64,000 nt of DNA from Caldilineaceae bacterium (lineage in GTDB: Bacteria; Chloroflexota; Anaerolineae; Caldilineales; Caldilineaceae). Shown one piece after another: positions 1 to 64,000 of the stretch. The notes under the pieces were generated by a model. It did no database searches. It was not told the origin of the DNA and worked only from the letters and a program-made list of their open reading frames with translations. The DNA is taken from the NCBI GenBank assembly GCA_022824025.1, contig JAJEBF010000033.1, positions 64,001 to 128,000 of the forward strand, read 5' to 3'. The stretch's first letter is position 1. Each line of letters starts with the position of its first letter. The translations under genes were made by a program, and so were the position numbers.

Positions 1-402
1 GAGGGTGGTTGAGAGGAAGTAGCCTAGCGCGGTTGCGATGCCGCCGGCGAAGATGAGAAGCACCGCCGCGAGGCGCAGGTCATGGTCGCTGGCAAACATG
101 AGGCGGGCGGTTACGAAGACGTTGAGAAAGGTGAGGAGGCTGGCGAAACTGTAACCGCCGAGCAGAGTCCAACTGAGTCTGGGTGAGTAGTGCAGCCAGC
201 CAAGGCGATAGACGAGGTAGACTGCCGCGACGGACAGGAGGGCGGTAACGGAGAGGAAGAGCGCCATTGCTCTGAGTTCCTCCGGCGGTGGATTGAGGAC
301 GACAAGGAATAGAAGCAGGCCGCCAATGATGGCGAAGACGACGCCGAGAAGGAAGCGAATTGACGGCGAAGGGGGAGATGGGGAAAGGGTTGTGTTGTTC
401 AT
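1..402 (-). CDS. Membrane sensor protein, probably histidine kinase (partial, N-terminus only)
   Basis: An open frame begins at an ATG at 402 and runs without a stop to the window edge, giving 134 residues. The translation starts MNNTTLSPSPPSPSIRF and shows four hydrophobic stretches typical of membrane segments (about residues 17-37, 45-65, 75-97 and 108-130). It lies 33 bp downstream of a response regulator on the same strand. That places it as the sensor partner, most likely a histidine kinase whose HAMP and kinase domains lie outside the window. No kinase motif is visible here, so the kinase call rests on context. The frame is not closed in this window, so the true C-terminus is unknown. 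Confidence 0.6.
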   Translation of the reverse strand, partial: MNNTTLSPSPPSPSIRFLLGVVFAIIGGLLLFLVVLNPPPEELRAMALFLSVTALLSVAAVYLVYRLGWLHYSPRLSWTLLGGYSFASLLTFLNVFVTARLMFASDHDLRLAAVLLIFAGGIATALGYFLSTTL

Positions 403-435
403 AGGCCTCTTTGGGCGGAGTCAAGTGCGGGGGCT

Positions 436-1152
436 TCAGTGATCTGCGGCTTCTTGCTCGCCTGGTTCAAAACGATAGCCGACGCCCCAGACGGTAATGA
501 TATGGCGCGGGTTCGAGGGGTCCTGCTCGATCTTTTCACGCAGGCGGCGGACATGTACGGTGACGGTGCTGGCGTCGATAAATTCTGAAACGCCCCAGAC
601 CTGGTCGAGGAGCTGGTCGCGGTTGAAGACCTGATGGGGGTTGCTGATCAACATCCAAAGCAGGTCGAACTCTTTGACGGTGACAGGGATGGTGTTGCCG
701 GAGACGGATACTTGCCGGGTACGGGGGTCGATGTGGATGTCGCCGCAGGTAACGGGCTGTTCGCCGCCGGGCGGTGTGTGGGACTGTTGCGTGCGGCGCA
801 GGACGGCTTTCACGCGGCTGACGAGTTCGCGCGCGCTGAAGGGTTTGACGACGTAGTCGTCGGCGCCGAGCTCCAGCCCGAGGATGCGGTCGATTTCGTC
901 TTTTCTGGCGGTGAGAAGGATGATGGGGATGGTGCTTCTGGCCCGAACCTGCCGGGTGACTTCGTAGCCATCCACGCCGGGCAGCATGACGTCGAGGACA
1001 AGGAGGTCGGGCGGATCGGACTGCAGGCGGTCCAGGGCGGACTGACCGTCGCCGACAACGGTAGCGTCAAAGCCTTCCCTTTCCAGGTAGAGTTTGACTA
1101 CCTCCCCGATGCTGGGTTCGTCATCGACGACGAGGATTTTGACGCCGACCAT
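436..1152 (-). CDS. OmpR/PhoB-family response regulator
   Basis: About 238 residues. The N-terminal receiver domain carries the acidic pair DD at residues 10-11, the phospho-acceptor Asp54 in LLVLDVMLPG, a Thr in LLTARK and the Lys in VKPFSA. A C-terminal winged-helix DNA-binding domain follows (about 135-230, with TVKEFDLLWML and the STVTVHVRRLREKIE recognition helix). It would bind promoter DNA after phosphorylation by the membrane sensor encoded just downstream. I chose the ATG at 1152, preceded by AAGGA, over an upstream TTG at 1173 that would add seven unconserved residues. The target genes cannot be told from the sequence. Confidence 0.93.
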   Translation of the reverse strand: MVGVKILVVDDEPSIGEVVKLYLEREGFDATVVGDGQSALDRLQSDPPDLLVLDVMLPGVDGYEVTRQVRARSTIPIILLTARKDEIDRILGLELGADDYVVKPFSARELVSRVKAVLRRTQQSHTPPGGEQPVTCGDIHIDPRTRQVSVSGNTIPVTVKEFDLLWMLISNPHQVFNRDQLLDQVWGVSEFIDASTVTVHVRRLREKIEQDPSNPRHIITVWGVGYRFEPGEQEAADH

Positions 1153-1251
1153 GGCAGGGTGATTTCCTTGCAAAAGGCCGAGAAGGGGCGCAAACGGCGC
1201 CAGCGGTTAAGAATCCGGTAATCTTTACCCACTGGTTGGGCAATATTATTC

Positions 1252-1260
1252 TGATATACT
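1252..1260 (+). promoter_or_regulatory. Possible extended -10 promoter for the spondin-LysM gene
   Basis: TGATATACT matches the extended -10 form TGnTATAnT and lies about 78 bp upstream of the ATG at 1339. No good -35 box is seen at 16-18 bp spacing, which is common for extended -10 promoters. The same form precedes several other genes in this window. Confidence 0.4.
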
Positions 1261-1338
1261 TTAGGTTGAGGCATTGCAGTTCATCCATATTGTTGCATAA
1301 CATGTTCGTTTAACCAATTTCAAGGAGGAACATACCCC

Positions 1339-2808
1339 ATGCAACTAAGAAGAACGCTATCTTTTGTTGTGATGGTGTCGCTGATGTTCTCTGCTGCGGT
1401 TGCTTTGCTGCCCGCAGAGAGGGCCGCAGCAGGTGATTGGCCGACAATGGAGTCGAGCCACGGGGGAGACGAAGAGGATCACGGGCACGATGCTGTCGCG
1501 TTCGTGGTACGGATAGAAAACATATCCGGCGACAGTGAATTGGCGACGCCGTTTGCGCCGGGCGTCTGGGTGCTGCACAGCGAACCGGGCCCGTTGTTTG
1601 TCGAGGGTGAGGCGGACAAGGGCTACGGGCTGGAGGCGCTGGCAGAGGACGGCAACCCGGCGGCGCTGGCCGAAGCGCTGAACGGGATGGGTCTGCATGC
1701 TGGCGTTTTCAATACGCCGGTGGGGGCAGAAGGACCTGGGCCGCTGCTGCCTGGCGGGGCCTACGAGTTTGAGGTAAAGGTCACGCACGAGGCTCCGTAT
1801 CTATCCTTCGCGACGATGTTTGTGCAGTCGAACGACCTTTTCGTTGGTCCTGGCGAAAACGGCATTGCCCTCATCGACATGGACGGAATGGCCATGGAGG
1901 GCATGCAGGACGTGACTGCCGAACTGCTGCTGTGGGATGCGGGAACCGAGGCGAATGAGGAGCCGGGCGTAGGCGGCGATCAGGCCCCCCGCCAGTCTGG
2001 CCCGAATATGGGTCTTCCTGAAATTGAGGGGACTGTGCGTGTTGTGGATGACGGCTATACGTATCCCGATGTTTCAGCCCTGGTGAAAGTCACCATCGAT
2101 AAAGCGATGATGATGGACGCGGGGATGGACGAGAAGATGGGCGAGAAGGACGAGATGATGTCGGACGATAAGATGATGTCCGACAAGGACGATATGATGG
2201 CGGGTGAAATCATGTTGTCGGAAGAAGGGTCTACGCCGTATACGGTGGTTGGCGGAGACACGCTGGGCTCGATAGCGCGGCGCGCCTATGGCAGCAGCAA
2301 GTACTGGTCGGCGATCTGCAGCGCCAACGGTTTGGCGAACTGCAATCTCATTCACATTGGCGATGAGCTGATGCTTCCCTCCCATGCGGATGCAATGGCC
2401 AAGATGGACAGCATGATGATGGGCGAGAAGGACGCCATGATGGGCGAGAAGGACGAGATGATGGCCGACAAGGATGACGCGATGGCCGAGAAGGACGAGA
2501 TGATGGCCGACAAGGACGGCATGATGGATGAGAAGGACGGCATGATGGCGGGCGAGATCATGTTGGCCGAAGATGCCTCTACGCCCTACACGGTGGTGGC
2601 CGGCGACACGCTTGGTTCCATTTCCAAGCGGGCGTATGGTACAATCGACTACTGGTCTGCCATCTGCAGCGCCAACGAGTTGGCGAACTGTGACTTGATC
2701 CATGTAGGAGATGCATTGTTGCTGCCCACGCAGGCTGAGGCCGAAAAGATGGGGAGCATGATGATGGACGACGGAATGGATGCAATGGAGAAGAAGGACG
2801 ATTCGTAA
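1339..2808 (+). CDS. Secreted spondin-domain protein with two LysM domains and Met/Asp/Lys-rich linkers
   Basis: 489 residues, with AAGGAGG just before the ATG. Residues 1-31 form a signal peptide ending in AERAAAG. A spondin_N-like domain follows (about 50-255, with VFNTPVG, MFVQSNDLFVGP and LWDAGTEANEEPG). Then come two copies of one unit: a low-complexity MM/KD/EKD linker (about 257-295 and 353-410), the shared stretch MMAGEIML, and a LysM domain (about 300-350 and 414-468; YTVV.GDTLGS, YWSAICSAN, IH.GD.L.LP). LysM domains bind glycan chains, so the protein probably sits on the cell surface. The methionine-rich linkers could bind metal, but that is only inference. A strong terminator follows, so it seems to be monocistronic. 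Confidence 0.85.
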   Translation: MQLRRTLSFVVMVSLMFSAAVALLPAERAAAGDWPTMESSHGGDEEDHGHDAVAFVVRIENISGDSELATPFAPGVWVLHSEPGPLFVEGEADKGYGLEALAEDGNPAALAEALNGMGLHAGVFNTPVGAEGPGPLLPGGAYEFEVKVTHEAPYLSFATMFVQSNDLFVGPGENGIALIDMDGMAMEGMQDVTAELLLWDAGTEANEEPGVGGDQAPRQSGPNMGLPEIEGTVRVVDDGYTYPDVSALVKVTIDKAMMMDAGMDEKMGEKDEMMSDDKMMSDKDDMMAGEIMLSEEGSTPYTVVGGDTLGSIARRAYGSSKYWSAICSANGLANCNLIHIGDELMLPSHADAMAKMDSMMMGEKDAMMGEKDEMMADKDDAMAEKDEMMADKDGMMDEKDGMMAGEIMLAEDASTPYTVVAGDTLGSISKRAYGTIDYWSAICSANELANCDLIHVGDALLLPTQAEAEKMGSMMMDDGMDAMEKKDDS

Positions 2809-2837
2809 AAACTGGAAGATGGGTTCACAGTGATGCA

Positions 2838-2866
2838 GAGGGGGCGCGCGCCGCGCGCCTCCTTTT
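2838..2866 (+). terminator. Intrinsic terminator after the spondin-LysM gene
   Basis: A 12-bp GC-rich stem (2838-2849 with 2853-2864, two G-U pairs) with a 3-base loop is followed by a short TTTT run, 30 bp after the stop codon. It separates the spondin gene from the selenoprotein gene. Confidence 0.75.
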
Positions 2867-2923
2867 GCACTTTGGCGTTTTGCGGAATTGGCCTATTTGC
2901 AGGTTTAGCAAAGCGGGATCATC

Positions 2924-3772
2924 GTGATGACTCTGAGGAGAGCTTTAGACGGCTGCGTGGTCGGAGTTCGCGATTACGTGGCCCGCGGAAAGAGTTGCGC
3001 GGTTCGATTGCGCGGTAGTGCGTGGCGGGGTCGGCGGCGATTGGGGCAGTTTGCGCTTATGCTGATCCTGGGCGCAGCGCTGGCCGGATGCGTAGTGCCG
3101 GCAGCGATACCCGCCCAGGAAGATGCGGAAGATCAGAGCGCAACGGTCGACGCGATTCAGACGCGCGTTGCTGAAACGCGGGCGGCGATGAAGGACACGG
3201 ATGAGTCGATGGCCGCCGAAGATGGGTCCAGCGAGGGGACGGAAGGCCAAACAGCAGCGGTTGAGTCGGCGGAGGTTGCCGCCCCGACTGCTGAACAGCT
3301 GGAGCTTCTGGCCAAATTGAGGCCGCAGGGAGAGGCGCCGGAACTTTTGAACGAGGTGTGGCTGAACTCTGAGCCGCTGAAGTTGGCGGACTTACGGGGC
3401 AATGTCGTGCTGGTCGAGTTCTGGACCTATGGGTGATACAACTGCGTAAATGTAATTCCCTCGTTGAGGGAATGGCACGAGAAGTATGCGGACGATGGGT
3501 TTGTCATCATAGGGGTTCACACCCCGGAGTTCCGACACGAGCGGGATGTGAATAACGTCGAGAACTCCCTGGTGCGCCTGTCGATTCCGTTTGCAGTTGC
3601 GATCGACAATGATTGGAAGACCTGGCGCTCTTATAACAACCGCTACTGGCCGGCGATGTACTTTATCGACAAATCCGGTCAGATCCGATTTCTGAAGATT
3701 GGCGAAGGCCAGTATAGCTACTCGGAGTCGGTCATTCAGGCGCTGCTCGCCGAACCGTACACTGCCAATTGA
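2924..3772 (+). CDS. TlpA/redoxin-family thioredoxin-fold lipoprotein; predicted selenoprotein with in-frame UGA
   Basis: Two same-frame segments, 2924-3436 and 3437-3772, join through a TGA at 3434-3436 to give about 282 residues. The N-terminus has a membrane anchor with lipobox LAGC (about residue 50), then a Glu/Ala-rich linker, then a redoxin domain. Around the TGA the product reads FWTYG-U-YNCVNVIP, so the stop falls exactly on the first cysteine of the family's CxxC site. The rest of the fold (REWHEKY, IIGVHTPEF, RYWPAMYFIDKSG) is intact on the far side. A perfect hairpin 19 bases after the TGA fits a bacterial SECIS. The likely role is thiol-disulfide exchange outside the membrane. 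A nonsense mutation is the alternative. The start is uncertain: GTG 2924, ATG 2927, or a later GTG nearer the lipobox. Confidence 0.82.
3434..3473 (+). promoter_or_regulatory. Selenocysteine UGA codon and bacterial SECIS-like stem-loop
   Basis: TGA lies at 3434-3436. Bases 3455-3462 (ATTCCCTC) pair perfectly with 3466-3473 (GAGGGAAT) around a 3-base loop GTT. The loop begins with G and lies about 26 bases after the UGA. This matches the published bacterial SECIS model: apical loop of 3-14 nt, G in its first two positions, 16-37 nt from the UGA. SelB would bind it to direct Sec insertion. Confidence 0.75.
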
Positions 3773-3956
3773 GTGGAAGCAGGCAAATTGCCGCGACGGG
3801 GGCATCTTCATGCCCTTGTGACCGCGCGCGTTGAATCAGTGGCGTCCGCATCGACATCCGAGCGGGCTGCGCCGCATCGTCAAAGGATGAAGCTCCGGTC
3901 CGCCCCGTTTCTCCTCCGCATCAGACAGCCCAAACACGACAGCAAATTGGAACTCC

Positions 3957-6218
3957 ATGGGAAAACCCAAGCAGACCGCGGCCAGGGGCGCATTGCCGCC
4001 TGAAGAGCTGATTCTTCAGGCGAATACACTTTATTTGACCGGGCCATTCGGGGCAGGCAAGACGACGGCCGCGATTGAGAGGATAAAGTGGCTGTTGGGC
4101 CAGGAACGCGTGCGGGGCGACCGGATATTGGTATTGGTTCCTCAGCGGACGCTGGGCAAGCCGTACGAGGAGGCGTTGCGAAGTTCTGAAGTTCCTGCGG
4201 GAGGATTGCCTCGGGTGACGACGACGGCCTCTCTTGCCCGTGCAAGTGTGGCGCTGTACTGGCCGCTGGCGGCGCGCGAAGGGGGCTTTGTCGAGCCGGG
4301 CAAGGAACCGACCTTTCTCAATCTGGAGACGACGCAGTACCACATGGACGCGCTGGTGGAGGCGGCGATTCAGCAGGGCGAGTTTGACGCTGTCCGGCTG
4401 CAGAGAGGGCGCATTGTCAGCCAGATTCTCGACAATCTGAACAAAGCTGCGCTGCATGGTTTCACGATTGGGGAGGCCTACGCGCGGTTGGAGAGCACGG
4501 CGCCGCCGGGTGAGAAGAGAACGGCGCGGCTGAATGTTCTGGGAACAGCCCGCCGCATCAGCGAGGCGTTCCGGCAACTGTGTTTGCAGGAGTCGCTGGT
4601 TGACTACAGCCTCCAGATGCAAGTCTTTTTGCAGGTAGTCTTGGAGAACGAATGGTGCCGGACCCATCTGTTCCGCAGCTATCGCCACCTGATATTTGAC
4701 AATGCGGAGGAGGAAACCTTCGCGGCGCAGGAGCTGGCGCGGCGCTGGATTCCCCATCTGGACAGCGCTCTTATCGTGGTGGATGAGGACGGCGGTTACC
4801 GGGCCTTTTTGGGTGCGGACCCGGATGGCGCGCAGAAGTTGGCCGGCTGTACGGCGCTGCGCTGGCGAATGGGTGATTCGCTTGTGATGGCGAAGGGCGG
4901 TTCGGGGGTTGTTGGCCGCATAAACCGGGCGTATGGGCGGGCTGAGGACGGAGACGGGCAGGAGGGGCGCGCAGACGGGGCCGGTACGGACCTGGCGGAT
5001 GGCGCCCCATTGGTATTTCCCGATGGTTCGCACAGGTTTTTCCCGCAGATGATCGACTGGGCGGTGGATGAGATCGGGCGGCTGGTGAATGTTGAAGGGG
5101 CGCCGCCAGGCGAGATTGTGGTGCTGGCCCCGTTTATGAGCGACGCTCTGCGGTTCAGTTTGCTGAGCCGATTGGAGGAGAAAGAGATCCCTGCGACCAG
5201 CCACAGACCGAGCCGGGCGTTGAAGGCGGAGCCGGCGGCGCGGACGCTGTTGACGTTGGCGGCGTTGGCGCATCCGGCGTGGCAGCGGCGGCCGCCGCGT
5301 GCGGACGTGGCGCTGACACTTGAGAGCGCAGTTGCGCAGCTGGATGCCGTGCGCGCCAGTGTTCTGGCGCAGGCGGCGTATGATGAGCGGGGCCGCGCGG
5401 GCGGAGATCTGCGGACTTTCGATGGATTGCGCGGGGACGTGCAGAGGCGCGTTACGTTCGCGATCGGAGAGCGGTACGAGCAACTGCGCGCGTGGCTGGC
5501 CGATTACCGGGCCGAAAGCGAATTTTCGCCGTTGGACCGATTCTTTGCGCGTATATTTGGTGAGTTGCTCAGCCAGCCGGGGTTCGGTTTCCACGAAAGG
5601 GCGGACTCTGCGCGCATGGCTGACCGGCTTGCTCGGTCGGCGCGCGAGTTTCGGTGGGCCGCAACTGGACTGGGGCTCGCCGACGAGGGGACCACGCGGG
5701 GCGGCGGCGATCGCGGCTCCTTGATGCCGCCGGACGAGGATACTGCCGGACCGGCGCCATCCCGACAGATAGAAATTGGCCGGGACTACATTGCCCTGGT
5801 GGAAAGCGGCGCGCTGGGGGCGCTGCACGCGCCGGCGTGGACGGCGGAGGATGAGGCGGTGTTCATCGCTCCGGCATACACGTTCCTGATGCGGAACAGG
5901 GCGGTGGATGTGCAGTTCTGGCTCGATATAGGGGCGGAAGGGTGGGGGAGGCGTATCTACCAGCCGCTGACCCATCCCTATGTGCTTTCTCGGAACTGGC
6001 CGAAAGACAGGAGCTGGGGTGACGGAGACGAGGTACGAAGCAGGCAGGAGAGCCTGCGCAGACTGTCAGTTGGTTTGCTACGCCGGGCGCGGCGCAAGGT
6101 GTACCTGGGGCTGAGTGATTATAGTGAGAGAGGCATGGAACAGCGGGGACCTCTTCTGAATTTGCTGAACCGGGTTCAAGCGCAGGCGGGGGATGGAACT
6201 GCAGTGGACAGTGGCTAG
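3957..6218 (+). CDS. UvrD/AddB-like P-loop protein, putative DNA helicase
   Basis: 753 residues. A Walker A motif GPFGAGKTT sits at about residues 29-37. A possible Walker B, HLIFDNAEEE, is at about 242-251 with Asn between the acidic residues instead of the usual DExQ. The general plan (an early P-loop, LVLVPQRTL as in motif Ia, a long helical middle, EIVVLAPF as in helicase domain 2) resembles UvrD/REP or AddB proteins, but no nuclease motif or iron-sulphur cysteines are visible. It may act in DNA repair or recombination. It stands alone, with gaps of 184 bp before and 369 bp after. The helicase call is moderate, because the motifs beyond Walker A are degenerate. Confidence 0.6.
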   Translation: MGKPKQTAARGALPPEELILQANTLYLTGPFGAGKTTAAIERIKWLLGQERVRGDRILVLVPQRTLGKPYEEALRSSEVPAGGLPRVTTTASLARASVALYWPLAAREGGFVEPGKEPTFLNLETTQYHMDALVEAAIQQGEFDAVRLQRGRIVSQILDNLNKAALHGFTIGEAYARLESTAPPGEKRTARLNVLGTARRISEAFRQLCLQESLVDYSLQMQVFLQVVLENEWCRTHLFRSYRHLIFDNAEEETFAAQELARRWIPHLDSALIVVDEDGGYRAFLGADPDGAQKLAGCTALRWRMGDSLVMAKGGSGVVGRINRAYGRAEDGDGQEGRADGAGTDLADGAPLVFPDGSHRFFPQMIDWAVDEIGRLVNVEGAPPGEIVVLAPFMSDALRFSLLSRLEEKEIPATSHRPSRALKAEPAARTLLTLAALAHPAWQRRPPRADVALTLESAVAQLDAVRASVLAQAAYDERGRAGGDLRTFDGLRGDVQRRVTFAIGERYEQLRAWLADYRAESEFSPLDRFFARIFGELLSQPGFGFHERADSARMADRLARSAREFRWAATGLGLADEGTTRGGGDRGSLMPPDEDTAGPAPSRQIEIGRDYIALVESGALGALHAPAWTAEDEAVFIAPAYTFLMRNRAVDVQFWLDIGAEGWGRRIYQPLTHPYVLSRNWPKDRSWGDGDEVRSRQESLRRLSVGLLRRARRKVYLGLSDYSERGMEQRGPLLNLLNRVQAQAGDGTAVDSG

Positions 6219-6587
6219 TGGTAGGCGGGACGGGAAGGCGCCGCGGGGCGGGCAGAATGCGGGCGGGTTGCGGGCCAGCTTTGGGGAATTTGACCGAATG
6301 CTGGGACCAGAGGGTCCGGAAAGTCCCAGGTTTGGGCTGCACCCTAATTTTGCAGGTATTTGCTGAAGAATGTTTCCCTGTATTACAATGTTTTGGCCTT
6401 CGCGCTTGTGCCCAACCTTCCCCGGTTGCAAGAGGCGATAATAGGTTAGAAATTTCACTGGCGAGGCGTATCGGACCGGCAGGGGCGATTGTTCGGCGTA
6501 GATCGTTTCCGCGAGCAATGATTGCATCTACGAAAAAGTTGATCCGGCGTCCTCCACACCTTTTTTCACTGACAGTTACAGAGAACC
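6219..6587 (+). other. Intergenic region, 369 bp, possible weak promoter
   Basis: No convincing gene is seen. TTGCTG at 6360-6365 and TACAAT at 6384-6389, spaced 18 bp, could be a promoter for the following gene with a leader of about 190 nt. Otherwise nothing recognisable is present. Confidence 0.3.
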
Positions 6588-9500
6588 GTGAGTAGCGAAT
6601 TCATTTTTGGCATCCACGATACAGGCGGCGAAGAGCATCTGCGCGCGGCCAGGAAGACGGGTTGGGTCGTGTTCAGCGAGGTGGTGGGTCACGATCCGAA
6701 CGATCTGGCGGGCAAAGACTACAGTTCGTTCAGCCGCTATGGTTTGGGGGTGATTGTTTGCCTGAACAACGGCTATTTTCCCCAGGGCACGTTGCCCCTG
6801 AGCAGCGAATACTCCAATTTTGCCCGCCGGTGCGCGAATTTCGTGCGTGCGAGCGAAGGATGCAGCCGGTGGGTCATTGGCAACGAGATGAACTATTCAG
6901 TCGGGCGGCCCAGCACAGCGGAGGGGCTTGCCTTGCGCAAGCACGTTGGCGACGCGCGGTCAAGCGACCCCACGCTGCGCAGTTTGCCGGAGCGGTTCAG
7001 CGCGCTGCTCAGTGCGGCCGACAGGGCGGCGGCGAACGAGGCGGCCGAAGGCGAGGAGTTGATTACGCCACAGCTCTACGCAAACTGTTATCGGATCTGC
7101 CGGGAGGCGATCCACGGGCTCGAGGGCCATGAAGAGGATCAGGTGTTGATCGGGGCGGTGGCGCCGTGGAATGCGCAGACGGTGTATCCGGGCAACCCGA
7201 ACGGCGACTGGATCAAGTATTTCCAGGACATTTTGCTGCAATGCGGCGCGAGCGGCTGTGATGGAATCACGCTGCACACGTTTACGCACGGGGCGAACCC
7301 GACGCTGATTTTGGACAACAGCAAGCTGCCGGACTATCCCAGGCATCATTGTCACTTTCAGGCATACCGGGACTTCATGCATGCGATTCCGGTGAATATG
7401 CGCCGTCTGCCGGTATATATTACCGAGACTGACCAAGGGGGGCCGTGGGAAAACGTGAACCGGGGCTGGATCCAGGCGGCCTATGCTGAGATTGATCGCT
7501 GGAACCGTCAGAACTCGCAGAAGATTCAGGCGATGGCGCTGTACCGCTGGCCGCAGCTGGATCGGTGGCACATCAGCGGAAAGGAAGGCGTCATCGAGGA
7601 TTTTCGCGTTGCGTTGCGGCACGACTATCGCTGGAACATCGAGGCTGAGCAGAGCCAGGCGGAGGGGGAGGCAGAGAGACGGGCGGACCGGCGTGAAAAA
7701 CGGCGGGGGGCCAGGGCGGTGCCGGGCTGGCAAGAGGAGGACGTTACGGAAGAGATGAAGATGGGCCGGGGCATGGTATACCGGGTGCAGTGGATGAAGG
7801 GCAAGCCCCCCAGCCCGCTTTACCCTGGCCAGCGGGTCGTTTTCCCTGTGACAGTCCGAAACACGGGAACGATTGCCTGGCCGGCAGAGGGTCCACAACA
7901 GATAGCGCTCGGCTATCATTTTTTCCAGAACCGGAAAGAGTTGCCGTTTCCTGACGACCGGCCGGTGCTTACGAAACTGACACAGGACGTAGGGCCGGGC
8001 GAAACGGTCACTTTTGACGCGCAGCTGGTCATTCCCGACCAGCCGGGGAACTACACGCTGGTCCTGGATCTGGTTCGGGGCGGCGAAACCTGGTTTCAGG
8101 AGATGCAGTCGGACATTTTGACACGGTGGCTGAATGTGAGTGAAGGTCAGCCGCCGGAGGACGAGGCAGGACGAGGCGCGGGGCCAGAGGCGGACGCTGG
8201 CGTCGCAGCGGGTAGGACGGCTGAAGCGGCGCCGCCGCCAGAGACGATTCCCCCTGTGCCGGTGAGAAGGGAAACACGTTCTGCCGCGGCGCCCCATGGT
8301 CCGGCGGTCGTGGATATTGCCTCGTCGCTGCCGCGCGGGGAAAACCCCTTTGCGCTGCGCACCGTTGATCAGATAAGGCGGCTGGTGATATGTCACACCT
8401 CGGCCCCCGCGGGCGTGCCGATTCAGACGATTGCGCAGGCTCATATTTCGCAGGGGTACCCTGGGATCGCCTATCACTACTTTGTGCTGGAGTCGGGAGA
8501 GATCCTTCAGGCGGCCCCGGTTGAAGGAGTGGTCAATGATGAGGCGGAGTGGAGCCTGACCGGGGTGAACATTTGCCTGGAAGGAAATTTTGACGAGGAT
8601 GTTCCGAAGCCGGCTCAGTTGACGGCTACGGCGCGGTTGTGCGCCTGGATGCTTCCTCGCTTCCAGTTGACCGCGCAGAATGTGGTTGGCATGAGCGAGT
8701 TGCTGGAAACAGACAGCCCGGGTCGCACATTTGAGGATGGGCCTACGTGGAAGAGGACGCTTCACGAGAAGATCGTACAGTTGCTGACTGATTCGCCTTT
8801 GTCGCCGCCCGCTGAAGCGGTCGAGGGCGAGGCTCCGATCGGGCAAGATGAGGGGCGGCCCGCGGGAGGGCCCGAGCGGACGCCGGCTCCAAAGCCGCCC
8901 ATTGAGGATGTGGTGGCGCGGCTGCCGCGCGATCCGCAGAGAATTGTGCAGCGGACGGCAGGGGACGTGGAGTTCATCGTGATCAATCACACGGCGGCGC
9001 CGCCGATTACGCCGCTGCAGACGATCGCGGCGGCCTTTCACCGGCGGTTGCCAGGGATCCTCTACCAGTTTTTCATTGCATCGAATGGCGGCATTTACCA
9101 GACGCAACCGCTGCTGGAGGCGGTGGACGGAGAGGTTCCTTATATTGCGCGCGCGATCAACATTGGATTTGCCGGCGAATTCAATGATGAGATTCCGACT
9201 CCGGCGCAGATCAGTTCGGGGAGACAGTTGATCGCATGGCTGATGGAGGCGTTTCCGCAGTTGACGCTGGCCAGTATTCGCGGGGTGAACGAGTTCATCA
9301 ACCACACCTCCCCTGGTGAACAGTGGCTGCAGGGGCGGAGATGGAAGGACATTCTGATCGACGCAGTGCGGGGGGAAGACGACGGGCCTGCGGCTGCGGA
9401 CGGGTACGGCGCGGTTGTCGGAGAGCCCGGGGGGCAGGAACCGACGCGCTCGAGCGGCGTCCAGGGGCGCGGGCAAGGCAGCGAAGCGGGCCGGGTTAAG

Positions 9501-10385
9501 ACGGAGGAAGCGGATGCGGGTGCGCGGTCGGTGCGGGGCGAGCGGATCGTCCGGCCACAGATTCGGGATATCGGCCATGCGTTGCCCCGCCACCCAACTT
9601 TGGCGTACCGGCGGCGGCTCCTGGCAGGCATCACGCACATCGCCGTACATCATACGGCATTGCCGCCCCATGTGGGGCCGGAGCGCATCGCCCAGACCCA
9701 CGTGGAGGAGGATCCTGCGCGGGGGAAGAGAGCCTGGCCGGGCATTGGTTACCACTATTTCATTCCTGCTGACGGCGAGATATTGCAGACCCAGCCGGTG
9801 GAGGTTCGTTCTCACCATGTGGACAGGCACAATTCATACGCGATAGGCGTCGCGTTCGCGGGCAGCTTCATGAATGGCTCTACGCCGACGCCGCAGCAGA
9901 TTCACTCCGGCGCCCGGTTGATCGCGTGGCTGTTGCAGGAGTTTGAACTGCAGACAACCAACGTCCTGGGCCACAAGGAGTTTTCGCACAACGAGACGCC
10001 TTGCCCGGGAAGTGAGTGGCAGGAAGGAATGCAGTGGCGGCATACGTTGATTACGGAGATTGAGCGCGTCCAGAGCGGCGTCGCCCCTTACCATTATGTC
10101 CTGTTCCAGTCTGAGGATGAGATGACGGCGACGATGGAGGAGGCGCGCCCGTATTTCGACGCCTTCAAGCCGGTGGCGGGCACATTTCTGGAAGACGCGC
10201 TGCAGGCGCGCTATGTGACCCTGGTCGGGTCTGGGACGGGCCCGACGGCGGAAGCGGAGCGGCGATTGGGAGATGTCGGCGTGGAGTTTGATCGGCTGGA
10301 CGACTCTGCGGCGATCTCGGCGACTGAGCGATTTTTGCAGCTGGCGCACGACGGACGCCGCTTCCGAACGCTGTTAGAGCCGTAG
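6588..10385 (+). CDS. Multidomain glycoside-hydrolase-like / Ig-like / triple PGRP-amidase protein
   Basis: 1265 residues from a GTG start, with no signal peptide visible. Domains in order: a TIM-barrel like clan GH-A glycosidases (about 1-350) with acid/base candidate Glu100 in WVIGNEMN and nucleophile candidate Glu280 in YITETDQ; a charged linker; an Ig-like NBR1-type domain (about 395-510, VTVRNTGTIAWP); then three amidase_2/PGRP domains near 595-730, 790-925 and 1010-1160. Only the third keeps the full zinc set (VHHTA, HYF, GHKEF, CPG). The first reads GMSELL and DSPG, the second GVNEFI and TSPG, so both lack the second His and the Cys. The C-terminal ~100 residues are unassigned. It overlaps no gene, but scpA begins 4 bp after its stop. 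It probably acts on peptidoglycan or other glycans. How it leaves the cell is unclear. Confidence 0.8.
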   Translation: MSSEFIFGIHDTGGEEHLRAARKTGWVVFSEVVGHDPNDLAGKDYSSFSRYGLGVIVCLNNGYFPQGTLPLSSEYSNFARRCANFVRASEGCSRWVIGNEMNYSVGRPSTAEGLALRKHVGDARSSDPTLRSLPERFSALLSAADRAAANEAAEGEELITPQLYANCYRICREAIHGLEGHEEDQVLIGAVAPWNAQTVYPGNPNGDWIKYFQDILLQCGASGCDGITLHTFTHGANPTLILDNSKLPDYPRHHCHFQAYRDFMHAIPVNMRRLPVYITETDQGGPWENVNRGWIQAAYAEIDRWNRQNSQKIQAMALYRWPQLDRWHISGKEGVIEDFRVALRHDYRWNIEAEQSQAEGEAERRADRREKRRGARAVPGWQEEDVTEEMKMGRGMVYRVQWMKGKPPSPLYPGQRVVFPVTVRNTGTIAWPAEGPQQIALGYHFFQNRKELPFPDDRPVLTKLTQDVGPGETVTFDAQLVIPDQPGNYTLVLDLVRGGETWFQEMQSDILTRWLNVSEGQPPEDEAGRGAGPEADAGVAAGRTAEAAPPPETIPPVPVRRETRSAAAPHGPAVVDIASSLPRGENPFALRTVDQIRRLVICHTSAPAGVPIQTIAQAHISQGYPGIAYHYFVLESGEILQAAPVEGVVNDEAEWSLTGVNICLEGNFDEDVPKPAQLTATARLCAWMLPRFQLTAQNVVGMSELLETDSPGRTFEDGPTWKRTLHEKIVQLLTDSPLSPPAEAVEGEAPIGQDEGRPAGGPERTPAPKPPIEDVVARLPRDPQRIVQRTAGDVEFIVINHTAAPPITPLQTIAAAFHRRLPGILYQFFIASNGGIYQTQPLLEAVDGEVPYIARAINIGFAGEFNDEIPTPAQISSGRQLIAWLMEAFPQLTLASIRGVNEFINHTSPGEQWLQGRRWKDILIDAVRGEDDGPAAADGYGAVVGEPGGQEPTRSSGVQGRGQGSEAGRVKTEEADAGARSVRGERIVRPQIRDIGHALPRHPTLAYRRRLLAGITHIAVHHTALPPHVGPERIAQTHVEEDPARGKRAWPGIGYHYFIPADGEILQTQPVEVRSHHVDRHNSYAIGVAFAGSFMNGSTPTPQQIHSGARLIAWLLQEFELQTTNVLGHKEFSHNETPCPGSEWQEGMQWRHTLITEIERVQSGVAPYHYVLFQSEDEMTATMEEARPYFDAFKPVAGTFLEDALQARYVTLVGSGTGPTAEAERRLGDVGVEFDRLDDSAAISATERFLQLAHDGRRFRTLLEP

Positions 10386-10389
10386 GGGC

Positions 10390-11130
10390 ATGGAAACAAC
10401 GCTTAACCCCTTAGGCGCCGGATACCCGGTCAGCCTTCCGGTTTTCGATGGCCCGATCGGGCTACTGCTCCATCTGATTGAACGCGAGGAACTGGATATT
10501 ACGGACGTGTCGCTGGTGGCGATTACGGACCAGTATCTGCGTGCGATTGAGTCGATGCGGGAGATCGAGCCGGAGGCGCTGACAGACTTTCTGGTTGTTG
10601 CGGCCCGCCTACTCTACATCAAGAGCCGCATGCTGTTGCCGCAGCCTGATGAGGAGGAAGAGGAGGAGGATCAGGGCGAGGCTTTGGTCCAGCAGTTGCT
10701 GGACTATCGCCGGTACAGAGAGGCGGCGGGCGAGTTGCGCCTGCGGGCGTCGATCGGGATGCGGACAGCTGCACGCGTGGCTCCGCCGCAGCTGGAGCGG
10801 CGGATGGACCTTTCGGCGTTGACGATCGAGGGGCTGGCGGCGGCGGCGCGCAAGGCGCTGCTGGCGTTGCCCGACAGCCCGGCGGCGCCGACCGTGCGCG
10901 CCTATGCGATTACGGTTGCGGAGCGAATCGAGGCGATACGAGAGCGCATCCGGAGCCAGGCGAACGGACGTGGGCGACGGCTGGCTTTTTCAGGACTCTT
11001 GTCTGAAAGCCGGAGCAGATTGGAGATCGTGGTTACGTTTCTGGCGGTATTGGAGTTGGTAAAACGGCGCGAGATCGCGGCGGAACAGGAGGAGACTTTC
11101 GGCGAGATTATGCTGCGCCGCGTGGGTTAG
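10390..11130 (+). CDS. scpA: Segregation and condensation protein A
   Basis: 246 residues, the usual length for ScpA, the kleisin subunit that bridges the heads of the SMC dimer in chromosome condensation. The N-terminal signature is clear: FDGPIGLLLHLIEREELDITDVSLVAITDQYL, then FLVVAARLLYIKSRMLLP, an acidic run of Glu/Asp (about 90-97), a helical middle, and the C-terminal winged helix with VTFLAVLELVKRREI. It starts 4 bp after the stop of the large PGRP protein with no strong ribosome site of its own, which suggests translational coupling. scpB is usually next in other bacteria but is not here, since a strong hairpin and a convergent gene follow. Confidence 0.95.
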   Translation: METTLNPLGAGYPVSLPVFDGPIGLLLHLIEREELDITDVSLVAITDQYLRAIESMREIEPEALTDFLVVAARLLYIKSRMLLPQPDEEEEEEDQGEALVQQLLDYRRYREAAGELRLRASIGMRTAARVAPPQLERRMDLSALTIEGLAAAARKALLALPDSPAAPTVRAYAITVAERIEAIRERIRSQANGRGRRLAFSGLLSESRSRLEIVVTFLAVLELVKRREIAAEQEETFGEIMLRRVG

Positions 11131-11227
11131 AAGGGCAGGGGTTACAGCGCGGCAGACGCGCTGCGCGTTTTGGGGAAGATTGCGAATTGCGGAACGGGAT
11201 TCGCGAGGGGATGGGCTGGGGTTTCGC

Positions 11228-11263
11228 GGGGGCCGGCGTCAGAATTGCCAGACGCCGGCCCCC
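11228..11263. terminator. Bidirectional terminator hairpin between scpA and acs
   Basis: A perfect 13-bp GC-rich stem (11228-11240 with 11251-11263) with a 10-base loop lies between two convergent genes. The T-tracts are weak on both sides, so some read-through is possible. Confidence 0.6.
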
Positions 11264-11281
11264 CTTGGTTCAGTTTTCGGT

Positions 11282-13213
11282 TCAGTCGGCCAGCGTGCTT
11301 ACGTCGCCGATTGGCAGGCCCTGAACCTGGGCCTTGAGCAAGCGGCGCATGATCTTGCCAGAGCGGGTCTTGGGCAGGCCGTCAACGATGTTCAGCTCGG
11401 CGGGGACGGCGATGGGCCCGACTTCGTGACGTACGTGCAGTTTGAGAGCGTCGACCAGTTCGGAACTTCCGCTGACGCCTTCGTTGAGGATACAGAATGC
11501 GTGGATGACGTTGCCGCGCAGTTCGTGGGGAATGCCGACGCAGGCGGCCTCGGCGACGTCGGGGTGGCTGACGAGGGCGCTTTCGATTTCGGCGGTGCCG
11601 AGACGGTAGCCGCTGACCTTGATGACATCATCCATGCGGCCGATGATCCAGTAGTAGCCGTCGCCGTCGCGGCGGGCGCTGTCGCCGGTGAAGTACCAGC
11701 CCTGCTGGGCAAATTCTGACCAGTACTGTTCGACATAGCGGTCGGGGTCTCCCCAGACGGTTCGCGCCATACCGGGCCAAGGGCGTTTGATGACGAGATA
11801 GCCATCTTCGTTGGCCGCGCAGGGGGAGCCGTCTTCGCGGACGACATCGGCGTCGATGCCGGTAAAGGGAAGGGTAGCGCTGCCCGGTTTCAGTGGGACG
11901 ACCGGGGTGGGCGTAATCATAAAGCCGCCGGTTTCGGTCTGCCACCAGGTATCCATAATCGGGCAGTTTTCGCGTCCGATAACGCGGTGGTACCAGCGCC
12001 ATGCTTCGGGGTTGATCGGTTCGCCGACACTGCCGAGGAGGCGCAGGCTGGAGAGGTCATGCTGTTCGGCCCATTTGTCGCCGAAGCGCATGAGGCCGCG
12101 GATGGCGGTGGGCGCGGTATAGAGGATGGAGATGCCGTACTCTTCGACGAGTTGCCAGTAGCGATTGGGGTGTGGGTAGTCGGGCGCGCCTTCATACATG
12201 AAGCCGGTCGAGCCGAGGATGAGGGGCGCGTAGACGATGTAGCTGTGCCCGGTAATCCAGCCTGGGTCGGCGGCGCACCACCAGAGATCGTCCTCTTTGA
12301 GGTCGAAAACGTACTTGAGGGTGGTGGCGGTGTAGACCTGATAGCCGCCGCAGGTATGGAGGACGCCTTTGGGTCTTCCGGTCGTGCCGGAGGTATAGAG
12401 GATGAAGAGGGGATCTTCGGCGTCCATCGGCTCGGATTCACAGATGGGGCTGGCAATCGGGAGCGCCATTTCTTCATGCCACCAGTGATCGCGGCCGGGC
12501 GTCATCTGCACATCCTGCATGGTGCGTTGGAAGACGATCACGGTTTCGACGATGGGGCTGCGCTTGACGGCCTCGTCGGAGATGTCCTTGAGGTTTACGG
12601 TTTTGCCGCGTAGCCAGGCTCCGTCGGAGGTGATGAGGACCTTTGATTGGGCGTCGTCGATGCGGCTGGCGAGGGCCTGTTCGCTGAAGCCGCCGTAGAC
12701 GACGGAGTGCACCGCGCCGATCTTGGCGACTGCGAGCATGGCGATCATCAGTTCAGGCGTCCGCCCCATGTAGATGGTGACGGTGTCTCCCTTGCCGACG
12801 CCCTTGCCTTTGAGGACGTTGGCGAACTTGTTGACCTGTTGCCATAGCTGGTAATAGCTGTAGTTCTGCCTGTCGCCGGCTTCGCCTTCGAAGATCAGGG
12901 CCAGCTTGTGTTTGCGCCAGGAATTAACGTGCCGGTCCAGTGCGTTGAAAGCGATGTTTGTTTTGCCGCCGACAAACCATTTGTAGAAAGGCGCGCCGCT
13001 GTCGTCGAGCACCTTCTCGTATGGTTCGAACCAGTCGATCAGCTCGCGTGCGCGCGCATCCCAGTAGGTCTGGGTATCTTCGAGCGCGTGGCCGCGCAGA
13101 TCGAGATAGTCGGGCACATTGGCGTTGGCGACGGTCTGCGGCTGAGGTTGGTACAGTTCGCTGTCGGCGGCTGGAACGTCGATAGCCTGACCGTTAGAGC
13201 TCTGTTCCGACAT
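11282..13213 (-). CDS. acs: Acetate--CoA ligase (AMP-forming)
   Basis: About 643 residues, the standard length of acetyl-CoA synthetase, which activates acetate through acetyl-AMP. Visible landmarks are the P-loop ILYTSGTTGRPKG, the DTWWQTETGG acetate/ATP motif, YFTGDSARRDGDGYYWIIGRMDDVIKVSGYRLGT at the hinge, and the catalytic/acetylatable Lys in LPKTRSGKIMRR near the C-terminus. I start at the ATG at 13213. The upstream ATG at 13228 would place AAGGAGAGAAG inside the coding sequence, and that string is clearly the ribosome site. A promoter-like sequence sits in the 76-bp gap after sucD, so acs may be transcribed alone. Confidence 0.96.
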   Translation of the reverse strand: MSEQSSNGQAIDVPAADSELYQPQPQTVANANVPDYLDLRGHALEDTQTYWDARARELIDWFEPYEKVLDDSGAPFYKWFVGGKTNIAFNALDRHVNSWRKHKLALIFEGEAGDRQNYSYYQLWQQVNKFANVLKGKGVGKGDTVTIYMGRTPELMIAMLAVAKIGAVHSVVYGGFSEQALASRIDDAQSKVLITSDGAWLRGKTVNLKDISDEAVKRSPIVETVIVFQRTMQDVQMTPGRDHWWHEEMALPIASPICESEPMDAEDPLFILYTSGTTGRPKGVLHTCGGYQVYTATTLKYVFDLKEDDLWWCAADPGWITGHSYIVYAPLILGSTGFMYEGAPDYPHPNRYWQLVEEYGISILYTAPTAIRGLMRFGDKWAEQHDLSSLRLLGSVGEPINPEAWRWYHRVIGRENCPIMDTWWQTETGGFMITPTPVVPLKPGSATLPFTGIDADVVREDGSPCAANEDGYLVIKRPWPGMARTVWGDPDRYVEQYWSEFAQQGWYFTGDSARRDGDGYYWIIGRMDDVIKVSGYRLGTAEIESALVSHPDVAEAACVGIPHELRGNVIHAFCILNEGVSGSSELVDALKLHVRHEVGPIAVPAELNIVDGLPKTRSGKIMRRLLKAQVQGLPIGDVSTLAD

Positions 13214-13263
13214 TCTTCTCTCCTTCATTCTGTGTCAATTGGTTCGCTGCGGGCTATGTCCTA

Positions 13264-13272
13264 ATAATAGCA
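13264..13272 (-). promoter_or_regulatory. Extended -10 promoter for acs
   Basis: Read on the minus strand, TGCTATTAT fits TGnTATnnT and lies about 51 bp upstream of the acs ATG, between sucD and acs. The 5' context CTGTGCTAT is the same as at the adenine deaminase promoter. No clear -35 box. Confidence 0.45.
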
Positions 13273-13289
13273 CAGAATTGGGCGATGGT

Positions 13290-14159
13290 TCAGACATTTT
13301 TCGCGGCCAGGTCGGCGATCTCCTCGGGATGGCGGGCGATGGCGACGCCGGCGTCCTGAAGCGCTTCGATTTTTTCGGCGGCGGTGCCTTCGCCGCCGGA
13401 GATGATGGCTCCGGCGTGGCCCATGCGCTTGCCTGGCGGGGCGGTCTGACCGGCGATGAAGGCGGTGACGGGCTTGCTCATTTCGGTTCGGATGAAGTCG
13501 GCGGCGACCTGCTCGTCGGCCCCGCCGATCTCCCCGATCAGGACGACCTGTTCAGTGCCGGCGTCGCGTTCGAACATCTGCAGGACGTCGAGGAAGTTGA
13601 GCCCTTTGATGGGGTCGCCGCCGATGCCGACGGCGGTGCTTTGGCCGATTCCTCGTTCCGTAAGCGCATAGATGACTTCGTAGGTGAGGGTGCCCGAGCG
13701 GCTGACGATGCCGACGTTGCCTGGCGTGTGAATGTGTCCGGCCATGATGCCGACTTTGGCAGAGCCGGGGGAGATGAGGCCAGGGCAGTTGGGGCCGATG
13801 AGAAGGGAGTCGGTTGAATCGATGAAGGCGCGGGCGCGGGCCATGTCGAGGGCGGGGATGTTTTCCGTGATGCAGACGATGAGAGCGACACCGGCGTCTG
13901 CGGCTTCGAGCAGGGCGTCGACGGCGAAGGCGGCGGGGACGAAGATGATGCTGGCATTGGCGTCGGTCGTGGCGACGGCTTCGTGGACGGTATCGAAAAC
14001 GGGCGTGTTGCCGACGGCCCACTGTCCGCCGCGTCCCGGCACGGCGCCGGCGACGACATTTGTGCCGTACTGGATCATCTGCTGTGCGTGGAAGGCGCCC
14101 TGGCTTCCGGTGATGCCCTGCACCAGAAGGCGGGTTTCATTGTCAACAAGGATACTCAT
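13290..14159 (-). CDS. sucD: Succinate--CoA ligase, alpha subunit
   Basis: 289 residues, the usual length. This subunit carries the phosphorylated histidine of the TCA-cycle enzyme that converts succinyl-CoA to succinate with ATP or GTP formation. The CoA-binding fold starts with [29 protein letters not shown] and the active His in [15 protein letters not shown] are present. Its ATG overlaps the last four bases of sucC (ATGA), so the pair is translationally coupled, matching the alpha2beta2 or alpha-beta complex. Confidence 0.97.
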
Positions 14160-15298
14160 GCGCCTTCTCCTTTGGCGGCGGCGACGGCCATTTGGACAGC
14201 TTCGGACAGCCTGTTGGCAGATGGAAGATTGGATGCGGCCAGGATTTGACGGCCTTCATCCTCGTTCACGCCGACCATGCGCACGACGATAGGCACTTCC
14301 ACGTTGAGGCTGGTGATGGCTTCAACGATGCCCTTGGCGACTTCATCGCAGCGGGTGATGCCGCCGAAGATGTTGATGAGAACGGCTTTGACGCGGGCAT
14401 CGCGGAGGATGATGCGAAGGGCGGCGAGAACTTTGTCGGCGCCGGCTCCGCCGCCGATGTCAAGGAAGTTGGCCGGGTTGCCGCCGTAGAGTTTGATTAT
14501 GTCCATTGTGGCCATGGCAAGGCCGGCTCCGTTGACCATGCAGCCGATTTCGCCATCAAGGTCGATGTAGCTGAGCCCGGACTCGCGGGCCTCGGCCTCG
14601 GTGGGGCTGTCTTCATCGGGGTCGCGCAAGGCGGCGAGCTGCTCCTGGCGCGGGAGGGCGCTGTCGTCGAGCAGGATTTTGCCGTCAACGGCCTGGAGCT
14701 GGTTGTCGCCGTTAATGACGAGGGGATTGATTTCGGCGAGGCTGGCGTCGCTCTCGACGAAGGCCTGGTAGAGGCTGAGGGCGATTCTTGTAAAGGCGGC
14801 GATGTGCTCTTTGGGAAGGCCGATGCCGTAGGCGAGCTGGCGGGCCTGGAACCCCTGCATGCCCAGAAGCGGATGGACGTGAACGGTGATGATTTTTTCA
14901 GGTGTTTGGGCGGCCACTTCTTCGATTTCGACGCCGCCTTCGCTGCTGGCCATGATGGCCACTTTGCGGGCGCTGCGGTCAAGGACGGCGCCCAGATAGA
15001 TTTCAGAACGGATGTCGGCGGCCTCGTCCACCAACACCTGCTTCACTGTCAGCCCTTTGATGTCCATGCCGAGGATATGACCTGCCACTTCCTCGGCTTC
15101 ATCAGGGGTGCGCGCCAGCTTGATGCCGCCGGCTTTACCCCGTCCCCCGACCAACACCTGGCTCTTGATGACGACCGGTTTGCCGATCCCCTCGGCGATG
15201 GCGCGCGCCTGGGCCGGCGTTGTTGCGACCTCACCGCTGGGGATGGGGACGCCGTATTGGGCGAAGACTCGTTTCGACTGGTATTCGTGTAACTTCAA
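14156..15298 (-). CDS. sucC: Succinate--CoA ligase, beta subunit
   Basis: 380 residues with an ATP-grasp domain at the N-terminus ([36 protein letters not shown]) and the C-terminal ligase domain ([41 protein letters not shown]). It binds nucleotide and succinate and works with the sucD product encoded directly downstream. The start codon is TTG at 15298, preceded by GAGGAG seven bases away. No ATG nearby would keep the conserved N-terminus. Confidence 0.96.
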
Positions 15299-15414
15299 GA
15301 CAGGACTCCTCTTCGATCACGAGATAGATGGTGGCGTAAATGGAATGCGCTATGGTTTGAGGCCGCGGGGCGGGCCCGGATGGGCGTCACCCGTACGGCG
15401 AGTCGGCGATCGGG

Positions 15415-16320
15415 TCAGCCCTTCAGTCCTGTGAGAGCGATGCCTCTGATAATCTGACGTTGGAAGACCAGGAAGATGATGAGCAGAGGGATACTTGCCA
15501 GGCTGGCGGCGGTCATAATTCTCTCCCAATGGGTCGTGGATTCGCCGCGGAAGAAGCTCAGGCCGACGGGCAGTGTATAGAATTCGCGGCTGTTGGCCAG
15601 AATGAGAGGCCACAGGTAGGCATTCCAGTTGCCGATAAAGTTGAAGATCGCCAGGGCGGCGATGGCCGGTTTGACCAGTGGCGCGGCGATGCGCCACCAG
15701 ATGCCGAATTCGTTCATGCCATCAATACGGGCGGCGTCCAGGAGCTCGTTGGGGACGCCGTCGAAGAATTGACGCATGAGAAAGATGCCGGCCGCGGTGA
15801 TGACACCGGGGAAGGCGATTCCCCAGTATTGGGCGTAGCCGATGTGCCAGCTCCAATTTACGCTCATGGTGAACCAGGGGATGATGAGCATTTCAGTGGG
15901 GATCATCAGGGTGCCGAGCATGCCGATGAAGATGATATTTTTGCCGGGAAAGTTGAACTTATTAAGCGTGTAACCGACCAGAGTGTCAAAGAAAACGACG
16001 CTGACGGTGCTGATCGTTGCGACGATGATGCTGTTGAGGTACCAGCGTTCGAAGCTGCTGGTATTGAGTACATTCGAGTAGTTCTGGAGGGTGGGATTTT
16101 CGGGGAAGAAGGAGAAGTTGACCAGTTCCGGGGGCGGCTTCACACTGGTCAGGATCATCCAGAAGAAAGGCGTGACCATGCAGATGCCGCCGATGGTGAG
16201 CAGGAGATACGCCAGGAGGAGCGTCCAACCGAATCGCCGGCTTCCTTTGCCGCGAGAGGGACTGAAGCGGTCGATGTTTTGCAGGGCGCCGCTGTTCCCG
16301 ATGTCTGCTGTAGTAGCCAT
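15415..16320 (-). CDS. CUT1 sugar ABC transporter permease, MalG type
   Basis: 301 residues with six hydrophobic segments. The EAA-type cytoplasmic loop reads ELLDAARIDGMNEFGIWWRIAAPLVKPA (about 200-227), which contacts the ATPase. The C-terminus ends RGIALTGLKG, typical of MalG/UgpE proteins. It is the last gene of a minus-strand operon (kinase, amidohydrolase, binding protein, MalF-like, MalG-like), 26 bp after the MalF-like gene. No ATPase gene is nearby, so a shared MsmK-type ATPase encoded elsewhere is likely. Confidence 0.93.
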   Translation of the reverse strand: MATTADIGNSGALQNIDRFSPSRGKGSRRFGWTLLLAYLLLTIGGICMVTPFFWMILTSVKPPPELVNFSFFPENPTLQNYSNVLNTSSFERWYLNSIIVATISTVSVVFFDTLVGYTLNKFNFPGKNIIFIGMLGTLMIPTEMLIIPWFTMSVNWSWHIGYAQYWGIAFPGVITAAGIFLMRQFFDGVPNELLDAARIDGMNEFGIWWRIAAPLVKPAIAALAIFNFIGNWNAYLWPLILANSREFYTLPVGLSFFRGESTTHWERIMTAASLASIPLLIIFLVFQRQIIRGIALTGLKG

Positions 16321-16346
16321 GTTTTGAGAATCCTGGACGACCCTGG

Positions 16347-17252
16347 TCAGTATTCCACGCGTCGCGAGAAGAAGCGCAGTTGAATAATTGTTATCAGCAG
16401 GATGAGAAAGAAGAGTAACACTGTGAGAGCGCCGGCGTAACCCATTTTGTAGCTGGAAAACCCTTCGCGATAGACCTCCAGGACGACGGTGGTGGTGCTT
16501 TTGAGCGGTCCTCCGGTCCCTTGCGGGCTCATATTCTGGACAAGAGCGAAGAGCCGCAGGTAGGAGATTGTGCCGAGAACGGTGAGGTAGACGATGATCG
16601 GATTGAGAAGGGGAAGGGTTATGCGCCAGAAGAGCTGCCAGGCGTTGGCCCCGTCGATGCGGGCGGCTTCGTAGTAGTGGGCTGGAATCTGCTGGATACC
16701 TGCCAGAAAGATGATGACGGCAAAGCCGAGGTTCTGCCAGACGGCCACTGCGGTGATGGAAGGCAGGGCCTGGGCGGGGCTCTTGGTGAAGGGCTGCTGG
16801 GGCAGGCCAACCACGTCCAGGGCCTGATTGATGAGGCCGGTTTCGGGCTGGTAGAGCCAGTTCCAGACAAAGGCGACGGCGACGGCAGAGGTGACGTAGG
16901 GCGCGAAATAGGCGACGCGATAGAGGGCGGAAAGGCGGCGGATTTGGGCGAGGAGAAGGGCGATGGCCAGGGCGAGCACAAGTTGGGTGGGCACGCCGAA
17001 GAGGACATAGCGCACTGTATTGGAAAAGGCGGCCGTTACCGAGCTCCGGGGTTTGCCGGCATCCTCCCAGATCTCCTGATAGTTTTCCAAACCGACCCAG
17101 GGGCCGGATCCTTCAAACACATTCCAGTCTCGGAAGCTGACGTTGAAGGCGAGGATGGTCGGATACCAGCGGATGACGACAAAGAAGACCAGGGCTACGC
17201 TCATGAAGACATAGGCCCAGATGATTTGGCGCTGTTGGAGGGTTAAACGCAT
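16347..17252 (-). CDS. CUT1 sugar ABC transporter permease, MalF type
   Basis: 301 residues, first permease of the pair. Membrane segments begin at about residue 10 (IIWAYVFMSVALVFFVV). The EAA loop reads HYYEAARIDGANAWQLFWRITLPLLNPI (about 191-218). It would form a heterodimeric channel with the MalG-like protein encoded just downstream and receive substrate from the lipoprotein encoded upstream. A 163-bp gap with a stable hairpin separates it from the binding-protein gene. Confidence 0.93.
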   Translation of the reverse strand: MRLTLQQRQIIWAYVFMSVALVFFVVIRWYPTILAFNVSFRDWNVFEGSGPWVGLENYQEIWEDAGKPRSSVTAAFSNTVRYVLFGVPTQLVLALAIALLLAQIRRLSALYRVAYFAPYVTSAVAVAFVWNWLYQPETGLINQALDVVGLPQQPFTKSPAQALPSITAVAVWQNLGFAVIIFLAGIQQIPAHYYEAARIDGANAWQLFWRITLPLLNPIIVYLTVLGTISYLRLFALVQNMSPQGTGGPLKSTTTVVLEVYREGFSSYKMGYAGALTVLLFFLILLITIIQLRFFSRRVEY

Positions 17253-17358
17253 GGAGCTATACCATCTTTTAGGCGGCGCGTCGCGGCCTGGATGCCGGGC
17301 GAAGCCAATATCGGGACCCGAGAGCGGGCCGTGGTTCAGCTGAACGAGAAGGCGAGAG

Positions 17359-17394
17359 GCGGGAGGATGGCCTGGCGTTCCGGCACCCTCCCGC
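17359..17394 (-). other. Intercistronic hairpin between binding-protein and permease genes
   Basis: An 8-bp GC-rich stem (17359-17366 with 17387-17394), extendable by a G-U and an A-T pair, lies between the substrate-binding gene and the permeases. There is no T-run on the minus strand. Such hairpins commonly stabilise the upstream mRNA, so that binding protein exceeds permease. That role is inferred. Confidence 0.5.
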
Positions 17395-17415
17395 TTCGCG
17401 CTGTCGAATGCAGGA

Positions 17416-18756
17416 TTAACGGCTGGACCAGAAGTCGTCGAGGACTTCCTGGTCTGCGTCGGCGGCGATCTGCAATGCAGCCGCCGGGTCTTCGTCGGTC
17501 AGGACGACCATGTCGAAGGAGTCGATGATGGCCTGCCGCTGCTGGCTCTCATCGGCGAAGAAGGTGGCGTGTGAGTACTCCAGGCCGGCGGCGAAGGCGC
17601 CGAGTTTTTCATCGGCCAGCAGTTCAGGGTTGCTGCCGGCTTCGAGCTGCGCGGGCAGCTCGCCGACGATGTCGACCCAGAGGGCGCCGGCATCGGCGCT
17701 GGTGATGAACTGGAGGAACTTGACAGAGGCGTCGAAGCGGGCCTGGTCGGCGGCGGCCTTTTTGGTCAGACCGTGGGTCCAATAGGAGCCGAAGGTGCTT
17801 TTGACGCCGTTGTGTTCGGGCAGCTCGGTGACACCGAAGTTCATGTCGGGGTTGTTGTTGGCGATGGTGCCGAGGCGGAAGGAGCCGTCGACATGGAAGC
17901 AGACATGACCGCCGACGAAGGCGTTCGTGCTGCCGTCAAACAGGTCGCGGTCCCCGGTGGCGAGCTCAGTGTGGAAGGAAAGGAGATAGTTCCAGGCCTG
18001 GAGGCCGGCGTCATCGTTGTAGAGGACCTGGCTGTAGTCGTCGGTGTAGGGGACGCCGCCGAATTGGCGCACCAGAACTTCTCGGAACCAGTGGTGGTCC
18101 TGTGCAGAGGGGTCGGCGACGAAGCCTTGAACGACGAGGTCGCCTTCGTCATCGCGTTGCGTGCAGGCGACGGCCTGGTCTTGCAGTTCGTCGAGGGTTG
18201 TGGGGGGGCTGTTGGGGTCCAGGCCGGCCGCCTCCATCAGGTCTCGATTGTAAAAGAGAGCGAGGGCGCGTACGGCGGTGGGCAGCGTGTAGAGAGTGCC
18301 GCCGACGAAGCTGGCCTGCACCATTGGGCTGAACTCTTCGGAGACCATGGCGGGCGGGAAGGCGTCCTCGGGCAGAGGCACAAGATAGCCGGAGTCGATC
18401 CAGGCGGATTGCCAGCCATAGAAGAGGGTTGCGACATCGGGGCCTACGCCTGCAGGCACACTGGCGGCAATCTTGTCGCGGAATTCGGCGTAGGGGATGT
18501 CCGCGTTGTGAATGACCTTGATATTGGGGTTGGCCTCTTCGAACTGCGCGATCAGCTGATCCATGGCATCGACACGGGCGGCAAAATTATATTGCCAGTA
18601 CTCGATTTCGATGACTTCGTCGGCAGCGGCGGCCATGTCGGAGGCGGGCTCCGCGGCCTGTTCTTGAGCAGGGGCCGCGGGCGCGGGGCAGGCGGCCAGC
18701 AGCAGAATGCTGATCAGGAGCACGCCCAGGAGCGTGAATCGTTTGGAGCGTTTCAT
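17416..18756 (-). CDS. Extracellular sugar-binding lipoprotein of CUT1 ABC transporter
   Basis: About 446 residues, family 1 solute-binding protein. A signal peptide with lipobox LLAAC is followed by an Ala/Pro/Gln/Glu linker, then the two-lobed binding fold (IEYWQYNFAARVDAMDQLIAQFEEANPNIKV, GPDVATLFYGWQ, PTAVRALALFYNRD). I start at the ATG at 18756, with GGAGGAAT ahead of it, rather than the longer reading from 18819. It delivers sugar to the two permeases encoded downstream. The BadF-type kinase in the same operon hints at an amino sugar, but the ligand is not shown by the sequence. Confidence 0.93.
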   Translation of the reverse strand: MKRSKRFTLLGVLLISILLLAACPAPAAPAQEQAAEPASDMAAAADEVIEIEYWQYNFAARVDAMDQLIAQFEEANPNIKVIHNADIPYAEFRDKIAASVPAGVGPDVATLFYGWQSAWIDSGYLVPLPEDAFPPAMVSEEFSPMVQASFVGGTLYTLPTAVRALALFYNRDLMEAAGLDPNSPPTTLDELQDQAVACTQRDDEGDLVVQGFVADPSAQDHHWFREVLVRQFGGVPYTDDYSQVLYNDDAGLQAWNYLLSFHTELATGDRDLFDGSTNAFVGGHVCFHVDGSFRLGTIANNNPDMNFGVTELPEHNGVKSTFGSYWTHGLTKKAAADQARFDASVKFLQFITSADAGALWVDIVGELPAQLEAGSNPELLADEKLGAFAAGLEYSHATFFADESQQRQAIIDSFDMVVLTDEDPAAALQIAADADQEVLDDFWSSR

Positions 18757-18858
18757 TTCAGGATTCCTCCAGTCGCTGAAGTAAGATTGGTTGGGCAAAA
18801 CTGAGATCGCTCGGGACATTGGCTCTGTCCCTGGTCCTGAAAGTAGGGAGGGCCAAGG

Positions 18859-19815
18859 TCAAAGATCGATTTTCAAGAGGCGGGCGGCGTTGCCTGCGAA
18901 GATTTGCTGGATGTCCTGTTCCGGGAAATTCAGGTCGAGACAGCTGCGCATCTGGTCTTGCAGATATTCGAGGACGAAGCCGCGCGGGAACCAGCTGCTG
19001 TCGGTGCCGAAAATGATGCGGTCGGGTCCGACGGTTTCGTAGAATTTGCGGAACAGGTATTTGACGGTTACATCGCCCGGGACCCAGCGGATCCACTGGA
19101 GGCTGCCGCTTGTGTCGACGCAGACGTTGGGGCAGGCCCAGCAGAGTTGGAGCGTTTCGCGTTCCCAGGCGCAGCCGAAATGGGGGATGACGAAGGTGAC
19201 GTCGGGGAAGGCTTTGGCGATGTTGTGCAATTTGAAGGGGTTGATGTTTTCGTGCCAGGCGATGCCGCCGGCGCTGCCCTGGATGCCGAAATGGATGAGG
19301 ACGGGGATATCCAGTTCGGCGCATTTTTCCCAAACGGGCCAGATGGATTCGTCCTCGATTGGCTGTTCGATCATGGGGGCGAGGAGTTTGTAGCCGCGCA
19401 GCCCCAGGTGGGATACGGCCTGTTCCAGCTGGGCGACGGCGTCGGGCTCGAAGGGGTTGTGGTGGGCGAATCCGACGAATCTGTCGGGATACCAGCTGAT
19501 GATTTGAGCGAGATGTTCATTGCCGCCGCCGGTAACGAAGCCGACGGCCCGGACACCGTTCTTGTCCAGTTCATCGACCCAACGGCGGGCCTGTTCCCTG
19601 TCTCCGGGGTGGTCGTCGGGCGATTCAGGTTGGGGGAAGCCCCACATTTTGCGCCAGTGTTCGCCGTAGGGCCGGCTCATTTCCCGGACGACACGCGCCC
19701 GTCTTTCTCCCACCTTTTCGATGTAGTTCTGAATTGTGTTTCCCATTTTGGGGAACCACGGTTTGCTGGTGGGGAAGTGAACATGGAAGTCGATAATTTC
19801 AAAGCCCTGATACAT
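18859..19815 (-). CDS. Amidohydrolase-2 family metal-dependent hydrolase
   Basis: 318 residues with the TIM-barrel pattern of the family: the metal motif DFHVHF near residue 10, VLIHFGIQG at about residues 170-178, VIPHFGCAWE at about 210, and a final metal Asp in IIFGTDSSWFPRG (about 274). It would hydrolyse or decarboxylate a small carbonyl or lactone substrate. Its place between the kinase and the ABC binding-protein gene suggests it handles a sugar-derived lactone or amide. The substrate is not known. Confidence 0.85.
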   Translation of the reverse strand: MYQGFEIIDFHVHFPTSKPWFPKMGNTIQNYIEKVGERRARVVREMSRPYGEHWRKMWGFPQPESPDDHPGDREQARRWVDELDKNGVRAVGFVTGGGNEHLAQIISWYPDRFVGFAHHNPFEPDAVAQLEQAVSHLGLRGYKLLAPMIEQPIEDESIWPVWEKCAELDIPVLIHFGIQGSAGGIAWHENINPFKLHNIAKAFPDVTFVIPHFGCAWERETLQLCWACPNVCVDTSGSLQWIRWVPGDVTVKYLFRKFYETVGPDRIIFGTDSSWFPRGFVLEYLQDQMRSCLDLNFPEQDIQQIFAGNAARLLKIDL

Positions 19816-19887
19816 ACGGATTCCTGAGGTAGCTGGCCCCCTTGGGGCATGGGTTTGGCGTAAACGAAGACAGCCGGAACGGGATGC

Positions 19888-20883
19888 TTACCCGCAGGCT
19901 TGCAGAGCGTCTTGCGGGACGAGAGCGGGTTCGCGGGCCAGCAGGGCAGCCCCGCGGGCCGGGCCGGCGCGGGCGGGAACGATTTGGCAGCCGGGCAGAT
20001 GCTCTTCGAGGGCAGAGCGGAACGCGCGGCGGAGGCAGGACGGTTGGGTCAGCACTGTGCCGGCGGTGGCGACTTCGGGCTGGGTGAGCAGTCCTACTTT
20101 TCGGAGGACGGAGACGGCGGTTTTGGCAAGGGCGGCGCCGGCGTCTTTCAGGATGGCGCGGGCGACAGCATCCCCTGAGGAGGCGGTCTGGAAGACGAAG
20201 GGCGCGAAGGAACGCAACTGTTCGTGGGCGTGGGCAATGCTGGCGTCGAGGGCGGCGATCCAGCCGGTCCAATCCTGGGAAGCGTTGCCGGCGAGCGCGC
20301 GAAAGTGTTCGGACAGACGGGTTTCAGGGCCTCGACCGTCGAGGGCGGCGAGGGCCGCGCGGAGGCCGCTGCGGCCGATATCAAAGCCGCTGCCGGCGTC
20401 GCCGAGCCAGTGGCCAAGGCCGTCAGCGCGGGCGGAGTTGCCGGTTTTTCCGACTGCGAAGGCAACAGCGCCACTGCCGGAAGAGATGAGGGCTCCTGGG
20501 CGGCCGTTGAAGGCGCCTGCCCAGGCGACAACGGAGTCGTTCAGCACGCGCCAGGGGCAGTGCAACCCGCACGCCGCACGCATTGCGTTCAGCATGTGTT
20601 GCAGGCTTTTTGTGTCGGAGCCGCTGTCGAAGCCGGCCATGCCGGCGCAGGCGGCCTCGATTGTGTTGGGGGGCACAGCGGACTTGGCAAGGGCCTGGGA
20701 AATCGCGGTTGAGAGGCTGGCAGCGGCCTGTTCCACGCCGACGATATGGTAGTTGGAGGGGCCGCTCTGCCCTTGGCCTACCGGGCGGCCTGCGTGGTCG
20801 GAGAGTACGATATTTGTTTTGGTTGCCCCGCCGTCGATTCCAAGGAAGTATGCCACAGGGAGATTGTAGCCCGATCGGGGCAT
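19888..20883 (-). CDS. BadF/BadG-type kinase, probable N-acetylglucosamine kinase
   Basis: 331 residues of the ASKHA ATPase fold. The phosphate-1 motif FLGIDGGATKTNIVL comes near the start, then GMAGFDSGSD, ALISSGSGAVAFAVG and LGHWLGDAGSGFDIGRSGLRAAL, all typical of N-acetylglucosamine kinases that phosphorylate C6 of amino sugars. It is the first gene of the operon with the amidohydrolase and ABC transporter. The first nine residues from ATG 20883 are not family-like, and a GTG at 20856 (VAYFLGIDGG) may be the true start. Confidence 0.85.
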   Translation of the reverse strand: MPRSGYNLPVAYFLGIDGGATKTNIVLSDHAGRPVGQGQSGPSNYHIVGVEQAAASLSTAISQALAKSAVPPNTIEAACAGMAGFDSGSDTKSLQHMLNAMRAACGLHCPWRVLNDSVVAWAGAFNGRPGALISSGSGAVAFAVGKTGNSARADGLGHWLGDAGSGFDIGRSGLRAALAALDGRGPETRLSEHFRALAGNASQDWTGWIAALDASIAHAHEQLRSFAPFVFQTASSGDAVARAILKDAGAALAKTAVSVLRKVGLLTQPEVATAGTVLTQPSCLRRAFRSALEEHLPGCQIVPARAGPARGAALLAREPALVPQDALQACG

Positions 20884-20912
20884 TTGTCAAAGATTCGGGC
20901 AACTGGTAAAGC

Positions 20913-20970
20913 AGTGGTCGGTGGTCGGTGGTCAGTGGCGAGAGAGACTTTTGAATGGGCGATGGGGGAT
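20913..20970 (+). repeat. Dispersed repeat copy 1 (GTGGTCGGT-type tandem heptamers plus a 27-bp tail)
   Basis: Three to four heptamer-like units (GTCGGTG / GTCAGTG) at 20913-20938 are followed by a GA-rich tail from 20942 that matches 21 of 27 positions of the tail of the copy at 24118-24182, in the same orientation. The two copies flank the hisB-containing four-gene cassette. Confidence 0.6.
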
Positions 20971-21175
20971 CATAGTGTAGGCTTTCTTTGAAGGGGAAAG
21001 TAGGGGGAAGGTGAGGAGTGGCGTTTGGCAGGGTGGGGAAAGGGTGGGAAAATTGATTCTAAATGAAGAGTTGCGGCGGGCTGGTTGGCTGTGGAGGTGG
21101 CTGGTGGCAGGCAGGGCAGGCTCGGTAAGGCATTCGATGGGCGGGGGATGAGTAGGGAGGCTGGTCTGGGATACG

Positions 21176-21766
21176 ATGCGAAAGAGCAAGGTCGAACGAA
21201 CGACGCGGGAGACGCAGGTGACGCTGGAGCTGGCGCTGGATGGAAGCGGCGCGGTTGAGGCGGCGACAGGGATTGGATTTCTGGATCACATGCTGACGCT
21301 TTTTGCAGGGCACGGGCTGTTTGACTTGACGGTGCAGGCGCAGGGCGACCTTGAAATCGACGAACACCACACGGCGGAGGATGTGTGCATCTGCCTCGGG
21401 CGGGCGCTCGACGAGGCGCTGGGGGACCGCAGCGGCATTGCGCGCACGGGACACGCCTATGTGCCGATGGACGAGACGCTGGCGCGGGTGGTTGTGGACT
21501 TGAGCGGGCGTCCGTACTGTGTCTTTGACGCGGAGTTTGTCACACCAAAGTTGGGGGATCTGAGCACTGATCTGCTGTTTCATCTGTTTGAGAGCATAGC
21601 GATCCACGGGCGGATGAATCTCCATGCGGCGGTGCTGTATGGGCGCAACGATCATCACAAAGCGGAAGGGCTGTTCAAGGCGCTGGCGCGGGCTTTGGAC
21701 GGAGCGACGCGGGTGGATGCGCGGCGCAGCGGGGTCCCGAGCACGAAGGGGACGCTGAGCGCTTGA
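21176..21766 (+). CDS. hisB: Imidazoleglycerol-phosphate dehydratase
   Basis: 196 residues, the length of the monofunctional bacterial enzyme of step six in histidine synthesis. Both halves of the manganese-binding duplicated fold are clear: [20 protein letters not shown] and [14 protein letters not shown] in the first, [16 protein letters not shown] and [18 protein letters not shown] in the second. No other his gene is nearby, so it is detached from any his operon. It heads a tight four-gene cassette. Confidence 0.97.
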
Positions 21767-21829
21767 GGCGCGATTTCGCGCCGGCGAAGTTGATGTCGGC
21801 GGCGGTCTTTCATTTGCGGGGTAGCGAAA

Positions 21830-22840
21830 GTGACGGGTGAGATTTCTACTGATATGGATAGTCCCACGCTTGAAGAGATTCGTGCGACGCGTGCGCGCAT
21901 CGCTCCGTACATTTTTCGGACACCCATGTGGCGCTGGCAGAGCAGTGTAGTGGAGGAGGCGCTGGGCGCGGACACAGAGGTGTGGCTGAAGCTGGAGCTG
22001 TTTCAGAGGACGGGAACGTTCAAGGCGCGCGGGGCGGTGAATGACATTCTGCAGCTGGATGGGGCTGCGCGGGCGCGGGGCGTGACAGCGGTAAGCGCGG
22101 GCAACCATGCAATTGCGGTGGCGTATGCGGCGCAGATTTTTGATATCAGTGCAAAGGTGGTGATGCCGGCATCGGCGCCGCGGTTCCGGGTGGAGAAGGC
22201 GAGCGGGTACGGCGCGGAGGTTGTGCTGGTGTCGGATGTGTACGCGGGCTTTGACGAGGTTGAGCGGATCCGGCAGGAGGAGGGACGTGCGTTCGTTCAC
22301 CCTTTTGACAGCCGGCCGGTCATTGCGGGGCAGGCGACGGTGGGGCTGGAGGTCTGCGAGGATACGCCGCCGCTGGACATGCTGATCGTGCCGATTGGGG
22401 GCGGCGGCTTGGCGGCGGGGATCGGCGCGGCGGTCAAGCAGCTGCAGCCGGCGTGCGCGATCTTCGGCGTAGAGCCGGAAGGCGCGGATACGATGCGCCG
22501 GAGCTTCGCCAGCGGGAAGGTGGAGGCGATTGAGCGGGTGGATACGGTCGCCACGAGCCTTGGGGCTCCATCGACGCAGGCGTACAGTATGGGACTGTGC
22601 CGGCAGTTTGTTGACGAGGTGGCGCTGGTCAGCGATGGGGCGATGATCGAAGGGATGCGGCTGCTGTTTCACGAGATGAAATTGGCGTGCGAGCCGGCGT
22701 GCGCGGCCTCAACCGCGGCGCTGCTGGGTCCCCTGCGCGAGCGGGCGGCGGGGAAACGGGTAGGGCTGATCCTGTGCGGCTCGAACCTTGGGGTGGAGAC
22801 GTTTGTCGAATTGACAGGAACGGCCGGGGCGGATGGATGA
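21830..22840 (+). CDS. Threonine/serine dehydratase-like PLP enzyme
   Basis: 336 residues of PLP fold type II. The PLP lysine lies in RTGTFKARGAVND (about residue 65), followed by VSAGNHAIAVAYAA, the glycine-rich phosphate cup IGGGGLAAGIG, and LCGSN near the end. The family deaminates threonine or serine to 2-oxoacids or racemises serine. No ACT regulatory domain is present, so this is the short catabolic or racemase-like form. The start is GTG at 21830, and an ATG at 21854 is an alternative. It overlaps the next gene by 8 bp. Confidence 0.9.
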   Translation: MTGEISTDMDSPTLEEIRATRARIAPYIFRTPMWRWQSSVVEEALGADTEVWLKLELFQRTGTFKARGAVNDILQLDGAARARGVTAVSAGNHAIAVAYAAQIFDISAKVVMPASAPRFRVEKASGYGAEVVLVSDVYAGFDEVERIRQEEGRAFVHPFDSRPVIAGQATVGLEVCEDTPPLDMLIVPIGGGGLAAGIGAAVKQLQPACAIFGVEPEGADTMRRSFASGKVEAIERVDTVATSLGAPSTQAYSMGLCRQFVDEVALVSDGAMIEGMRLLFHEMKLACEPACAASTAALLGPLRERAAGKRVGLILCGSNLGVETFVELTGTAGADG

Positions 22841-23657
22841 GACCGCGGTCGAACTTGCGCCCGGACACAAGGTTGGCCTGCCGCTGGCCGGTCCTGTGAT
22901 GCTGGCGGCAGGCAGCGTTGGCTACGGCGAGGCGCGGCCCAGGGAGCTGGAGACGGGCCGGTTTGGCGGGGTGGTTGTGGGGCCGTTTACGCGGCGCAGC
23001 CGGGGAGGAAGCGCGCCGCCGCGCGTGGCGGAAACAGTGGGCGGATTTGTGCGCGACACAGGGTTGCAGAACCGGGGCGTATCGGCGGCGGTGAGGCGAT
23101 ACGGCAAGTTGTGGCCGCGGCTGGGTTGCCCGGTCATTGCCCAGATTGCCGACAGCGGGCGTGAAGAGGCCGGGGAGACGGCGGCGCGGCTGACGGGCGT
23201 GGAGGGCATTGAGGGCTTCGAGCTTCTGTGCCGGCCCGATGCAGATGCGCGGGAGCTCACGGAGCTGCTGGAGGTCATGCGGCTTGAGTCCGACCTGCCG
23301 GTGTTGGTGAAGCTGCCGCTGGCGGAGGCGGAGGCGCTGGCTCCGGTTGCTGTTGGGGCGGGGGCCGCAGGCGTGGTTGTCGGCAGCCCGCCGCCGGGCG
23401 CGGGCGTACGGATCGATGGGCAGATTGTGCGCGGGGAGCTGTTCGGGCCGGGCGTCTTTGCCGTGATGCTGGCGGCGCTGTTGGCGGTGAAGGAGCAGGC
23501 GCTGCCCGGTTCGCTGGTTGCTTGCGGCGGAATTCACACCGTTCAACAGGCGCGCGATTGCCTGGCGGCGGGCGCGGATGCGATGCAGTTGGACAGTTTG
23601 GTGTGGGTGGAGCCTGTTGCCGCCATGGCGCTGGCAGTCGGGTTGGGCGGCGGTTGA
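22833..23657 (+). CDS. Dihydroorotate dehydrogenase-like FMN protein, divergent
   Basis: 274 residues resembling class 1 dihydroorotate dehydrogenases. It opens with VMLAAGSVGYG, then has GGVVVGPFTRRSRGG, NRGVSAAVRRYG, PVLVKLPL with the FMN-contacting Lys, LVACGGIHTVQQARDCLAAGADAMQLDSLVW at the phosphate site. The usual NCPN catalytic segment is replaced by ELLCRPD, so the catalytic residue is unclear. It overlaps the dehydratase upstream by 8 bp and the membrane-protein gene downstream by 3 bp. It may be a true PyrD or a relative with another substrate. Confidence 0.7.
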   Translation: MDETAVELAPGHKVGLPLAGPVMLAAGSVGYGEARPRELETGRFGGVVVGPFTRRSRGGSAPPRVAETVGGFVRDTGLQNRGVSAAVRRYGKLWPRLGCPVIAQIADSGREEAGETAARLTGVEGIEGFELLCRPDADARELTELLEVMRLESDLPVLVKLPLAEAEALAPVAVGAGAAGVVVGSPPPGAGVRIDGQIVRGELFGPGVFAVMLAALLAVKEQALPGSLVACGGIHTVQQARDCLAAGADAMQLDSLVWVEPVAAMALAVGLGGG

Positions 23658-24151
23658 TGGGCCGGCAGGTTGTTCACCCGGCGTTCCTTTCTCTTTTCCT
23701 CCTTTTTCGAATTGTATATATTCCGGCCAGTGTGCTGAGCCATACGGGGCACGGTTCGCCGTGGCTGAACGCGGGGATGGGCTGCGCGGTTACGCTTGGC
23801 GCGGAGTGGCTGGCGCGGCGTGCGGGGCACGCCATTGGACAACGCGAGCGGCAGCGCGCGGTTGGGGCGGTAATGCTGGCGCTTGTCGTTCTTGGCTTTT
23901 TCCCTGAGGAGGCGCCGATCGGGATGATTTTGTGGGCGGGGAGCGGGGCGGCGTGGGGGGCGGCAACGCGCGAGTCGGGGTTGCGGGCGGCGTCGCCTTT
24001 GACGGTTTTCGGGGCGGGGGCGGTGGGCGCGGCGCTGGGCGCGACGGGGTTGGTTGGGCCGGGGAGCTGGCTGGCGGCCGTTGCGCTGGGGGTTGGGCTG
24101 TGGGTTGGGAGGAAGGGCGGTGGTCAGGGGTCAGTGGTCAGTGGTCGGTGA
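23657..24151 (+). CDS. Small integral membrane protein of unknown function
   Basis: 164 residues starting at the ATG at 23657 that overlaps the previous stop (TGATG). Hydrophobic stretches at about residues 8-25, 35-55, 70-85, 85-105, 110-130 and 135-153 suggest five or six short membrane segments, rich in Gly and Ala. I do not recognise the family. The last 11 residues (GGGQGSVVSGR) are encoded by the dispersed repeat, so the natural C-terminus may have been replaced by the repeat insertion. Confidence 0.6.
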   Translation: MGRQVVHPAFLSLFLLFRIVYIPASVLSHTGHGSPWLNAGMGCAVTLGAEWLARRAGHAIGQRERQRAVGAVMLALVVLGFFPEEAPIGMILWAGSGAAWGAATRESGLRAASPLTVFGAGAVGAALGATGLVGPGSWLAAVALGVGLWVGRKGGGQGSVVSGR

Positions 24152-24182
24152 TGGGAGCGACTCTTGACAGGGAGATGGAGGG
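24118..24182 (+). repeat. Dispersed repeat copy 2
   Basis: Heptamer-like units GTCAGGG, GTCAGTG, GTCAGTG and GTCGGTG lie at 24118-24150, then a tail (24155-24181) that matches 21 of 27 positions of copy 1. The repeat begins inside the 3' end of the membrane-protein gene and supplies its stop codon. Same orientation as copy 1. Confidence 0.6.
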
Positions 24183-24340
24183 TTTGAAGGAAGGGCGCTG
24201 TTGGATGTTGCACCACGTTTCCTGGCTGTGGGGGGATGTGAGGTCAGTTTGGGGTAGCAGGAATTGAAGGAGGGCTGAGGAATTTTCAGAATGGGGTGTT
24301 GTCGAGGATGAGGGGATGAGCAGTACCTATCGGCAACCGT

Positions 24341-24778
24341 CTATCTGAAGAATCTGTATTTCACGATCAACACAACGAGTACAGGACCCCATAGTAGCGC
24401 AAGCATTCTCAGCCAGGGACCATCGAGCAGTTCGCTAATAGGCATTCTCAGAGCCGCAATGATGAACACCGCAACTGTTGCAAGGGCTGCGAAGACAAGA
24501 AAGTACTTTACACCGAAGTTGATCAATATTCCCCTGAAATCGGATACGTCTTTGGCCTTTCCGGCCATGAAGTAGAAGGTTATCGACACAGTTCCAGCCG
24601 CAGCGACGTGAGGCAAAAAGCCAATTAGGGAAAACTCGTACGGGTCTTCAGGGCGCAGGGGCAGAAGCGCCAAAATCAGGTGCCCAGTTAGTGTCCCACA
24701 CACAAAGAGAATGAAGAGCCAGGGGCCTCTTGCAAGGTCCAGCATGGTGAGGTTCTTTAGTTTTTCCGGGATTCTCAT
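24341..24778 (-). CDS. Small four-helix membrane protein, unknown
   Basis: 145 residues with four clear hydrophobic segments (about 20-40, 51-70, 88-110 and 119-140) and a basic C-terminal end KYRFFR. The family is not recognised. Base composition is less GC-rich than the surrounding housekeeping genes. The genes around it are also small and unusual. A conserved membrane role cannot be stated. Confidence 0.6.
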   Translation of the reverse strand: MRIPEKLKNLTMLDLARGPWLFILFVCGTLTGHLILALLPLRPEDPYEFSLIGFLPHVAAAGTVSITFYFMAGKAKDVSDFRGILINFGVKYFLVFAALATVAVFIIAALRMPISELLDGPWLRMLALLWGPVLVVLIVKYRFFR

Positions 24779-25356
24779 TTCTCATTCCTTTGCTGGCGCA
24801 GCAGTTCAGCCGTTCCCAGAATACTTCACCGAGTGGGCAAAGTAAAACGGATTCACACCCCCTGGCCTCCTTATCAGCAGCGGCGCCGTCGAATCCGCAG
24901 CCAAAATTCTTGTCCAACAGCGTATGAAACAAAGTGGCATGCGTTGGTCCCGTGACGGTGCTCAGGCCATGCTTGCTCGCCGCGTGGGCCTACTCAGCGA
25001 CCTTTGCACGAAATACCCATCTGACCATCTCCGCCCCAAATTCGGACTGCACGCCACACTCCTTAAGCCTCGACTCTAATAGAACATCCTCTTGAGCCGC
25101 GACAGGAACAAGGCATTGCTGGCAAGCTTGATGGGATAGACAGTTTGTGCGCCTTCCCTTTCGCGGGTCCACTTTCGCTGGACATGCGTCGGGTGTTGCC
25201 TGGCAGTGTGAGGGGAAAGTGTAGGCGAAGATCAATAGCTGTACTGCGAGCCATTTTCTGCATTTGAAAAGACCACAGGGGTCGGCGCTGTATGATCTTG
25301 TTCTCCAGGCCGATCCCCCATAGCTGAACGCCCCACAGCGTTCGGGTCATTTGCAT
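24779..25356 (-). other. Poorly coding region, 578 bp, possible small cysteine-containing ORF
   Basis: No recognisable gene. One minus-strand frame ending at 24990 encodes a hydrophobic stretch followed by a Cys-containing segment (SHCQATPDACPAK, NCLSHQACQQCLV). Its only starts are non-ATG (TTG at 25235) and no ribosome site is seen. It may be a decayed gene or an unannotated small secreted protein. Confidence 0.3.
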
Positions 25357-25689
25357 TCAGCCGCCAAAATTGGCGACGTAGTACAAAAGGCCCATGAACA
25401 ACAGAAACAGCGTTCCCGCGGCGTAGGTGACGTAATCGTAGAGCGATGGTTTCCCGTCTTGAGGTTCTTTTCCTTTGAGTTCAATCATAGGAGTGGTCTC
25501 CTTCCTGAATTGTACCCATATCCAGAATGGCGCCATATTGACTTCCAGATCAGTGAGCTTGGCCCCCAAAGCAGGGGGGCAAGCTGGGGCGTTTTGCGTA
25601 TCCTGGTTCGGTGACGCACTCTTCTCATAGGCAGGCGTGTGCCCAGCGCAAATCACGAAAAAGAGAACAGAAAATGAAACAGTTCCCAT
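25357..25689 (-). CDS. Hypothetical membrane-associated protein
   Basis: 110 residues in the long reading: a hydrophobic N-terminus resembling a signal peptide and a C-terminal membrane segment (YAAGTLFLLFMGLLYYVA). A GGAGA site lies just ahead of an internal ATG at about 25488. The real product may therefore be a 43-residue single-pass protein starting MIELKGKEPQDG. No family is recognised and the start is undecided. Confidence 0.4.
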   Translation of the reverse strand: MGTVSFSVLFFVICAGHTPAYEKSASPNQDTQNAPACPPALGAKLTDLEVNMAPFWIWVQFRKETTPMIELKGKEPQDGKPSLYDYVTYAAGTLFLLFMGLLYYVANFGG

Positions 25690-25830
25690 GACGGGTCTCT
25701 GTCTTGCCTCCGGTCATCATTCTGGCTGCCCGTGTTGCCACGGCTGAGGATGGGCCGCGGGGTTGGGGGTACGGTAGATCGACGAGGAGGGCGAATGGGG
25801 GCAGAGAAGGTTGAGGAGAGGTTCAGGCTA

Positions 25831-25923
25831 CCAGAGGGTAATGCCCCTGAATCCTGGTTCCTGCTTCGCCTGAATACCCCAGATTCAGGACTGCACGCCC
25901 CTCTGGAACCAGGGCAATTGCAT
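25831..25923. other. Structured intergenic segment with nested and competing inverted repeats
   Basis: Four perfect complementary pairs overlap here. CCAGAGGG (25831-25838) pairs with CCCTCTGG (25909-25916), enclosing CCTGAATC (25846-25853) with GATTCAGG (25882-25889). CCTGGTTCC pairs with GGAACCAGG (9 bp), and TTCAGGC with GCCTGAA, as alternatives. The pairings cannot all form at once, which suggests a switching RNA or a decayed element. Strand and function are unknown. The gap 25690-26357 (668 bp) holds no convincing gene. Confidence 0.4.
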
Positions 25924-26305
25924 CTGAATTGGGTCAACGTAAACGAGCCGGTTGGAAAACTGACTATCTGCTGAAGGTTCTCTCCCAATATGATGCGTAT
26001 GCCCTGCCTCTGGAACCTGTTTGACAAGGGAAATCTGTTCCACTATTCTACTGTGGAATCAGGGTCTGCCGTTTTCGGAAGAGTCTATGAAGAGCCAGAC
26101 GATCTCGTGTTAACGGAGTTCGCAGACCTGCGTTGTGTCGCTCGCGGCCATTGATTCGCCGGCGCGGTGTATCACGGCAGAAGTCCACTCTGCCCAATTC
26201 TATTCGATTCCGGCCCGGACCGCGGGAATTACGCCGGTTGCAGTCAGAGCCCTCGCTATGTCTTCCGCAGGCCAGGAGAAGGGTTCCGAACCATACTTTC
26301 GTTGC

Positions 26306-26340
26306 AGACCGCACGCAGACTGGCTGTGCGGTCTTTCGTT
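26306..26340 (+). terminator. Terminator-like hairpin just upstream of the Gfo/Idh operon
   Basis: AGACCGCAC (26306-26314) pairs with GTGCGGTCT (26326-26334) around an 11-base loop and is followed by TTCGTT. It ends 18 bp before the ATG at 26358, next to the AGGAGG ribosome site. It could end a leader transcript (attenuation) or an upstream RNA. Confidence 0.5.
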
Positions 26341-26357
26341 ATGAGGAGGCGTTAGAG

Positions 26358-27419
26358 ATGAACGGTTCACCCATCCGCCTCGGCATTATCGGCATGGGCC
26401 CCGCCAACATGGCGTCAACCATGACCATGCTGATGGAGGAGCCGGACCTGCGCTACACGATCACGGCGGCATGCGCTCGGCGGCCAGACGTTTTGGAGCA
26501 GGCGGCCCGGCAGTTCGGGATCCCCTACTGGAGCACAGACTACCGCGACATCGTCGCCCGCGACGACGTCGACGTCGTCTGCGTCTACTCGCCGGACGCC
26601 CTCCACGCAGAGTCCTGTATCGGCGCGCTCGAAAACAACAAGCACGTGATGTGCACCAAGCCGATGGTCACCGAGCTCGAGGACGCCAAACGCCTGGTCG
26701 ACCTCGTCCGCCAGACCGGCGCCAAGTTCCTCGTCGGCCAGACCATGCGCTTCGACCGCCAGTTCCTCGACGCCAAGAGGCGCTACGACGAGGGCCACCT
26801 CGGCAAGCTGATCGCCCTCGAGAGCTTCTACCTGCACGACATGCGCCCCATCTACGACTTCACGCCCTGGCGTCTGACCATGCCCCAGGACTTCATGTTC
26901 GGCGGCTGCGTGCACAGCATTGACGTCATCCGCGCCTTCGGCGGCGACATCAAGCGGGTCCACGCCATCGCCAACAAAGGCGGCCTCACCCCCGACTACC
27001 CCATTCCAGACAACTTCTTCCTCAACATCGAATTCACCTCCGGCGTCATCGGCCGCGTATCCGGCCTTTACGGCATCGTCCACCCGCCCCTGCCGATGAT
27101 GCAGTACGGCGTCTACGGCACCAAGGGCAGCCTGCAGGGGGAGTACACCGACAACGAGCCTGGCGAAATCCGCGTCGTCCTCGACGAAAAAATCGATGAA
27201 GGTGTCGAGACAACTCCCTACGACGCCGAAACCGATCTCAGTGCCTACGGCCACGGAGCCACCGTCATCCGTTACATGCGCCACTTCCAGGACTGTCTGG
27301 ACAACGACAAGGAGCCGTCGCCCGGCGTACTTGACGGCGCGAAGTCGGTGGCGGCGGGCGTAGCGGCCTGGGAGTCGATTCGGACGGGAAATGCGGTAGA
27401 CGTGTTTAACGATTTCTAG
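26358..27419 (+). CDS. Gfo/Idh/MocA-family oxidoreductase (type A, copy 1)
   Basis: 353 residues. The N-terminal Rossmann fold begins RLGIIGMGPANMAST. The Lys of the EKP-equivalent motif is in MCTKPMV (about residue 98), and the catalytic His in GGCVHSIDVIRAFGG. These enzymes oxidise or reduce a sugar or cyclitol hydroxyl using NAD(P). Start: ATG 26358 after GAGGAGG; the longer reading from 26133 would run through the leader hairpin. It resembles the protein at 34082-35095 (shared HDMRP and CTKPMV). It is followed by a type B partner. Many codons end in C, unlike nearby minus-strand genes. Confidence 0.92.
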   Translation: MNGSPIRLGIIGMGPANMASTMTMLMEEPDLRYTITAACARRPDVLEQAARQFGIPYWSTDYRDIVARDDVDVVCVYSPDALHAESCIGALENNKHVMCTKPMVTELEDAKRLVDLVRQTGAKFLVGQTMRFDRQFLDAKRRYDEGHLGKLIALESFYLHDMRPIYDFTPWRLTMPQDFMFGGCVHSIDVIRAFGGDIKRVHAIANKGGLTPDYPIPDNFFLNIEFTSGVIGRVSGLYGIVHPPLPMMQYGVYGTKGSLQGEYTDNEPGEIRVVLDEKIDEGVETTPYDAETDLSAYGHGATVIRYMRHFQDCLDNDKEPSPGVLDGAKSVAAGVAAWESIRTGNAVDVFNDF

Positions 27420-27485
27420 TTTGCGTTGCCTAAAGTGGGGCGCCGGCAGGGCTGTCGTCCACCACACATCGGAGGTAAAAACAGG

Positions 27486-28505
27486 ATGGCGCCAGTGAGA
27501 TTTCTGATTTGCGGCTCTGGGGGAGCGGGCCTTCATTGCGCCTATGTCGCGACCGCGGACGGCCGCGGGGAAGTCGTAGGGCTCTTCGATCCATACGGCG
27601 CGCAGCTGGAAGAAGCGCTGGACAAGTATCCTGATGCCGCGGCCAGCGACAACTACGAGAAGCTGCTTGACGAGACCGAACCGGACGCGGTGGTCGTGGC
27701 CGGGCCCGACCATCTCCACGCCGAGCAGACCATCATGGCCCTCGAACGCGGCTGCCACGCCCTCGTCGAGAAGCCCTTCGCAACGAGTGTGGCCGATGCC
27801 CGGCGCATGATCGAAGTCGAGGAGCGCACCGGCCTGCACGTGATGACCGACCAGACGATGCGCTATGTCTACCCCTGGCGGGAGATGGTCCTGGCAACGA
27901 AGGCGGGCGAGATTGGCGATCCGTTCTTCATCCAGGGCGACTACATCCACGACATGACCGAATGGTACAGGCCACAGGGCAGGCATCATACGCCGTGGCG
28001 CATTGACGCGGAGGATCCGCAGAACATCCTGCTGGGAGGCGGAATTCACCCGATCGACCTCATGCTGTGGGCCGTGGATTCGCCGGTCGAAGAGGTCTCC
28101 ATGTACAGCAGCGCCCGCTGCGTCCCAGAGTTTCCCAGCGAAGACTGCTACATTCTGATCATGAAGTTCGCCAACGGCGTATTGGGCAAGTGCCATGTAA
28201 CCAGCGGTTGTTCGGGGCCGACCTGGCACGGATTCTTCGAGAGCTACGGCCTGACCGGCACACTGAAGGAGGGCAGCCTCTATCGCCGCGACGAGGAGCC
28301 GGTTGCGCTGAAGGACTCTTCGACCGGCAACGTAGTGGGCGGTCATGGGTGGGCGGGTTCGGTCGCGGCATTTCTGGACCTGTTGGAGGGGAAGGCTGAG
28401 AATCCGATCACGTCGAAGGCGGGGGCGAACAACGTGGCCGTCTGTGAAGCAGGACTGCTCTCGGCGCGGACCGGCCGGTCCGAAAAGGTGGAGTGGTTCT
28501 ACTAA
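27486..28505 (+). CDS. Gfo/Idh/MocA-family oxidoreductase (type B, copy 1)
   Basis: 339 residues from ATG 27486, with GGAGG upstream. The nucleotide fold is FLICGSGGAGLHCAYVA, followed by VVVAGPDHLHAEQTIMALERGCHALVEKPFATS with the catalytic Lys, and GGGIHPIDLMLW with the His. It is closely similar along its length to the protein at 37449-38480 (shared VVVAGPDHLHA, DQTMRY, QGDYIHDM, HHTPWRID, DCYI, VTSGCSG). It is probably paired in function with the type A enzyme just upstream, for example one oxidising and one reducing a keto-sugar. That pairing is inferred. Confidence 0.92.
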   Translation: MAPVRFLICGSGGAGLHCAYVATADGRGEVVGLFDPYGAQLEEALDKYPDAAASDNYEKLLDETEPDAVVVAGPDHLHAEQTIMALERGCHALVEKPFATSVADARRMIEVEERTGLHVMTDQTMRYVYPWREMVLATKAGEIGDPFFIQGDYIHDMTEWYRPQGRHHTPWRIDAEDPQNILLGGGIHPIDLMLWAVDSPVEEVSMYSSARCVPEFPSEDCYILIMKFANGVLGKCHVTSGCSGPTWHGFFESYGLTGTLKEGSLYRRDEEPVALKDSSTGNVVGGHGWAGSVAAFLDLLEGKAENPITSKAGANNVAVCEAGLLSARTGRSEKVEWFY

Positions 28506-28668
28506 GGTTGGACCCAGACATTCAGGTTGCGGCGTTCTTCTTTTCGCCGGCAGATCGTTCTGAGGCGGGCCTGTTTTCCTGACTTTGTGTAGGCACTGCC
28601 CGCTGTTTCAGTTCATTCCTGGCCGCCCCACAAGGTTGAAATGGAGCCACATACCGGAGGTAGACAAT

Positions 28669-30372
28669 TTGAATCATCGTGTCACGGTCCCCCTTGCATT
28701 CGTTTCAGTTTTCCTGACATTCATATATCTTGGCCGCCCTGCCGCAGCCCAGACGGACGTCGCGGCAACGCCGGCGCCGCGGTCCGGGCTGATTGTACAA
28801 GGAGAGAACATTGCGGGGAAGGGGAAGGTAGATGCCTCTGCGCAGAATGATTATATGGAGAATGTGAATGACGGTGACGTTGCAACGATGTGGACTGCGC
28901 AGGATTTCGCGCCGCAGTGGATCTCTCTTGAATTTGATGAATTTCATTTAGTGAGCAAGATTGAGTTGGTGATTACGCAAAGCGAAGCCGGCTTGTCGAC
29001 ACACGAGCTCTGGTTGGGAGATGATTCGAACACGGTGACACCGTACAGGCAGTTCGAGAATGTTCTTACCGAGGATGGGCAGATACTGGAAGTTTTCCTC
29101 GATCCGCCGAGACGCATCAACAGGGTATTCGCCCTGACGAGGGAGAGCAAGGGCTGGGTCGGGTGGTACGAGATGAGAGTTTTTGAGGCGGTTGCGTACA
29201 GTGATTGGAATCTTCACGAGACTGCTTCAGGATTCGAGTTGCCCGTGAATGCGACCCATGCCGGCGATGGGAGCGGTCGTATTTTCGTCGTCGAACACAA
29301 AGGCCGGATTCGAATCGTCAAGGACGGCGTTATCAATGACAAGCCCTTCCTCGATATCACAGATCGCGTGAAGTGTTGCGGAGAGCAGGGCCTGTACAAC
29401 ATCGTCTTCCCGCCAACCTATCCCGAGGACTTGCACTTCTATGTGAGCTATACCAATCCTGACGAGACGGTGATCAGCCGTTTCAAGACGACAGCCAATC
29501 CCGACATTGCCGATCCGGACAGCGAGGAGGTGCTGCTTACGATTCCACAGGCGCATATGAGCCACAATGGCGGCTCAATGGCGTTCGGCCCCTCAGACGG
29601 ATACCTGTATATCGGCAGCGGGGATGGCGGCGGCGGCGGCGGCAACTGGCTCAATCCACAGGACCCCGGAACGCTGCTGGGCAAGTTACTGCGAATCGAT
29701 GTGGAATCCGGGAGTAAACCGTACGACGTTCCCGAGAGCAATCCTTTTGTGGGCGTTGACGGCTACCGCCCTGAAATCTGGGCGATGGGGCTGCGCAATC
29801 CCTGGGGAATTGCGTTTGACCGACAGACCGGCGCGCTCTTCATTCCCGACGCAGGCCGGAATGCGAGAGAGGAGGTGAATTTTCAAGACGCGGACAGTGT
29901 TGGCGGAGAAAACTACGGGTATAGCTTTTGGGAGGGGAACTATTGCGCCTGGTCCTGCAATGTAGACCGATTGGTTTATCCCGTCTCTGTCTATGAACAG
30001 GGAGAAGGACGATGCGTTGTTGTCGGCGGCGCGGTCATATCGTCGATCTTTGTGTACGCTGATTTTTGCAAGGGCAGCATTTGGGGATTGCAGCGCCAGG
30101 GAGACAGATGGAAGAGCCCCCTATTGATCGACACGGGCACGGCGATAAGCAGCATCGGCTCTGACGAAGCGGGCAATCTCTATGCGACCGCCTACGCGCT
30201 TGGCAAGGTGTTTCAGCTTGTTCCGGAGGTAAGGGGGCCGGAGGCCGAAGACGACGAAAGGGAGGAAGCCGAAGACATCGACGACGAGAGCGAGGAAGGC
30301 GCCGCCGAGGACGCGTCCGATGGCGAAGAGAGGGAGGAGGGTAGGGTTGAAGACGAGGCTGGGGGCGAATAG
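28669..30372 (+). CDS. Secreted discoidin-like plus PQQ-type sugar (sorbosone/glucose) dehydrogenase
   Basis: 567 residues from a TTG at 28669, with GGAGG eight bases upstream. This start gives a clean signal peptide ending GRPAAAQ, whereas the longer frame from 28585 does not. An F5/8-type carbohydrate-binding-like domain follows (about 30-165; NDGDVATMWTAQ, PQWISLEFDEF), then a six-bladed propeller of the glucose/sorbosone dehydrogenase family (about 180-500; DGSGRIFVVEHKGRIRIV, HMSHNGGSMAFGPSDGYLYIGSGDGG, WAMGLRNPWGIAFD, AGRNAREEVNF). The last ~50 residues are an acidic Glu/Asp tail. It probably oxidises sugars outside the cell with PQQ, though no PQQ synthesis genes are in this window. 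Confidence 0.85.
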   Translation: MNHRVTVPLAFVSVFLTFIYLGRPAAAQTDVAATPAPRSGLIVQGENIAGKGKVDASAQNDYMENVNDGDVATMWTAQDFAPQWISLEFDEFHLVSKIELVITQSEAGLSTHELWLGDDSNTVTPYRQFENVLTEDGQILEVFLDPPRRINRVFALTRESKGWVGWYEMRVFEAVAYSDWNLHETASGFELPVNATHAGDGSGRIFVVEHKGRIRIVKDGVINDKPFLDITDRVKCCGEQGLYNIVFPPTYPEDLHFYVSYTNPDETVISRFKTTANPDIADPDSEEVLLTIPQAHMSHNGGSMAFGPSDGYLYIGSGDGGGGGGNWLNPQDPGTLLGKLLRIDVESGSKPYDVPESNPFVGVDGYRPEIWAMGLRNPWGIAFDRQTGALFIPDAGRNAREEVNFQDADSVGGENYGYSFWEGNYCAWSCNVDRLVYPVSVYEQGEGRCVVVGGAVISSIFVYADFCKGSIWGLQRQGDRWKSPLLIDTGTAISSIGSDEAGNLYATAYALGKVFQLVPEVRGPEAEDDEREEAEDIDDESEEGAAEDASDGEEREEGRVEDEAGGE

Positions 30373-30741
30373 CCGTTTCGAGGGAGTTGGCCGACTACTT
30401 CCTGATCCCAGCGCTGGTTGGCGGCCCGTTCACCATTATTTCAGCAGTTGCGCAGGACTTGACAGCGCGCCGTGTGAATCAGGGTTCTCGCCCGCACAGC
30501 TGCTTTGGCCGTGATCGAAAGGAACGCCCCGTGAGGCCGATCCTGCAGGCGGCGCCCGCATGCGCCCTGCGAATTGCCGCCTAGCTCCTTAATCGGGCGC
30601 TCTATGCACTGGTCAGTTCGGCATTGAAGGCTTTAGCCTGTCAGCCGGTCGGGATGGAGGTCCTCCTGGCGGGCGAGGCAGTCGTTGCAGAGGAATCGTG
30701 TTCCACTCATCAAGGCCCCAAATGGGGGAAGGGAAAACACC
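30373..30741 (+). other. Intergenic region, 369 bp
   Basis: No gene recognised. A small CCCC/GGGG hairpin lies just before the ribosome site of the following binding-protein gene. No convincing promoter pair was found. Confidence 0.3.
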
Positions 30742-32097
30742 ATGCAGAACACGAGAATGAGTCGCCGCAATTTCTTGCAGATCTCGTCGGCCGCGACCGC
30801 GGGGGCTGTGCTGGCTGCATGCGCGCCCGTCGGCGGCGACATGGCCGGCGGCGACATGGCCGAAGACATGCCCGATCAATTGGAAGCCGAGATCACCGTC
30901 TGGCACCAGGACTGGGACGGCATGAACCGCATCCTGGCCTGGGCAACCGAAGCCTTCGCGGAGGAGGAACCCGGAGTAACCGTCAACACCCAGCCGATCG
31001 GCTACGGCGATCTGCTCGCCAAGCTGCTGCCCTCGATTGCGGCCGGCAACGAAGGCGACATCAACTATCACTACACCGACTGGGTCGTCGCCACCGACGT
31101 CAGCCAGGTCTTCCTCGAGATCACCGACCTCGCCGGCGGGCGCAACGCCCTTGAGGAGCGCTTCTTCCCCGCCGCCTTCACCGCCGTCAACGCGCCCGAG
31201 GGCAAGGCCTACTACTACCCCTACATCTCCGGCCTCTCCGACTGTGTCCTCGTCCTCAACACCGACCACTTCTCCGAAGCAGGAGGCGACTGGACCCAGT
31301 GGAGCGACCTTGGCGTCGTCATTGACGACTGTCTCAAGGTCCGGCAGATCGATGATGACGGCAACATGACCCATGCCGCCTGGACCCTCACCGGCATGCT
31401 GGGCCTCTTCCCCCAGACGATCATGTACCAGCTCGGCGGCGCGCCGTACGACGTCGAAACCGCCACCTTCACCTACAACAGCGAAGAAGGCATCGCTGCC
31501 TTGCAGTTCATGCACGACATCATTTACGAACACCGCCTCTTCGACTGGGATTTCGTCGACAACGTCTGGCAGGACATGGCCAACGGCATCCTCTCCATGG
31601 AAGGCATGGGCTCGTGGACCTACAGCGTTCTGGCCAACCAGTTCCCGCTCGAACTTGAGGCATTGCCGATGCCCAGCCACCCCGACGCCGCCGAACGCAT
31701 CCTCTGCCCAAGTCACATCGGCTCCTGGGCCCTTTCGCGGCGCCTCTCCGACGATGTCGCCAAGCTGGACGCCTCCATCGCGTTCATCGACATGATCATG
31801 AGCACCGAAGGGCAGCTGCAGGCCATGGAGTTCTACTCCGGCAGCCTCATGTCACCCGCCGTCTACGCCGACCCGCGCATCGAAGAGACCACGTATGGCG
31901 CTGTGTCCAAGAAGTGCGCGCTGGGCGTCTGGCCCCATGCACGCTACGCCGGCCACCACGTCGCCAACCCGGCCCCCGCGTGGCGCGAGGCTGAGAGAGC
32001 GCTTACCGGCGAGATTTCCATCCAGGAGGCCGTAGAAAACATCGACATTGAAATGCAGGGCCTCGAAGACACGGCCCTGGAACGACTCAACGCCTGA
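30742..32097 (+). CDS. Tat-exported sugar-binding lipoprotein of CUT1 ABC transporter
   Basis: 451 residues from ATG 30742 (the upstream reading from 30685 has no conserved sequence). The signal has both a twin-arginine motif SRRNFLQ and a lipobox LAAC, so it is folded before export and then lipidated. The mature part is a family 1 solute-binding fold (ITVWHQDWDGMNRILAWATEAFAEEEPGVTV, YYYPYISGLSDCVLVLNTDHF). Its neighbours are two permeases just downstream and oxidoreductases around it, so it likely imports the sugar derivative they act on. No ATPase is nearby. Confidence 0.92.
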   Translation: MQNTRMSRRNFLQISSAATAGAVLAACAPVGGDMAGGDMAEDMPDQLEAEITVWHQDWDGMNRILAWATEAFAEEEPGVTVNTQPIGYGDLLAKLLPSIAAGNEGDINYHYTDWVVATDVSQVFLEITDLAGGRNALEERFFPAAFTAVNAPEGKAYYYPYISGLSDCVLVLNTDHFSEAGGDWTQWSDLGVVIDDCLKVRQIDDDGNMTHAAWTLTGMLGLFPQTIMYQLGGAPYDVETATFTYNSEEGIAALQFMHDIIYEHRLFDWDFVDNVWQDMANGILSMEGMGSWTYSVLANQFPLELEALPMPSHPDAAERILCPSHIGSWALSRRLSDDVAKLDASIAFIDMIMSTEGQLQAMEFYSGSLMSPAVYADPRIEETTYGAVSKKCALGVWPHARYAGHHVANPAPAWREAERALTGEISIQEAVENIDIEMQGLEDTALERLNA

Positions 32098-32183
32098 TCT
32101 TCCGCGGCAGGCAGGGGCGGTCTTTGCGGGCCGTCCCGCCCGCCGCGTGACCTGTTACCGCAATTCTGATAGGGAAGGCAGCC

Positions 32184-33107
32184 ATGGCAGTCACTGCAGG
32201 ATCCAGCCCAACTGGCGCTGCGCCGGTCCGACCCCAGCGTTCCTGGTTCTCTCAGTACAGCTGGCTGGGGATGGGCTTTGCCTTCACCCTCTCCGTCTTT
32301 TACCTGGTCATGTTTGTCGTCCCATTCGGGACCGCCATCTGGCTCTCTTTTCACAACTGGGACTACATCCAGAGACCGGTCTTTGTCAATACGCGCAATT
32401 TCGCCAAGCTGCTCGGCGACGCCGGCTTCTGGGACGCGCTCTGGACCACCATACAGTTCTCGGTGGTCGAAATCTTTGTCGCTCTCAGCCTCGCCCTCCT
32501 GCTCGCGCTTGCGCTCAGCCACCTGCGCCCGGTCTACCAATACACGCTGCTCGCAATCTACAACCTGCCGGTCATCATGCCCGGCGTTGTCAGCGTCCTG
32601 CTCTGGAGTTGGCTCTACCGCACCAACGGCGGCGCCTTTAACGCCGTCCTCGAATCGCTTGGATTGCCGTCCCAGCCCTTTTCCAACAGCCCCGATCAGG
32701 CCCTCTGGTGCATAACACTCATGGTGGTATGGATCTTCCTCGGCAATTCATCGATCGTCCTGCTCGCCGCCATCAACGAGGTGCCGGACAGCCTGCTCGA
32801 GGCCGCCCAACTCGACGGCGCCAGCGCCTGGAAACGCTTCACCGCCGTCACTCTGCCCCTGATCCAGCCCGCCATGGCCTACCAGGTCGTAACCAGCATC
32901 ATCGGCACCATGCAGATGTTCGAGCCCTTTCAGCTCATGCCCGGACCGGGCCACAGCACGCGTACACTTTCCCTGTACACTTACCAGCTCGGTTTCGAAG
33001 TGCTGAATCTTGGATACGGGGCCGCCGTCTCCATCGCCATGTTCGTCATCCTGCTCAGCGCCACGCTTTTCGAGCTTCAGCGCCGCCGCAGGTCCTGGGA
33101 CTATTAA
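32184..33107 (+). CDS. CUT1 sugar ABC transporter permease, MalF type
   Basis: 307 residues with six membrane segments (first at about 30-55: WLGMGFAFTLSVFYLVMFVVPFG). The EAA loop is SLLEAAQLDGASAWKRFTAVTLPLIQPA (about 202-229). The first permease of the pair, 86 bp after the binding-protein gene and 12 bp before the second permease gene. Confidence 0.93.
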   Translation: MAVTAGSSPTGAAPVRPQRSWFSQYSWLGMGFAFTLSVFYLVMFVVPFGTAIWLSFHNWDYIQRPVFVNTRNFAKLLGDAGFWDALWTTIQFSVVEIFVALSLALLLALALSHLRPVYQYTLLAIYNLPVIMPGVVSVLLWSWLYRTNGGAFNAVLESLGLPSQPFSNSPDQALWCITLMVVWIFLGNSSIVLLAAINEVPDSLLEAAQLDGASAWKRFTAVTLPLIQPAMAYQVVTSIIGTMQMFEPFQLMPGPGHSTRTLSLYTYQLGFEVLNLGYGAAVSIAMFVILLSATLFELQRRRRSWDY

Positions 33108-33119
33108 CGGAGAAGCGCC

Positions 33120-34004
33120 ATGACCGCGACCACCACCGCCGTTTCCCGCCTCTCAACGCCCTACTGGCAGCGCACTCGCTGGCAGACCTGGCTGCTCATC
33201 GCCATCCTCATCGGCGGCGGCGTCCTGATGCTGTACCCCTTCGCCTGGCTTGTCCTCTCGGCCTTCAAGCTGCCCGCGGACATCATCCGCATTCCCCCTA
33301 CACTCTGGCCCGAGACGTGGTCGATCGAGGCATTCCAGGTTGTCCTCTCCCACAAAATCGGCGGCGGCAGCCTCGCCCGCTCCTACCTCAATAGCATCTT
33401 CGTCACAGTCACCACCGTCATCGCTGTTCTCATCACATCGACGCTTGGCGGCTACTGCTTCGCCCGCTTGCGTTTCCCCTTGCGCGAGCCTCTCTTTTAC
33501 TTCGTGCTTTCGACCACAATGGTGCCCTTCCTCACCCTGCTCATCCCTCTCTACGTCGTCATGGACAGGCTCGAGCTCCTCAACACGCTGTGGGTACTGA
33601 TTGTTCCCTCAGTATTCTCATCCTTCGGCATCTTTCTCTGCCGTCAGTTCGTTTACGGCATCCCCATCGAACTCTACGACGCCGCCAAGATCGACGGCGC
33701 CGGCGACTTTACCATCTACACCCGCATCATCGTCGGCATGATGAAGCCTGTTATTTCGGTGCTGGCGATTTTCAGCTTCAGGGCCACATTCAACGATTAT
33801 CTCTGGCCCCTCGTCACCATCACCGACGGCGGCAACTACACGCTTCCTCTCGCCCTGCGCGGCATCGGCAATTCTTTTGGCTGGTTCGACTATTCCAAGG
33901 TCATGGCCAGCTCGCTGCTTACTTTGATTCCCCCGCTCATCGTCTTTTTCATCTTCCAGCGCAATCTGGTGAAGGGCATTGCGTTGACCGGCATAAAGGG
34001 TTGA
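33120..34004 (+). CDS. CUT1 sugar ABC transporter permease, MalG type
   Basis: 294 residues, six membrane segments. The EAA loop ELYDAAKIDGAGDFTIYTRIIVGMMKPVI lies at about 184-212. The ending KGIALTGIKG is characteristic of MalG-like proteins and almost the same as in the minus-strand permease at 15415-16320. It forms the channel with the preceding MalF-like protein. The ATPase must be supplied from elsewhere in the genome. Confidence 0.93.
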   Translation: MTATTTAVSRLSTPYWQRTRWQTWLLIAILIGGGVLMLYPFAWLVLSAFKLPADIIRIPPTLWPETWSIEAFQVVLSHKIGGGSLARSYLNSIFVTVTTVIAVLITSTLGGYCFARLRFPLREPLFYFVLSTTMVPFLTLLIPLYVVMDRLELLNTLWVLIVPSVFSSFGIFLCRQFVYGIPIELYDAAKIDGAGDFTIYTRIIVGMMKPVISVLAIFSFRATFNDYLWPLVTITDGGNYTLPLALRGIGNSFGWFDYSKVMASSLLTLIPPLIVFFIFQRNLVKGIALTGIKG

Positions 34005-34081
34005 TCGGGGAAAAGGCTGGACTACGCGGCTTTTCGTCAGCCGCTCAGGCGAAAACTGGCATACTCATATTGGAGGGCAAG

Positions 34082-35095
34082 ATGGGCAAGGAGATCGGCG
34101 TAGGCGTGATCGGGCTGGGCATGGGCGCGAATATGCTTGCGATCAACCATGATGCGACGTCGCGGATGGAAGTGCGCGCCCTGTGCGACAGCGAACCCGG
34201 GCGGCTGCAGAGTCTGGCCGCCCAACACGGAATCTCGTATATCACCGAAGATTACCGGGAGCTGGTGGCTCGGCCCGACATCGATATGGTCGGCATCTAT
34301 TCGCCCGATCATTTGCATATGGCGCATATCGAAGCCGCGGCCGCCAATGGGAAGCACATTATCTGCACGAAGCCGATGGTGGTCTCGCTGGAGCAGGCCA
34401 GGCGGGTCGTGCAGGTGGTGCGGGAGGCGGGCGTGAAGTTTCTGGTTGGACAGACGAGCCGGTTCGTGCCGCGGTTTATGGCGGCGCACAGGCTGTATGA
34501 GGACGGCGACCTGGGGCGGCCGCTGTTTGCGGAGGCGCACTACGTGCACGATATGCGTCCGGTTATGGACCGCACAGCGTGGCGGCATGAGAATCCCCAG
34601 GACTGGCTTTACGGCGGGGCCTGTCATCCGATCGACCTGCTCAGCTGGTTTTTCGGCGATGTGGATGAGGTATCTGTGTATGCATCATGCAGTCACATGG
34701 ACGACCGCTACCCAGCAGACAAGCATGATAATTTCCTGATCAATCTGCGTTTTCGTTCCGGCGTCATCGCCCGCATCCTGGCCGTGTACGGACTGGTGGA
34801 ACCCCCGCTGCCGATGCAGGGGCTGAGCATCTTCGGCGACAAGGGATCGTTCGTCAACGAACAGGTCGTTTTCGACAAAATCAGCGGCCAGCCGGTGATG
34901 TCGCTGGACTTCAGGCATGAAGCCGGCCACGGGCAGGAGGTACTGCGGTATATGCGTCACTTTGAAGCGTGTTTGATCGAGGACAAGCGACCCCTGATTG
35001 ACGAGGTCGCGGGGGCGAAGGTGATTGCCACCGCGTCGGCCTGTTGGGATTCGATTCGCACGGGGCTGCCGGCGAAGGTTGGGGGGGTGCTTTAG
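34082..35095 (+). CDS. Gfo/Idh/MocA-family oxidoreductase (type A, copy 2)
   Basis: 337 residues from ATG 34082, with GGAGGG upstream. The Rossmann fold is VGVIGLGMGANML, the Lys is in ICTKPMVVSL and the His in GGACHPIDLLSW. It shares many blocks with the protein at 26358-27419 (PDHLHM/PDALHA, GQT.RF, HDMRP, PPLPM, LRYMRHF) and is a paralogue. It lies 77 bp after the permease gene and is probably in the same transcript. The substrate is likely a sugar, sugar acid or cyclitol brought in by the transporter. Confidence 0.92.
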   Translation: MGKEIGVGVIGLGMGANMLAINHDATSRMEVRALCDSEPGRLQSLAAQHGISYITEDYRELVARPDIDMVGIYSPDHLHMAHIEAAAANGKHIICTKPMVVSLEQARRVVQVVREAGVKFLVGQTSRFVPRFMAAHRLYEDGDLGRPLFAEAHYVHDMRPVMDRTAWRHENPQDWLYGGACHPIDLLSWFFGDVDEVSVYASCSHMDDRYPADKHDNFLINLRFRSGVIARILAVYGLVEPPLPMQGLSIFGDKGSFVNEQVVFDKISGQPVMSLDFRHEAGHGQEVLRYMRHFEACLIEDKRPLIDEVAGAKVIATASACWDSIRTGLPAKVGGVL

Positions 35096-35229
35096 TTGGA
35101 AGTAGAAAGGCCATGCGGCTGGCGTGACTCTTAGTTCGACTCGGCCCCGACGCCGATTGCCATCTTTCTCGTGAACCGGCGCATGTTGTTTCAGGGCATT
35201 TCTGGGATTGGAATCAAAGGATTATTCGC

Positions 35230-35808
35230 ATGAGCGAGGAGAGAAAGAAAGAACAACTGAAGATGATCTGGCCGGAGCAACTGCTCGGTTCGCCGCCGGC
35301 GGTCCATGTGCCGATTGGGTATACGCTGCGCACGTACCGCCCCGGCGACGAAGAGGGCTGGTACGAAGTCATGGATCTAGCCGGCTTCTCCCGCTGGAAT
35401 TACGAGATGCTGGAACCCTGGTTCTTGAACATTTTGCCTGAGGGCTGGTTCCTGATCGAGCATCGGGCCAGCGGCAAGATCGTCGCCACGGCTATGGCCA
35501 ACCACAGGCCCCAGGACATCCACCCCTTTGGCGGAGAGCTGGGCTGGGTGGCGGGGGATCCCGAGCACAAGGGCAAGGGGCTGGGGATGACGGTGTGCTG
35601 TGCAGTTGTGCGGCGGCTGCTGGAGGGGGGCTACAAAAACATCTTCCTGAACACGGATGACTGGCGCCTGCCGGCCCTGAGCATCTATCTGCGGCAGGGA
35701 TGGATTCCGCTGCTCTATCTGCCGGACATGGAGGCGCGGTGGCGGGATGTCTGCGCCAATCTCAACTGGCCGTTTACGCCCGAGGACTGGCCCGAGGGTC
35801 ATAGCTAG
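35230..35808 (+). CDS. GNAT-family N-acetyltransferase
   Basis: 192 residues. The acetyl-CoA-binding core reads GWVAGDPEHKGKGLGMTVCCAVVRRLLEGG, with the P-loop-like R/Q-x-x-G-x-G/A equivalent KGKGLG, followed by IFLNTDDWRLPALSIYLRQGWIP, the usual beta5-beta7 of GNATs. The acceptor is unknown; it may modify a sugar amine or a small metabolite. It sits inside the sugar-derivative region, 134 bp after the type A oxidoreductase. Confidence 0.85.
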   Translation: MSEERKKEQLKMIWPEQLLGSPPAVHVPIGYTLRTYRPGDEEGWYEVMDLAGFSRWNYEMLEPWFLNILPEGWFLIEHRASGKIVATAMANHRPQDIHPFGGELGWVAGDPEHKGKGLGMTVCCAVVRRLLEGGYKNIFLNTDDWRLPALSIYLRQGWIPLLYLPDMEARWRDVCANLNWPFTPEDWPEGHS

Positions 35809-35840
35809 ATTGTTTGAACATTCTTCCACACAAATGAAGC

Positions 35841-36074
35841 GTGGACGGAGTGGCTATAGTGGTGGAAATTACACATTCAGGCCACATCGATCTTCGTGAG
35901 CGAGGCATTTGCGCGCGTCTGGCTGCCGAATTGCGAGCACGCTTTGCAACATTTGCCGCAGACTGGGATGCGCCAGAAATGGACATATCCGACAGGTGGG
36001 AAGCCATCAGTTCCAACTCAACCTCGTCTCAAAGGAGAGAAAGGGATGATATTAATTCAGCCGGCCGAAGTTGA
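35841..36074 (+). CDS. Doubtful small ORF or gene remnant
   Basis: A 77-residue frame from GTG 35841 whose first 50 residues (VVEITHSGHIDLRERGICARLAAEL, then DWDAPEMDISDRWE) look protein-like, while the last 20 run into the ribosome site and start of the next GNAT gene. It may be the N-terminus of a broken gene. No family is recognised. Confidence 0.25.
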   Translation: MDGVAIVVEITHSGHIDLRERGICARLAAELRARFATFAADWDAPEMDISDRWEAISSNSTSSQRRERDDINSAGRS

Positions 36075-36534
36075 TGAGGTACCGGAGATAAAGCGAGTTC
36101 TCAGCGATACCTGGATCGACACCTACCGATCGTTCATCCCGGTAGAAGTGATCCGGAAAATAACATCGCTCTGGCACAGCACTGAAACGCTGGCCGCTGA
36201 GATAGAGAATGAGAATGTCTTTTTCGATGTCGCGAAAGACGAAGACGGGGCCATAATTGGACTATTGACGGCGAGCCAACCAAGTGACGATATCGCAAAC
36301 ATTGGACGCTTGTATGTATTGCCCAGCCACCAACGTCAGGGCATCGGACTAAAACTGCTGGATGCGTGCATAGCGGCTTTTCCAGGCGTGCAGGCACTTC
36401 GCCTGGAGGTAGTGGCGCAGAATGAGAAGGGGATGGCTTTCTACCACAAACAGGGATTCCGGGAGTTGTCCCGCAGAGAAGAAGAACCTGAGGGGATTTC
36501 GGTGATGGTTGTCGAGATGGAGAAGAAACTCTGA
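36046..36534 (+). CDS. GNAT-family N-acetyltransferase
   Basis: 162 residues from ATG 36046, preceded by AAAGGAGAG, which favours it over the longer reading from 35896. The GNAT core is IGRLYVLPSHQRQGIGLKLLDACIAAFPGV with the QRQGIG acetyl-CoA loop, then LRLEVVAQNEKGMAFYHKQGFRELSR. It is not closely similar to the GNAT just upstream. Substrate unknown. Confidence 0.9.
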   Translation: MILIQPAEVDEVPEIKRVLSDTWIDTYRSFIPVEVIRKITSLWHSTETLAAEIENENVFFDVAKDEDGAIIGLLTASQPSDDIANIGRLYVLPSHQRQGIGLKLLDACIAAFPGVQALRLEVVAQNEKGMAFYHKQGFRELSRREEEPEGISVMVVEMEKKL

Positions 36535-36609
36535 ATTAGGCTCTAGCACAGACTTTCACCATTTGCAGTTGGCTCAATTCCGGCGCCGTATGAATAGAAG
36601 GAGTACATC

Positions 36610-37428
36610 ATGCTTACCCAAGAACAGATCCAAACCTATCACGATGACGGCTATCTGATCGTCAAATCATTCTTCGATGCCGAGGAGATCGAGCTGCTGC
36701 GCCGCACGGCCGTCGCCGACCGGCAGATGGACCAGAAATCCTTCGGCCGCGAGGACGGCGAAGGCGGCACCGTCCGCCTAACGCTGTGGAACCACCCCGG
36801 CAACGGTATCTACGGTATGTACGCCCGCTGCAACCGCGTCGTCAATGCGATGGAGCAGCTTCTCGGCGGCGAAGTCTACCACTACCATTCCAAAATGATC
36901 CTCAAAGACCCCGAAGTCGGCGGCGCATGGGCGTGGCACCAGGACTACGGCTACTGGTACGACAACTACGTGCTCTATCCGCTCATGTCCAGCGTCTCCA
37001 TCGCCGTCGACCCTGCCACGCGCGAGAATGGCTGCATGCAGGTGCTCAAAGGCTCGCACCATATGGGCCGCATCACACACGTGGAGACGGGGCAGCAGGC
37101 GGGCGCGGATCTTGAGCGCGTGACTGAGGCTGAGAAACGGCTGGAGCTGGTCCACTGCGAAGCGGAGCCGGGCGACGCGCTCTTCTTCCACTGCAACATC
37201 CTCCACCGCTCCGATCAGAACCGCTCGAACAACCCGCGCTGGTCGCTGATCTGCTGCTACAACGCGGCGCGGAACGACCCATACAGGGAGGCGCATCATC
37301 CCAGCTACACGCCGCTGGAGAAGGTTCCGGACAGCGCCATCCGGGAGGTGGGGATGACGCGATTCGAGGATGACGCAAGTGATGTCGCCTTCCTCGATCC
37401 TGAAAACATTCCCACCGCGGACGACTAA
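36610..37428 (+). CDS. Phytanoyl-CoA dioxygenase-family Fe(II)/2-oxoglutarate enzyme
   Basis: 272 residues. The double-stranded beta-helix ligands are complete: His110 and Asp112 in AWHQDYGYW, distal His199 in NILHRSDQN, and an Arg in NNPRWSLI that would bind 2-oxoglutarate. SVSIAVDPATRENGCMQVLKGSHH and EPGDALFFH are typical of the family. It would hydroxylate a small organic substrate with O2, 2-oxoglutarate and iron. It begins 75 bp after the GNAT and is followed 20 bp later by a type B oxidoreductase, so the hydroxylated product may be oxidised next (inference). Confidence 0.92.
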   Translation: MLTQEQIQTYHDDGYLIVKSFFDAEEIELLRRTAVADRQMDQKSFGREDGEGGTVRLTLWNHPGNGIYGMYARCNRVVNAMEQLLGGEVYHYHSKMILKDPEVGGAWAWHQDYGYWYDNYVLYPLMSSVSIAVDPATRENGCMQVLKGSHHMGRITHVETGQQAGADLERVTEAEKRLELVHCEAEPGDALFFHCNILHRSDQNRSNNPRWSLICCYNAARNDPYREAHHPSYTPLEKVPDSAIREVGMTRFEDDASDVAFLDPENIPTADD

Positions 37429-37448
37429 TCGGAAAGGACGGTTCCATA

Positions 37449-38480
37449 ATGGGCAAGTACCGGTTTCTGATCAGCGGCGGCGGCAGCGCGGGACGCAGCG
37501 TCGCGCAGGTGGCCGCGGCCGATGGGCGGGGCGAGATTGCAGGCGTGGTCGACCCGCAGGAGTCGATGCTCAATAGAATGGAGGGCCTGTACCCACAAGC
37601 AGCCCTCGGCGTCGACTACGCCCAACTACTGCGCGAGACGCAGCCCGACGTGGTCGTCGTGGCCGGGCCGGACCACCTGCACGCCGACCAGACGGTGATG
37701 GCGCTGGAGCAGGGCTGCCACGCCCTCGTCGAAAAGCCGCTGGCGACGACGGTGGCCGACTGCGAGAGGATTCTCGAGGCTGAAGCGCGGAGCGGCGCTC
37801 ATGTGATGACCGACCAGACGATGCGTTATATGCACCCCTGGCACGAGATGGCGAGGATGGCCAAGTCGGGCGAGGTTGGGGACGTCTTCTTTGTCCAGGG
37901 CGACTACATTCACGACATGTGGAGCCACTACTCGCCCGAAGGCGCGCATCACACGCCCTGGCGCATCGACAAGCAGAATCCACAGAACATCCTGCTCGGC
38001 GGAGGCTGCCATCCACTCGACCTGATCCTGTGGACCGTCGAGTCCCCCGTTACAGAGGTCTACGCTTACAGCAACAAGATGAGCGTCCCGATGTTCCCCG
38101 ACGACGACTGTTATATTGTCATCCTGAAGTTTGCGAGCGGCGCGGCAGGGAAGGTCTATGTGACGAGCGGCTGCTCCGGACATGGCATGGGCGAGGGCAT
38201 GGGCGGCGGCTTCCTGGCCGTCTACGGGACGGAGGGAACACTGTGGAAGGGCAAACACTATCGCCGAGACCATGAACCGGCAGACATCGAAGAGCCGGTC
38301 ACCGATGCTGTTGTTGGCGGCCACGGCTGGGGCCGCTCGGTCGTTGATTATCTGGACCTGCTCGACGGCAAGATCAGCAACCCGATCCCGGCCAGTTGGG
38401 GGGCGAATATCGTGTCGGTATGCGCAGCGGCGCTGGAGTCGATTCGCACGAAGAGGCCGCAGTCACCACAGTGGTTTTAG
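37449..38480 (+). CDS. Gfo/Idh/MocA-family oxidoreductase (type B, copy 2)
   Basis: 343 residues. The start FLISGGGSAGRSVAQVAAADGRGEIAGVVDPQ is the nucleotide fold. The catalytic Lys is in CHALVEKPLATT and the His in GGGCHPLDLILW. It is a close paralogue of the protein at 27486-28505 and likely shares its reaction. It is packed between two PhyH-family genes (20 bp and 24 bp gaps), which suggests one transcript and consecutive steps. Confidence 0.92.
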   Translation: MGKYRFLISGGGSAGRSVAQVAAADGRGEIAGVVDPQESMLNRMEGLYPQAALGVDYAQLLRETQPDVVVVAGPDHLHADQTVMALEQGCHALVEKPLATTVADCERILEAEARSGAHVMTDQTMRYMHPWHEMARMAKSGEVGDVFFVQGDYIHDMWSHYSPEGAHHTPWRIDKQNPQNILLGGGCHPLDLILWTVESPVTEVYAYSNKMSVPMFPDDDCYIVILKFASGAAGKVYVTSGCSGHGMGEGMGGGFLAVYGTEGTLWKGKHYRRDHEPADIEEPVTDAVVGGHGWGRSVVDYLDLLDGKISNPIPASWGANIVSVCAAALESIRTKRPQSPQWF

Positions 38481-38504
38481 GCAGAGCATTCTAGGAGAAG
38501 AGAG

Positions 38505-39287
38505 ATGCTGACGCAGGAACAGTTACGTCATTTTGCGGAGCACGGCTGGGTTCTTGAGGAAGCCGTGCTGGACGCGAAGCAGATTGAAGCGTACAAGACC
38601 GCGTTGGAGCGGCAGTCCCGGTATGTGCGGCCGCTTGCCCATGAAGACGACGACGAGATCGTGCATATTGACTGTATGGTCAACGGCGATCCGATCTTCC
38701 GCGAATGGCTGATGATACCGGACGTGTTGGAGGCGAACCGTCAACTGATGGGCGCTGAGATCAAGTATGAGACGTGCCACGCCATGATCAAGCGGCCCCA
38801 TCCCGACCGAGACGCCCAGCAGGCCGCGTTAAGGGATCCCGACAAGATGGGCTGGCATCGCGGCCTGCGCCCCAAGTGGGGCACTTTCCCCCACGACACC
38901 GACCCGGACCTGATCAACTGCGTTTTCCTCAACAACATCACCTATCTGACAGATGTGTCGCCGGGCGACGGGGGAACAATGATCCTCGATGGGTCCCACA
39001 GACTCGAAGGCACGTATGAATCGCTCAAGGACAAGTGCCCAATCGTAGAGGCCACCGCATGCGCGGGGAGCATCCTCCACTTCACCGAAACGCTGCTCCA
39101 CGCAGGCGTGCCGATCATGAGCGAAAATGTGCGCTATACGATGTTCTATGGTTTTACGCCGAACTGGTTTGTCAACTGGCCGGGCACAGAGGTCCCGGAC
39201 TACGTGCTGAAGAGCGTCCGCGATGATGAATTGCGCGGCATTCTCGGGGGCAACTCGGGATATTCGGGTCAGTATCCGGTGCTCTGA
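38505..39287 (+). CDS. PhyH-family protein with HRG in place of the HxD iron motif
   Basis: 260 residues, clearly of the phytanoyl-CoA dioxygenase fold: N-terminus MLTQEQLRHFAEHGWVLEEAVLD, VFLNNITYLTDVSPGDGGTMILDGSHR, distal His199 in LLHAGV and an Arg in NVRYTMFYGF. At the place of the HxD facial triad it reads WH118-R119-G120. An Asp-to-Gly or -Ala change at this position is known from Fe(II)/2OG halogenases (SyrB2, WelO5), where it opens a site for halide. It could also mean loss of activity, or an acid supplied from nearby (FPHDTDP). It is 24 bp after the type B oxidoreductase. Confidence 0.85.
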   Translation: MLTQEQLRHFAEHGWVLEEAVLDAKQIEAYKTALERQSRYVRPLAHEDDDEIVHIDCMVNGDPIFREWLMIPDVLEANRQLMGAEIKYETCHAMIKRPHPDRDAQQAALRDPDKMGWHRGLRPKWGTFPHDTDPDLINCVFLNNITYLTDVSPGDGGTMILDGSHRLEGTYESLKDKCPIVEATACAGSILHFTETLLHAGVPIMSENVRYTMFYGFTPNWFVNWPGTEVPDYVLKSVRDDELRGILGGNSGYSGQYPVL

Positions 39288-39301
39288 AGCCAGGCGAGCG
39301 G

Positions 39302-39323
39302 GCGCGCCCCCTGATGGGCGCGC
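39302..39323 (+). other. Hairpin before the alpha/beta hydrolase gene
   Basis: GCGCGCCC (39302-39309) pairs with GGGCGCGC (39316-39323), 8 bp with a 6-base loop, ending 9 bp before the start codon next to the ribosome site. It may modulate translation or act as a weak stop. Confidence 0.4.
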
Positions 39324-39332
39324 GGGGAGAGG

Positions 39333-40370
39333 ATGATGGCGAAACGCAACTTCTCGATGCAGGCGTACTGGGAGGCGCAGGTAGAGGATTTCACGCCCAA
39401 GCTACATTTTGACAGTGAGAAGATGGAGTATGGGAGTTGGCGGCGGGACGCGCACGCCAAGTATATGGAACTGTTGGGCAGTTTCCCTGACCCGGTTCCA
39501 TTGGAGGCCGAGGTCGAGAGCAGTGTAGAGGACGACGGCCTGATCCGCGAGCGGGTGGTCTTCAACTCCGAACCGTATATGAGCGTGCCATGCCAGGTTT
39601 TGCGGCCCAAGGACATGGCGGCTGACGGCACGAATGCGGCCATACTTTGCTCGCATGGGCATGGTCCATTCGGAAAGGATCCGGTGGCGGGCATTCGTTC
39701 CAGCGACGAGATGAGCGCCAACATTGGGTTACACAACTATGACTACGGCTGGCAGATGGCCAAGGCGGGCTATCTGACGATTTCGCCCGACCTGCGCGGC
39801 TTCGGCGAGCGCCGCGATGGGCGCAACCCGTTTCCCGGTCGAGATCCGTGCAATGTCAACTATATCCGGGGCACGATGCTCGATCGCTGGCCGCTGACGC
39901 TGAACATCTGGGACATGAAGTGCTGCGTCGACTATCTGGAGAGCCGCCCAGAGGTCGATCCCAGGCGCATCGGCATGATGGGCCTGTCCCAGGGCGGCAC
40001 GATGACGACCTTTGCGGCGGCGGCGGAGCCGCGCATTGCGGTTGCGGACATTATGGGCTATGTCAACCCGTGGAAGGCGTTTGCATTCGAGCGGGCCAAC
40101 TTTTGCGGTTCGCAGATTGTGCCGGGCATCTTTGCGTGGTTCGATACGGATGACATCGCGGGTTTGATAGCGCCGCGGCCCTTGATGCTGGACATGGGCA
40201 TGTACGACGACTGCTTCTACATTCACGACACGCTTGAAGGATACGAGGGCGTGAAGCGGATATACGAGGCAGCGGGGGCGGACGACCGGCTGTGGAAGCT
40301 GGTCCACCCCAGCGGTCATGGCTGGGGCGGCGTTGAGGGGACGGCAGAGTTCTTTGGGACCTACCTGTAA
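39333..40370 (+). CDS. Alpha/beta hydrolase (acetyl-xylan-esterase / dienelactone-hydrolase-like)
   Basis: 345 residues (ATG 39333; the ATG at 39336 is equally possible). The nucleophile elbow GLSQGG is at about residues 218-223, preceded by DLRGFGERRDGRNPF, with an acid in DMGMYDD (about 291) and the His in HPSGHGWGG near the end. The oxyanion region is CSHGHGPFGKD. No signal peptide, so it acts in the cytoplasm, probably removing an acyl group or opening a lactone from a sugar derivative. It lies between a PhyH-family gene and an oxidoreductase gene. Confidence 0.85.
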   Translation: MMAKRNFSMQAYWEAQVEDFTPKLHFDSEKMEYGSWRRDAHAKYMELLGSFPDPVPLEAEVESSVEDDGLIRERVVFNSEPYMSVPCQVLRPKDMAADGTNAAILCSHGHGPFGKDPVAGIRSSDEMSANIGLHNYDYGWQMAKAGYLTISPDLRGFGERRDGRNPFPGRDPCNVNYIRGTMLDRWPLTLNIWDMKCCVDYLESRPEVDPRRIGMMGLSQGGTMTTFAAAAEPRIAVADIMGYVNPWKAFAFERANFCGSQIVPGIFAWFDTDDIAGLIAPRPLMLDMGMYDDCFYIHDTLEGYEGVKRIYEAAGADDRLWKLVHPSGHGWGGVEGTAEFFGTYL

Positions 40371-40441
40371 ACTCGCCACTTTGAGAAGAACGAGAGGCGA
40401 GGAGACAGACCACCTCTCTTACACAAGGATCAGGTGAAAAA

Positions 40442-41563
40442 ATGGCCAATGAGATCAAGGTCGCCTTCTCGGGCGCGCGCCGCGCAGGCTCCTTCTTCAA
40501 GGCGTTTCAAACCCACCCGGAAACGGAGATTGTTGCGCTCTGCGACCCTTACGCGCCGACCCTGGCGGCATCGGGCGAGGCGACCGGCGTGACACAGCTC
40601 TACAGTGTGTTCGAGGAGATGCTGGACGAGGCGCGGCCCGATGCCGTGGTGGTGTCGTCGCCGATGCAGTATCACGCGCCGCAGGCAATTGCCGCGCTGC
40701 AGCGGGACATTCACGTCCTGAGCGAGGTGACGGCTGCGGTTTCCGTTGACGAGTGCCGCTGGCTGGTGGAGGCGTGCAACCGCAGCAGCGCCATCTACAT
40801 GATGGCCGAGAATTACATGTACATGAAGCCGAACGTGTTGGTGGCGGCGCTGGTCGAGGCGGGCCTCTTCGGCGAGACCTATTACGCCGAAGGCGAATAC
40901 ATTCACGAGCTCTCAGTCCTCCACCACATGCCGGACGGCAGCCCGACCTGGCGCTACTACTGGCAGGTCGGCGTCAACGGCTGCACCTACCCCACCCACA
41001 GCCTCGGCCCTTGCCTCATGTGGATCAAGGAGCGGCCCGAACGCATCAGCTGCATCGGCACCGGCATCTGGACCGACCCCGAACACGCAATGGAAGATAC
41101 CGTTCTGCTGTTGTGCAAGACGCGCAGTGAAAAGCTGATGCGCATACGCGTAGACATGCTCTCCAAACGACCGCACTCGATGACCAACTACACGCTGCAG
41201 GGCACGAAGGGGGCCTACGAGAGCAAGCGCCGCCCTGGTGAAGGCGACTGGATCTGGCTGGAGGACTTCTGCCAGGACCCCGATGTCTGGGTGCCCTTGG
41301 AAACGTTCGAAGAGGAGTACATGCCGGAAATCTGGCGTGACCCGCCGGAGGAAGCGGTCCGCGCCGGCCACGGCGGCGGAGATTACTTCGAAGTGATGGA
41401 TTTCGTCGACGCGGTGCAGGGGCGCAAACCGCCGCCAATCGACATCCACGCCGCCATGGACATGACCCTGCCGGGTCTGATCAGCCAGGACTCAATCCGC
41501 CGCGGCGGCGAGTGGCTGGAGGTCCCCAACACGAGGGATTGGGGAACGAACGGCAGTGGTTAG
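40442..41563 (+). CDS. Gfo/Idh/MocA-family protein, divergent, EKP lysine missing
   Basis: 373 residues. The N-terminal nucleotide fold is IKVAFSGARRAGSFFKAFQ. The catalytic EKP motif of the other four copies is replaced by HVLSEVTAAVS, and the following strand has MMAENYMYM. In place of the HPID segment it reads YPTHSLGPCLMW. The fold therefore seems conserved, but the usual catalytic Lys is absent, as also occurs in other Gfo/Idh relatives with SEV-type motifs. It may use a different residue or bind rather than oxidise. It is the last gene of the plus-strand region. Confidence 0.85.
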   Translation: MANEIKVAFSGARRAGSFFKAFQTHPETEIVALCDPYAPTLAASGEATGVTQLYSVFEEMLDEARPDAVVVSSPMQYHAPQAIAALQRDIHVLSEVTAAVSVDECRWLVEACNRSSAIYMMAENYMYMKPNVLVAALVEAGLFGETYYAEGEYIHELSVLHHMPDGSPTWRYYWQVGVNGCTYPTHSLGPCLMWIKERPERISCIGTGIWTDPEHAMEDTVLLLCKTRSEKLMRIRVDMLSKRPHSMTNYTLQGTKGAYESKRRPGEGDWIWLEDFCQDPDVWVPLETFEEEYMPEIWRDPPEEAVRAGHGGGDYFEVMDFVDAVQGRKPPPIDIHAAMDMTLPGLISQDSIRRGGEWLEVPNTRDWGTNGSG

Positions 41564-41600
41564 CGGGCCGCGCTGAGACGGGCCGAGGAGCGAAAGCCCA

Positions 41601-42785
41601 TTAGTTGAGTCGTTCGAGGACCCCGGCTGCGCCCATGCCCCCGCCGATGCACATTGTGACGAGGCCGATCCGCTTGTCCCGGCGAGTCAGTTCGTGCAGC
41701 ATTTGCACGGTCAGTTTGGCGCCGGTGCAGCCCAAAGGGTGGCCCAGGGCAATTGCGCCGCCATTTACGTTGACCTTCTCTTCATCCAGGCCCAGCTCGC
41801 GGATCACGGCCAGCGCCTGAACGGCAAAGGCCTCGTTCAACTCGACCAGATCAATCTCGTCAATGCCGACGCCGGCGAGTTTGAGCGCCTTGGGCACGGC
41901 GGCCACGGGGCCGATTCCCATTATTTCAGGCGCGACGCCGCCGACGGCAAAGCTACGGAATCGGGCCATCGGTTCAAGGCCCAGCCGCTCAGCTTTCTCC
42001 TCGCTCATCACCAGAACGGCTGCGGCGCCGTCGCTGGTCTGGCTGCTGTTGCCCGCGGTGACTGTCCCTTTGGCGTGAAAGACCGGCCGCAGCTTGGCCA
42101 GGGCCTCGAATGATGAGTCGCGACGGATACCTTCATCCTGGTCGAAGGTCGTCTTATAGGTCTTGGCGCTGCCGCCCTCGCCTAGGGTGAGCTCCACATC
42201 GAGCGGCACGATCTCGTCGTCGAACTTGCCGGCGTCCTGCGCAGCCGCCGCGCGCTGATGGCTGCGCAAAGCAAATGCATCCTGCTCTGCGCGGGTCACC
42301 TCATACTGGCGCGCAAGGTTTTCCGCGGTGAGACCCATGCCGATGTAGACGCCGGGATGTTCCTTGGCCAGGGTTGGATTGGCCATGAACTTATTGCTGC
42401 TCATGGGGACCTGCGACATGGTTTCCACGCCGCCGGCGATTACGGCTTCGCCCATCCCGCTCATAATCTGCTGCGCGGCGAGGGCGATCGTCTGCAGGCC
42501 GCTGGAACAGAAACGGTTGACCGTTTGGGCAGGGACCTCGACGGGCAGGCCGGCGCGCAGGCTGGCGATACGGCTCACGTTCATGCCCTGCTCGGCTTCC
42601 GGCATGGCGCACCCCATGATGACATCATCGATCTCATTGGCATTGACCGCGGGCGCACGATCCATGACGGCGCCGATTGCCGCGGCGGCCATCTCTTCGG
42701 GGCGTGTTGTGCGCAACGTGCCGCGCGGGGCCTTGCCTATAGCAGTGCGGGCGGCGGAAACGATAACGGCGCTGTTCATGGTCAA
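41601..42785 (-). CDS. Acetyl-CoA C-acyltransferase (thiolase)
   Basis: 394 residues, normal for a thiolase of the FadA/AtoB type. The acyl-accepting Cys is in [12 protein letters not shown] (about residue 93), the catalytic His in [12 protein letters not shown] (about 353) and the second Cys in [12 protein letters not shown]. It cleaves 3-ketoacyl-CoA in the last step of beta-oxidation. The FadN-like dehydrogenase/hydratase gene on the same strand supplies the steps before it. A small nucleotidyltransferase gene sits between them. Confidence 0.96.
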
Positions 42786-42896
42786 GTGCTCCTTTGGGGT
42801 ACTGGGCTGCGCGAAGAGGGTACAGTGAAGTCAGATTGGCCCTACGGCCCTTGGGTCAAGCGGTGTTGTCAATTCACGTATCTGAATTGGAAGCGT

Positions 42897-43217
42897 TCAG
42901 GAGGCCTCATAGATGACTTTGCCGTCTAGCAGGGCCGGTTTGATGACCAGGGCGTGACTATTCCTGAATCGCTCTACATCCTCTGGCGCTACCACGATCG
43001 CGTCTACGGCGGCGCCGACACCATGTAAACTCATGTATATTTGGCCCATCAGGTCAAGAGGGTCGCCCCCCTCTTTGATGATGAGCAGGTCGAGATCGCT
43101 GTTGCAGGTCATATCGCCGCGGGCGGCGGAGCCGAAAAGTATGATCTTTTCCGGGTTGGCCACTTCGACAACGCGTCGGATGACTTCCGCCAGGATTTCC
43201 TGGTTATCCATTTTCAA
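42897..43217 (-). CDS. MNT-type nucleotidyltransferase-domain protein
   Basis: 106 residues. The Pol-beta-type signature is IILFGSAARGDMTCNSDLDLLII, with the GS pair and the two metal Asp residues, plus a third acidic position in AVDAIVVA. Such minimal nucleotidyltransferases usually act as antitoxins that AMPylate a HEPN partner, but no HEPN gene is found on either side. It therefore appears to be an orphan. It lies between thiolase and the FadN-like gene. Confidence 0.85.
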   Translation of the reverse strand: MKMDNQEILAEVIRRVVEVANPEKIILFGSAARGDMTCNSDLDLLIIKEGGDPLDLMGQIYMSLHGVGAAVDAIVVAPEDVERFRNSHALVIKPALLDGKVIYEAS

Positions 43218-43494
43218 ACCGTGAATGACGCGCCCCTTGCCGGACGCAGTGGATGGCAGTCACAAAATTTGCTGGCTGAACATTGCATGTTTCACCCGGC
43301 AGAATTTTCAGCGCAGGCCGGTCTCGACCTCAGTGACCCTGCCTCATATGCAGCGAAACTGTACTCATGCAAACCAGTTGCGTTGCAAACTGCCTCTTGA
43401 ATCCGTCAACCTTTCAAGCGATTCTGCCTCTTTCGACGGAAATGAGTTGCCTTTTCGGCATTCACACATCACCGTTATGGAATCGGGCGCTCCG

Positions 43495-46065
43495 TTAGTT
43501 TCGCAGCGCCTTCCCCGTCTTCAGCATGTGCCAGATGCGTTCGTGGCTCTTGGGATAGCCGCACAGGTGGATGAAGGCTTCCCGCTCCAGGTCGAGGAAG
43601 TATTGCTCGTCCATCCATGCGGGCTGGCTGAGCTCGCCGCCGCAGAGCACGTGGGCGAGCTGGTTGGCGATGCGCGCGTCGTGTTCGCTGATGTGGCCGG
43701 CTTCGCGGAACATGTAGATGCCTACGCGAAGGTTGGCCAGGTGATCGCGGCCGGCGGCGTAGATATTTGCGGTGACCTCTGGCGGTCTGTAGCCGTCATC
43801 GGCCATGCGGAGCGCCTCTGCCCTGGCCTCGGCGAGCAGATGATCGTAGTTCATGACGACCCGGTCACGCGGGCCCAGGAATCCCATCTGGCGGGCCTCT
43901 GCGGCCGAGGATGAAACCTTGGCGAGGGCAATGAGTTCGAAGGCTTCCTGCAGGTGGGCGGCCGGGTTGGCGTTTTGCGCATCCATGTGGGGATTAACCA
44001 GGCGCCGGACCAACTCTTTGCAGCCGCCGGCGGCGGGAATCAGGCCGACGCCGACCTCGACCTGGCCGATGTACAGCTCTGCGTGCGCGACGATGCGGTC
44101 GGCGCCCATCGCTACTTCGGCGCCGCCGCCGAGTGTCATCTGATAGGGCGCGGCGACGACAGGCTTGGGGGCGAGGCGCAACTGCTGGATCATCTGTTGC
44201 AGACCATTGATGGCGGCTTCCAACTGGTCGGTCTGCCCCCCCTGGGCCAGCGCGCCGATATACAGGAGGTTGGCGCCGGCGCTGAAGTTGCCCCCCTGGT
44301 TGCCGATCACCAGCCCGGCGGCGTCTCCGTGGAGGCGGTCGATGGCAGCGTCGGCGATTGGCGCGATCTGCATGTCGAGGGCGTTCATTTTGGTGTGGAA
44401 TTCCAGCAGAAGCACGCCGTCGCCCATGTCGAGGAGGCTGGCGGAATCGTTCCCGGCAAGGGCGCCTGAGCCGCCTTTGAGCGCGGAGACGCTCACCGGC
44501 AGATCGATCTGGTCAGCGGGCTCGTAGCTCCTGCGCTGCGGGATGTAGACCGGATTCCGGACCTCAATGGCGCCTTCGCCGGTTTTCTCTTCGAGCTTGT
44601 AGAAGGAGGAATGGCCGCTGGCGAGCATGTCCAGAACCCAATCGGCGACGGTCAGGCCCTCCTCTGTCATGCGTTCGGTTGTCTCGGCAACGCCAAGCGC
44701 GTCCCAGGTCTCGAAAGGGCCCATTTCCCAGCCGAAGCCCCATTTCATGGCGTTGTCGATATCTCTGGGGCTGTCCGCGATTTCGGGCAGGCGTTTTGAG
44801 GCGTACGCCAGCGTGCGGCTGAGCGTATGCCAGAGCAGGTCAGCGGGATCGGCGGCGTGTTCGTCATCGGCCCCGGTGGCGGCGTTTTCGGCGGCTCCAT
44901 CCATGGCTGCGTCGATGGTTTCATCGATGGTTTCATCTGTATTCTCAGCATCCTGGCCGGTTGCCCTTACCGAAGTCAGGCTACGCAGGCGTTCGGGCAA
45001 GGGCGCATTTCTGACGGCGTCGATGCTCGGCCAACTTGAGCGGCCCGGTTGCATGTAGTCAATTTCGCCTTCGGAAGCTGCCTGCAGGTCCAGGCCCCAG
45101 AAGCTCTTTCTGCCTCTTGCGTCGACGACGGTTTTGTAGAAGCCCTGGCCGGTTTTGGCGCCGAGGAGGCCGTTCTGAAGCAGAGTCATGAGCACCTGCG
45201 TACCAAGCGGCCCGCGCAATGCGTCCCGGTCCTCGTCGTCAGGGATCAGGTCGTACAGGTTGTCGCCGACAAGCGCGGCGACGTCGATGCCGACGATGTC
45301 CAGGAGACGGAATGTGGCGGTCTTGGGCCGCCCGAGCAGGGGGCCGGTGAGGCGGTCCACCTCTTCGACGGTGTAGTCATGGGCAACGGCGAACTCCAGC
45401 AGGCTGCTAATGATATAGCTGAACATGCGGTTGCCGACGAAGTTGGGCACGTCCTTTGCGATCACGACGCCCTTGCCGAGCCTCTTTTCGGCAAACTCTT
45501 TCATGTTGGCAACGACGACAGGATCCGTGCCGGGGCCGGGAATCAGTTCCAGCAGGCGCAGGTAGCGGGGCGGATTGAAGAAGTGGGCCCCCAGGAAACG
45601 TCGCTGGAAGTCATCGCTGCGGCCGGCGCTGATGATATGGACAGGGATTCCGGACGTGTTGGTGCTGATGACGGCGTGATCGGGAGCAACTGACTCAAGT
45701 CTGGCCATCAGTTCCTGCTTGGGGCGGGGACGCTCGACGATGGCCTCGATGATCCAGTCGCTCTTGGCGGTTGCCGTCTCCAGGTCGTCCTCGAGGTTGC
45801 CCAGCGTGATTAGCTTGGCTGCATCAGGGGTGAACAGGCTGGCAGGTCTTGCCTGCGTCATGCGTTCGAATCCTGCCTGAACGATGCGGTTGCGGACGGT
45901 CCGGTCATGCAGGGAAAGTCCCTGGTTGCGCTCATCGGGGGTCAGCTCGGTGGGAGCAAGGTCGAGGAGGTGGGAGGAGACGCCTGCGTTGGCCAGGTGG
46001 CCGGCGATGGCTGCGCCCATTGTACCGGCGCCGATGACGGTGGCATGGCTGATTGTTCTACTCAT
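43495..46065 (-). CDS. 3-hydroxyacyl-CoA dehydrogenase / enoyl-CoA hydratase fusion, FadN type
   Basis: 856 residues. The N-terminal NAD fold is ATVIGAGTMGAAIAGHLANAG. The dehydrogenase core has STNTSGIPVH, LGAHFFNPPRYL with the catalytic His, and NFVGNRMFSY. A second dehydrogenase-type helical domain follows a low-complexity insert (DETIDETIDAAMDGAAE, about 365-395). An enoyl-CoA hydratase domain is at about 540-700 (GLVIGNQGGNFSAGANL, MTLGGGAEVAMGADRIVA). It would carry out hydration and oxidation in beta-oxidation, upstream of the thiolase. The dehydrogenase-first order matches FadN-type proteins rather than E. coli FadB. Confidence 0.92.
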   Translation of the reverse strand: MSRTISHATVIGAGTMGAAIAGHLANAGVSSHLLDLAPTELTPDERNQGLSLHDRTVRNRIVQAGFERMTQARPASLFTPDAAKLITLGNLEDDLETATAKSDWIIEAIVERPRPKQELMARLESVAPDHAVISTNTSGIPVHIISAGRSDDFQRRFLGAHFFNPPRYLRLLELIPGPGTDPVVVANMKEFAEKRLGKGVVIAKDVPNFVGNRMFSYIISSLLEFAVAHDYTVEEVDRLTGPLLGRPKTATFRLLDIVGIDVAALVGDNLYDLIPDDEDRDALRGPLGTQVLMTLLQNGLLGAKTGQGFYKTVVDARGRKSFWGLDLQAASEGEIDYMQPGRSSWPSIDAVRNAPLPERLRSLTSVRATGQDAENTDETIDETIDAAMDGAAENAATGADDEHAADPADLLWHTLSRTLAYASKRLPEIADSPRDIDNAMKWGFGWEMGPFETWDALGVAETTERMTEEGLTVADWVLDMLASGHSSFYKLEEKTGEGAIEVRNPVYIPQRRSYEPADQIDLPVSVSALKGGSGALAGNDSASLLDMGDGVLLLEFHTKMNALDMQIAPIADAAIDRLHGDAAGLVIGNQGGNFSAGANLLYIGALAQGGQTDQLEAAINGLQQMIQQLRLAPKPVVAAPYQMTLGGGAEVAMGADRIVAHAELYIGQVEVGVGLIPAAGGCKELVRRLVNPHMDAQNANPAAHLQEAFELIALAKVSSSAAEARQMGFLGPRDRVVMNYDHLLAEARAEALRMADDGYRPPEVTANIYAAGRDHLANLRVGIYMFREAGHISEHDARIANQLAHVLCGGELSQPAWMDEQYFLDLEREAFIHLCGYPKSHERIWHMLKTGKALRN

Positions 46066-46225
46066 GGAGGCGCTCCAATCTCTTTATTGCGCTGCACCAG
46101 ATGGTGGTTGCAGGTCGTGCGGTTGCGGCGTCAATATAACAGGTCAGGCTGGGAGGGCATCATCAATATACTGGCGATTCTGGTTGAAAGGCCATTGTAT
46201 GCCGGCGCTTGCCAAAAAGATGCGC

Positions 46226-47083
46226 TCAGAACAGGCCGAAGAGCAGATCAAGCAGGTTGAAAAAGCGCAGGATCGAATAGATGACCACCACGATCAGTAG
46301 ATAGCGCACCCAGCGGTTGGCGTCCTTCACAGTCACGGCGAAACGCACTGCGGCCCAGGCGCCGATGCTCTGGCCCACGGCCATTAACGCGCCGATGCCC
46401 CAGTTGATCTCCAGCGGCGACAGGATAAAGACGACAAAAGCGACGATATTCAGGGCCAGCACGAAGATCAGTTTGACGGCATTGGCATGAACAATTGTAT
46501 AACCTACGCCGAGAACAAGCGCTGTAACGAGGAATACACCTACGCCTGCCTGAATGAAGCCGCCATAGATGCCGATGGCGAAGAAGAGAACGAGGACAAA
46601 GAGTTCAGGCCGCTCCTTGCGCACTTCTGATCGTTCTCGCAGCCACTTGGTTGGGTTGAAGAAGATGGTGACAAGGACGACGATCAGCATGCCGCCGATG
46701 GCCAGGTTCATGGCGTCTCTATCGAGAAGTGTGGCCACGTAGGCGCCGATGATCGCGCCGGGCATGCCTGCCAGGCTCAACCAGAGTCCGAATCGCAGGG
46801 AGTCGGCGTCGAGGATATTTTCGGCCTGCTGCTCTTCGGTCTGTCCTCCACGCAGCTGCATGCGCCCACTGCGGGCAAAAGTTGTGATGCCCACCACATT
46901 CTGAATGATTACGCCGATCCGGTTGGTTGCGTTTGCGGCCCCGGAATCGAGCCCGAGGAAGACCAGCATCGGCAAAGTCACGGCGGAGCCGCTGCCGGCG
47001 AGCGTGTTGATGATGCCTGCGACGATGCCGGCGAGAATGGCCAGGAGATACTGAAGAGGGGTTATATCCATTGCGCGGCTCAC
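46226..47083 (-). CDS. TauE/SafE-family sulfite/organosulfonate exporter-like membrane protein
   Basis: 285 residues, about eight hydrophobic segments in two related halves. The family motif appears early (LLAILAGIVAGIINTLAGSGSAVTLP, TNRIGVIIQN) and again in the second half (FFAIGIYGGFIQAGVGVFL, NAVKLIFV). These proteins are thought to move sulfite, sulfoacetate or related anions across the membrane. Its start overlaps the end of the aminotransferase gene (ATGA), so the two are coupled. What is exported cannot be told. Confidence 0.9.
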   Translation of the reverse strand: MSRAMDITPLQYLLAILAGIVAGIINTLAGSGSAVTLPMLVFLGLDSGAANATNRIGVIIQNVVGITTFARSGRMQLRGGQTEEQQAENILDADSLRFGLWLSLAGMPGAIIGAYVATLLDRDAMNLAIGGMLIVVLVTIFFNPTKWLRERSEVRKERPELFVLVLFFAIGIYGGFIQAGVGVFLVTALVLGVGYTIVHANAVKLIFVLALNIVAFVVFILSPLEINWGIGALMAVGQSIGAWAAVRFAVTVKDANRWVRYLLIVVVIYSILRFFNLLDLLFGLF

Positions 47084-48249
47084 AGACCCGGCACAATGCG
47101 GGCTAATCGTTCAACGGTTTTCTCCAGGTCGGTCATCCCGGTGGCGAAGCTGAACCGCACGTAGCCTTCGCCGGCCTGGCCGAAAGCGATGCCGGGCGTG
47201 GTGGCGAGCAGCCCGTCTTCCAGCAGGATCTGGGAGATTTCGAGGCTCTTTTTGTCGGTCTGGGTGAACTGGGCGAAGAGGTAGAAGGCCCCCTCGATGG
47301 GGCTGCTGCGGATGCCCGGGATCTCGTCCAGGGCGTCGAGGAGGAAGTTTCGCCGCTGGGCATAGGATGCAACCATCTCGTGAACACAGTCCTGGGGGGC
47401 GTTGAGCGCGGCGGCGCCGGCGACCATGGAGAAGCTGGCCGCGGAGGTTACGGTCTGCGTCTGGTAGACGCGGGCAAGTTTGGCGACGGGCAGGGGGGCC
47501 GCCAGCCAGGCCAGCCGCCAGCCTGTCATGGCGTAGCTCTTGCTGAACCCGTTGACAATGATCGTGCGTTCAGCCATGCCGGGCAGGCTGGCAATTGAAC
47601 GATGCGCGGCGCCGTCGTAGAGGATGTGCTCGTAGATTTCGTCACTGAGAACGTAGAGGTCGCGGCGCTGCGCGACCGCTGCGATATCGTCTAGTTCCTC
47701 CTGGGTCAGCACTCTCCCGGTGGGGTTGCTGGGGGAACAGACCATGATCAGTTTGGTCTTTTGACTGACGTATTCTTCCAGCTGCCCGGCGCGGACACGG
47801 AAGTTGTCGGCGGCTGGGAGGGGGACGTGTACGGGGACGCCGCCGTTCAGCCGCACCATCGGCGCATAGGACACCCAGGCGGGGTCGAGGATCATGACCT
47901 CGTCGCCTTCATTGAGCGTGGAGGCCAGCGTTGTGTAGATGGCCCATTTGCCTCCGGGCGTGACCACCAGCTGGTCGGGCAGAGCCCGCACATCGTTCTC
48001 GCGCTCCAGTTTGGCGCAGATTGCTTCCAGCAGCTCCGGCTTGCCGAAGGAGGGCGGGTAGTGGGTGTCGCCGGCTGCGATGGCGTCGAAGGCTGCTTGT
48101 TGGATATGTTTGGGTGTATCGAAATCGGGTTCGCCGCCGGCCAGGTTGATAACGTCCAGGCCTTGCGCGGCCAGTTCGCGGCCTTTTTGCATCATTAGCG
48201 TTGTCGGGCTGCCGGGGACAGATTCGACGAGTCGAGAGAGCGGTTTCAT
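47080..48249 (-). CDS. Class I/II PLP aminotransferase (aspartate aminotransferase-like)
   Basis: 389 residues of the subgroup I-gamma aminotransferases. MQKGRELAAQGLDVINLAGGEPDFDTP at the N-terminus, NPTGRVLTQEEL, the PLP Lys in VNGFSKSYAMTGWRLAW (about residue 235) and the substrate Arg in YVRFSFA near the C-terminus are all visible. It transfers amino groups between an amino acid and a 2-oxoacid. It is coupled to the TauE/SafE exporter by a 4-bp overlap, so its substrate may be a sulfonated amino acid (speculative). Confidence 0.95.
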   Translation of the reverse strand: MKPLSRLVESVPGSPTTLMMQKGRELAAQGLDVINLAGGEPDFDTPKHIQQAAFDAIAAGDTHYPPSFGKPELLEAICAKLERENDVRALPDQLVVTPGGKWAIYTTLASTLNEGDEVMILDPAWVSYAPMVRLNGGVPVHVPLPAADNFRVRAGQLEEYVSQKTKLIMVCSPSNPTGRVLTQEELDDIAAVAQRRDLYVLSDEIYEHILYDGAAHRSIASLPGMAERTIIVNGFSKSYAMTGWRLAWLAAPLPVAKLARVYQTQTVTSAASFSMVAGAAALNAPQDCVHEMVASYAQRRNFLLDALDEIPGIRSSPIEGAFYLFAQFTQTDKKSLEISQILLEDGLLATTPGIAFGQAGEGYVRFSFATGMTDLEKTVERLARIVPGL

Positions 48250-48269
48250 CAGGATTCACCTGCCTGGTG

Positions 48270-48278
48270 TGGTATACT
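48270..48278 (+). promoter_or_regulatory. Extended -10 promoter for the DUF433/DUF5615 pair
   Basis: TGGTATACT fits TGnTATAnT, about 27 bp upstream of the ATG at 48305, giving a leader of about 20 nt. It lies in the short divergent gap with the aminotransferase gene. No good -35 box. Confidence 0.5.
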
Positions 48279-48304
48279 TGCGCCAGATGGGAAAGGAGAC
48301 ATCT

Positions 48305-48625
48305 ATGGAAATCGAACAGTATTTCAACTTTCTAAGTGACGATGACATCCGCATCGCCGGAACCCGCGTGGGCATAGAGACGGTGCTCTATGATTACATC
48401 TACTGCAGCCGGACTGCGGAACAGATCGCGGACACCTACCCCTCCATCAGTCTGGAGCAGGTTTACGCGACGATTCTGTACTATCTGCAGAATCGAGAGA
48501 AGGTCGAAGCGTACATCGTAGACTGGATTGAACATGGCGAATGGATGCGCCGCGAGCAAGCCAAGAATCCTTCTCCCGTAACATTGCGACTCCGTCGACT
48601 CGCCGCTAAACTTGACGGTTCGTGA
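48305..48625 (+). CDS. DUF433-family protein, probable antitoxin
   Basis: 106 residues from ATG 48305, with AAAGGAG just upstream (an in-frame ATG at 48287 would put that site inside the gene). The DUF433 helix-turn-helix pattern is clear: DDIRIAGTRVGIETVLYDYIYCSRTAEQIADTYPSISLEQVYATILYYLQNREKV. Such proteins usually precede a PIN-like DUF5615 protein, as here with a 4-bp overlap, and are thought to neutralise it and bind the shared promoter. Confidence 0.88.
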   Translation: MEIEQYFNFLSDDDIRIAGTRVGIETVLYDYIYCSRTAEQIADTYPSISLEQVYATILYYLQNREKVEAYIVDWIEHGEWMRREQAKNPSPVTLRLRRLAAKLDGS

Positions 48626-48990
48626 TTCCCTATCGTTATCTTCTTGACGAAAACGTTAATCCGATCCTGCGCCAGGCGCTCCTTCAAATGGAGCCTGCGA
48701 TTTCCGTATGGCGTGTGGGTGATCCCGGCGTCCCCGGAAGCGGTACGCCCGACCCGGTTATTCTGGAGTGGTGCGCAGACCAGGCGTTTTCCCTGGTCAC
48801 GAACAACCGACGATCGATGCCCGGCCATCTGCGCGATTTCATTGCCAGGGGTCGGACGGCGCCTGCGATTTTTGTGCTGAACCCTAACCTGTCCATGGGC
48901 CAGACAGCCACAGAACTTCACCTCATCTGGGCAGCCGCCGAGCCTTACGAATATGAGAACAAGATTAACTTCATGCCAGTCGTTACGTAA
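48622..48990 (+). CDS. DUF5615 PIN-like protein, probable toxin partner
   Basis: 122 residues from a GTG that overlaps the DUF433 stop (GTGA). The PIN-like core begins YLLDENVNPILRQAL with the first acidic pair, then ILEWCADQAFSLVTNNRRSM and AIFVLNPN. The family resembles Mut7-C/PIN nucleases and may cleave RNA. With the DUF433 protein it forms a toxin-antitoxin-like pair, set between two aminotransferase genes. Activity has rarely been tested, so toxicity is inferred. Confidence 0.85.
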   Translation: MIPYRYLLDENVNPILRQALLQMEPAISVWRVGDPGVPGSGTPDPVILEWCADQAFSLVTNNRRSMPGHLRDFIARGRTAPAIFVLNPNLSMGQTATELHLIWAAAEPYEYENKINFMPVVT

Positions 48991-49008
48991 ACTTCGCCCT
49001 GCTTTCCA

Positions 49009-50202
49009 CTACTTCAGAACGTCGGCAATCGCCTCGCAGAGGTAGTCCATGTTGTCTCCGGTCATACCTGCGACGTTGATGCGTCCTGAGCCAACGATGT
49101 AGACGGAGTGGCGCTCGCTTAGCGCCTGCACCTGTTCCGGGGTCAGGCCGCTATAGCTGAACATGCCTCGCTGGCCCGCGATGAACGAAAAGTCGCGCCC
49201 GGCGCCCTGTTCGTCGAGCGTTTCGACGAACAGGTGGCGCATGTCGTTGATGCGGTTGCGCATATCGGCCAGCTCAGCTTCCCAGCGCTGACGCAGGCCG
49301 GGATCGCCCAGGATTTCGGCCACAATCTGGCCTCCGTGGGCAGGGGGATTTGAGTAGTTTGTGCGCACGCAGATCTTCAGATGGCTGTTGGCCGCTTCTG
49401 CCGCCTCCGAATTGGCGGCCACAAGGGTCAACGCCCCGACTCGCTCGTTGTACAGACCGAAATTCTTGGAATAAGAAGTGGCGACCAGGAACTCCTGGCA
49501 GTGGTCGGCGACGATTCTGACGCCGGTCGCGTCCTGTTCGAGGCCGTCCCCGAAGCCCTGGTAGGCGAAATCGAGGAGCGGGAGGATGCCGCGCCGGGCG
49601 CATGCAGCGGCGATCGTTTGCCATTGCTGCGAAGAGAGATCGGCGCCGGTGGGGTTGTGGCAACAGCCGTGGAGCAGGAGGACATCCCCGGATGGGATGT
49701 TCTCGAGCGCGGCCACCATGGAGTCGAAGGCGACGCCGTTGCTGGCGGGCTCAAAGTAGGGATAGGACTGCACCTGCAGGGCAGCGGCGCCAAAGACATT
49801 GGGGTGATTCGGCCAGGTCGGGTCACTCAGCCAGACGGAGGCCTGGGGGGAGATACGACGCACAAAATCGGCGGCGATGCGCAGCGCGCCGGTGCCGCCC
49901 GGTGTCTGGACGGTGGTGGCGCGCCGGTCGGTGAGAATGGGGTGGTCGCAGCCGAACACGATTTGCTGGCTCAGCGACGCGTATGCGGCGAGGCCGTCAA
50001 TTGGGAGATAGCTCTTTGTCGCCTCGGAGCTCAGGAGCCGCTGTTCGGCCTCTTTTACGGTGGCCAGCACAGGAGTCTGGCCGCCGCTGTCTTTGTAGAC
50101 GCCGACACCCAGGTTGACCTTATTTGGATTGGGGTCCTGTTGAAATGCTGCGGTCAGGCCCAGAATGGAGTCTTCCGGGGCAGGGTTGATCCGTTCGAAC
50201 AT
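49009..50202 (-). CDS. Aromatic/aspartate aminotransferase, class I alpha type
   Basis: 397 residues of the AspC/TyrB (I-alpha) subgroup. It starts MFERINPAPEDSILGLTAAFQQDPNPNKVNLGVGVYKD, has LLHGCCHNPTGADLS, the PLP Lys in VATSYSKNFGLYNERVG (about residue 246) and the substrate Arg in SGRINVAGM near the end. It interconverts aspartate or aromatic amino acids with their 2-oxoacids. It is unlike the other aminotransferase nearby. It is convergent with the DUF433/DUF5615 pair (18-bp gap). Confidence 0.95.
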   Translation of the reverse strand: MFERINPAPEDSILGLTAAFQQDPNPNKVNLGVGVYKDSGGQTPVLATVKEAEQRLLSSEATKSYLPIDGLAAYASLSQQIVFGCDHPILTDRRATTVQTPGGTGALRIAADFVRRISPQASVWLSDPTWPNHPNVFGAAALQVQSYPYFEPASNGVAFDSMVAALENIPSGDVLLLHGCCHNPTGADLSSQQWQTIAAACARRGILPLLDFAYQGFGDGLEQDATGVRIVADHCQEFLVATSYSKNFGLYNERVGALTLVAANSEAAEAANSHLKICVRTNYSNPPAHGGQIVAEILGDPGLRQRWEAELADMRNRINDMRHLFVETLDEQGAGRDFSFIAGQRGMFSYSGLTPEQVQALSERHSVYIVGSGRINVAGMTGDNMDYLCEAIADVLK

Positions 50203-50282
50203 TACCTTTACCTCGATTACAGGCTTCTTGCGTGCAGGGCAGCGGAACTCCTGGATATCGGGTTCGCTGCCGTCAGGATTCC

Positions 50283-52004
50283 TTAATCTTCAACAAACAG
50301 GTCGACAAAGCTGAAGGCCTCGACATCGACAAGGCCCCGGTCAGTCAGTTTCAACTTTGGGATCACTTCCAGGCCCATGAAACTCATGGCCATGAGCGGG
50401 TCGCGCATCGTTGACCCGAATTCATGGGCCGCGTCGAGCAGGGAGTCGTAGCGGCTGCGCACATCGGCGAGGGGCAGGTCGCTCATGAGCCCGGCTACCG
50501 CGAGGGGCAGGGCTGCGAGGGTCTCCCGCCCTTCGGAGACGGCCAGACCGCCTCCCATCTCGGCGACTGCGTGGGCGGCCGTGGTCATGGACTCGTCGTC
50601 GGCTCCGATGATGACCAGATTGTGGTGGTCGTGGGCGACTGTTCCGGCGATGGCCCCGCGGCGGAGCCCGAATCCCTGAATGAATCCCAGCCCGATTGAC
50701 CCGCTCGCCGTGTGCCGGTCGACCACGGCGATTTTCAAGATGTCTCGCGCCGGGTCGGCCACAGCGTGTCCACTTTCGATTCGGGCGTCAAGTATACGCT
50801 CTTCGGTCAGGACCTGGTTTTCCAGAGAGCCAATCACGCGCATGCGGACGCCGGCAGCCGGGATGCGCAGTTCGAAGCGATCCCACGCCACCTTGACGGA
50901 GGATGAGACGGCAGGGGGCACAGTTGGGATGGCAAGGCTATCGCCATTCAGGAGGCGGCCATTTTCGGCCCACAGCCGGCCGCCGGCGTAGACTTGCGCC
51001 GCGTCCGGCGCATGCAGATCTTCGAAGATCATCAGGTCGGCGCGTCGTCCGGGAGCGATGGCCCCGCGGTCGTGCAGACGGAACCATTCGGCGGTGTTCA
51101 GGGTGGCCATCCGGAAGGCGGCCACCGGTTCGATCCCGTAGGCGATGGACTCCCGCACGATATCATCAATGCTCCCCTGGGTCAGAAGGTCGGAGGGGAT
51201 GCGGTCGTCGGTGCAGAAGCAGAGGCGGCGGTTATTGCGCTCGTTGACGAGCGGCAACAGGGCCAGGAGATTGTGGGCGTTGGTCGCCTCTCGAATCAGG
51301 ACATAGAGGCCGCGGGCAAGTTTTTCTGCGGCTTCGGCGACGGTTGCGCATTCGTGATCACTGCCGGCCCCCGCGGCCGCGTAGGCGTTGAGCGGTTGTC
51401 CCGTGAGCCCGGGGGCGTGGCCGTCTCGGGGCCGACCGCTGAATGCCGTGATTTTGGCGAGCACTTCAGGGTCGCCTTGAATTGTGCCGGGAAAGTTCAT
51501 CAACTCTGCGAGCCCGTGGACGGTTCCCTCTTCGACGAGAAGGGACAGGTCCGCGGCATCAAGAACGGCGCCGCTGGTTTCCATGTGGGTGGCGGGCACG
51601 GCGGAGGGGGCCATCAGCACGACTTGCAGGGGCAGATTGCGGCTGCATTCGGCCATGAAACGGACGCCGTCCACGCCGGCGACATTGGCGATTTCGTGGG
51701 GGTCTGCCGCAACGGTGGTGACGCCGCGCGGCACGACAGCGGCGGCGAACTGGGCAGGCAGGCAGAGGCTGCTCTCGATGTGTACGTGCGCGTCGATCAG
51801 GCCTGGCGCGATGAAGGCGCCCTGCAGGTCTACCTCTTCCGCGGCGGCGTAGCCGGGGCCGACGCCCGCGATGCGGCCGCCGGACAGGGCCACATCGGCG
51901 TCTTCGATATCGCCGGAGAATACGTTTACGATGCGTCCGTTGCGCAAAGCCAAGTCGGCAGGCCGGTCGCCGCGAGCGACCGCAAGCAGCGTGCGACTGT
52001 GCAT
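50283..52004 (-). CDS. ade: Adenine deaminase
   Basis: 573 residues, the usual length. It is a two-domain amidohydrolase with the metal motif LIDAHVHIESS (about residue 70), VTTVAADPHEIANV, and a C-terminal domain with GLRRGAIAGTVAHDHHNLVIIGADDESM. It converts adenine to hypoxanthine and ammonia in purine salvage. I start at ATG 52004, with AAAGGA upstream; the open frame extends 57 codons further but is not conserved there. A TATAAT box lies 80 bp upstream. It is divergent from the ribokinase-like gene. Confidence 0.95.
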   Translation of the reverse strand: MHSRTLLAVARGDRPADLALRNGRIVNVFSGDIEDADVALSGGRIAGVGPGYAAAEEVDLQGAFIAPGLIDAHVHIESSLCLPAQFAAAVVPRGVTTVAADPHEIANVAGVDGVRFMAECSRNLPLQVVLMAPSAVPATHMETSGAVLDAADLSLLVEEGTVHGLAELMNFPGTIQGDPEVLAKITAFSGRPRDGHAPGLTGQPLNAYAAAGAGSDHECATVAEAAEKLARGLYVLIREATNAHNLLALLPLVNERNNRRLCFCTDDRIPSDLLTQGSIDDIVRESIAYGIEPVAAFRMATLNTAEWFRLHDRGAIAPGRRADLMIFEDLHAPDAAQVYAGGRLWAENGRLLNGDSLAIPTVPPAVSSSVKVAWDRFELRIPAAGVRMRVIGSLENQVLTEERILDARIESGHAVADPARDILKIAVVDRHTASGSIGLGFIQGFGLRRGAIAGTVAHDHHNLVIIGADDESMTTAAHAVAEMGGGLAVSEGRETLAALPLAVAGLMSDLPLADVRSRYDSLLDAAHEFGSTMRDPLMAMSFMGLEVIPKLKLTDRGLVDVEAFSFVDLFVED

Positions 52005-52432
52005 GGTCCATTCCTTTGCAGTGCTGAACCGCTGGTTCACGTGCAGCGAAGCCCCTGTGTCCGGAACCCAAGGGCACGCTGGCATTATAGCACAGGAAGT
52101 AGTGATTGAGGTCTCTTTTGGGCGGTGATTTCTGAATGGAGGCTTCCGGGCACGCGGCGCGGGCGATGGCGGCAAAGTGCATACGCGCCATCCGCAGGCG
52201 GGTCAGTTGCCGGAAATAGCTTGTGTTTACAGGCCAGAGAGCAGACCATACAGTTACGTCAGCGTATAAAGAGCGGCTCTGGCTGGGAGGTCTGGCTCGA
52301 TGTTACAATTCACGGGCAGTCGCCGGCCGGCGGCGCCCGAACCATATCAGTTCGCGGCAGCCCCTGGCGGTTAGCGGATGGGGCTTCAAATCGGGGCGCT
52401 GCGCGGCGCCGAAGGAGGATGGTTCAACAGGT
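52005..52432. other. Divergent intergenic region between ade and the ribokinase-like gene, 428 bp
   Basis: No gene is recognised. It holds the ade promoter at 52084-52092 and the GAAGGAGG ribosome site of the plus-strand gene. No plus-strand promoter is obvious. The divergent layout would suit joint control of two nucleoside- or base-salvage genes. Confidence 0.4.
52084..52092 (-). promoter_or_regulatory. Extended -10 promoter for ade
   Basis: On the minus strand TGCTATAAT is a perfect extended -10 element, with the same CTGTGCTAT context as the acs promoter. Transcription would start near 52077 and give a leader of about 73 nt. The -35 region is poor. Confidence 0.55.
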
Positions 52433-53338
52433 ATGTCGATTCTTGTATTTGGCTCGCTTAACATCGACCACGTATACCAGGTCGAGCATCTTGTTCGGCC
52501 AGGGGAGACGTTGCCCAGCACGGCGTATCGGCGCTTTCAGGGCGGCAAGGGGGCGAATCAGTCGGTCGCCTTAGCGCGTGCGGGCGCGGATGTCTTTCAC
52601 GCGGGGCGCATTGGGCCTGATGGGCTGTGGTTGCGGGACGCGGTTGCGGCAGAAGGGGTTAATGTAACGCACGTTGGTCTGGATAGCCAGCCAACTGGGC
52701 ACGCCATCATACAGGTGGACGCGGCCGGCGAGAATTCGATACTTTTGTACGGCGGGGCCAATCTCACGGTGACGCCGGATGACGCTCACTACGTGCTCTC
52801 GCATTTCGGGGAGGGCGACTGGCTGTTGCTGCAGAACGAGATCAGCTCCCTGCCTGCGATCCTGCTGGAGGCGTCTGCACGGGGGATGAAGGTGGCTTTC
52901 AACCCGGCGCCGATGACGGACGCAGTACAGGAATATCCGCTGGAAAACGTTGCGCTTTTTGTCGTCAACCGGACGGAAGGTGCTGCCCTGGCCCAAGTGG
53001 AAACGACGGCGGCGCCGGAGGCCATAGTGGAGGCCCTGCAGAGCCGTTTTCCGTGGGCGGAGACAGTGGTCACGCTGGGAGGCGAAGGGGCTCTCTATGG
53101 CGGGGAAGGGGAGCGCATCCGAAGGCGGGCTGAGCCAGTGGAGGCGGTGGATACGACGGCCGCGGGCGACACCTTTATTGGCTACTTTCTGGCCGAGCTT
53201 GTGGCCGGGCAGCCAGTTACCAGGTGTCTGGCCGCGGCAACGAGGGCGGCGGCGCTATGCGTGACAAGGCCGGGGGCGGCCGTTTCCATTCCGAAGCGCG
53301 GCGAACTTGATGAAGCGCCGGCTGCCAGCGGGAAGTGA
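52433..53338 (+). CDS. PfkB-family sugar kinase, ribokinase-like
   Basis: 301 residues from ATG 52433. ILVFGSLNIDHVYQVEHLVRPGET and FQGGKGANQSVALARAGADVFHAGRIGPD are ribokinase signature 1, and VDTTAAGDTFIGYFLAEL is signature 2 with the catalytic Asp in the AAGD anion hole. It phosphorylates ribose or a related pentose at O5. It stands divergent from adenine deaminase, so a role in recycling ribose from nucleosides is plausible. Upstream in-frame codons from 52223 have no conserved sequence. Confidence 0.93.
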   Translation: MSILVFGSLNIDHVYQVEHLVRPGETLPSTAYRRFQGGKGANQSVALARAGADVFHAGRIGPDGLWLRDAVAAEGVNVTHVGLDSQPTGHAIIQVDAAGENSILLYGGANLTVTPDDAHYVLSHFGEGDWLLLQNEISSLPAILLEASARGMKVAFNPAPMTDAVQEYPLENVALFVVNRTEGAALAQVETTAAPEAIVEALQSRFPWAETVVTLGGEGALYGGEGERIRRRAEPVEAVDTTAAGDTFIGYFLAELVAGQPVTRCLAAATRAAALCVTRPGAAVSIPKRGELDEAPAASGK

Positions 53339-53367
53339 ATATCGGGCTGGTCCTGCAATGGAAGGGG

Positions 53368-54543
53368 CTACGGCCCGCCACAGAACGCGACGGCTGTCAG
53401 GGCGTAGACTTTGGCGACCCGAACGAGCTCTTCCACCGGGACAGCCTCATTGAGGGTGTGCGCGCCGGTTGCGGCCGGCCCGTGCGTGATTGCGGGGATG
53501 CCGGCCAGCGAGGCGTAGGCATTGCCGTCGTCCACGAAGGGTTTGGCCCCCAACGGTAGGGGGGCGCCGGTCAGGGCGGTATGGGCGTTCTGGAAGGCTT
53601 GCACGAGGCTGTTGCCGGGGTCGAGCTGGTAGGCCCCGCCTTGCACGTCGAACGCTACGTCTATCTCGACGCCTGTATCGGCTGCGACTTCGGCGATGAA
53701 TTGCAGGAACTCTTCTCTGACGGCTGCGCCGTCTGTAGGCGGAACCCAGCGGCGGGTGCCCTGCACATGGCATTCAGTGGGCGACTGGTTGTAGATTTCA
53801 CCTGCCTGCAGGCTGCCTACAAAGGTGGAGTCATGTCCCGCAAGGGGATGGCCTATCTGTTTCAGTTTTTCGTTCCACGAATGCAGACGGCTCACCAGTT
53901 GCGCGCCGGCGGCGACCACGTCAGGCGTTTCGGGCGGGCGCAGCACCTCATGAACAGGCGCGCCGTCGCGGCGGATCACAGCTTGAAAGATAGCCAGCCC
54001 CTTGCCGGCCATGGGCAGCGGGTCGGCCAGATACTCCGGCAGGAGGACAGCATCCCCGATGAGGCCTTCCCGAATCATGGCGCGGACCTGTCGGCCATCG
54101 CCCCAAGGGCCTTCGTGATGGTCGTGGGCGGTCAGCGCCACTTTGCCTGCTGGCAACGCGTCCAAAGAGCGCAACACACGCAGCGCTTCCAAAGCGGCTG
54201 CGATGCCGCCCTTCATGTCTGCCGAACTGGAGCCGTAGAGGGTGTCGTTTTCCAGCCGCGGGGGTACGAAAGGGAGGTGGACGGTATCGAGGTGGCCGTC
54301 GAACTGGAGGGTGGGGCCTGGCGCGCCGGAATCGAGAGAGGCGAAAACGATGGGAGCTTGCGGCCAGTCGGCCTCGTGACGCTGGACGGGGAAGCCGTCC
54401 GCGGCCAGGATATCGGCCAGCCGGTCGGCAGCCGCGCCCGCGCTGCGGGTGGGGCTGGGCACTTCGATCAGAGCGATTGCGGTGTCGATCAGGCGCTGGG
54501 GATCGACTGCGCGTTCAACCTGGTCGAGCAGGTCGTTGTTCAT
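53368..54543 (-). CDS. M20-family metallopeptidase/deacylase (ArgE/DapE-like)
   Basis: 391 residues. Dinuclear zinc ligands are visible as the His in FDGHLDTV (about residue 80), the Asp in SSSADMKGG (about 109), the Glu pair position in HDHHEGPWGD, and a late His in GAHTLNEAVP. A dimerisation/lid domain is at about 175-285. Such enzymes remove acyl groups from amino acids or cleave dipeptides. It follows the DUF1232 gene with a 27-bp gap on the same strand and is convergent with the ribokinase-like gene. Confidence 0.9.
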   Translation of the reverse strand: MNNDLLDQVERAVDPQRLIDTAIALIEVPSPTRSAGAAADRLADILAADGFPVQRHEADWPQAPIVFASLDSGAPGPTLQFDGHLDTVHLPFVPPRLENDTLYGSSSADMKGGIAAALEALRVLRSLDALPAGKVALTAHDHHEGPWGDGRQVRAMIREGLIGDAVLLPEYLADPLPMAGKGLAIFQAVIRRDGAPVHEVLRPPETPDVVAAGAQLVSRLHSWNEKLKQIGHPLAGHDSTFVGSLQAGEIYNQSPTECHVQGTRRWVPPTDGAAVREEFLQFIAEVAADTGVEIDVAFDVQGGAYQLDPGNSLVQAFQNAHTALTGAPLPLGAKPFVDDGNAYASLAGIPAITHGPAATGAHTLNEAVPVEELVRVAKVYALTAVAFCGGP

Positions 54544-54570
54544 AGTGTAGGGCGCCGTGATGGTGTTGAT

Positions 54571-54945
54571 TCAGTCGTCGACGACCCGCCAGTCACCGGG
54601 GATCGTCTTGTCGTCATCTTCCCATATGTCCCAGACTTCCCGGTCCGGTTCATCGGGCGGAATATGTCCGAGCTTCACGAGGGCCCGACGGACTGCGGTT
54701 TGGGGGGCCAACCGAACGAAGAGGCGTCCAGCTACAACAAAGGCTGCGATATCGTCGAAGGGCATACCCGGCCACAGATCGATAGGCGATAGCCAGTAGA
54801 GTAATGCTAAGACCGGAAAGCCGACTCTCAGGAGGAGTGAAACCTGTGGATCGCCCATCAATTGCCATACTACGGCAAAATCGCGTAAAATATCGGAAAA
54901 GCGCCAGCCGCCGCTTTGGGGGGCAAAGGGTGAATCTCGGGTCAT
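54571..54945 (-). CDS. DUF1232 (YkvA-like) membrane-associated protein
   Basis: 124 residues from ATG 54945. The DUF1232 core is LLYWLSPIDLWPGMPFDDIAAFVVAGRLFVRL, following a hydrophobic segment. The C-terminal end is strongly acidic (EVWDIWEDDDKTIPGD). The function of the family is unknown. The longer frame from 55119 is rejected because those residues lack family similarity. Probably co-transcribed with the M20 gene. Confidence 0.8.
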   Translation of the reverse strand: MTRDSPFAPQSGGWRFSDILRDFAVVWQLMGDPQVSLLLRVGFPVLALLYWLSPIDLWPGMPFDDIAAFVVAGRLFVRLAPQTAVRRALVKLGHIPPDEPDREVWDIWEDDDKTIPGDWRVVDD

Positions 54946-55207
54946 AACAGGAGATCTCCAGTCGCTGTCAGATAACCGCATCAGATGCGCATGCCGGTGC
55001 ATTGTCGCACACATTTGCCCCAATTGGCAAGGCCCTGGTGACCATCGAGCGGGGCGCATGTCGAGCGCGAAGGAGCCGCCGGGCGTTGGGCGGAGGCGGA
55101 GCTTGCAGCGTGGAAACATGCGGATTTGGACTGTGAGGGCGAAAATGCCGCCTGTCGCATTCTGTTTGTGCCGGGCAACTGAGAGACGGCGAAAGAGGGA
55201 AGGGCAG

Positions 55208-56770
55208 ATGCCGCAGACCAGCCAGATGTTAACCGAATACCCGGAAATTCAGCTGCATGTGATTGCGGAACTGCGCGGCGCGTTTCTGGATGGGGAAAAG
55301 AACATCAGAGCGATGGTCGATAGCCTGGGGGCGCAGATCACGGATCCGACTTCGGTGTTGATGGCCTTCCAAGAGATCACGGATTCGTATCCTGATGCGA
55401 GGCCGGCGCTGGACCTCCTCCTTGCCGAGGGAGGCGAGGTGCGGGAAGCGCAGTTCAGCCGCGAGTATGGCAGCGTCCGCCAGATGGGTCCCGCCAGGTT
55501 GGAGCGGGAACAGCCGTGGAACACGCCGGAGAGCGTCGCTGAGCTGCTCTATTACTACGGACTGATAGGGCGCACATTTGCGGGCGCCGGACAGAACGCC
55601 CACACAATCATCTACATACCGAGTGATATTCTGCCCTGGCTGCCGCAGCCGAAGCCGGCAGAAGGTGAACAGGGGTTGGCGATGACGCCTGTGCCGCCTC
55701 CTCCGTCTGCGCGGATGCTCCTTTTGGAGGACGCCTTTCTGGAAGATACGGGGACGTTGCTGGGATTCCTGCATACGGCGGGGATGGGCCTGCAAACGGA
55801 TGGCGTGCCGGACCCGGATGACATCGATCAGTTGATGTTACGCCTTCAGTCGGCAAATGGGTACGTTTCGCCTTTTCTTGGGCCGGCCGGTTCGGCGGAC
55901 ATTGAGGAGGTCCGCGTTGCGTTGCTCCTTCACCTGGCCAGGCGATTGGGCTGGCTTCGGCGTGGGGATGATGAACGCGTGCGGCTTACCGGGAACCGAG
56001 TTTACGGTTTTTTGGAGCAGCTGCGGCATGAGCAGCGCTTCACATTGTGGGAGGCATGGCGGACGTCGCCGGAATGGAACGATCTGGAACGGATTCCAGG
56101 CCTCGACTGTTCCGGCGGCGACTGGCAGAATAATCCCCTGCAGACGCGGGAGGCGGCGCTGGAGATGCTGAGCCAACTTCAGCCCGGCGCCTGGTACAGT
56201 CAGGTCGAATTCATAGAGGCTGTCAAGGAGGCGTATCCTGACTTTCAGCGCCCCACCGGGGACTACGACAGCTGGTACATCAAGTATGAAGGAAGGGAAG
56301 GGTTTCTGCTGGGATTCGAACACTGGGAACAGGTGGAAGGGCTGCTGCTGCGATTTCTGCTGAACGGTCCTCTGTACTGGCTTGCGGCCATTGATCTGGC
56401 GGAGCCTTCGGCCGGGGATGATCTGCTGTTTTCGCTGAGCGGCTGGGGCGCGCGATGGTTGGGCCACGACAGCGAGATGCCCAGCGAAGGACGTCGGACC
56501 GCGATCAACGTGGAGGAGGATTTCACGATTGCGCTGCCATCCGGTACGCCATTGATGGACAGATTTCGGGTTGAGCGGTTCAGCAGCTGGCAGGCCAGTT
56601 TCCCCCGTTTCCTTTACCAGATCAACCAGCGCAGTTTGAACAGGGCGGTGGATGAGGGTGTACAGCCAGACCGCATACTGGCGTTCCTCGATTCGCGTAC
56701 GAAGCAAGTGCCGGAGCGGGTTGAGGCGGGTCTGCGAAAGTATGGTGAGCAAGTCAACCGCGACGCGTAA
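55208..56770 (+). CDS. Large protein related to the XPB/Ssl2 helicase-associated N-terminal domain, without helicase
   Basis: 520 residues from ATG 55208 (GAGGGAAGGG upstream). The C-terminal part (about 430-515) resembles the helicase-associated domain found at the N-terminus of XPB-like proteins: FTIALPSGTPLMDRFRVERFSSWQ, then YQINQRSLNRAVDEGVQPDRILAFLDSRTKQVPERV. The middle has winged-helix-like stretches (RVALLLHLARRLGWLRRGDDERVRLT). No Walker motif is present, so it is not a helicase by itself and may be a DNA-binding partner. Start alternatives reach to 55058 but look non-coding. Confidence 0.65.
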   Translation: MPQTSQMLTEYPEIQLHVIAELRGAFLDGEKNIRAMVDSLGAQITDPTSVLMAFQEITDSYPDARPALDLLLAEGGEVREAQFSREYGSVRQMGPARLEREQPWNTPESVAELLYYYGLIGRTFAGAGQNAHTIIYIPSDILPWLPQPKPAEGEQGLAMTPVPPPPSARMLLLEDAFLEDTGTLLGFLHTAGMGLQTDGVPDPDDIDQLMLRLQSANGYVSPFLGPAGSADIEEVRVALLLHLARRLGWLRRGDDERVRLTGNRVYGFLEQLRHEQRFTLWEAWRTSPEWNDLERIPGLDCSGGDWQNNPLQTREAALEMLSQLQPGAWYSQVEFIEAVKEAYPDFQRPTGDYDSWYIKYEGREGFLLGFEHWEQVEGLLLRFLLNGPLYWLAAIDLAEPSAGDDLLFSLSGWGARWLGHDSEMPSEGRRTAINVEEDFTIALPSGTPLMDRFRVERFSSWQASFPRFLYQINQRSLNRAVDEGVQPDRILAFLDSRTKQVPERVEAGLRKYGEQVNRDA

Positions 56771-57039
56771 GGCGACAATATGGCGGCTTTGAACCCTTTT
56801 GGTTCGCGCGGGGAAGAGTGATAGGATAACCATTGCGCGTATTACTGGAATTCGTCCGCAAAGAGTGTATAGCGCTTTCTTGACGGAAACTTGATCGACG
56901 GCTCCCCGTGGGCGACTCTCGCCCCGATAGAACAGGACCCACCGAAACGAAACTGGATGTTGACTCAATGGGACTCACTACTGGGGCACCAGAGGCGCCC
57001 CCAAATTAGTTACCCAGGAGATGGGAAAAGGAGATGTAA

Positions 57040-58830
57040 ATGATGGGAAGACAGATTTCAACTTTGCGCGTTATCGCCATCCTGCTGGCCATGGCATTCC
57101 TGCTGGCAGCCTGCCCTGCGGCCGCGCCGGCGGGAAGCGAGGGCATGACCGCGGACGGGGAGATGGCGGCGGATGAGGAGATGGCGGAAGAAGGCGCCAT
57201 GGAGGATGAGGAGAAGGTTCTGACCATCCTTTATTGGCAGGCGGCCTCTCTGCCTGGGCCGTATTTGTCAGGCGGCACAAAGGACCAGGATGCCGGCGCG
57301 ATTACGCTGGAACCCCTGGCAAACTATGACCCTGACGGCACGATCGTGCCCCGACTTGCGGTGGAGATTCCCTCGATTGAGAACGGCGGCGTCTCGGAAG
57401 ATCTGATGTCGATTACGTGGACGCTCAAGGAAGGGCTGTTGTGGTCGGACGGCAGCGACGTGACGGCAGAGGATGTTGTCTTCACGTGGATGTACTGCAC
57501 GCATGAAGAGACCGGTTGCGCAGCCAGCGAGGCCTTCCTGGGGATCGCGAATGTCGAGGCAGTAGATGACCGCACAATCACGATCACGTTTGATTCGCCG
57601 ACACCTTATCCCTACAACGCCTTTGTGGGCGCGAATTCGCCGATTATCAGCAGCGTGCAGTTTGCTGACTGTGTTGGCGCGGCCGCGCAGACGTGCAACG
57701 AAGAGAACACGTCGCCGCTGGGTACGGGTCCTTTCCGCATTGTCGACTTCAAGGTGAACGATGTGGTCGTTTATGAGCGGAACCCATACCACCACGGTGA
57801 ACCGGCCTACTTTGACACTGTGATCTTCAAGGGTGGGGGCGATGCCGCGTCGGCGGCCCGAGCCGTGCTGGAGACGGGTGAGGCCGACTATGCATGGAAC
57901 CTGCAGGTTGAGCCGGACATTCTGCGCGACATGGAAGCGGCTGGACTGGGCAAAGTTGTGTCCGCCTTTGCCGGTTATGTTGAGCGTGTTCTGGTCAACC
58001 AGACCAACCCGCACTCTGATTTGGGCGACGACCGGTCCGAGTACATGGATGGTGCGAATCCCCATCCCTTCCTGACATTCCCGCCGATTCCGCAGGCGAT
58101 GTCGATGGCGATTGATCGCACGCTCATATCGGAGCAACTTTACGGTTTTGCCGGCCAGCCCACGTGCAACGTGATCCCTGCCCCGCTCCACTATGTTTCG
58201 GATACCAACGACGGCTGTCTGACGCAGGATATTGACGGCGCCAATGCGCTGCTGGACGAGAACGGCGTCCTTGATAGTGACGGTGACGGCATTCGGGAAT
58301 ACAACGGCATGCCGCTGAAGATCTCCTATCAGACTTCCACGAATTCGGTGCGTCAGAAGACGCAGGCGCTGCTGCGGCAGTGGTGGTTGCAGATCGGGAT
58401 TGAGACCGAGCTGATCAACCACGACGCCAGCGTTTTCTTCGGCGGCGATCCCAACAGCCCCGACACGTACCAAAAGTTCTATACCGACCTGCAGATGTAT
58501 ACGACGGGGCCGACGATTGACCCGCAGCAGCATCTTTCGAACTGGATCTGCGAACAGATTCCGATGCGGGACAATGTGTGGGGGGGCGGCAACATCTCCC
58601 GCGGCTGCGACGCCGAATACGATGCCCTGTATGAGCAGTTGACGCAGACCCCGGTTGGACCGGAGCGCGAGGCGCTGGTAAAGCAGCTGAACGACATCAA
58701 TGTGCAGAATTTCTACCAGATCCCGCTGGTATACCGCGGCGAAGTTTCGGCCCATCTGAACACACTTAAGGGTGTTTGGATCAACGGTTGGGACAGCCAG
58801 ATGTGGAATGTCGGTGAGTGGCGCCGCTAA
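57040..58830 (+). CDS. Dipeptide/oligopeptide ABC transporter substrate-binding lipoprotein
   Basis: 596 residues, family 5 solute-binding protein. The signal peptide has lipobox LLAAC, then a Gly/Ala/Met/Glu-rich linker (about 30-60) and the binding fold with ALEPLANYDPDGTIVPRLAVEIP-type start, TWTLKEGLLWSDGSDVTAEDVVFTW, LGTGPFRIVDFKVNDVVVYERNP and QNFYQIPLVYRGE. It captures peptides or similar ligands for the two permeases that follow (24-bp and about 70-bp gaps). ATG 57040 follows AAAGGAG; ATG 57043 is possible. Confidence 0.93.
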   Translation: MMGRQISTLRVIAILLAMAFLLAACPAAAPAGSEGMTADGEMAADEEMAEEGAMEDEEKVLTILYWQAASLPGPYLSGGTKDQDAGAITLEPLANYDPDGTIVPRLAVEIPSIENGGVSEDLMSITWTLKEGLLWSDGSDVTAEDVVFTWMYCTHEETGCAASEAFLGIANVEAVDDRTITITFDSPTPYPYNAFVGANSPIISSVQFADCVGAAAQTCNEENTSPLGTGPFRIVDFKVNDVVVYERNPYHHGEPAYFDTVIFKGGGDAASAARAVLETGEADYAWNLQVEPDILRDMEAAGLGKVVSAFAGYVERVLVNQTNPHSDLGDDRSEYMDGANPHPFLTFPPIPQAMSMAIDRTLISEQLYGFAGQPTCNVIPAPLHYVSDTNDGCLTQDIDGANALLDENGVLDSDGDGIREYNGMPLKISYQTSTNSVRQKTQALLRQWWLQIGIETELINHDASVFFGGDPNSPDTYQKFYTDLQMYTTGPTIDPQQHLSNWICEQIPMRDNVWGGGNISRGCDAEYDALYEQLTQTPVGPEREALVKQLNDINVQNFYQIPLVYRGEVSAHLNTLKGVWINGWDSQMWNVGEWRR

Positions 58831-58854
58831 CGTGAATTTCGGGGGGAGGAGAGT

Positions 58855-59913
58855 TTGCCTCTCCTCCCCGCCTTTACCCTTTCCCCGAACAATCCTGTGG
58901 GCCAATACCTCGTCCGTCGCGTTCTGACGATCGTTCCAACACTCATCGCGATCAGTTTTGTCATCTTTGCGGTGCTTGATCTCGCGCCGGGCGATCCGAC
59001 GAGTGCGCTGCCGGAGACGATTCGGCCTGAGATCCGGCAGCAGATTCGCAAGGCCATGGGGCTGGATGAGCCGTTTCCGGTGAAGTATGGGTTGTGGATG
59101 CGCCAGTTTTTTGTCAATGAGCCGCTGGCGCTGATCGAAAAGGCGTTCGACATACAGATAGGGGATTCGGAGAGCCGGCTGCGGGTGACGTCCTGGGGGA
59201 GTCGGGGGGTTCCCGTAATGGACATGATCCTGGAGCGACTGCCGCAGACGCTGTGGGTTGTGGGGCTGGCGTACGTGGTTGCAATCGTGATCGCGGTGCC
59301 GGTCGGAGTTGTCTCTGCGATCCGGCAGTACTCGGTCTTCGACCAGGTGGGGACATTTATTTCGCTGATCGGCTATTCAATCCCAACGTTCTTCACCGGC
59401 CTCTTGATGATCCTGCTATTCAGCGTGAAGCTCAAGTGGTTTCCCATGATCTATGACACGAATCTGTCGATTGCAGACTGGGACAGTTTTGTGCAGCAGT
59501 TGAGGCAGAGCGCCATGCCGGTGGCGGTGTTGGGGTTTTTCCAGGCGGCGACGCTGGCCCGCTTTACGCGTTCGTCAATGCTTGACAACATTCCGATGGA
59601 CTACGTCCGCACGGCGACGGCCAAGGGGTTTCGCGAGCGGTATGTGGTCATTCGCCACATATTGCGCAACAGCCTGATCCCTGTTGTGACCCTGATCGCG
59701 TTGGGCATTCCGGCCATATTCAGCGGCGCGATCATTACTGAACAGATATTTCGAGTCAATGGGCTGGGGGCGCTCCTGATCGGCGCGATCCAGTTGAACG
59801 ACATTCCGCTGGTGCAGACGGTAACCTTCATTTTTGCCTTTCTGATCGTTGTCTTCAATCTTCTAGCCGATGTTGTCTATGGCATACTCGATCCGCGTAT
59901 CCGGTACAGTTAG
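58855..59913 (+). CDS. Dipeptide-type ABC transporter permease, DppB-like
   Basis: 352 residues from TTG 58855, with GGAGGAGAG upstream (a GTG at 58897 would also keep the first helix). The first membrane segment is YLVRRVLTIVPTLIAISFVIFAV, followed by the long periplasmic loop usual for DppB, and the EAA motif YVRTATAKGFRERYVVIRHILRNSLIPVVTL. It makes one half of the membrane channel. Confidence 0.93.
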   Translation: MPLLPAFTLSPNNPVGQYLVRRVLTIVPTLIAISFVIFAVLDLAPGDPTSALPETIRPEIRQQIRKAMGLDEPFPVKYGLWMRQFFVNEPLALIEKAFDIQIGDSESRLRVTSWGSRGVPVMDMILERLPQTLWVVGLAYVVAIVIAVPVGVVSAIRQYSVFDQVGTFISLIGYSIPTFFTGLLMILLFSVKLKWFPMIYDTNLSIADWDSFVQQLRQSAMPVAVLGFFQAATLARFTRSSMLDNIPMDYVRTATAKGFRERYVVIRHILRNSLIPVVTLIALGIPAIFSGAIITEQIFRVNGLGALLIGAIQLNDIPLVQTVTFIFAFLIVVFNLLADVVYGILDPRIRYS

Positions 59914-59981
59914 CGTGTCTCGGGGAAAAGTCAAGGGGAACCAGGGCTGGTTGCGGCGAACAGTTGGCCGCCGGAGTTAGA

Positions 59982-60929
59982 ATGGCCATCCGCACGGACA
60001 CGGCATCTGCAGAGAATCTTGCCGCAGAACTTCCACAGCGCCAGCATCGCACAATGTGGGGGGATGTGTGGCTGCGATTTCGCCGCCACACGCTGGCAAA
60101 GGTCGGCGTTGTAGTGCTGGTGTTGCTAGTGCTGGGAGTTCTGGCCGGTCCTCTCGTCTACACGGTGGACCCGGAGTACAGTTTCATAGTGGATGACATC
60201 GATTCGATTAATCAGGCGCCTTCGCTGGAATATCCGTTGGGCACGGACGACCTGGGGCGGGACACGCTGGCGCGGAATCTGTTTGGGGGGCGTATCTCGT
60301 TGGCGGTGGGTGTGGTGGCGATGTTCGTCTCGATCACCTTCGGCACGCTGGTGGGGGTACTTTCGGGGTTTTTCCGCAGGCTGGACAACCCCCTGATGCG
60401 ATTCACCGATCTGATGCTGGCCTTGCCCAGCCTGCCGCTGCTGCTGGTGATCATCATGTTGTTTCGCGATTCCCTCAAGTCAGTGTTGGGGCCGGAGCTG
60501 GGCATTTTTCTTCTCGTCGTTCTTGTTATCGGCATTCTGGGATGGATGCCGACGGCCCGGGTCGTGCGGGGCTCGGTGTTGTCGATCAAGGAGAAGGAGT
60601 TTGTCGAGGCTGCGGTCAGTGTGGGGACGCGCGAGCCTGCGATTTTGTGGCAGCACATATTGCCGAATGTGCTGAGCCCAATCATTGTTTCTGCTACGCT
60701 GGGCGTGGCAGCGGCGATACTGACCGAATCGGCGCTTTCTTTTCTCGGCCTGGGCTTCCCCTCCAATGTCCCAACGTGGGGACGGCTGCTGTTTGAGAAC
60801 AAGGATTTCATCACTCAGAATCCGTGGCTCGTCATCTGGCCGGGTATGTTCATTTCCCTCACGATTCTCAGCATCAACTTTATCGGCGACGGTTTGCGCG
60901 ATGCGCTGGACCCGCGCCAGCGCAGGTAA
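59982..60929 (+). CDS. Dipeptide-type ABC transporter permease, DppC-like
   Basis: 315 residues from ATG 59982 (GGAG nine bases upstream; the TTG at 59964 is less likely). The DppC pattern is an N-terminal cytoplasmic region, WLRFRRHTLAKVGVVVLVLLVLGVLAGP, then PLGTDDLGRDTLARNLFGGRISLAVG, the EAA loop EAAVSVGTREPAILWQHILPNVLSPIIV, and the ending GDGLRDALDPRQRR. DppD and DppF ATPase genes, usually next, are absent: the next gene is sodX on the other strand. Confidence 0.93.
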   Translation: MAIRTDTASAENLAAELPQRQHRTMWGDVWLRFRRHTLAKVGVVVLVLLVLGVLAGPLVYTVDPEYSFIVDDIDSINQAPSLEYPLGTDDLGRDTLARNLFGGRISLAVGVVAMFVSITFGTLVGVLSGFFRRLDNPLMRFTDLMLALPSLPLLLVIIMLFRDSLKSVLGPELGIFLLVVLVIGILGWMPTARVVRGSVLSIKEKEFVEAAVSVGTREPAILWQHILPNVLSPIIVSATLGVAAAILTESALSFLGLGFPSNVPTWGRLLFENKDFITQNPWLVIWPGMFISLTILSINFIGDGLRDALDPRQRR

Positions 60930-60982
60930 GGCGCGACCTGAAGCGGGGCACAGGTAGTTTGGCGCCGCCGTGTGGCGCGCGC

Positions 60983-61360
60983 TCAGCGCAAGCGGCTCTT
61001 CACCTGGCCAAGGACATGGCCGAGCGCGACCGGTCCGAATGAGCGGCTATCGGCGCCGGCCGCTTCGTTGTCACTTGCGAGAATGACGTGGACAGTTCCG
61101 GCAATGCTGCTGGTGGGGTCTTCGAAGACGGCCGTGACTCGCTTGACGATTCGGAGCCCGGCCTGGCGGGGGTGTTGCGCGACGACGATTTCGTTTTCAC
61201 GCGGGATTCGTTTGCGGTAGGCGCGGGGATCCACCATGACGACAGCGCCGGGCGCCAGGGTCGGATGCATCGAATCACCAGTGACTTTAAAGAGCCGCCG
61301 CCTGCGGAACAGCCACAGGACGATTTCCCGCCAGTTGCTGCGGGGCAGGTTTAATTGCAC
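60983..61360 (-). CDS. sodX: Nickel-type superoxide dismutase maturation protease
   Basis: 125 residues, S26-type peptidase fold. The catalytic Ser lies in FKVTGDSMHPTLAPGAVVMVD (about residue 30) and the general-base Lys in LRIVKRVTAVFE (about 72). Its location directly downstream of sodN, with a short peptidase-only architecture and no membrane anchor, identifies it as the protease that trims the SodN leader so that His1 can bind nickel. The start is GTG 61360. An intrinsic terminator lies between it and sodN, so its expression should be lower. Confidence 0.9.
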   Translation of the reverse strand: MQLNLPRSNWREIVLWLFRRRRLFKVTGDSMHPTLAPGAVVMVDPRAYRKRIPRENEIVVAQHPRQAGLRIVKRVTAVFEDPTSSIAGTVHVILASDNEAAGADSRSFGPVALGHVLGQVKSRLR

Positions 61361-61375
61361 GCGTCTCTCCGCGAA

Positions 61376-61405
61376 AAGGCCGGATCCTGCTGCGGATCCG
61401 GCCTT
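61376..61405 (-). terminator. Intrinsic terminator between sodN and sodX
   Basis: A perfect 12-bp stem (61376-61387 with 61394-61405) and 6-base loop. On the minus strand the 3' arm ends in CCTT and runs into TTC, giving a TTTT run. It lies 62 bp after the sodN stop and 15 bp before the sodX start. Confidence 0.75.
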
Positions 61406-61467
61406 CGTGTCTGTTCACTTGGGTTTAGGCGGTCAGCTCGCGCCAACCGCCACTGGCGCGCCCAGGA

Positions 61468-61920
61468 TCAGGTCGCTACGTAGTAGGCAACATCCCGGCC
61501 CTTGGTGGCCCAGTAGATGTTGTGAATGTCTTCGATTGCGGCCATCAGGTCGTTGGCTGCATCGAGATCAACGCCCTGCTTGACAGCGGAGCAAAGCTTG
61601 GCAGCGTTCCAGAACTTGCCGTGCAGGTCGGGGTACTGTTCCAGGTGCTCCGGCTTGAAGTAGTCGGTCCAGAGGATGAGCAGTTCTTCCTTGGCCAGGT
61701 GCGCCTGCTGCTCCTTGATGGTGACGAAGCGACCGTAGGTGTTGTGGTCGGCAGACTCAGCGGGGCCAAGGTCGATGATTTTCTGGGTCATCGAGAGGGC
61801 CGCCTCGGCCGCGATGCGGGCGGAGGCCGGGTCATAGACACCACAGGGACCGTCGCAGTGGGCGCTGACGGTGTCGACTGCGGTCTTGGCAATGAGCTTG
61901 GTGATGGCTTCCCTGAACAT
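61468..61920 (-). CDS. sodN: Nickel superoxide dismutase
   Basis: 150 residues. The nickel hook is HCDGPCGVYDP at residues 21-31: after removal of the 20-residue leader, His1 (amine and side chain), Cys2 and Cys6 bind nickel. The rest is the four-helix fold (ARIAAEAALSMTQKI, NTYGRFVTIKEQQAHLAKEELLILWTDYF, KFWNAAKLCSAVKQGVDLDAANDLMAAI). It converts superoxide to O2 and H2O2 in the cytoplasm. Position 4 of the hook is Gly where Leu is often seen. AAAGGA precedes the ATG. sodX follows downstream. Confidence 0.97.
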   Translation of the reverse strand: MFREAITKLIAKTAVDTVSAHCDGPCGVYDPASARIAAEAALSMTQKIIDLGPAESADHNTYGRFVTIKEQQAHLAKEELLILWTDYFKPEHLEQYPDLHGKFWNAAKLCSAVKQGVDLDAANDLMAAIEDIHNIYWATKGRDVAYYVAT

Positions 61921-62283
61921 GTGGAATCCTTTCTGTGGTCGTGAAGTTCGGACGTTGGACAGCGCTCTGATAATCGACTGCGAAATTGTCGTAACTTTTT
62001 GGCGGCCACGATTGTGTGTCGTGCGCGATGCGCGGCGTTGCGCCCATGTTACGTCGAGTCAAGAACAGCCAGAAACGGCGGTCAGGCGGTTCTCTATCTT
62101 TGCAAGCAGGGAAAGTATACCGAAAACGGATAAACGAGTCAATAGTTCAGTGAAAGTTAGGGCGCCGAACAGTGTGGGGGCGAGCGGCGGGGAAGGGAAG
62201 GGGAACTGCGGGAGATCTGCGGGGAAAAGGGGGAGGCGTGCGGGGGCCGAAGCGTAGAGTGTATGTGGACAGGACAGCAGGGC
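61921..62283 (-). other. Upstream region of sodN, 363 bp
   Basis: No gene recognised. It contains the sodN promoter at 62114-62142 and a predicted 5' leader of about 186 nt with a small CACGA/TCGTG hairpin. The part above 62150 is G-rich low-complexity sequence downstream of the next gene. Confidence 0.5.
62114..62142 (-). promoter_or_regulatory. sodN: Sigma-70-type promoter for sodN
   Basis: On the minus strand TTGACT (62142-62137) and TATACT (62119-62114) are separated by exactly 17 bp, the best full promoter in the window. Transcription would start near 62107. A high basal level of SodN fits this strength. No regulator site is identified. Confidence 0.7.
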
Positions 62284-63159
62284 CTAATCCTCTCGCGTGA
62301 AAATGTAGTGCCACTCATCTTCTATGGGAATGCAGTTTGTCAACGTGTAGCCGGCCGCCAGACAGTCTTCGGCGGCTTGGCGAATGAACATGCGCCAGTC
62401 GAATAGCAGGCTGCCCGGTTCGCGGCGCAGGGCATCGACGTTGTCGGGTAGAGGGAGGGCGTAGGGACGGCCATCGGGGGGCGGGAGCGGGAAGCGCGGG
62501 GCCCTGGGCGCGTTGCCGCGAGGAGAGTGTGCGCGGGCGCGTTGCAGCGAATCGATGGACACTTCCTGGGGCGGGGGATTGCCGTCGAGAGCGTTTCGCA
62601 CGCGGGAGCTATTCAGATACCAGTCCACCTGAAATCGGTCGGTCGGCATGCCGGCATTGAGGCTGTCGGTCATTTCGCCATAGACGTTGCGGAGATAGGT
62701 GGTGCTTACGGCGCCAAGGCGGCTTATATTGAGACGTGCGTTGATTCTTTGGAGCGGGTCGAAGGTCCACGTTACCCATTCGGTCCATCCCTGCCGCAGC
62801 AGCTCTTCTCTTTGGGACAGTTTCAGGCGAAACCCGATGCCGCGGCCGTGCCATGCGGGGAGGACGCCCATGATATGGCTGCAGAATTTGAGTTGCCGCT
62901 GGCCGGCGCTGCCGTAACCAAAGGCGGGCCAGCCGAAGGAAAAGCCGACGAGGCCGCCTGTTTCTTCGGCGCCGCGGTCAACGAAGGCCCCCTGCAGCAG
63001 ACCGCCGCTTTTGGACTGTGTGACCAGCACATGGATGGACATGGTGTCGCCGTGGCCGCCGCCCCACACGAGATCCTGGACGACCTGTACGCGGCGGCAG
63101 TCTTCGACAGCGTTTAGTGTGCGGATTTCCAATGAGTCATTCATCTTAATTCTGTCCAT
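62284..63159 (-). CDS. GNAT-like protein (COG3375-type)
   Basis: 291 residues. The GNAT-like core is FCSHIMGVLPAWHGRGIGFRLKLSQREELLRQG, with the acetyl-CoA loop WHGRGIG at about residues 104-110, then WTEWVTWTFDPLQRINARLNISRLGAVSTTYLRNVYG, a pattern seen in the uncharacterised COG3375 group. A Pro/Arg-rich linker (about 215-240) and an extra C-terminal domain follow (LFDWRMFIRQAAEDCLAAGYTLT). The acceptor substrate is unknown. ATG 63159 or 63144 may be the start; neither has a clear ribosome site. Confidence 0.75.
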   Translation of the reverse strand: MDRIKMNDSLEIRTLNAVEDCRRVQVVQDLVWGGGHGDTMSIHVLVTQSKSGGLLQGAFVDRGAEETGGLVGFSFGWPAFGYGSAGQRQLKFCSHIMGVLPAWHGRGIGFRLKLSQREELLRQGWTEWVTWTFDPLQRINARLNISRLGAVSTTYLRNVYGEMTDSLNAGMPTDRFQVDWYLNSSRVRNALDGNPPPQEVSIDSLQRARAHSPRGNAPRAPRFPLPPPDGRPYALPLPDNVDALRREPGSLLFDWRMFIRQAAEDCLAAGYTLTNCIPIEDEWHYIFTRED

Positions 63160-63213
63160 CTCAGTGTTCAGGAGGGCGCCGATGCGCCGGTTCCGCGCAG
63201 CGGCTTTCGCGGC

Positions 63214-64000
63214 TTATATTCTGTCAAAGCGGGCGACCAGGGTCGCGCCGGGCTGATGGGGCTGCAGGTCGATGGGCTGCACTGCGGTAAGGCGATAACC
63301 GGCCTCGTTGACGGCGTCCAGCGCCCTTGCCAGGCGCGACGGTTCGTCTGTGATGAACGCGCACCGGCGGATGCGCATTCGGGTGAGGAGGGAGAACAAC
63401 TCCGGGTTGACGATACCCTGGGGCGGCGAGAGCAGGACGGCGTCGAAGCTGTAGTTGCCGCGCCGCAGTTTCCGAATGGCCGGCAGAATCTCGCCGTGCC
63501 AGGCGTCGGCATTGTCGAGACGGTCGAGATTGGCGCGTAGCGCGGCTGAGAGCAGCTCCGCCTCTTCGACGGCGACGACAGTGGCGGCCAGTTCGGACAA
63601 GACGGTTGTGCGGGCGCCGATGCCGGCCCATAGTTCCAAGAGGTGTTCGAAGGGCTTAAGTTCGAGCAGATCTGCCGCGACGGCGGCGAGGACCTCGTCT
63701 GCCAGAAGGTGGCCGCTGCGGGCTTCGCCGAGAACCGGTGGGAAGGCAGTGAGCTGTTGGTCCTGGACCTGGGCGGCGTAACTCCAGTCGCCTACAAGCA
63801 GTTCCAGCGATGGGTCGACAGTTTCCTGGAGGAAGAAGACATTTACCGGCAGGTCCAGTTCGAGGCTGGGGGGATCGCCGCGTTCGCTGTGGAGAATGAG
63901 TACGCCTTTGGCCGCCTCGCTCAGGGAATCGGCTGTACCGCCGACGGCAAGCGTAATGCCATCTACGGAGGGAGTTTCCGGTTCGGGCGCGGATTCCGGT
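63214..64000 (-). CDS. TrmA/RlmD-family RNA methyltransferase-like protein (partial, catalytic Cys replaced)
   Basis: The frame is open to the window edge, giving about 261 residues of the C-terminal part. The class I SAM-binding motif is HLLELWAGIGARTTVLSE (about residues 118-135), with VVAVEEAE next and LLSPPQGI in the position of the DPPR motif. The TrmA-type catalytic segment, normally SCNPATLARD, reads ITDEPSRLARA here, so the nucleophilic Cys is replaced by Asp. The ending VQPIDLQPHQPGATLVARFDR matches the family's DFPHT-HVE-V-L-R end. It is probably a catalytically altered relative that may not methylate uracil C5. The N-terminus is outside the window. Confidence 0.7.
   Translation of the reverse strand, partial: PESAPEPETPSVDGITLAVGGTADSLSEAAKGVLILHSERGDPPSLELDLPVNVFFLQETVDPSLELLVGDWSYAAQVQDQQLTAFPPVLGEARSGHLLADEVLAAVAADLLELKPFEHLLELWAGIGARTTVLSELAATVVAVEEAELLSAALRANLDRLDNADAWHGEILPAIRKLRRGNYSFDAVLLSPPQGIVNPELFSLLTRMRIRRCAFITDEPSRLARALDAVNEAGYRLTAVQPIDLQPHQPGATLVARFDRI

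Follow-up and report, generated by a model that had tools for sequence, protein, structure and literature searches.

A gene on the forward strand of the window (the whole 64,000-nucleotide stretch of Caldilineaceae DNA analysed here) was found to encode a protein with three PGRP/Amidase_2 domains (D1, D2, and D3) in a single chain, of which only D3 possesses the zinc triad His/His/Cys (H/H/C), whereas D1 and D2 are well supported as pseudo-amidases. With moderate confidence, we read the product as a modular peptidoglycan amidase equipped with two pseudo-amidase binding modules. The open reading frame is real and its coordinates are exact, and the product of 1265 residues comprises, from the N- to the C-terminus, a clan GH-A-type barrel, an FW Ig-like domain, D1, D2, D3, and a C-terminal domain (Table 1).

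Table 1 Features of the PGRP-containing gene and its surroundings, in window positions.
Feature	Position	Strand	Remarks
TGA in frame, six codons ahead of the start	6570..6572	+	Closes the frame
Whole gene	6588..10385	+	1265 aa; GTG start, TAG stop; start region kept in close relatives
Clan GH-A-type (beta/alpha)8 glycosidase-like barrel, residues 1-349	6588..7634	+	AlphaFold2, Foldseek
Glu100, predicted acid/base (Asn99-Glu100, end of beta4)	6885..6887	+	Invariant in 43 sequences; DSSP of the model
Glu280, predicted nucleophile (end of beta7)	7425..7427	+	Invariant in 43 sequences
FW/N_BRCA1_IG Ig-like domain, residues 396-517	7773..8138	+	Pfam 27.1 bits (cut-off 28); Foldseek 4ole, 6vhi
D1, PGRP/Amidase_2 pseudo-amidase	8301..8792	+	Ligand positions C602, M702, S710; Tyr629 kept
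D2, PGRP/Amidase_2 pseudo-amidase	8895..9371	+	Ligand positions N800, V900, S908; Tyr826 kept
D3, PGRP/Amidase_2, zinc triad intact	9555..10076	+	H1021, H1129, C1139, with Tyr1055 and Thr1137
C-terminal alpha/beta domain (~95 aa), distantly CWB2-like	10089..10373	+	Profile comparison; below recognition by PF04122
scpA	10390..11130	+	Starts 4 nt after the stop of the window gene; conserved neighbour

The three PGRP/Amidase_2 domains that a preliminary description, made from the sequence alone, had placed in this one reading frame all scored above the Pfam cut-off of 26 bits for Amidase_2 (D3, 82.3; D1, 52.4; D2, 42.3 bits), and Pfam searches revealed no Amidase_2 domain besides these in the 5.0-Mb source genome, the completeness of which is estimated at 99.5%. 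Two AlphaFold2 models were built with family alignments, one for the barrel and the Ig domain (pLDDT 85) and one for D1–D2–D3–tail (pLDDT 78, pTM 0.41); because of the low pTM of the latter, the spatial arrangement of its domains is not predicted. In Foldseek searches, the D1–D2–D3–tail model matched Amidase_2 endolysins and PGRPs, which, together with the profile scores, bears out the earlier view that D1 and D2 retain the fold.

As had been proposed, the third PGRP copy alone carries an intact zinc site. In D1 and D2, all three ligands are lost (C/M/S and N/V/S, respectively), with the fold profile still recognized. The preliminary description had the second His and the Cys missing from both domains, which proved right, but it had counted two losses where there are three; the first ligand is gone as well, and the His remaining in the V-x-H-T sequence of both domains is the adjacent one, which is not a ligand. 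Ligand one was assigned to the leading His in the V-H-H-T motif on the basis of the alignment to D3 and of what is known for T7 lysozyme. The HMMER local alignment to LysC shifts the V-H-H-T motif by one residue in both D3 and D1, and the family alignment was used. Moreover, the class alignments contained no conserved set of His, Cys, or Asp at the site that could supply alternative zinc ligands in D1 and D2, in agreement with their earlier description as lacking zinc ligands; a candidate in D2, the His that immediately precedes the position of the lost Cys, was discarded, as it is not kept across the wider class. From its H/H/C site, D3 is predicted to be an amidase of the PGRP/T7-lysozyme type, for which cleavage at MurNAc-L-Ala would be expected from family chemistry. 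Its assignment as AmpD was rejected on an NCBIfam equivalog score of 20.7 bits versus the cut-off of 143 bits.

A scan of a genome collection yielded 42 loci; full-length homologues were present in Caldilineaceae as well as in other Chloroflexota, and, at E ≤ 1e-20, a PGRP-tail profile matched 119 of 298 Anaerolineae genomes. Domain mapping revealed a recurrent order in these relatives, namely, the barrel, FW, one to three PGRPs, and the C-terminal domain. In one MAG (locus L016), the homologous gene is split across two reading frames, through either an assembly error or a real frameshift. The PGRP copies were compared among 65 distinct Anaerolineae proteins with the tail, many of which come from one genus and are hence not independent. 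The last copy has H/H/C in 63 of the 65 proteins (including L066 and L083, in which H, H, and CPG were seen on inspection), whereas neither the second His nor the Cys is kept in any of 100 upstream copies, 92 of which have Ser at the place of Cys; the first His is retained in some upstream copies (H/L/S, H/A/S, and H/R/S). This difference between upstream and last copies means that the degeneration of D1 and D2 is more than chance, and the conservation of the degenerate sites in homologues, which the preliminary description had put forward for checking, thus extends class-wide. In L029 (7521–10100; also in L110) and L111, the last or only PGRP is itself degenerate (S/K/S, N/Y/S), showing that some relatives work without an intact amidase triad, a point that counts against the modular amidase reading.

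In a quick domain tree, with SH-aLRT as its only support and many open forks, the last copies are placed apart from most of the first and middle ones, which lie together; among the Caldilineaceae relatives, the first copies constitute one supported group and the middle copies another. Degenerate copies elsewhere in the tree belong to a few families (L070/L102, L072/L107, L108/L109, and L111), and this scattering indicates that the loss probably occurred more than once. Median dN/dS values among 16 close relatives, estimated by the Nei–Gojobori method, were 0.088 (barrel), 0.097 (FW), 0.100 (D1), 0.060 (D2), 0.077 (D3), and 0.132 (tail), as compared with 0.35–0.80 for linkers of the same protein; as these come from simple counting with dS partly saturated, their ranking is more reliable than the values. 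D1 and D2 are under purifying selection similar to that on D3, and from these low ratios it follows that the inactive copies are maintained. Judged from the sequences, the loss of the metal site in D1 and D2 is ancient and maintained.

A precedent for such domains is provided by Drosophila PGRP-LB, in which both His residues and the Cys are conserved in catalytic PGRPs only, whereas a Tyr is invariant in both kinds (PMC8124813). The H42A, H152A, and C160S mutations of PGRP-LB reduced or abolished the activity, depending on the substrate, with retention of peptidoglycan binding, and the C160S protein was without zinc (PMC8124813). By the same distinction (PMC8124813), D1 and D2 belong with the non-catalytic PGRPs, having lost the ligands and kept the fold and the Tyr; the Tyr is present in both D1 and D2 of the window protein, though not in every relative. 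The type of change in D1 and D2 is the same as in the PGRP-LB mutants, which are single mutations as opposed to the triple loss here, and peptidoglycan binding by D1 and D2 is thus likely by analogy, with residual activity being possible. The earlier suggestion that D1 and D2 became binding modules is therefore strengthened, as an argument from analogy, by the class-wide degenerate state, the purifying selection, the retained Tyr, and the PGRP-LB mutants.

The fold of D1–D3 is common to the animal PGRPs PGRP-LC, -LE, -SA, PGLYRP1, and PGRP-LB. The non-catalytic ones (PGRP-LC, -LE, -SA, and PGLYRP1) have lost the zinc ligands in the manner of D1 and D2, including the change of Cys to Ser, and the amidase PGRP-LB has the same triad as D3. 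In contrast to animal PGRPs, the present protein is bacterial, holds three copies per chain together with a glycosidase-like barrel, FW, and the tail, and has no signal peptide. The best PDB matches by both sequence and structure are Amidase_2 endolysins (LysC, 6srt/6ssc; Ts2631, 6fhg; and T7 lysozyme), which resemble D3 in site and fold and are signal-less like the window protein. Unlike these, the window gene is chromosomal, syntenic, and class-wide, and the phage records among the matches listed cover 10–13% of the protein with ~30% identity. Since these listed phage matches are limited to the Amidase_2 domain and the locus is syntenic, a phage or prophage endolysin was ruled out. Multidomain autolysins of Firmicutes likewise combine a catalytic domain with repeated binding modules on one chain, but in the present protein the modules presumed to bind are degenerate copies of its own catalytic domain, and a signal peptide is absent.

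The glycosidase-like barrel of the preliminary description was substantiated by the AlphaFold2 model, a (beta/alpha)8 fold with pLDDT > 90 over most of its length that matched GH158, GH39, GH26, and GH1 in Foldseek. Asn99-Glu100 and Glu280, invariant in 43/43 aligned sequences and located by the model and DSSP at the ends of beta4 and beta7, form the arrangement by which clan GH-A is defined. The barrel thus shares the fold, the Asn-Glu at beta4, and the Glu at beta7 with GH158, GH39, and GH26, but differs from them in having ~8–15% identity in structural alignment and no sequence-level family; searches of the window barrel against Pfam and PDB sequences gave no family match (GH158, GH39, GH26, and GH128 included), and the barrel of relative L029 reached 19.8 bits for PF11790 (cut-off, 21 bits). 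In other relatives the same barrel is fused to SH3 and M23 (L022 and L028), C39 and SH3 (L034), or F5/8C domains (L033), and these fusions point to the cell envelope.

A second barrel gene lies directly upstream in L022 (4442–7840), L026 (4936–7971), L019, L021, L023, and L024; it encodes a barrel, repeated SH3-like domains, and an M23 peptidase, without a signal peptide, and is a tandem paralogue bearing another type of wall hydrolase. In L034–L044 (Thermoflexales, Roseilinea, and others), the barrel is C-terminal in proteins that lack a signal, contain C39-like and SH3_3 domains, and have an N-terminus that appears lytic-transglycosylase-like by eye, and in L033 (7959–10838) it is followed by three FW and two F5/8 type C domains, with no signal peptide seen.

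The Ig-like domain, also named in the preliminary description, fell slightly short of the Pfam cut-off for N_BRCA1_IG, but its AlphaFold2 model matched the FW domains of NBR1 and ILRUN, and the N_BRCA1_IG domain of relative L033 scored above the cut-off (78 bits). A conserved C-terminal domain had been overlooked earlier; it matches no Pfam family. Its profile matched the CWB2 proteins Cwp8 and SlpH of C. difficile at E 4e-7 to 2e-6 for whole sequences, though only at E ~0.003–0.01 for single stretches. Pfam CW_binding_2 (PF04122) gave no match to the tail in its own genome at E 1 and none above the cut-off in 249 genomes. The tail was therefore not taken as a CWB2 member and is called CWB2-like; in addition to being below recognition by Pfam CW_binding_2, it differs from the CWB2 domains of Cwp8 and SlpH in being present as a single copy. 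In L130–L141, the tail domain ends signal-less proteins of ~420–630 aa that have no PGRP and carry other N-terminal regions, resembling glycosidase barrels.

No Sec/Tat signal was recognizable in the window protein or in relatives with a readable start, and no segment reached membrane-span hydrophobicity among the relatives inspected. A signal peptide gained from an upstream start, the caveat attached to its reported absence, was dismissed, because the in-frame TGA precludes an N-terminal extension and the relatives start at the same place, at the barrel. The barrel begins within ~10 residues of the protein start, as in relatives; close relatives have the start region in common, and in more distant ones the start can lie no more than ~10 residues from the barrel. 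A lipoprotein-like leader was noted in a Myxococcales protein with a related barrel. Sec is in normal use in the organism, as seen from the clear Sec signal peptide of a LysM/spondin protein (window 1339–2808), a conserved neighbour in the genus, and the five transpeptidase-domain proteins encoded in the genome imply that peptidoglycan is present. Peptidoglycan synthesis genes are also carried by sponge Caldilineae (PMC6306507). Release by lysis or non-classical export of the protein is possible.

The window-type gene is immediately followed by scpA at 55 of the 65 distinct loci, and the adjacency persists where its other neighbours were not found nearby. Seen from the scpA side, 10 of 30 Anaerolineae loci picked solely on the scpA score have a gene of this kind ahead of scpA; scpB is located on another contig. 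The window gene and scpA are probably co-transcribed. Upstream in the window (3957–6218), a 753-aa P-loop protein that falls in no Pfam family and faintly matches GajB/UvrD helicase is possibly an AddB-like nuclease-helicase subunit. A PADLOC search gave no match for the window protein, and a role in defence or as a toxin was discarded; the toxin suggested earlier finds no support in a syntenic locus and a gene spread across the class.

In the mechanism that we propose, D3 would bind Zn through H1021, H1129, and C1139 and, following family chemistry, cut the MurNAc-L-Ala bond. D1 and D2, ancient copies of the same fold with the metal site lost, would be kept as non-catalytic modules gripping the stem peptides of peptidoglycan, conferring avidity and placing D3 on the wall. 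The barrel, its catalytic pair intact in the alignment and model, probably cuts a wall or envelope glycan, and FW and the CWB2-like tail may serve as adhesion or assembly modules. With no Sec/Tat signal, the protein would be delivered to the wall along a signal-independent route or upon membrane breach, like phage endolysins, which is the weakest step of the proposal.

The signal-less nature of the protein and its relatives and the operon-like position beside the cytosolic scpA would also suit cytosolic recycling or sensing, with imported muropeptides captured by D1 and D2, freed of their peptide by D3, and trimmed in their sugar part by the barrel. The same superfamily includes AmpD, a cytosolic amidase likewise devoid of a signal. 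We consider cytosolic recycling or sensing rather unlikely, given the AmpD equivalog score far below its cut-off, the fusion of the same barrel in relatives to the polymer-directed M23, C39, SH3, and F5/8C domains, and a long, multi-copy, FW- and CWB2-like architecture that soluble fragments do not need. A bolder version, an Anaerolineae-wide cytosolic reader that senses peptidoglycan fragments through its pseudo-amidase PGRP modules and ties the wall state to chromosome condensation via the scpA operon, as a counterpart of animal PGRP receptors, appears very improbable.

Alternatively, D1 and D2 might have lost peptidoglycan binding and taken on protein partners (one another, ScpA/SMC, or some other protein), much as T7 lysozyme of the same fold binds T7 RNA polymerase, a structure (1aro) found among the structural matches. 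The conserved scpA neighbour and the coiled-coil-like spacers that separate the PGRPs of some relatives (e.g., L020) would agree with such a role, which we nevertheless hold to be improbable, as the site type of D1 and D2 resembles that of recognition PGRPs. It is scarcely credible that they are decaying relics or mere spacers; their missing catalytic site would fit, but dN/dS values of 0.10 and 0.06 versus 0.35–0.80 in real linkers contradict it, as do a fold and a position kept across many families of the class.

Multidomain wall hydrolases are known; as far as our searches reach, the combination of active and ancient inactive PGRPs in one signal-less bacterial chain beside scpA is new. Literature searches on Anaerolineae PGRPs or scpA operons returned nothing relevant and no description of this protein family. 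Collectively, the modular amidase reading suggests that bacteria, like animals, made peptidoglycan amidases into non-catalytic modules, anciently and consistently within one class. The active and inactive copies within one chain provide a natural test of the change of a PGRP from enzyme to binder, and they raise the questions of how class-wide, signal-less proteins resembling wall hydrolases reach the wall and why their genes adjoin scpA.
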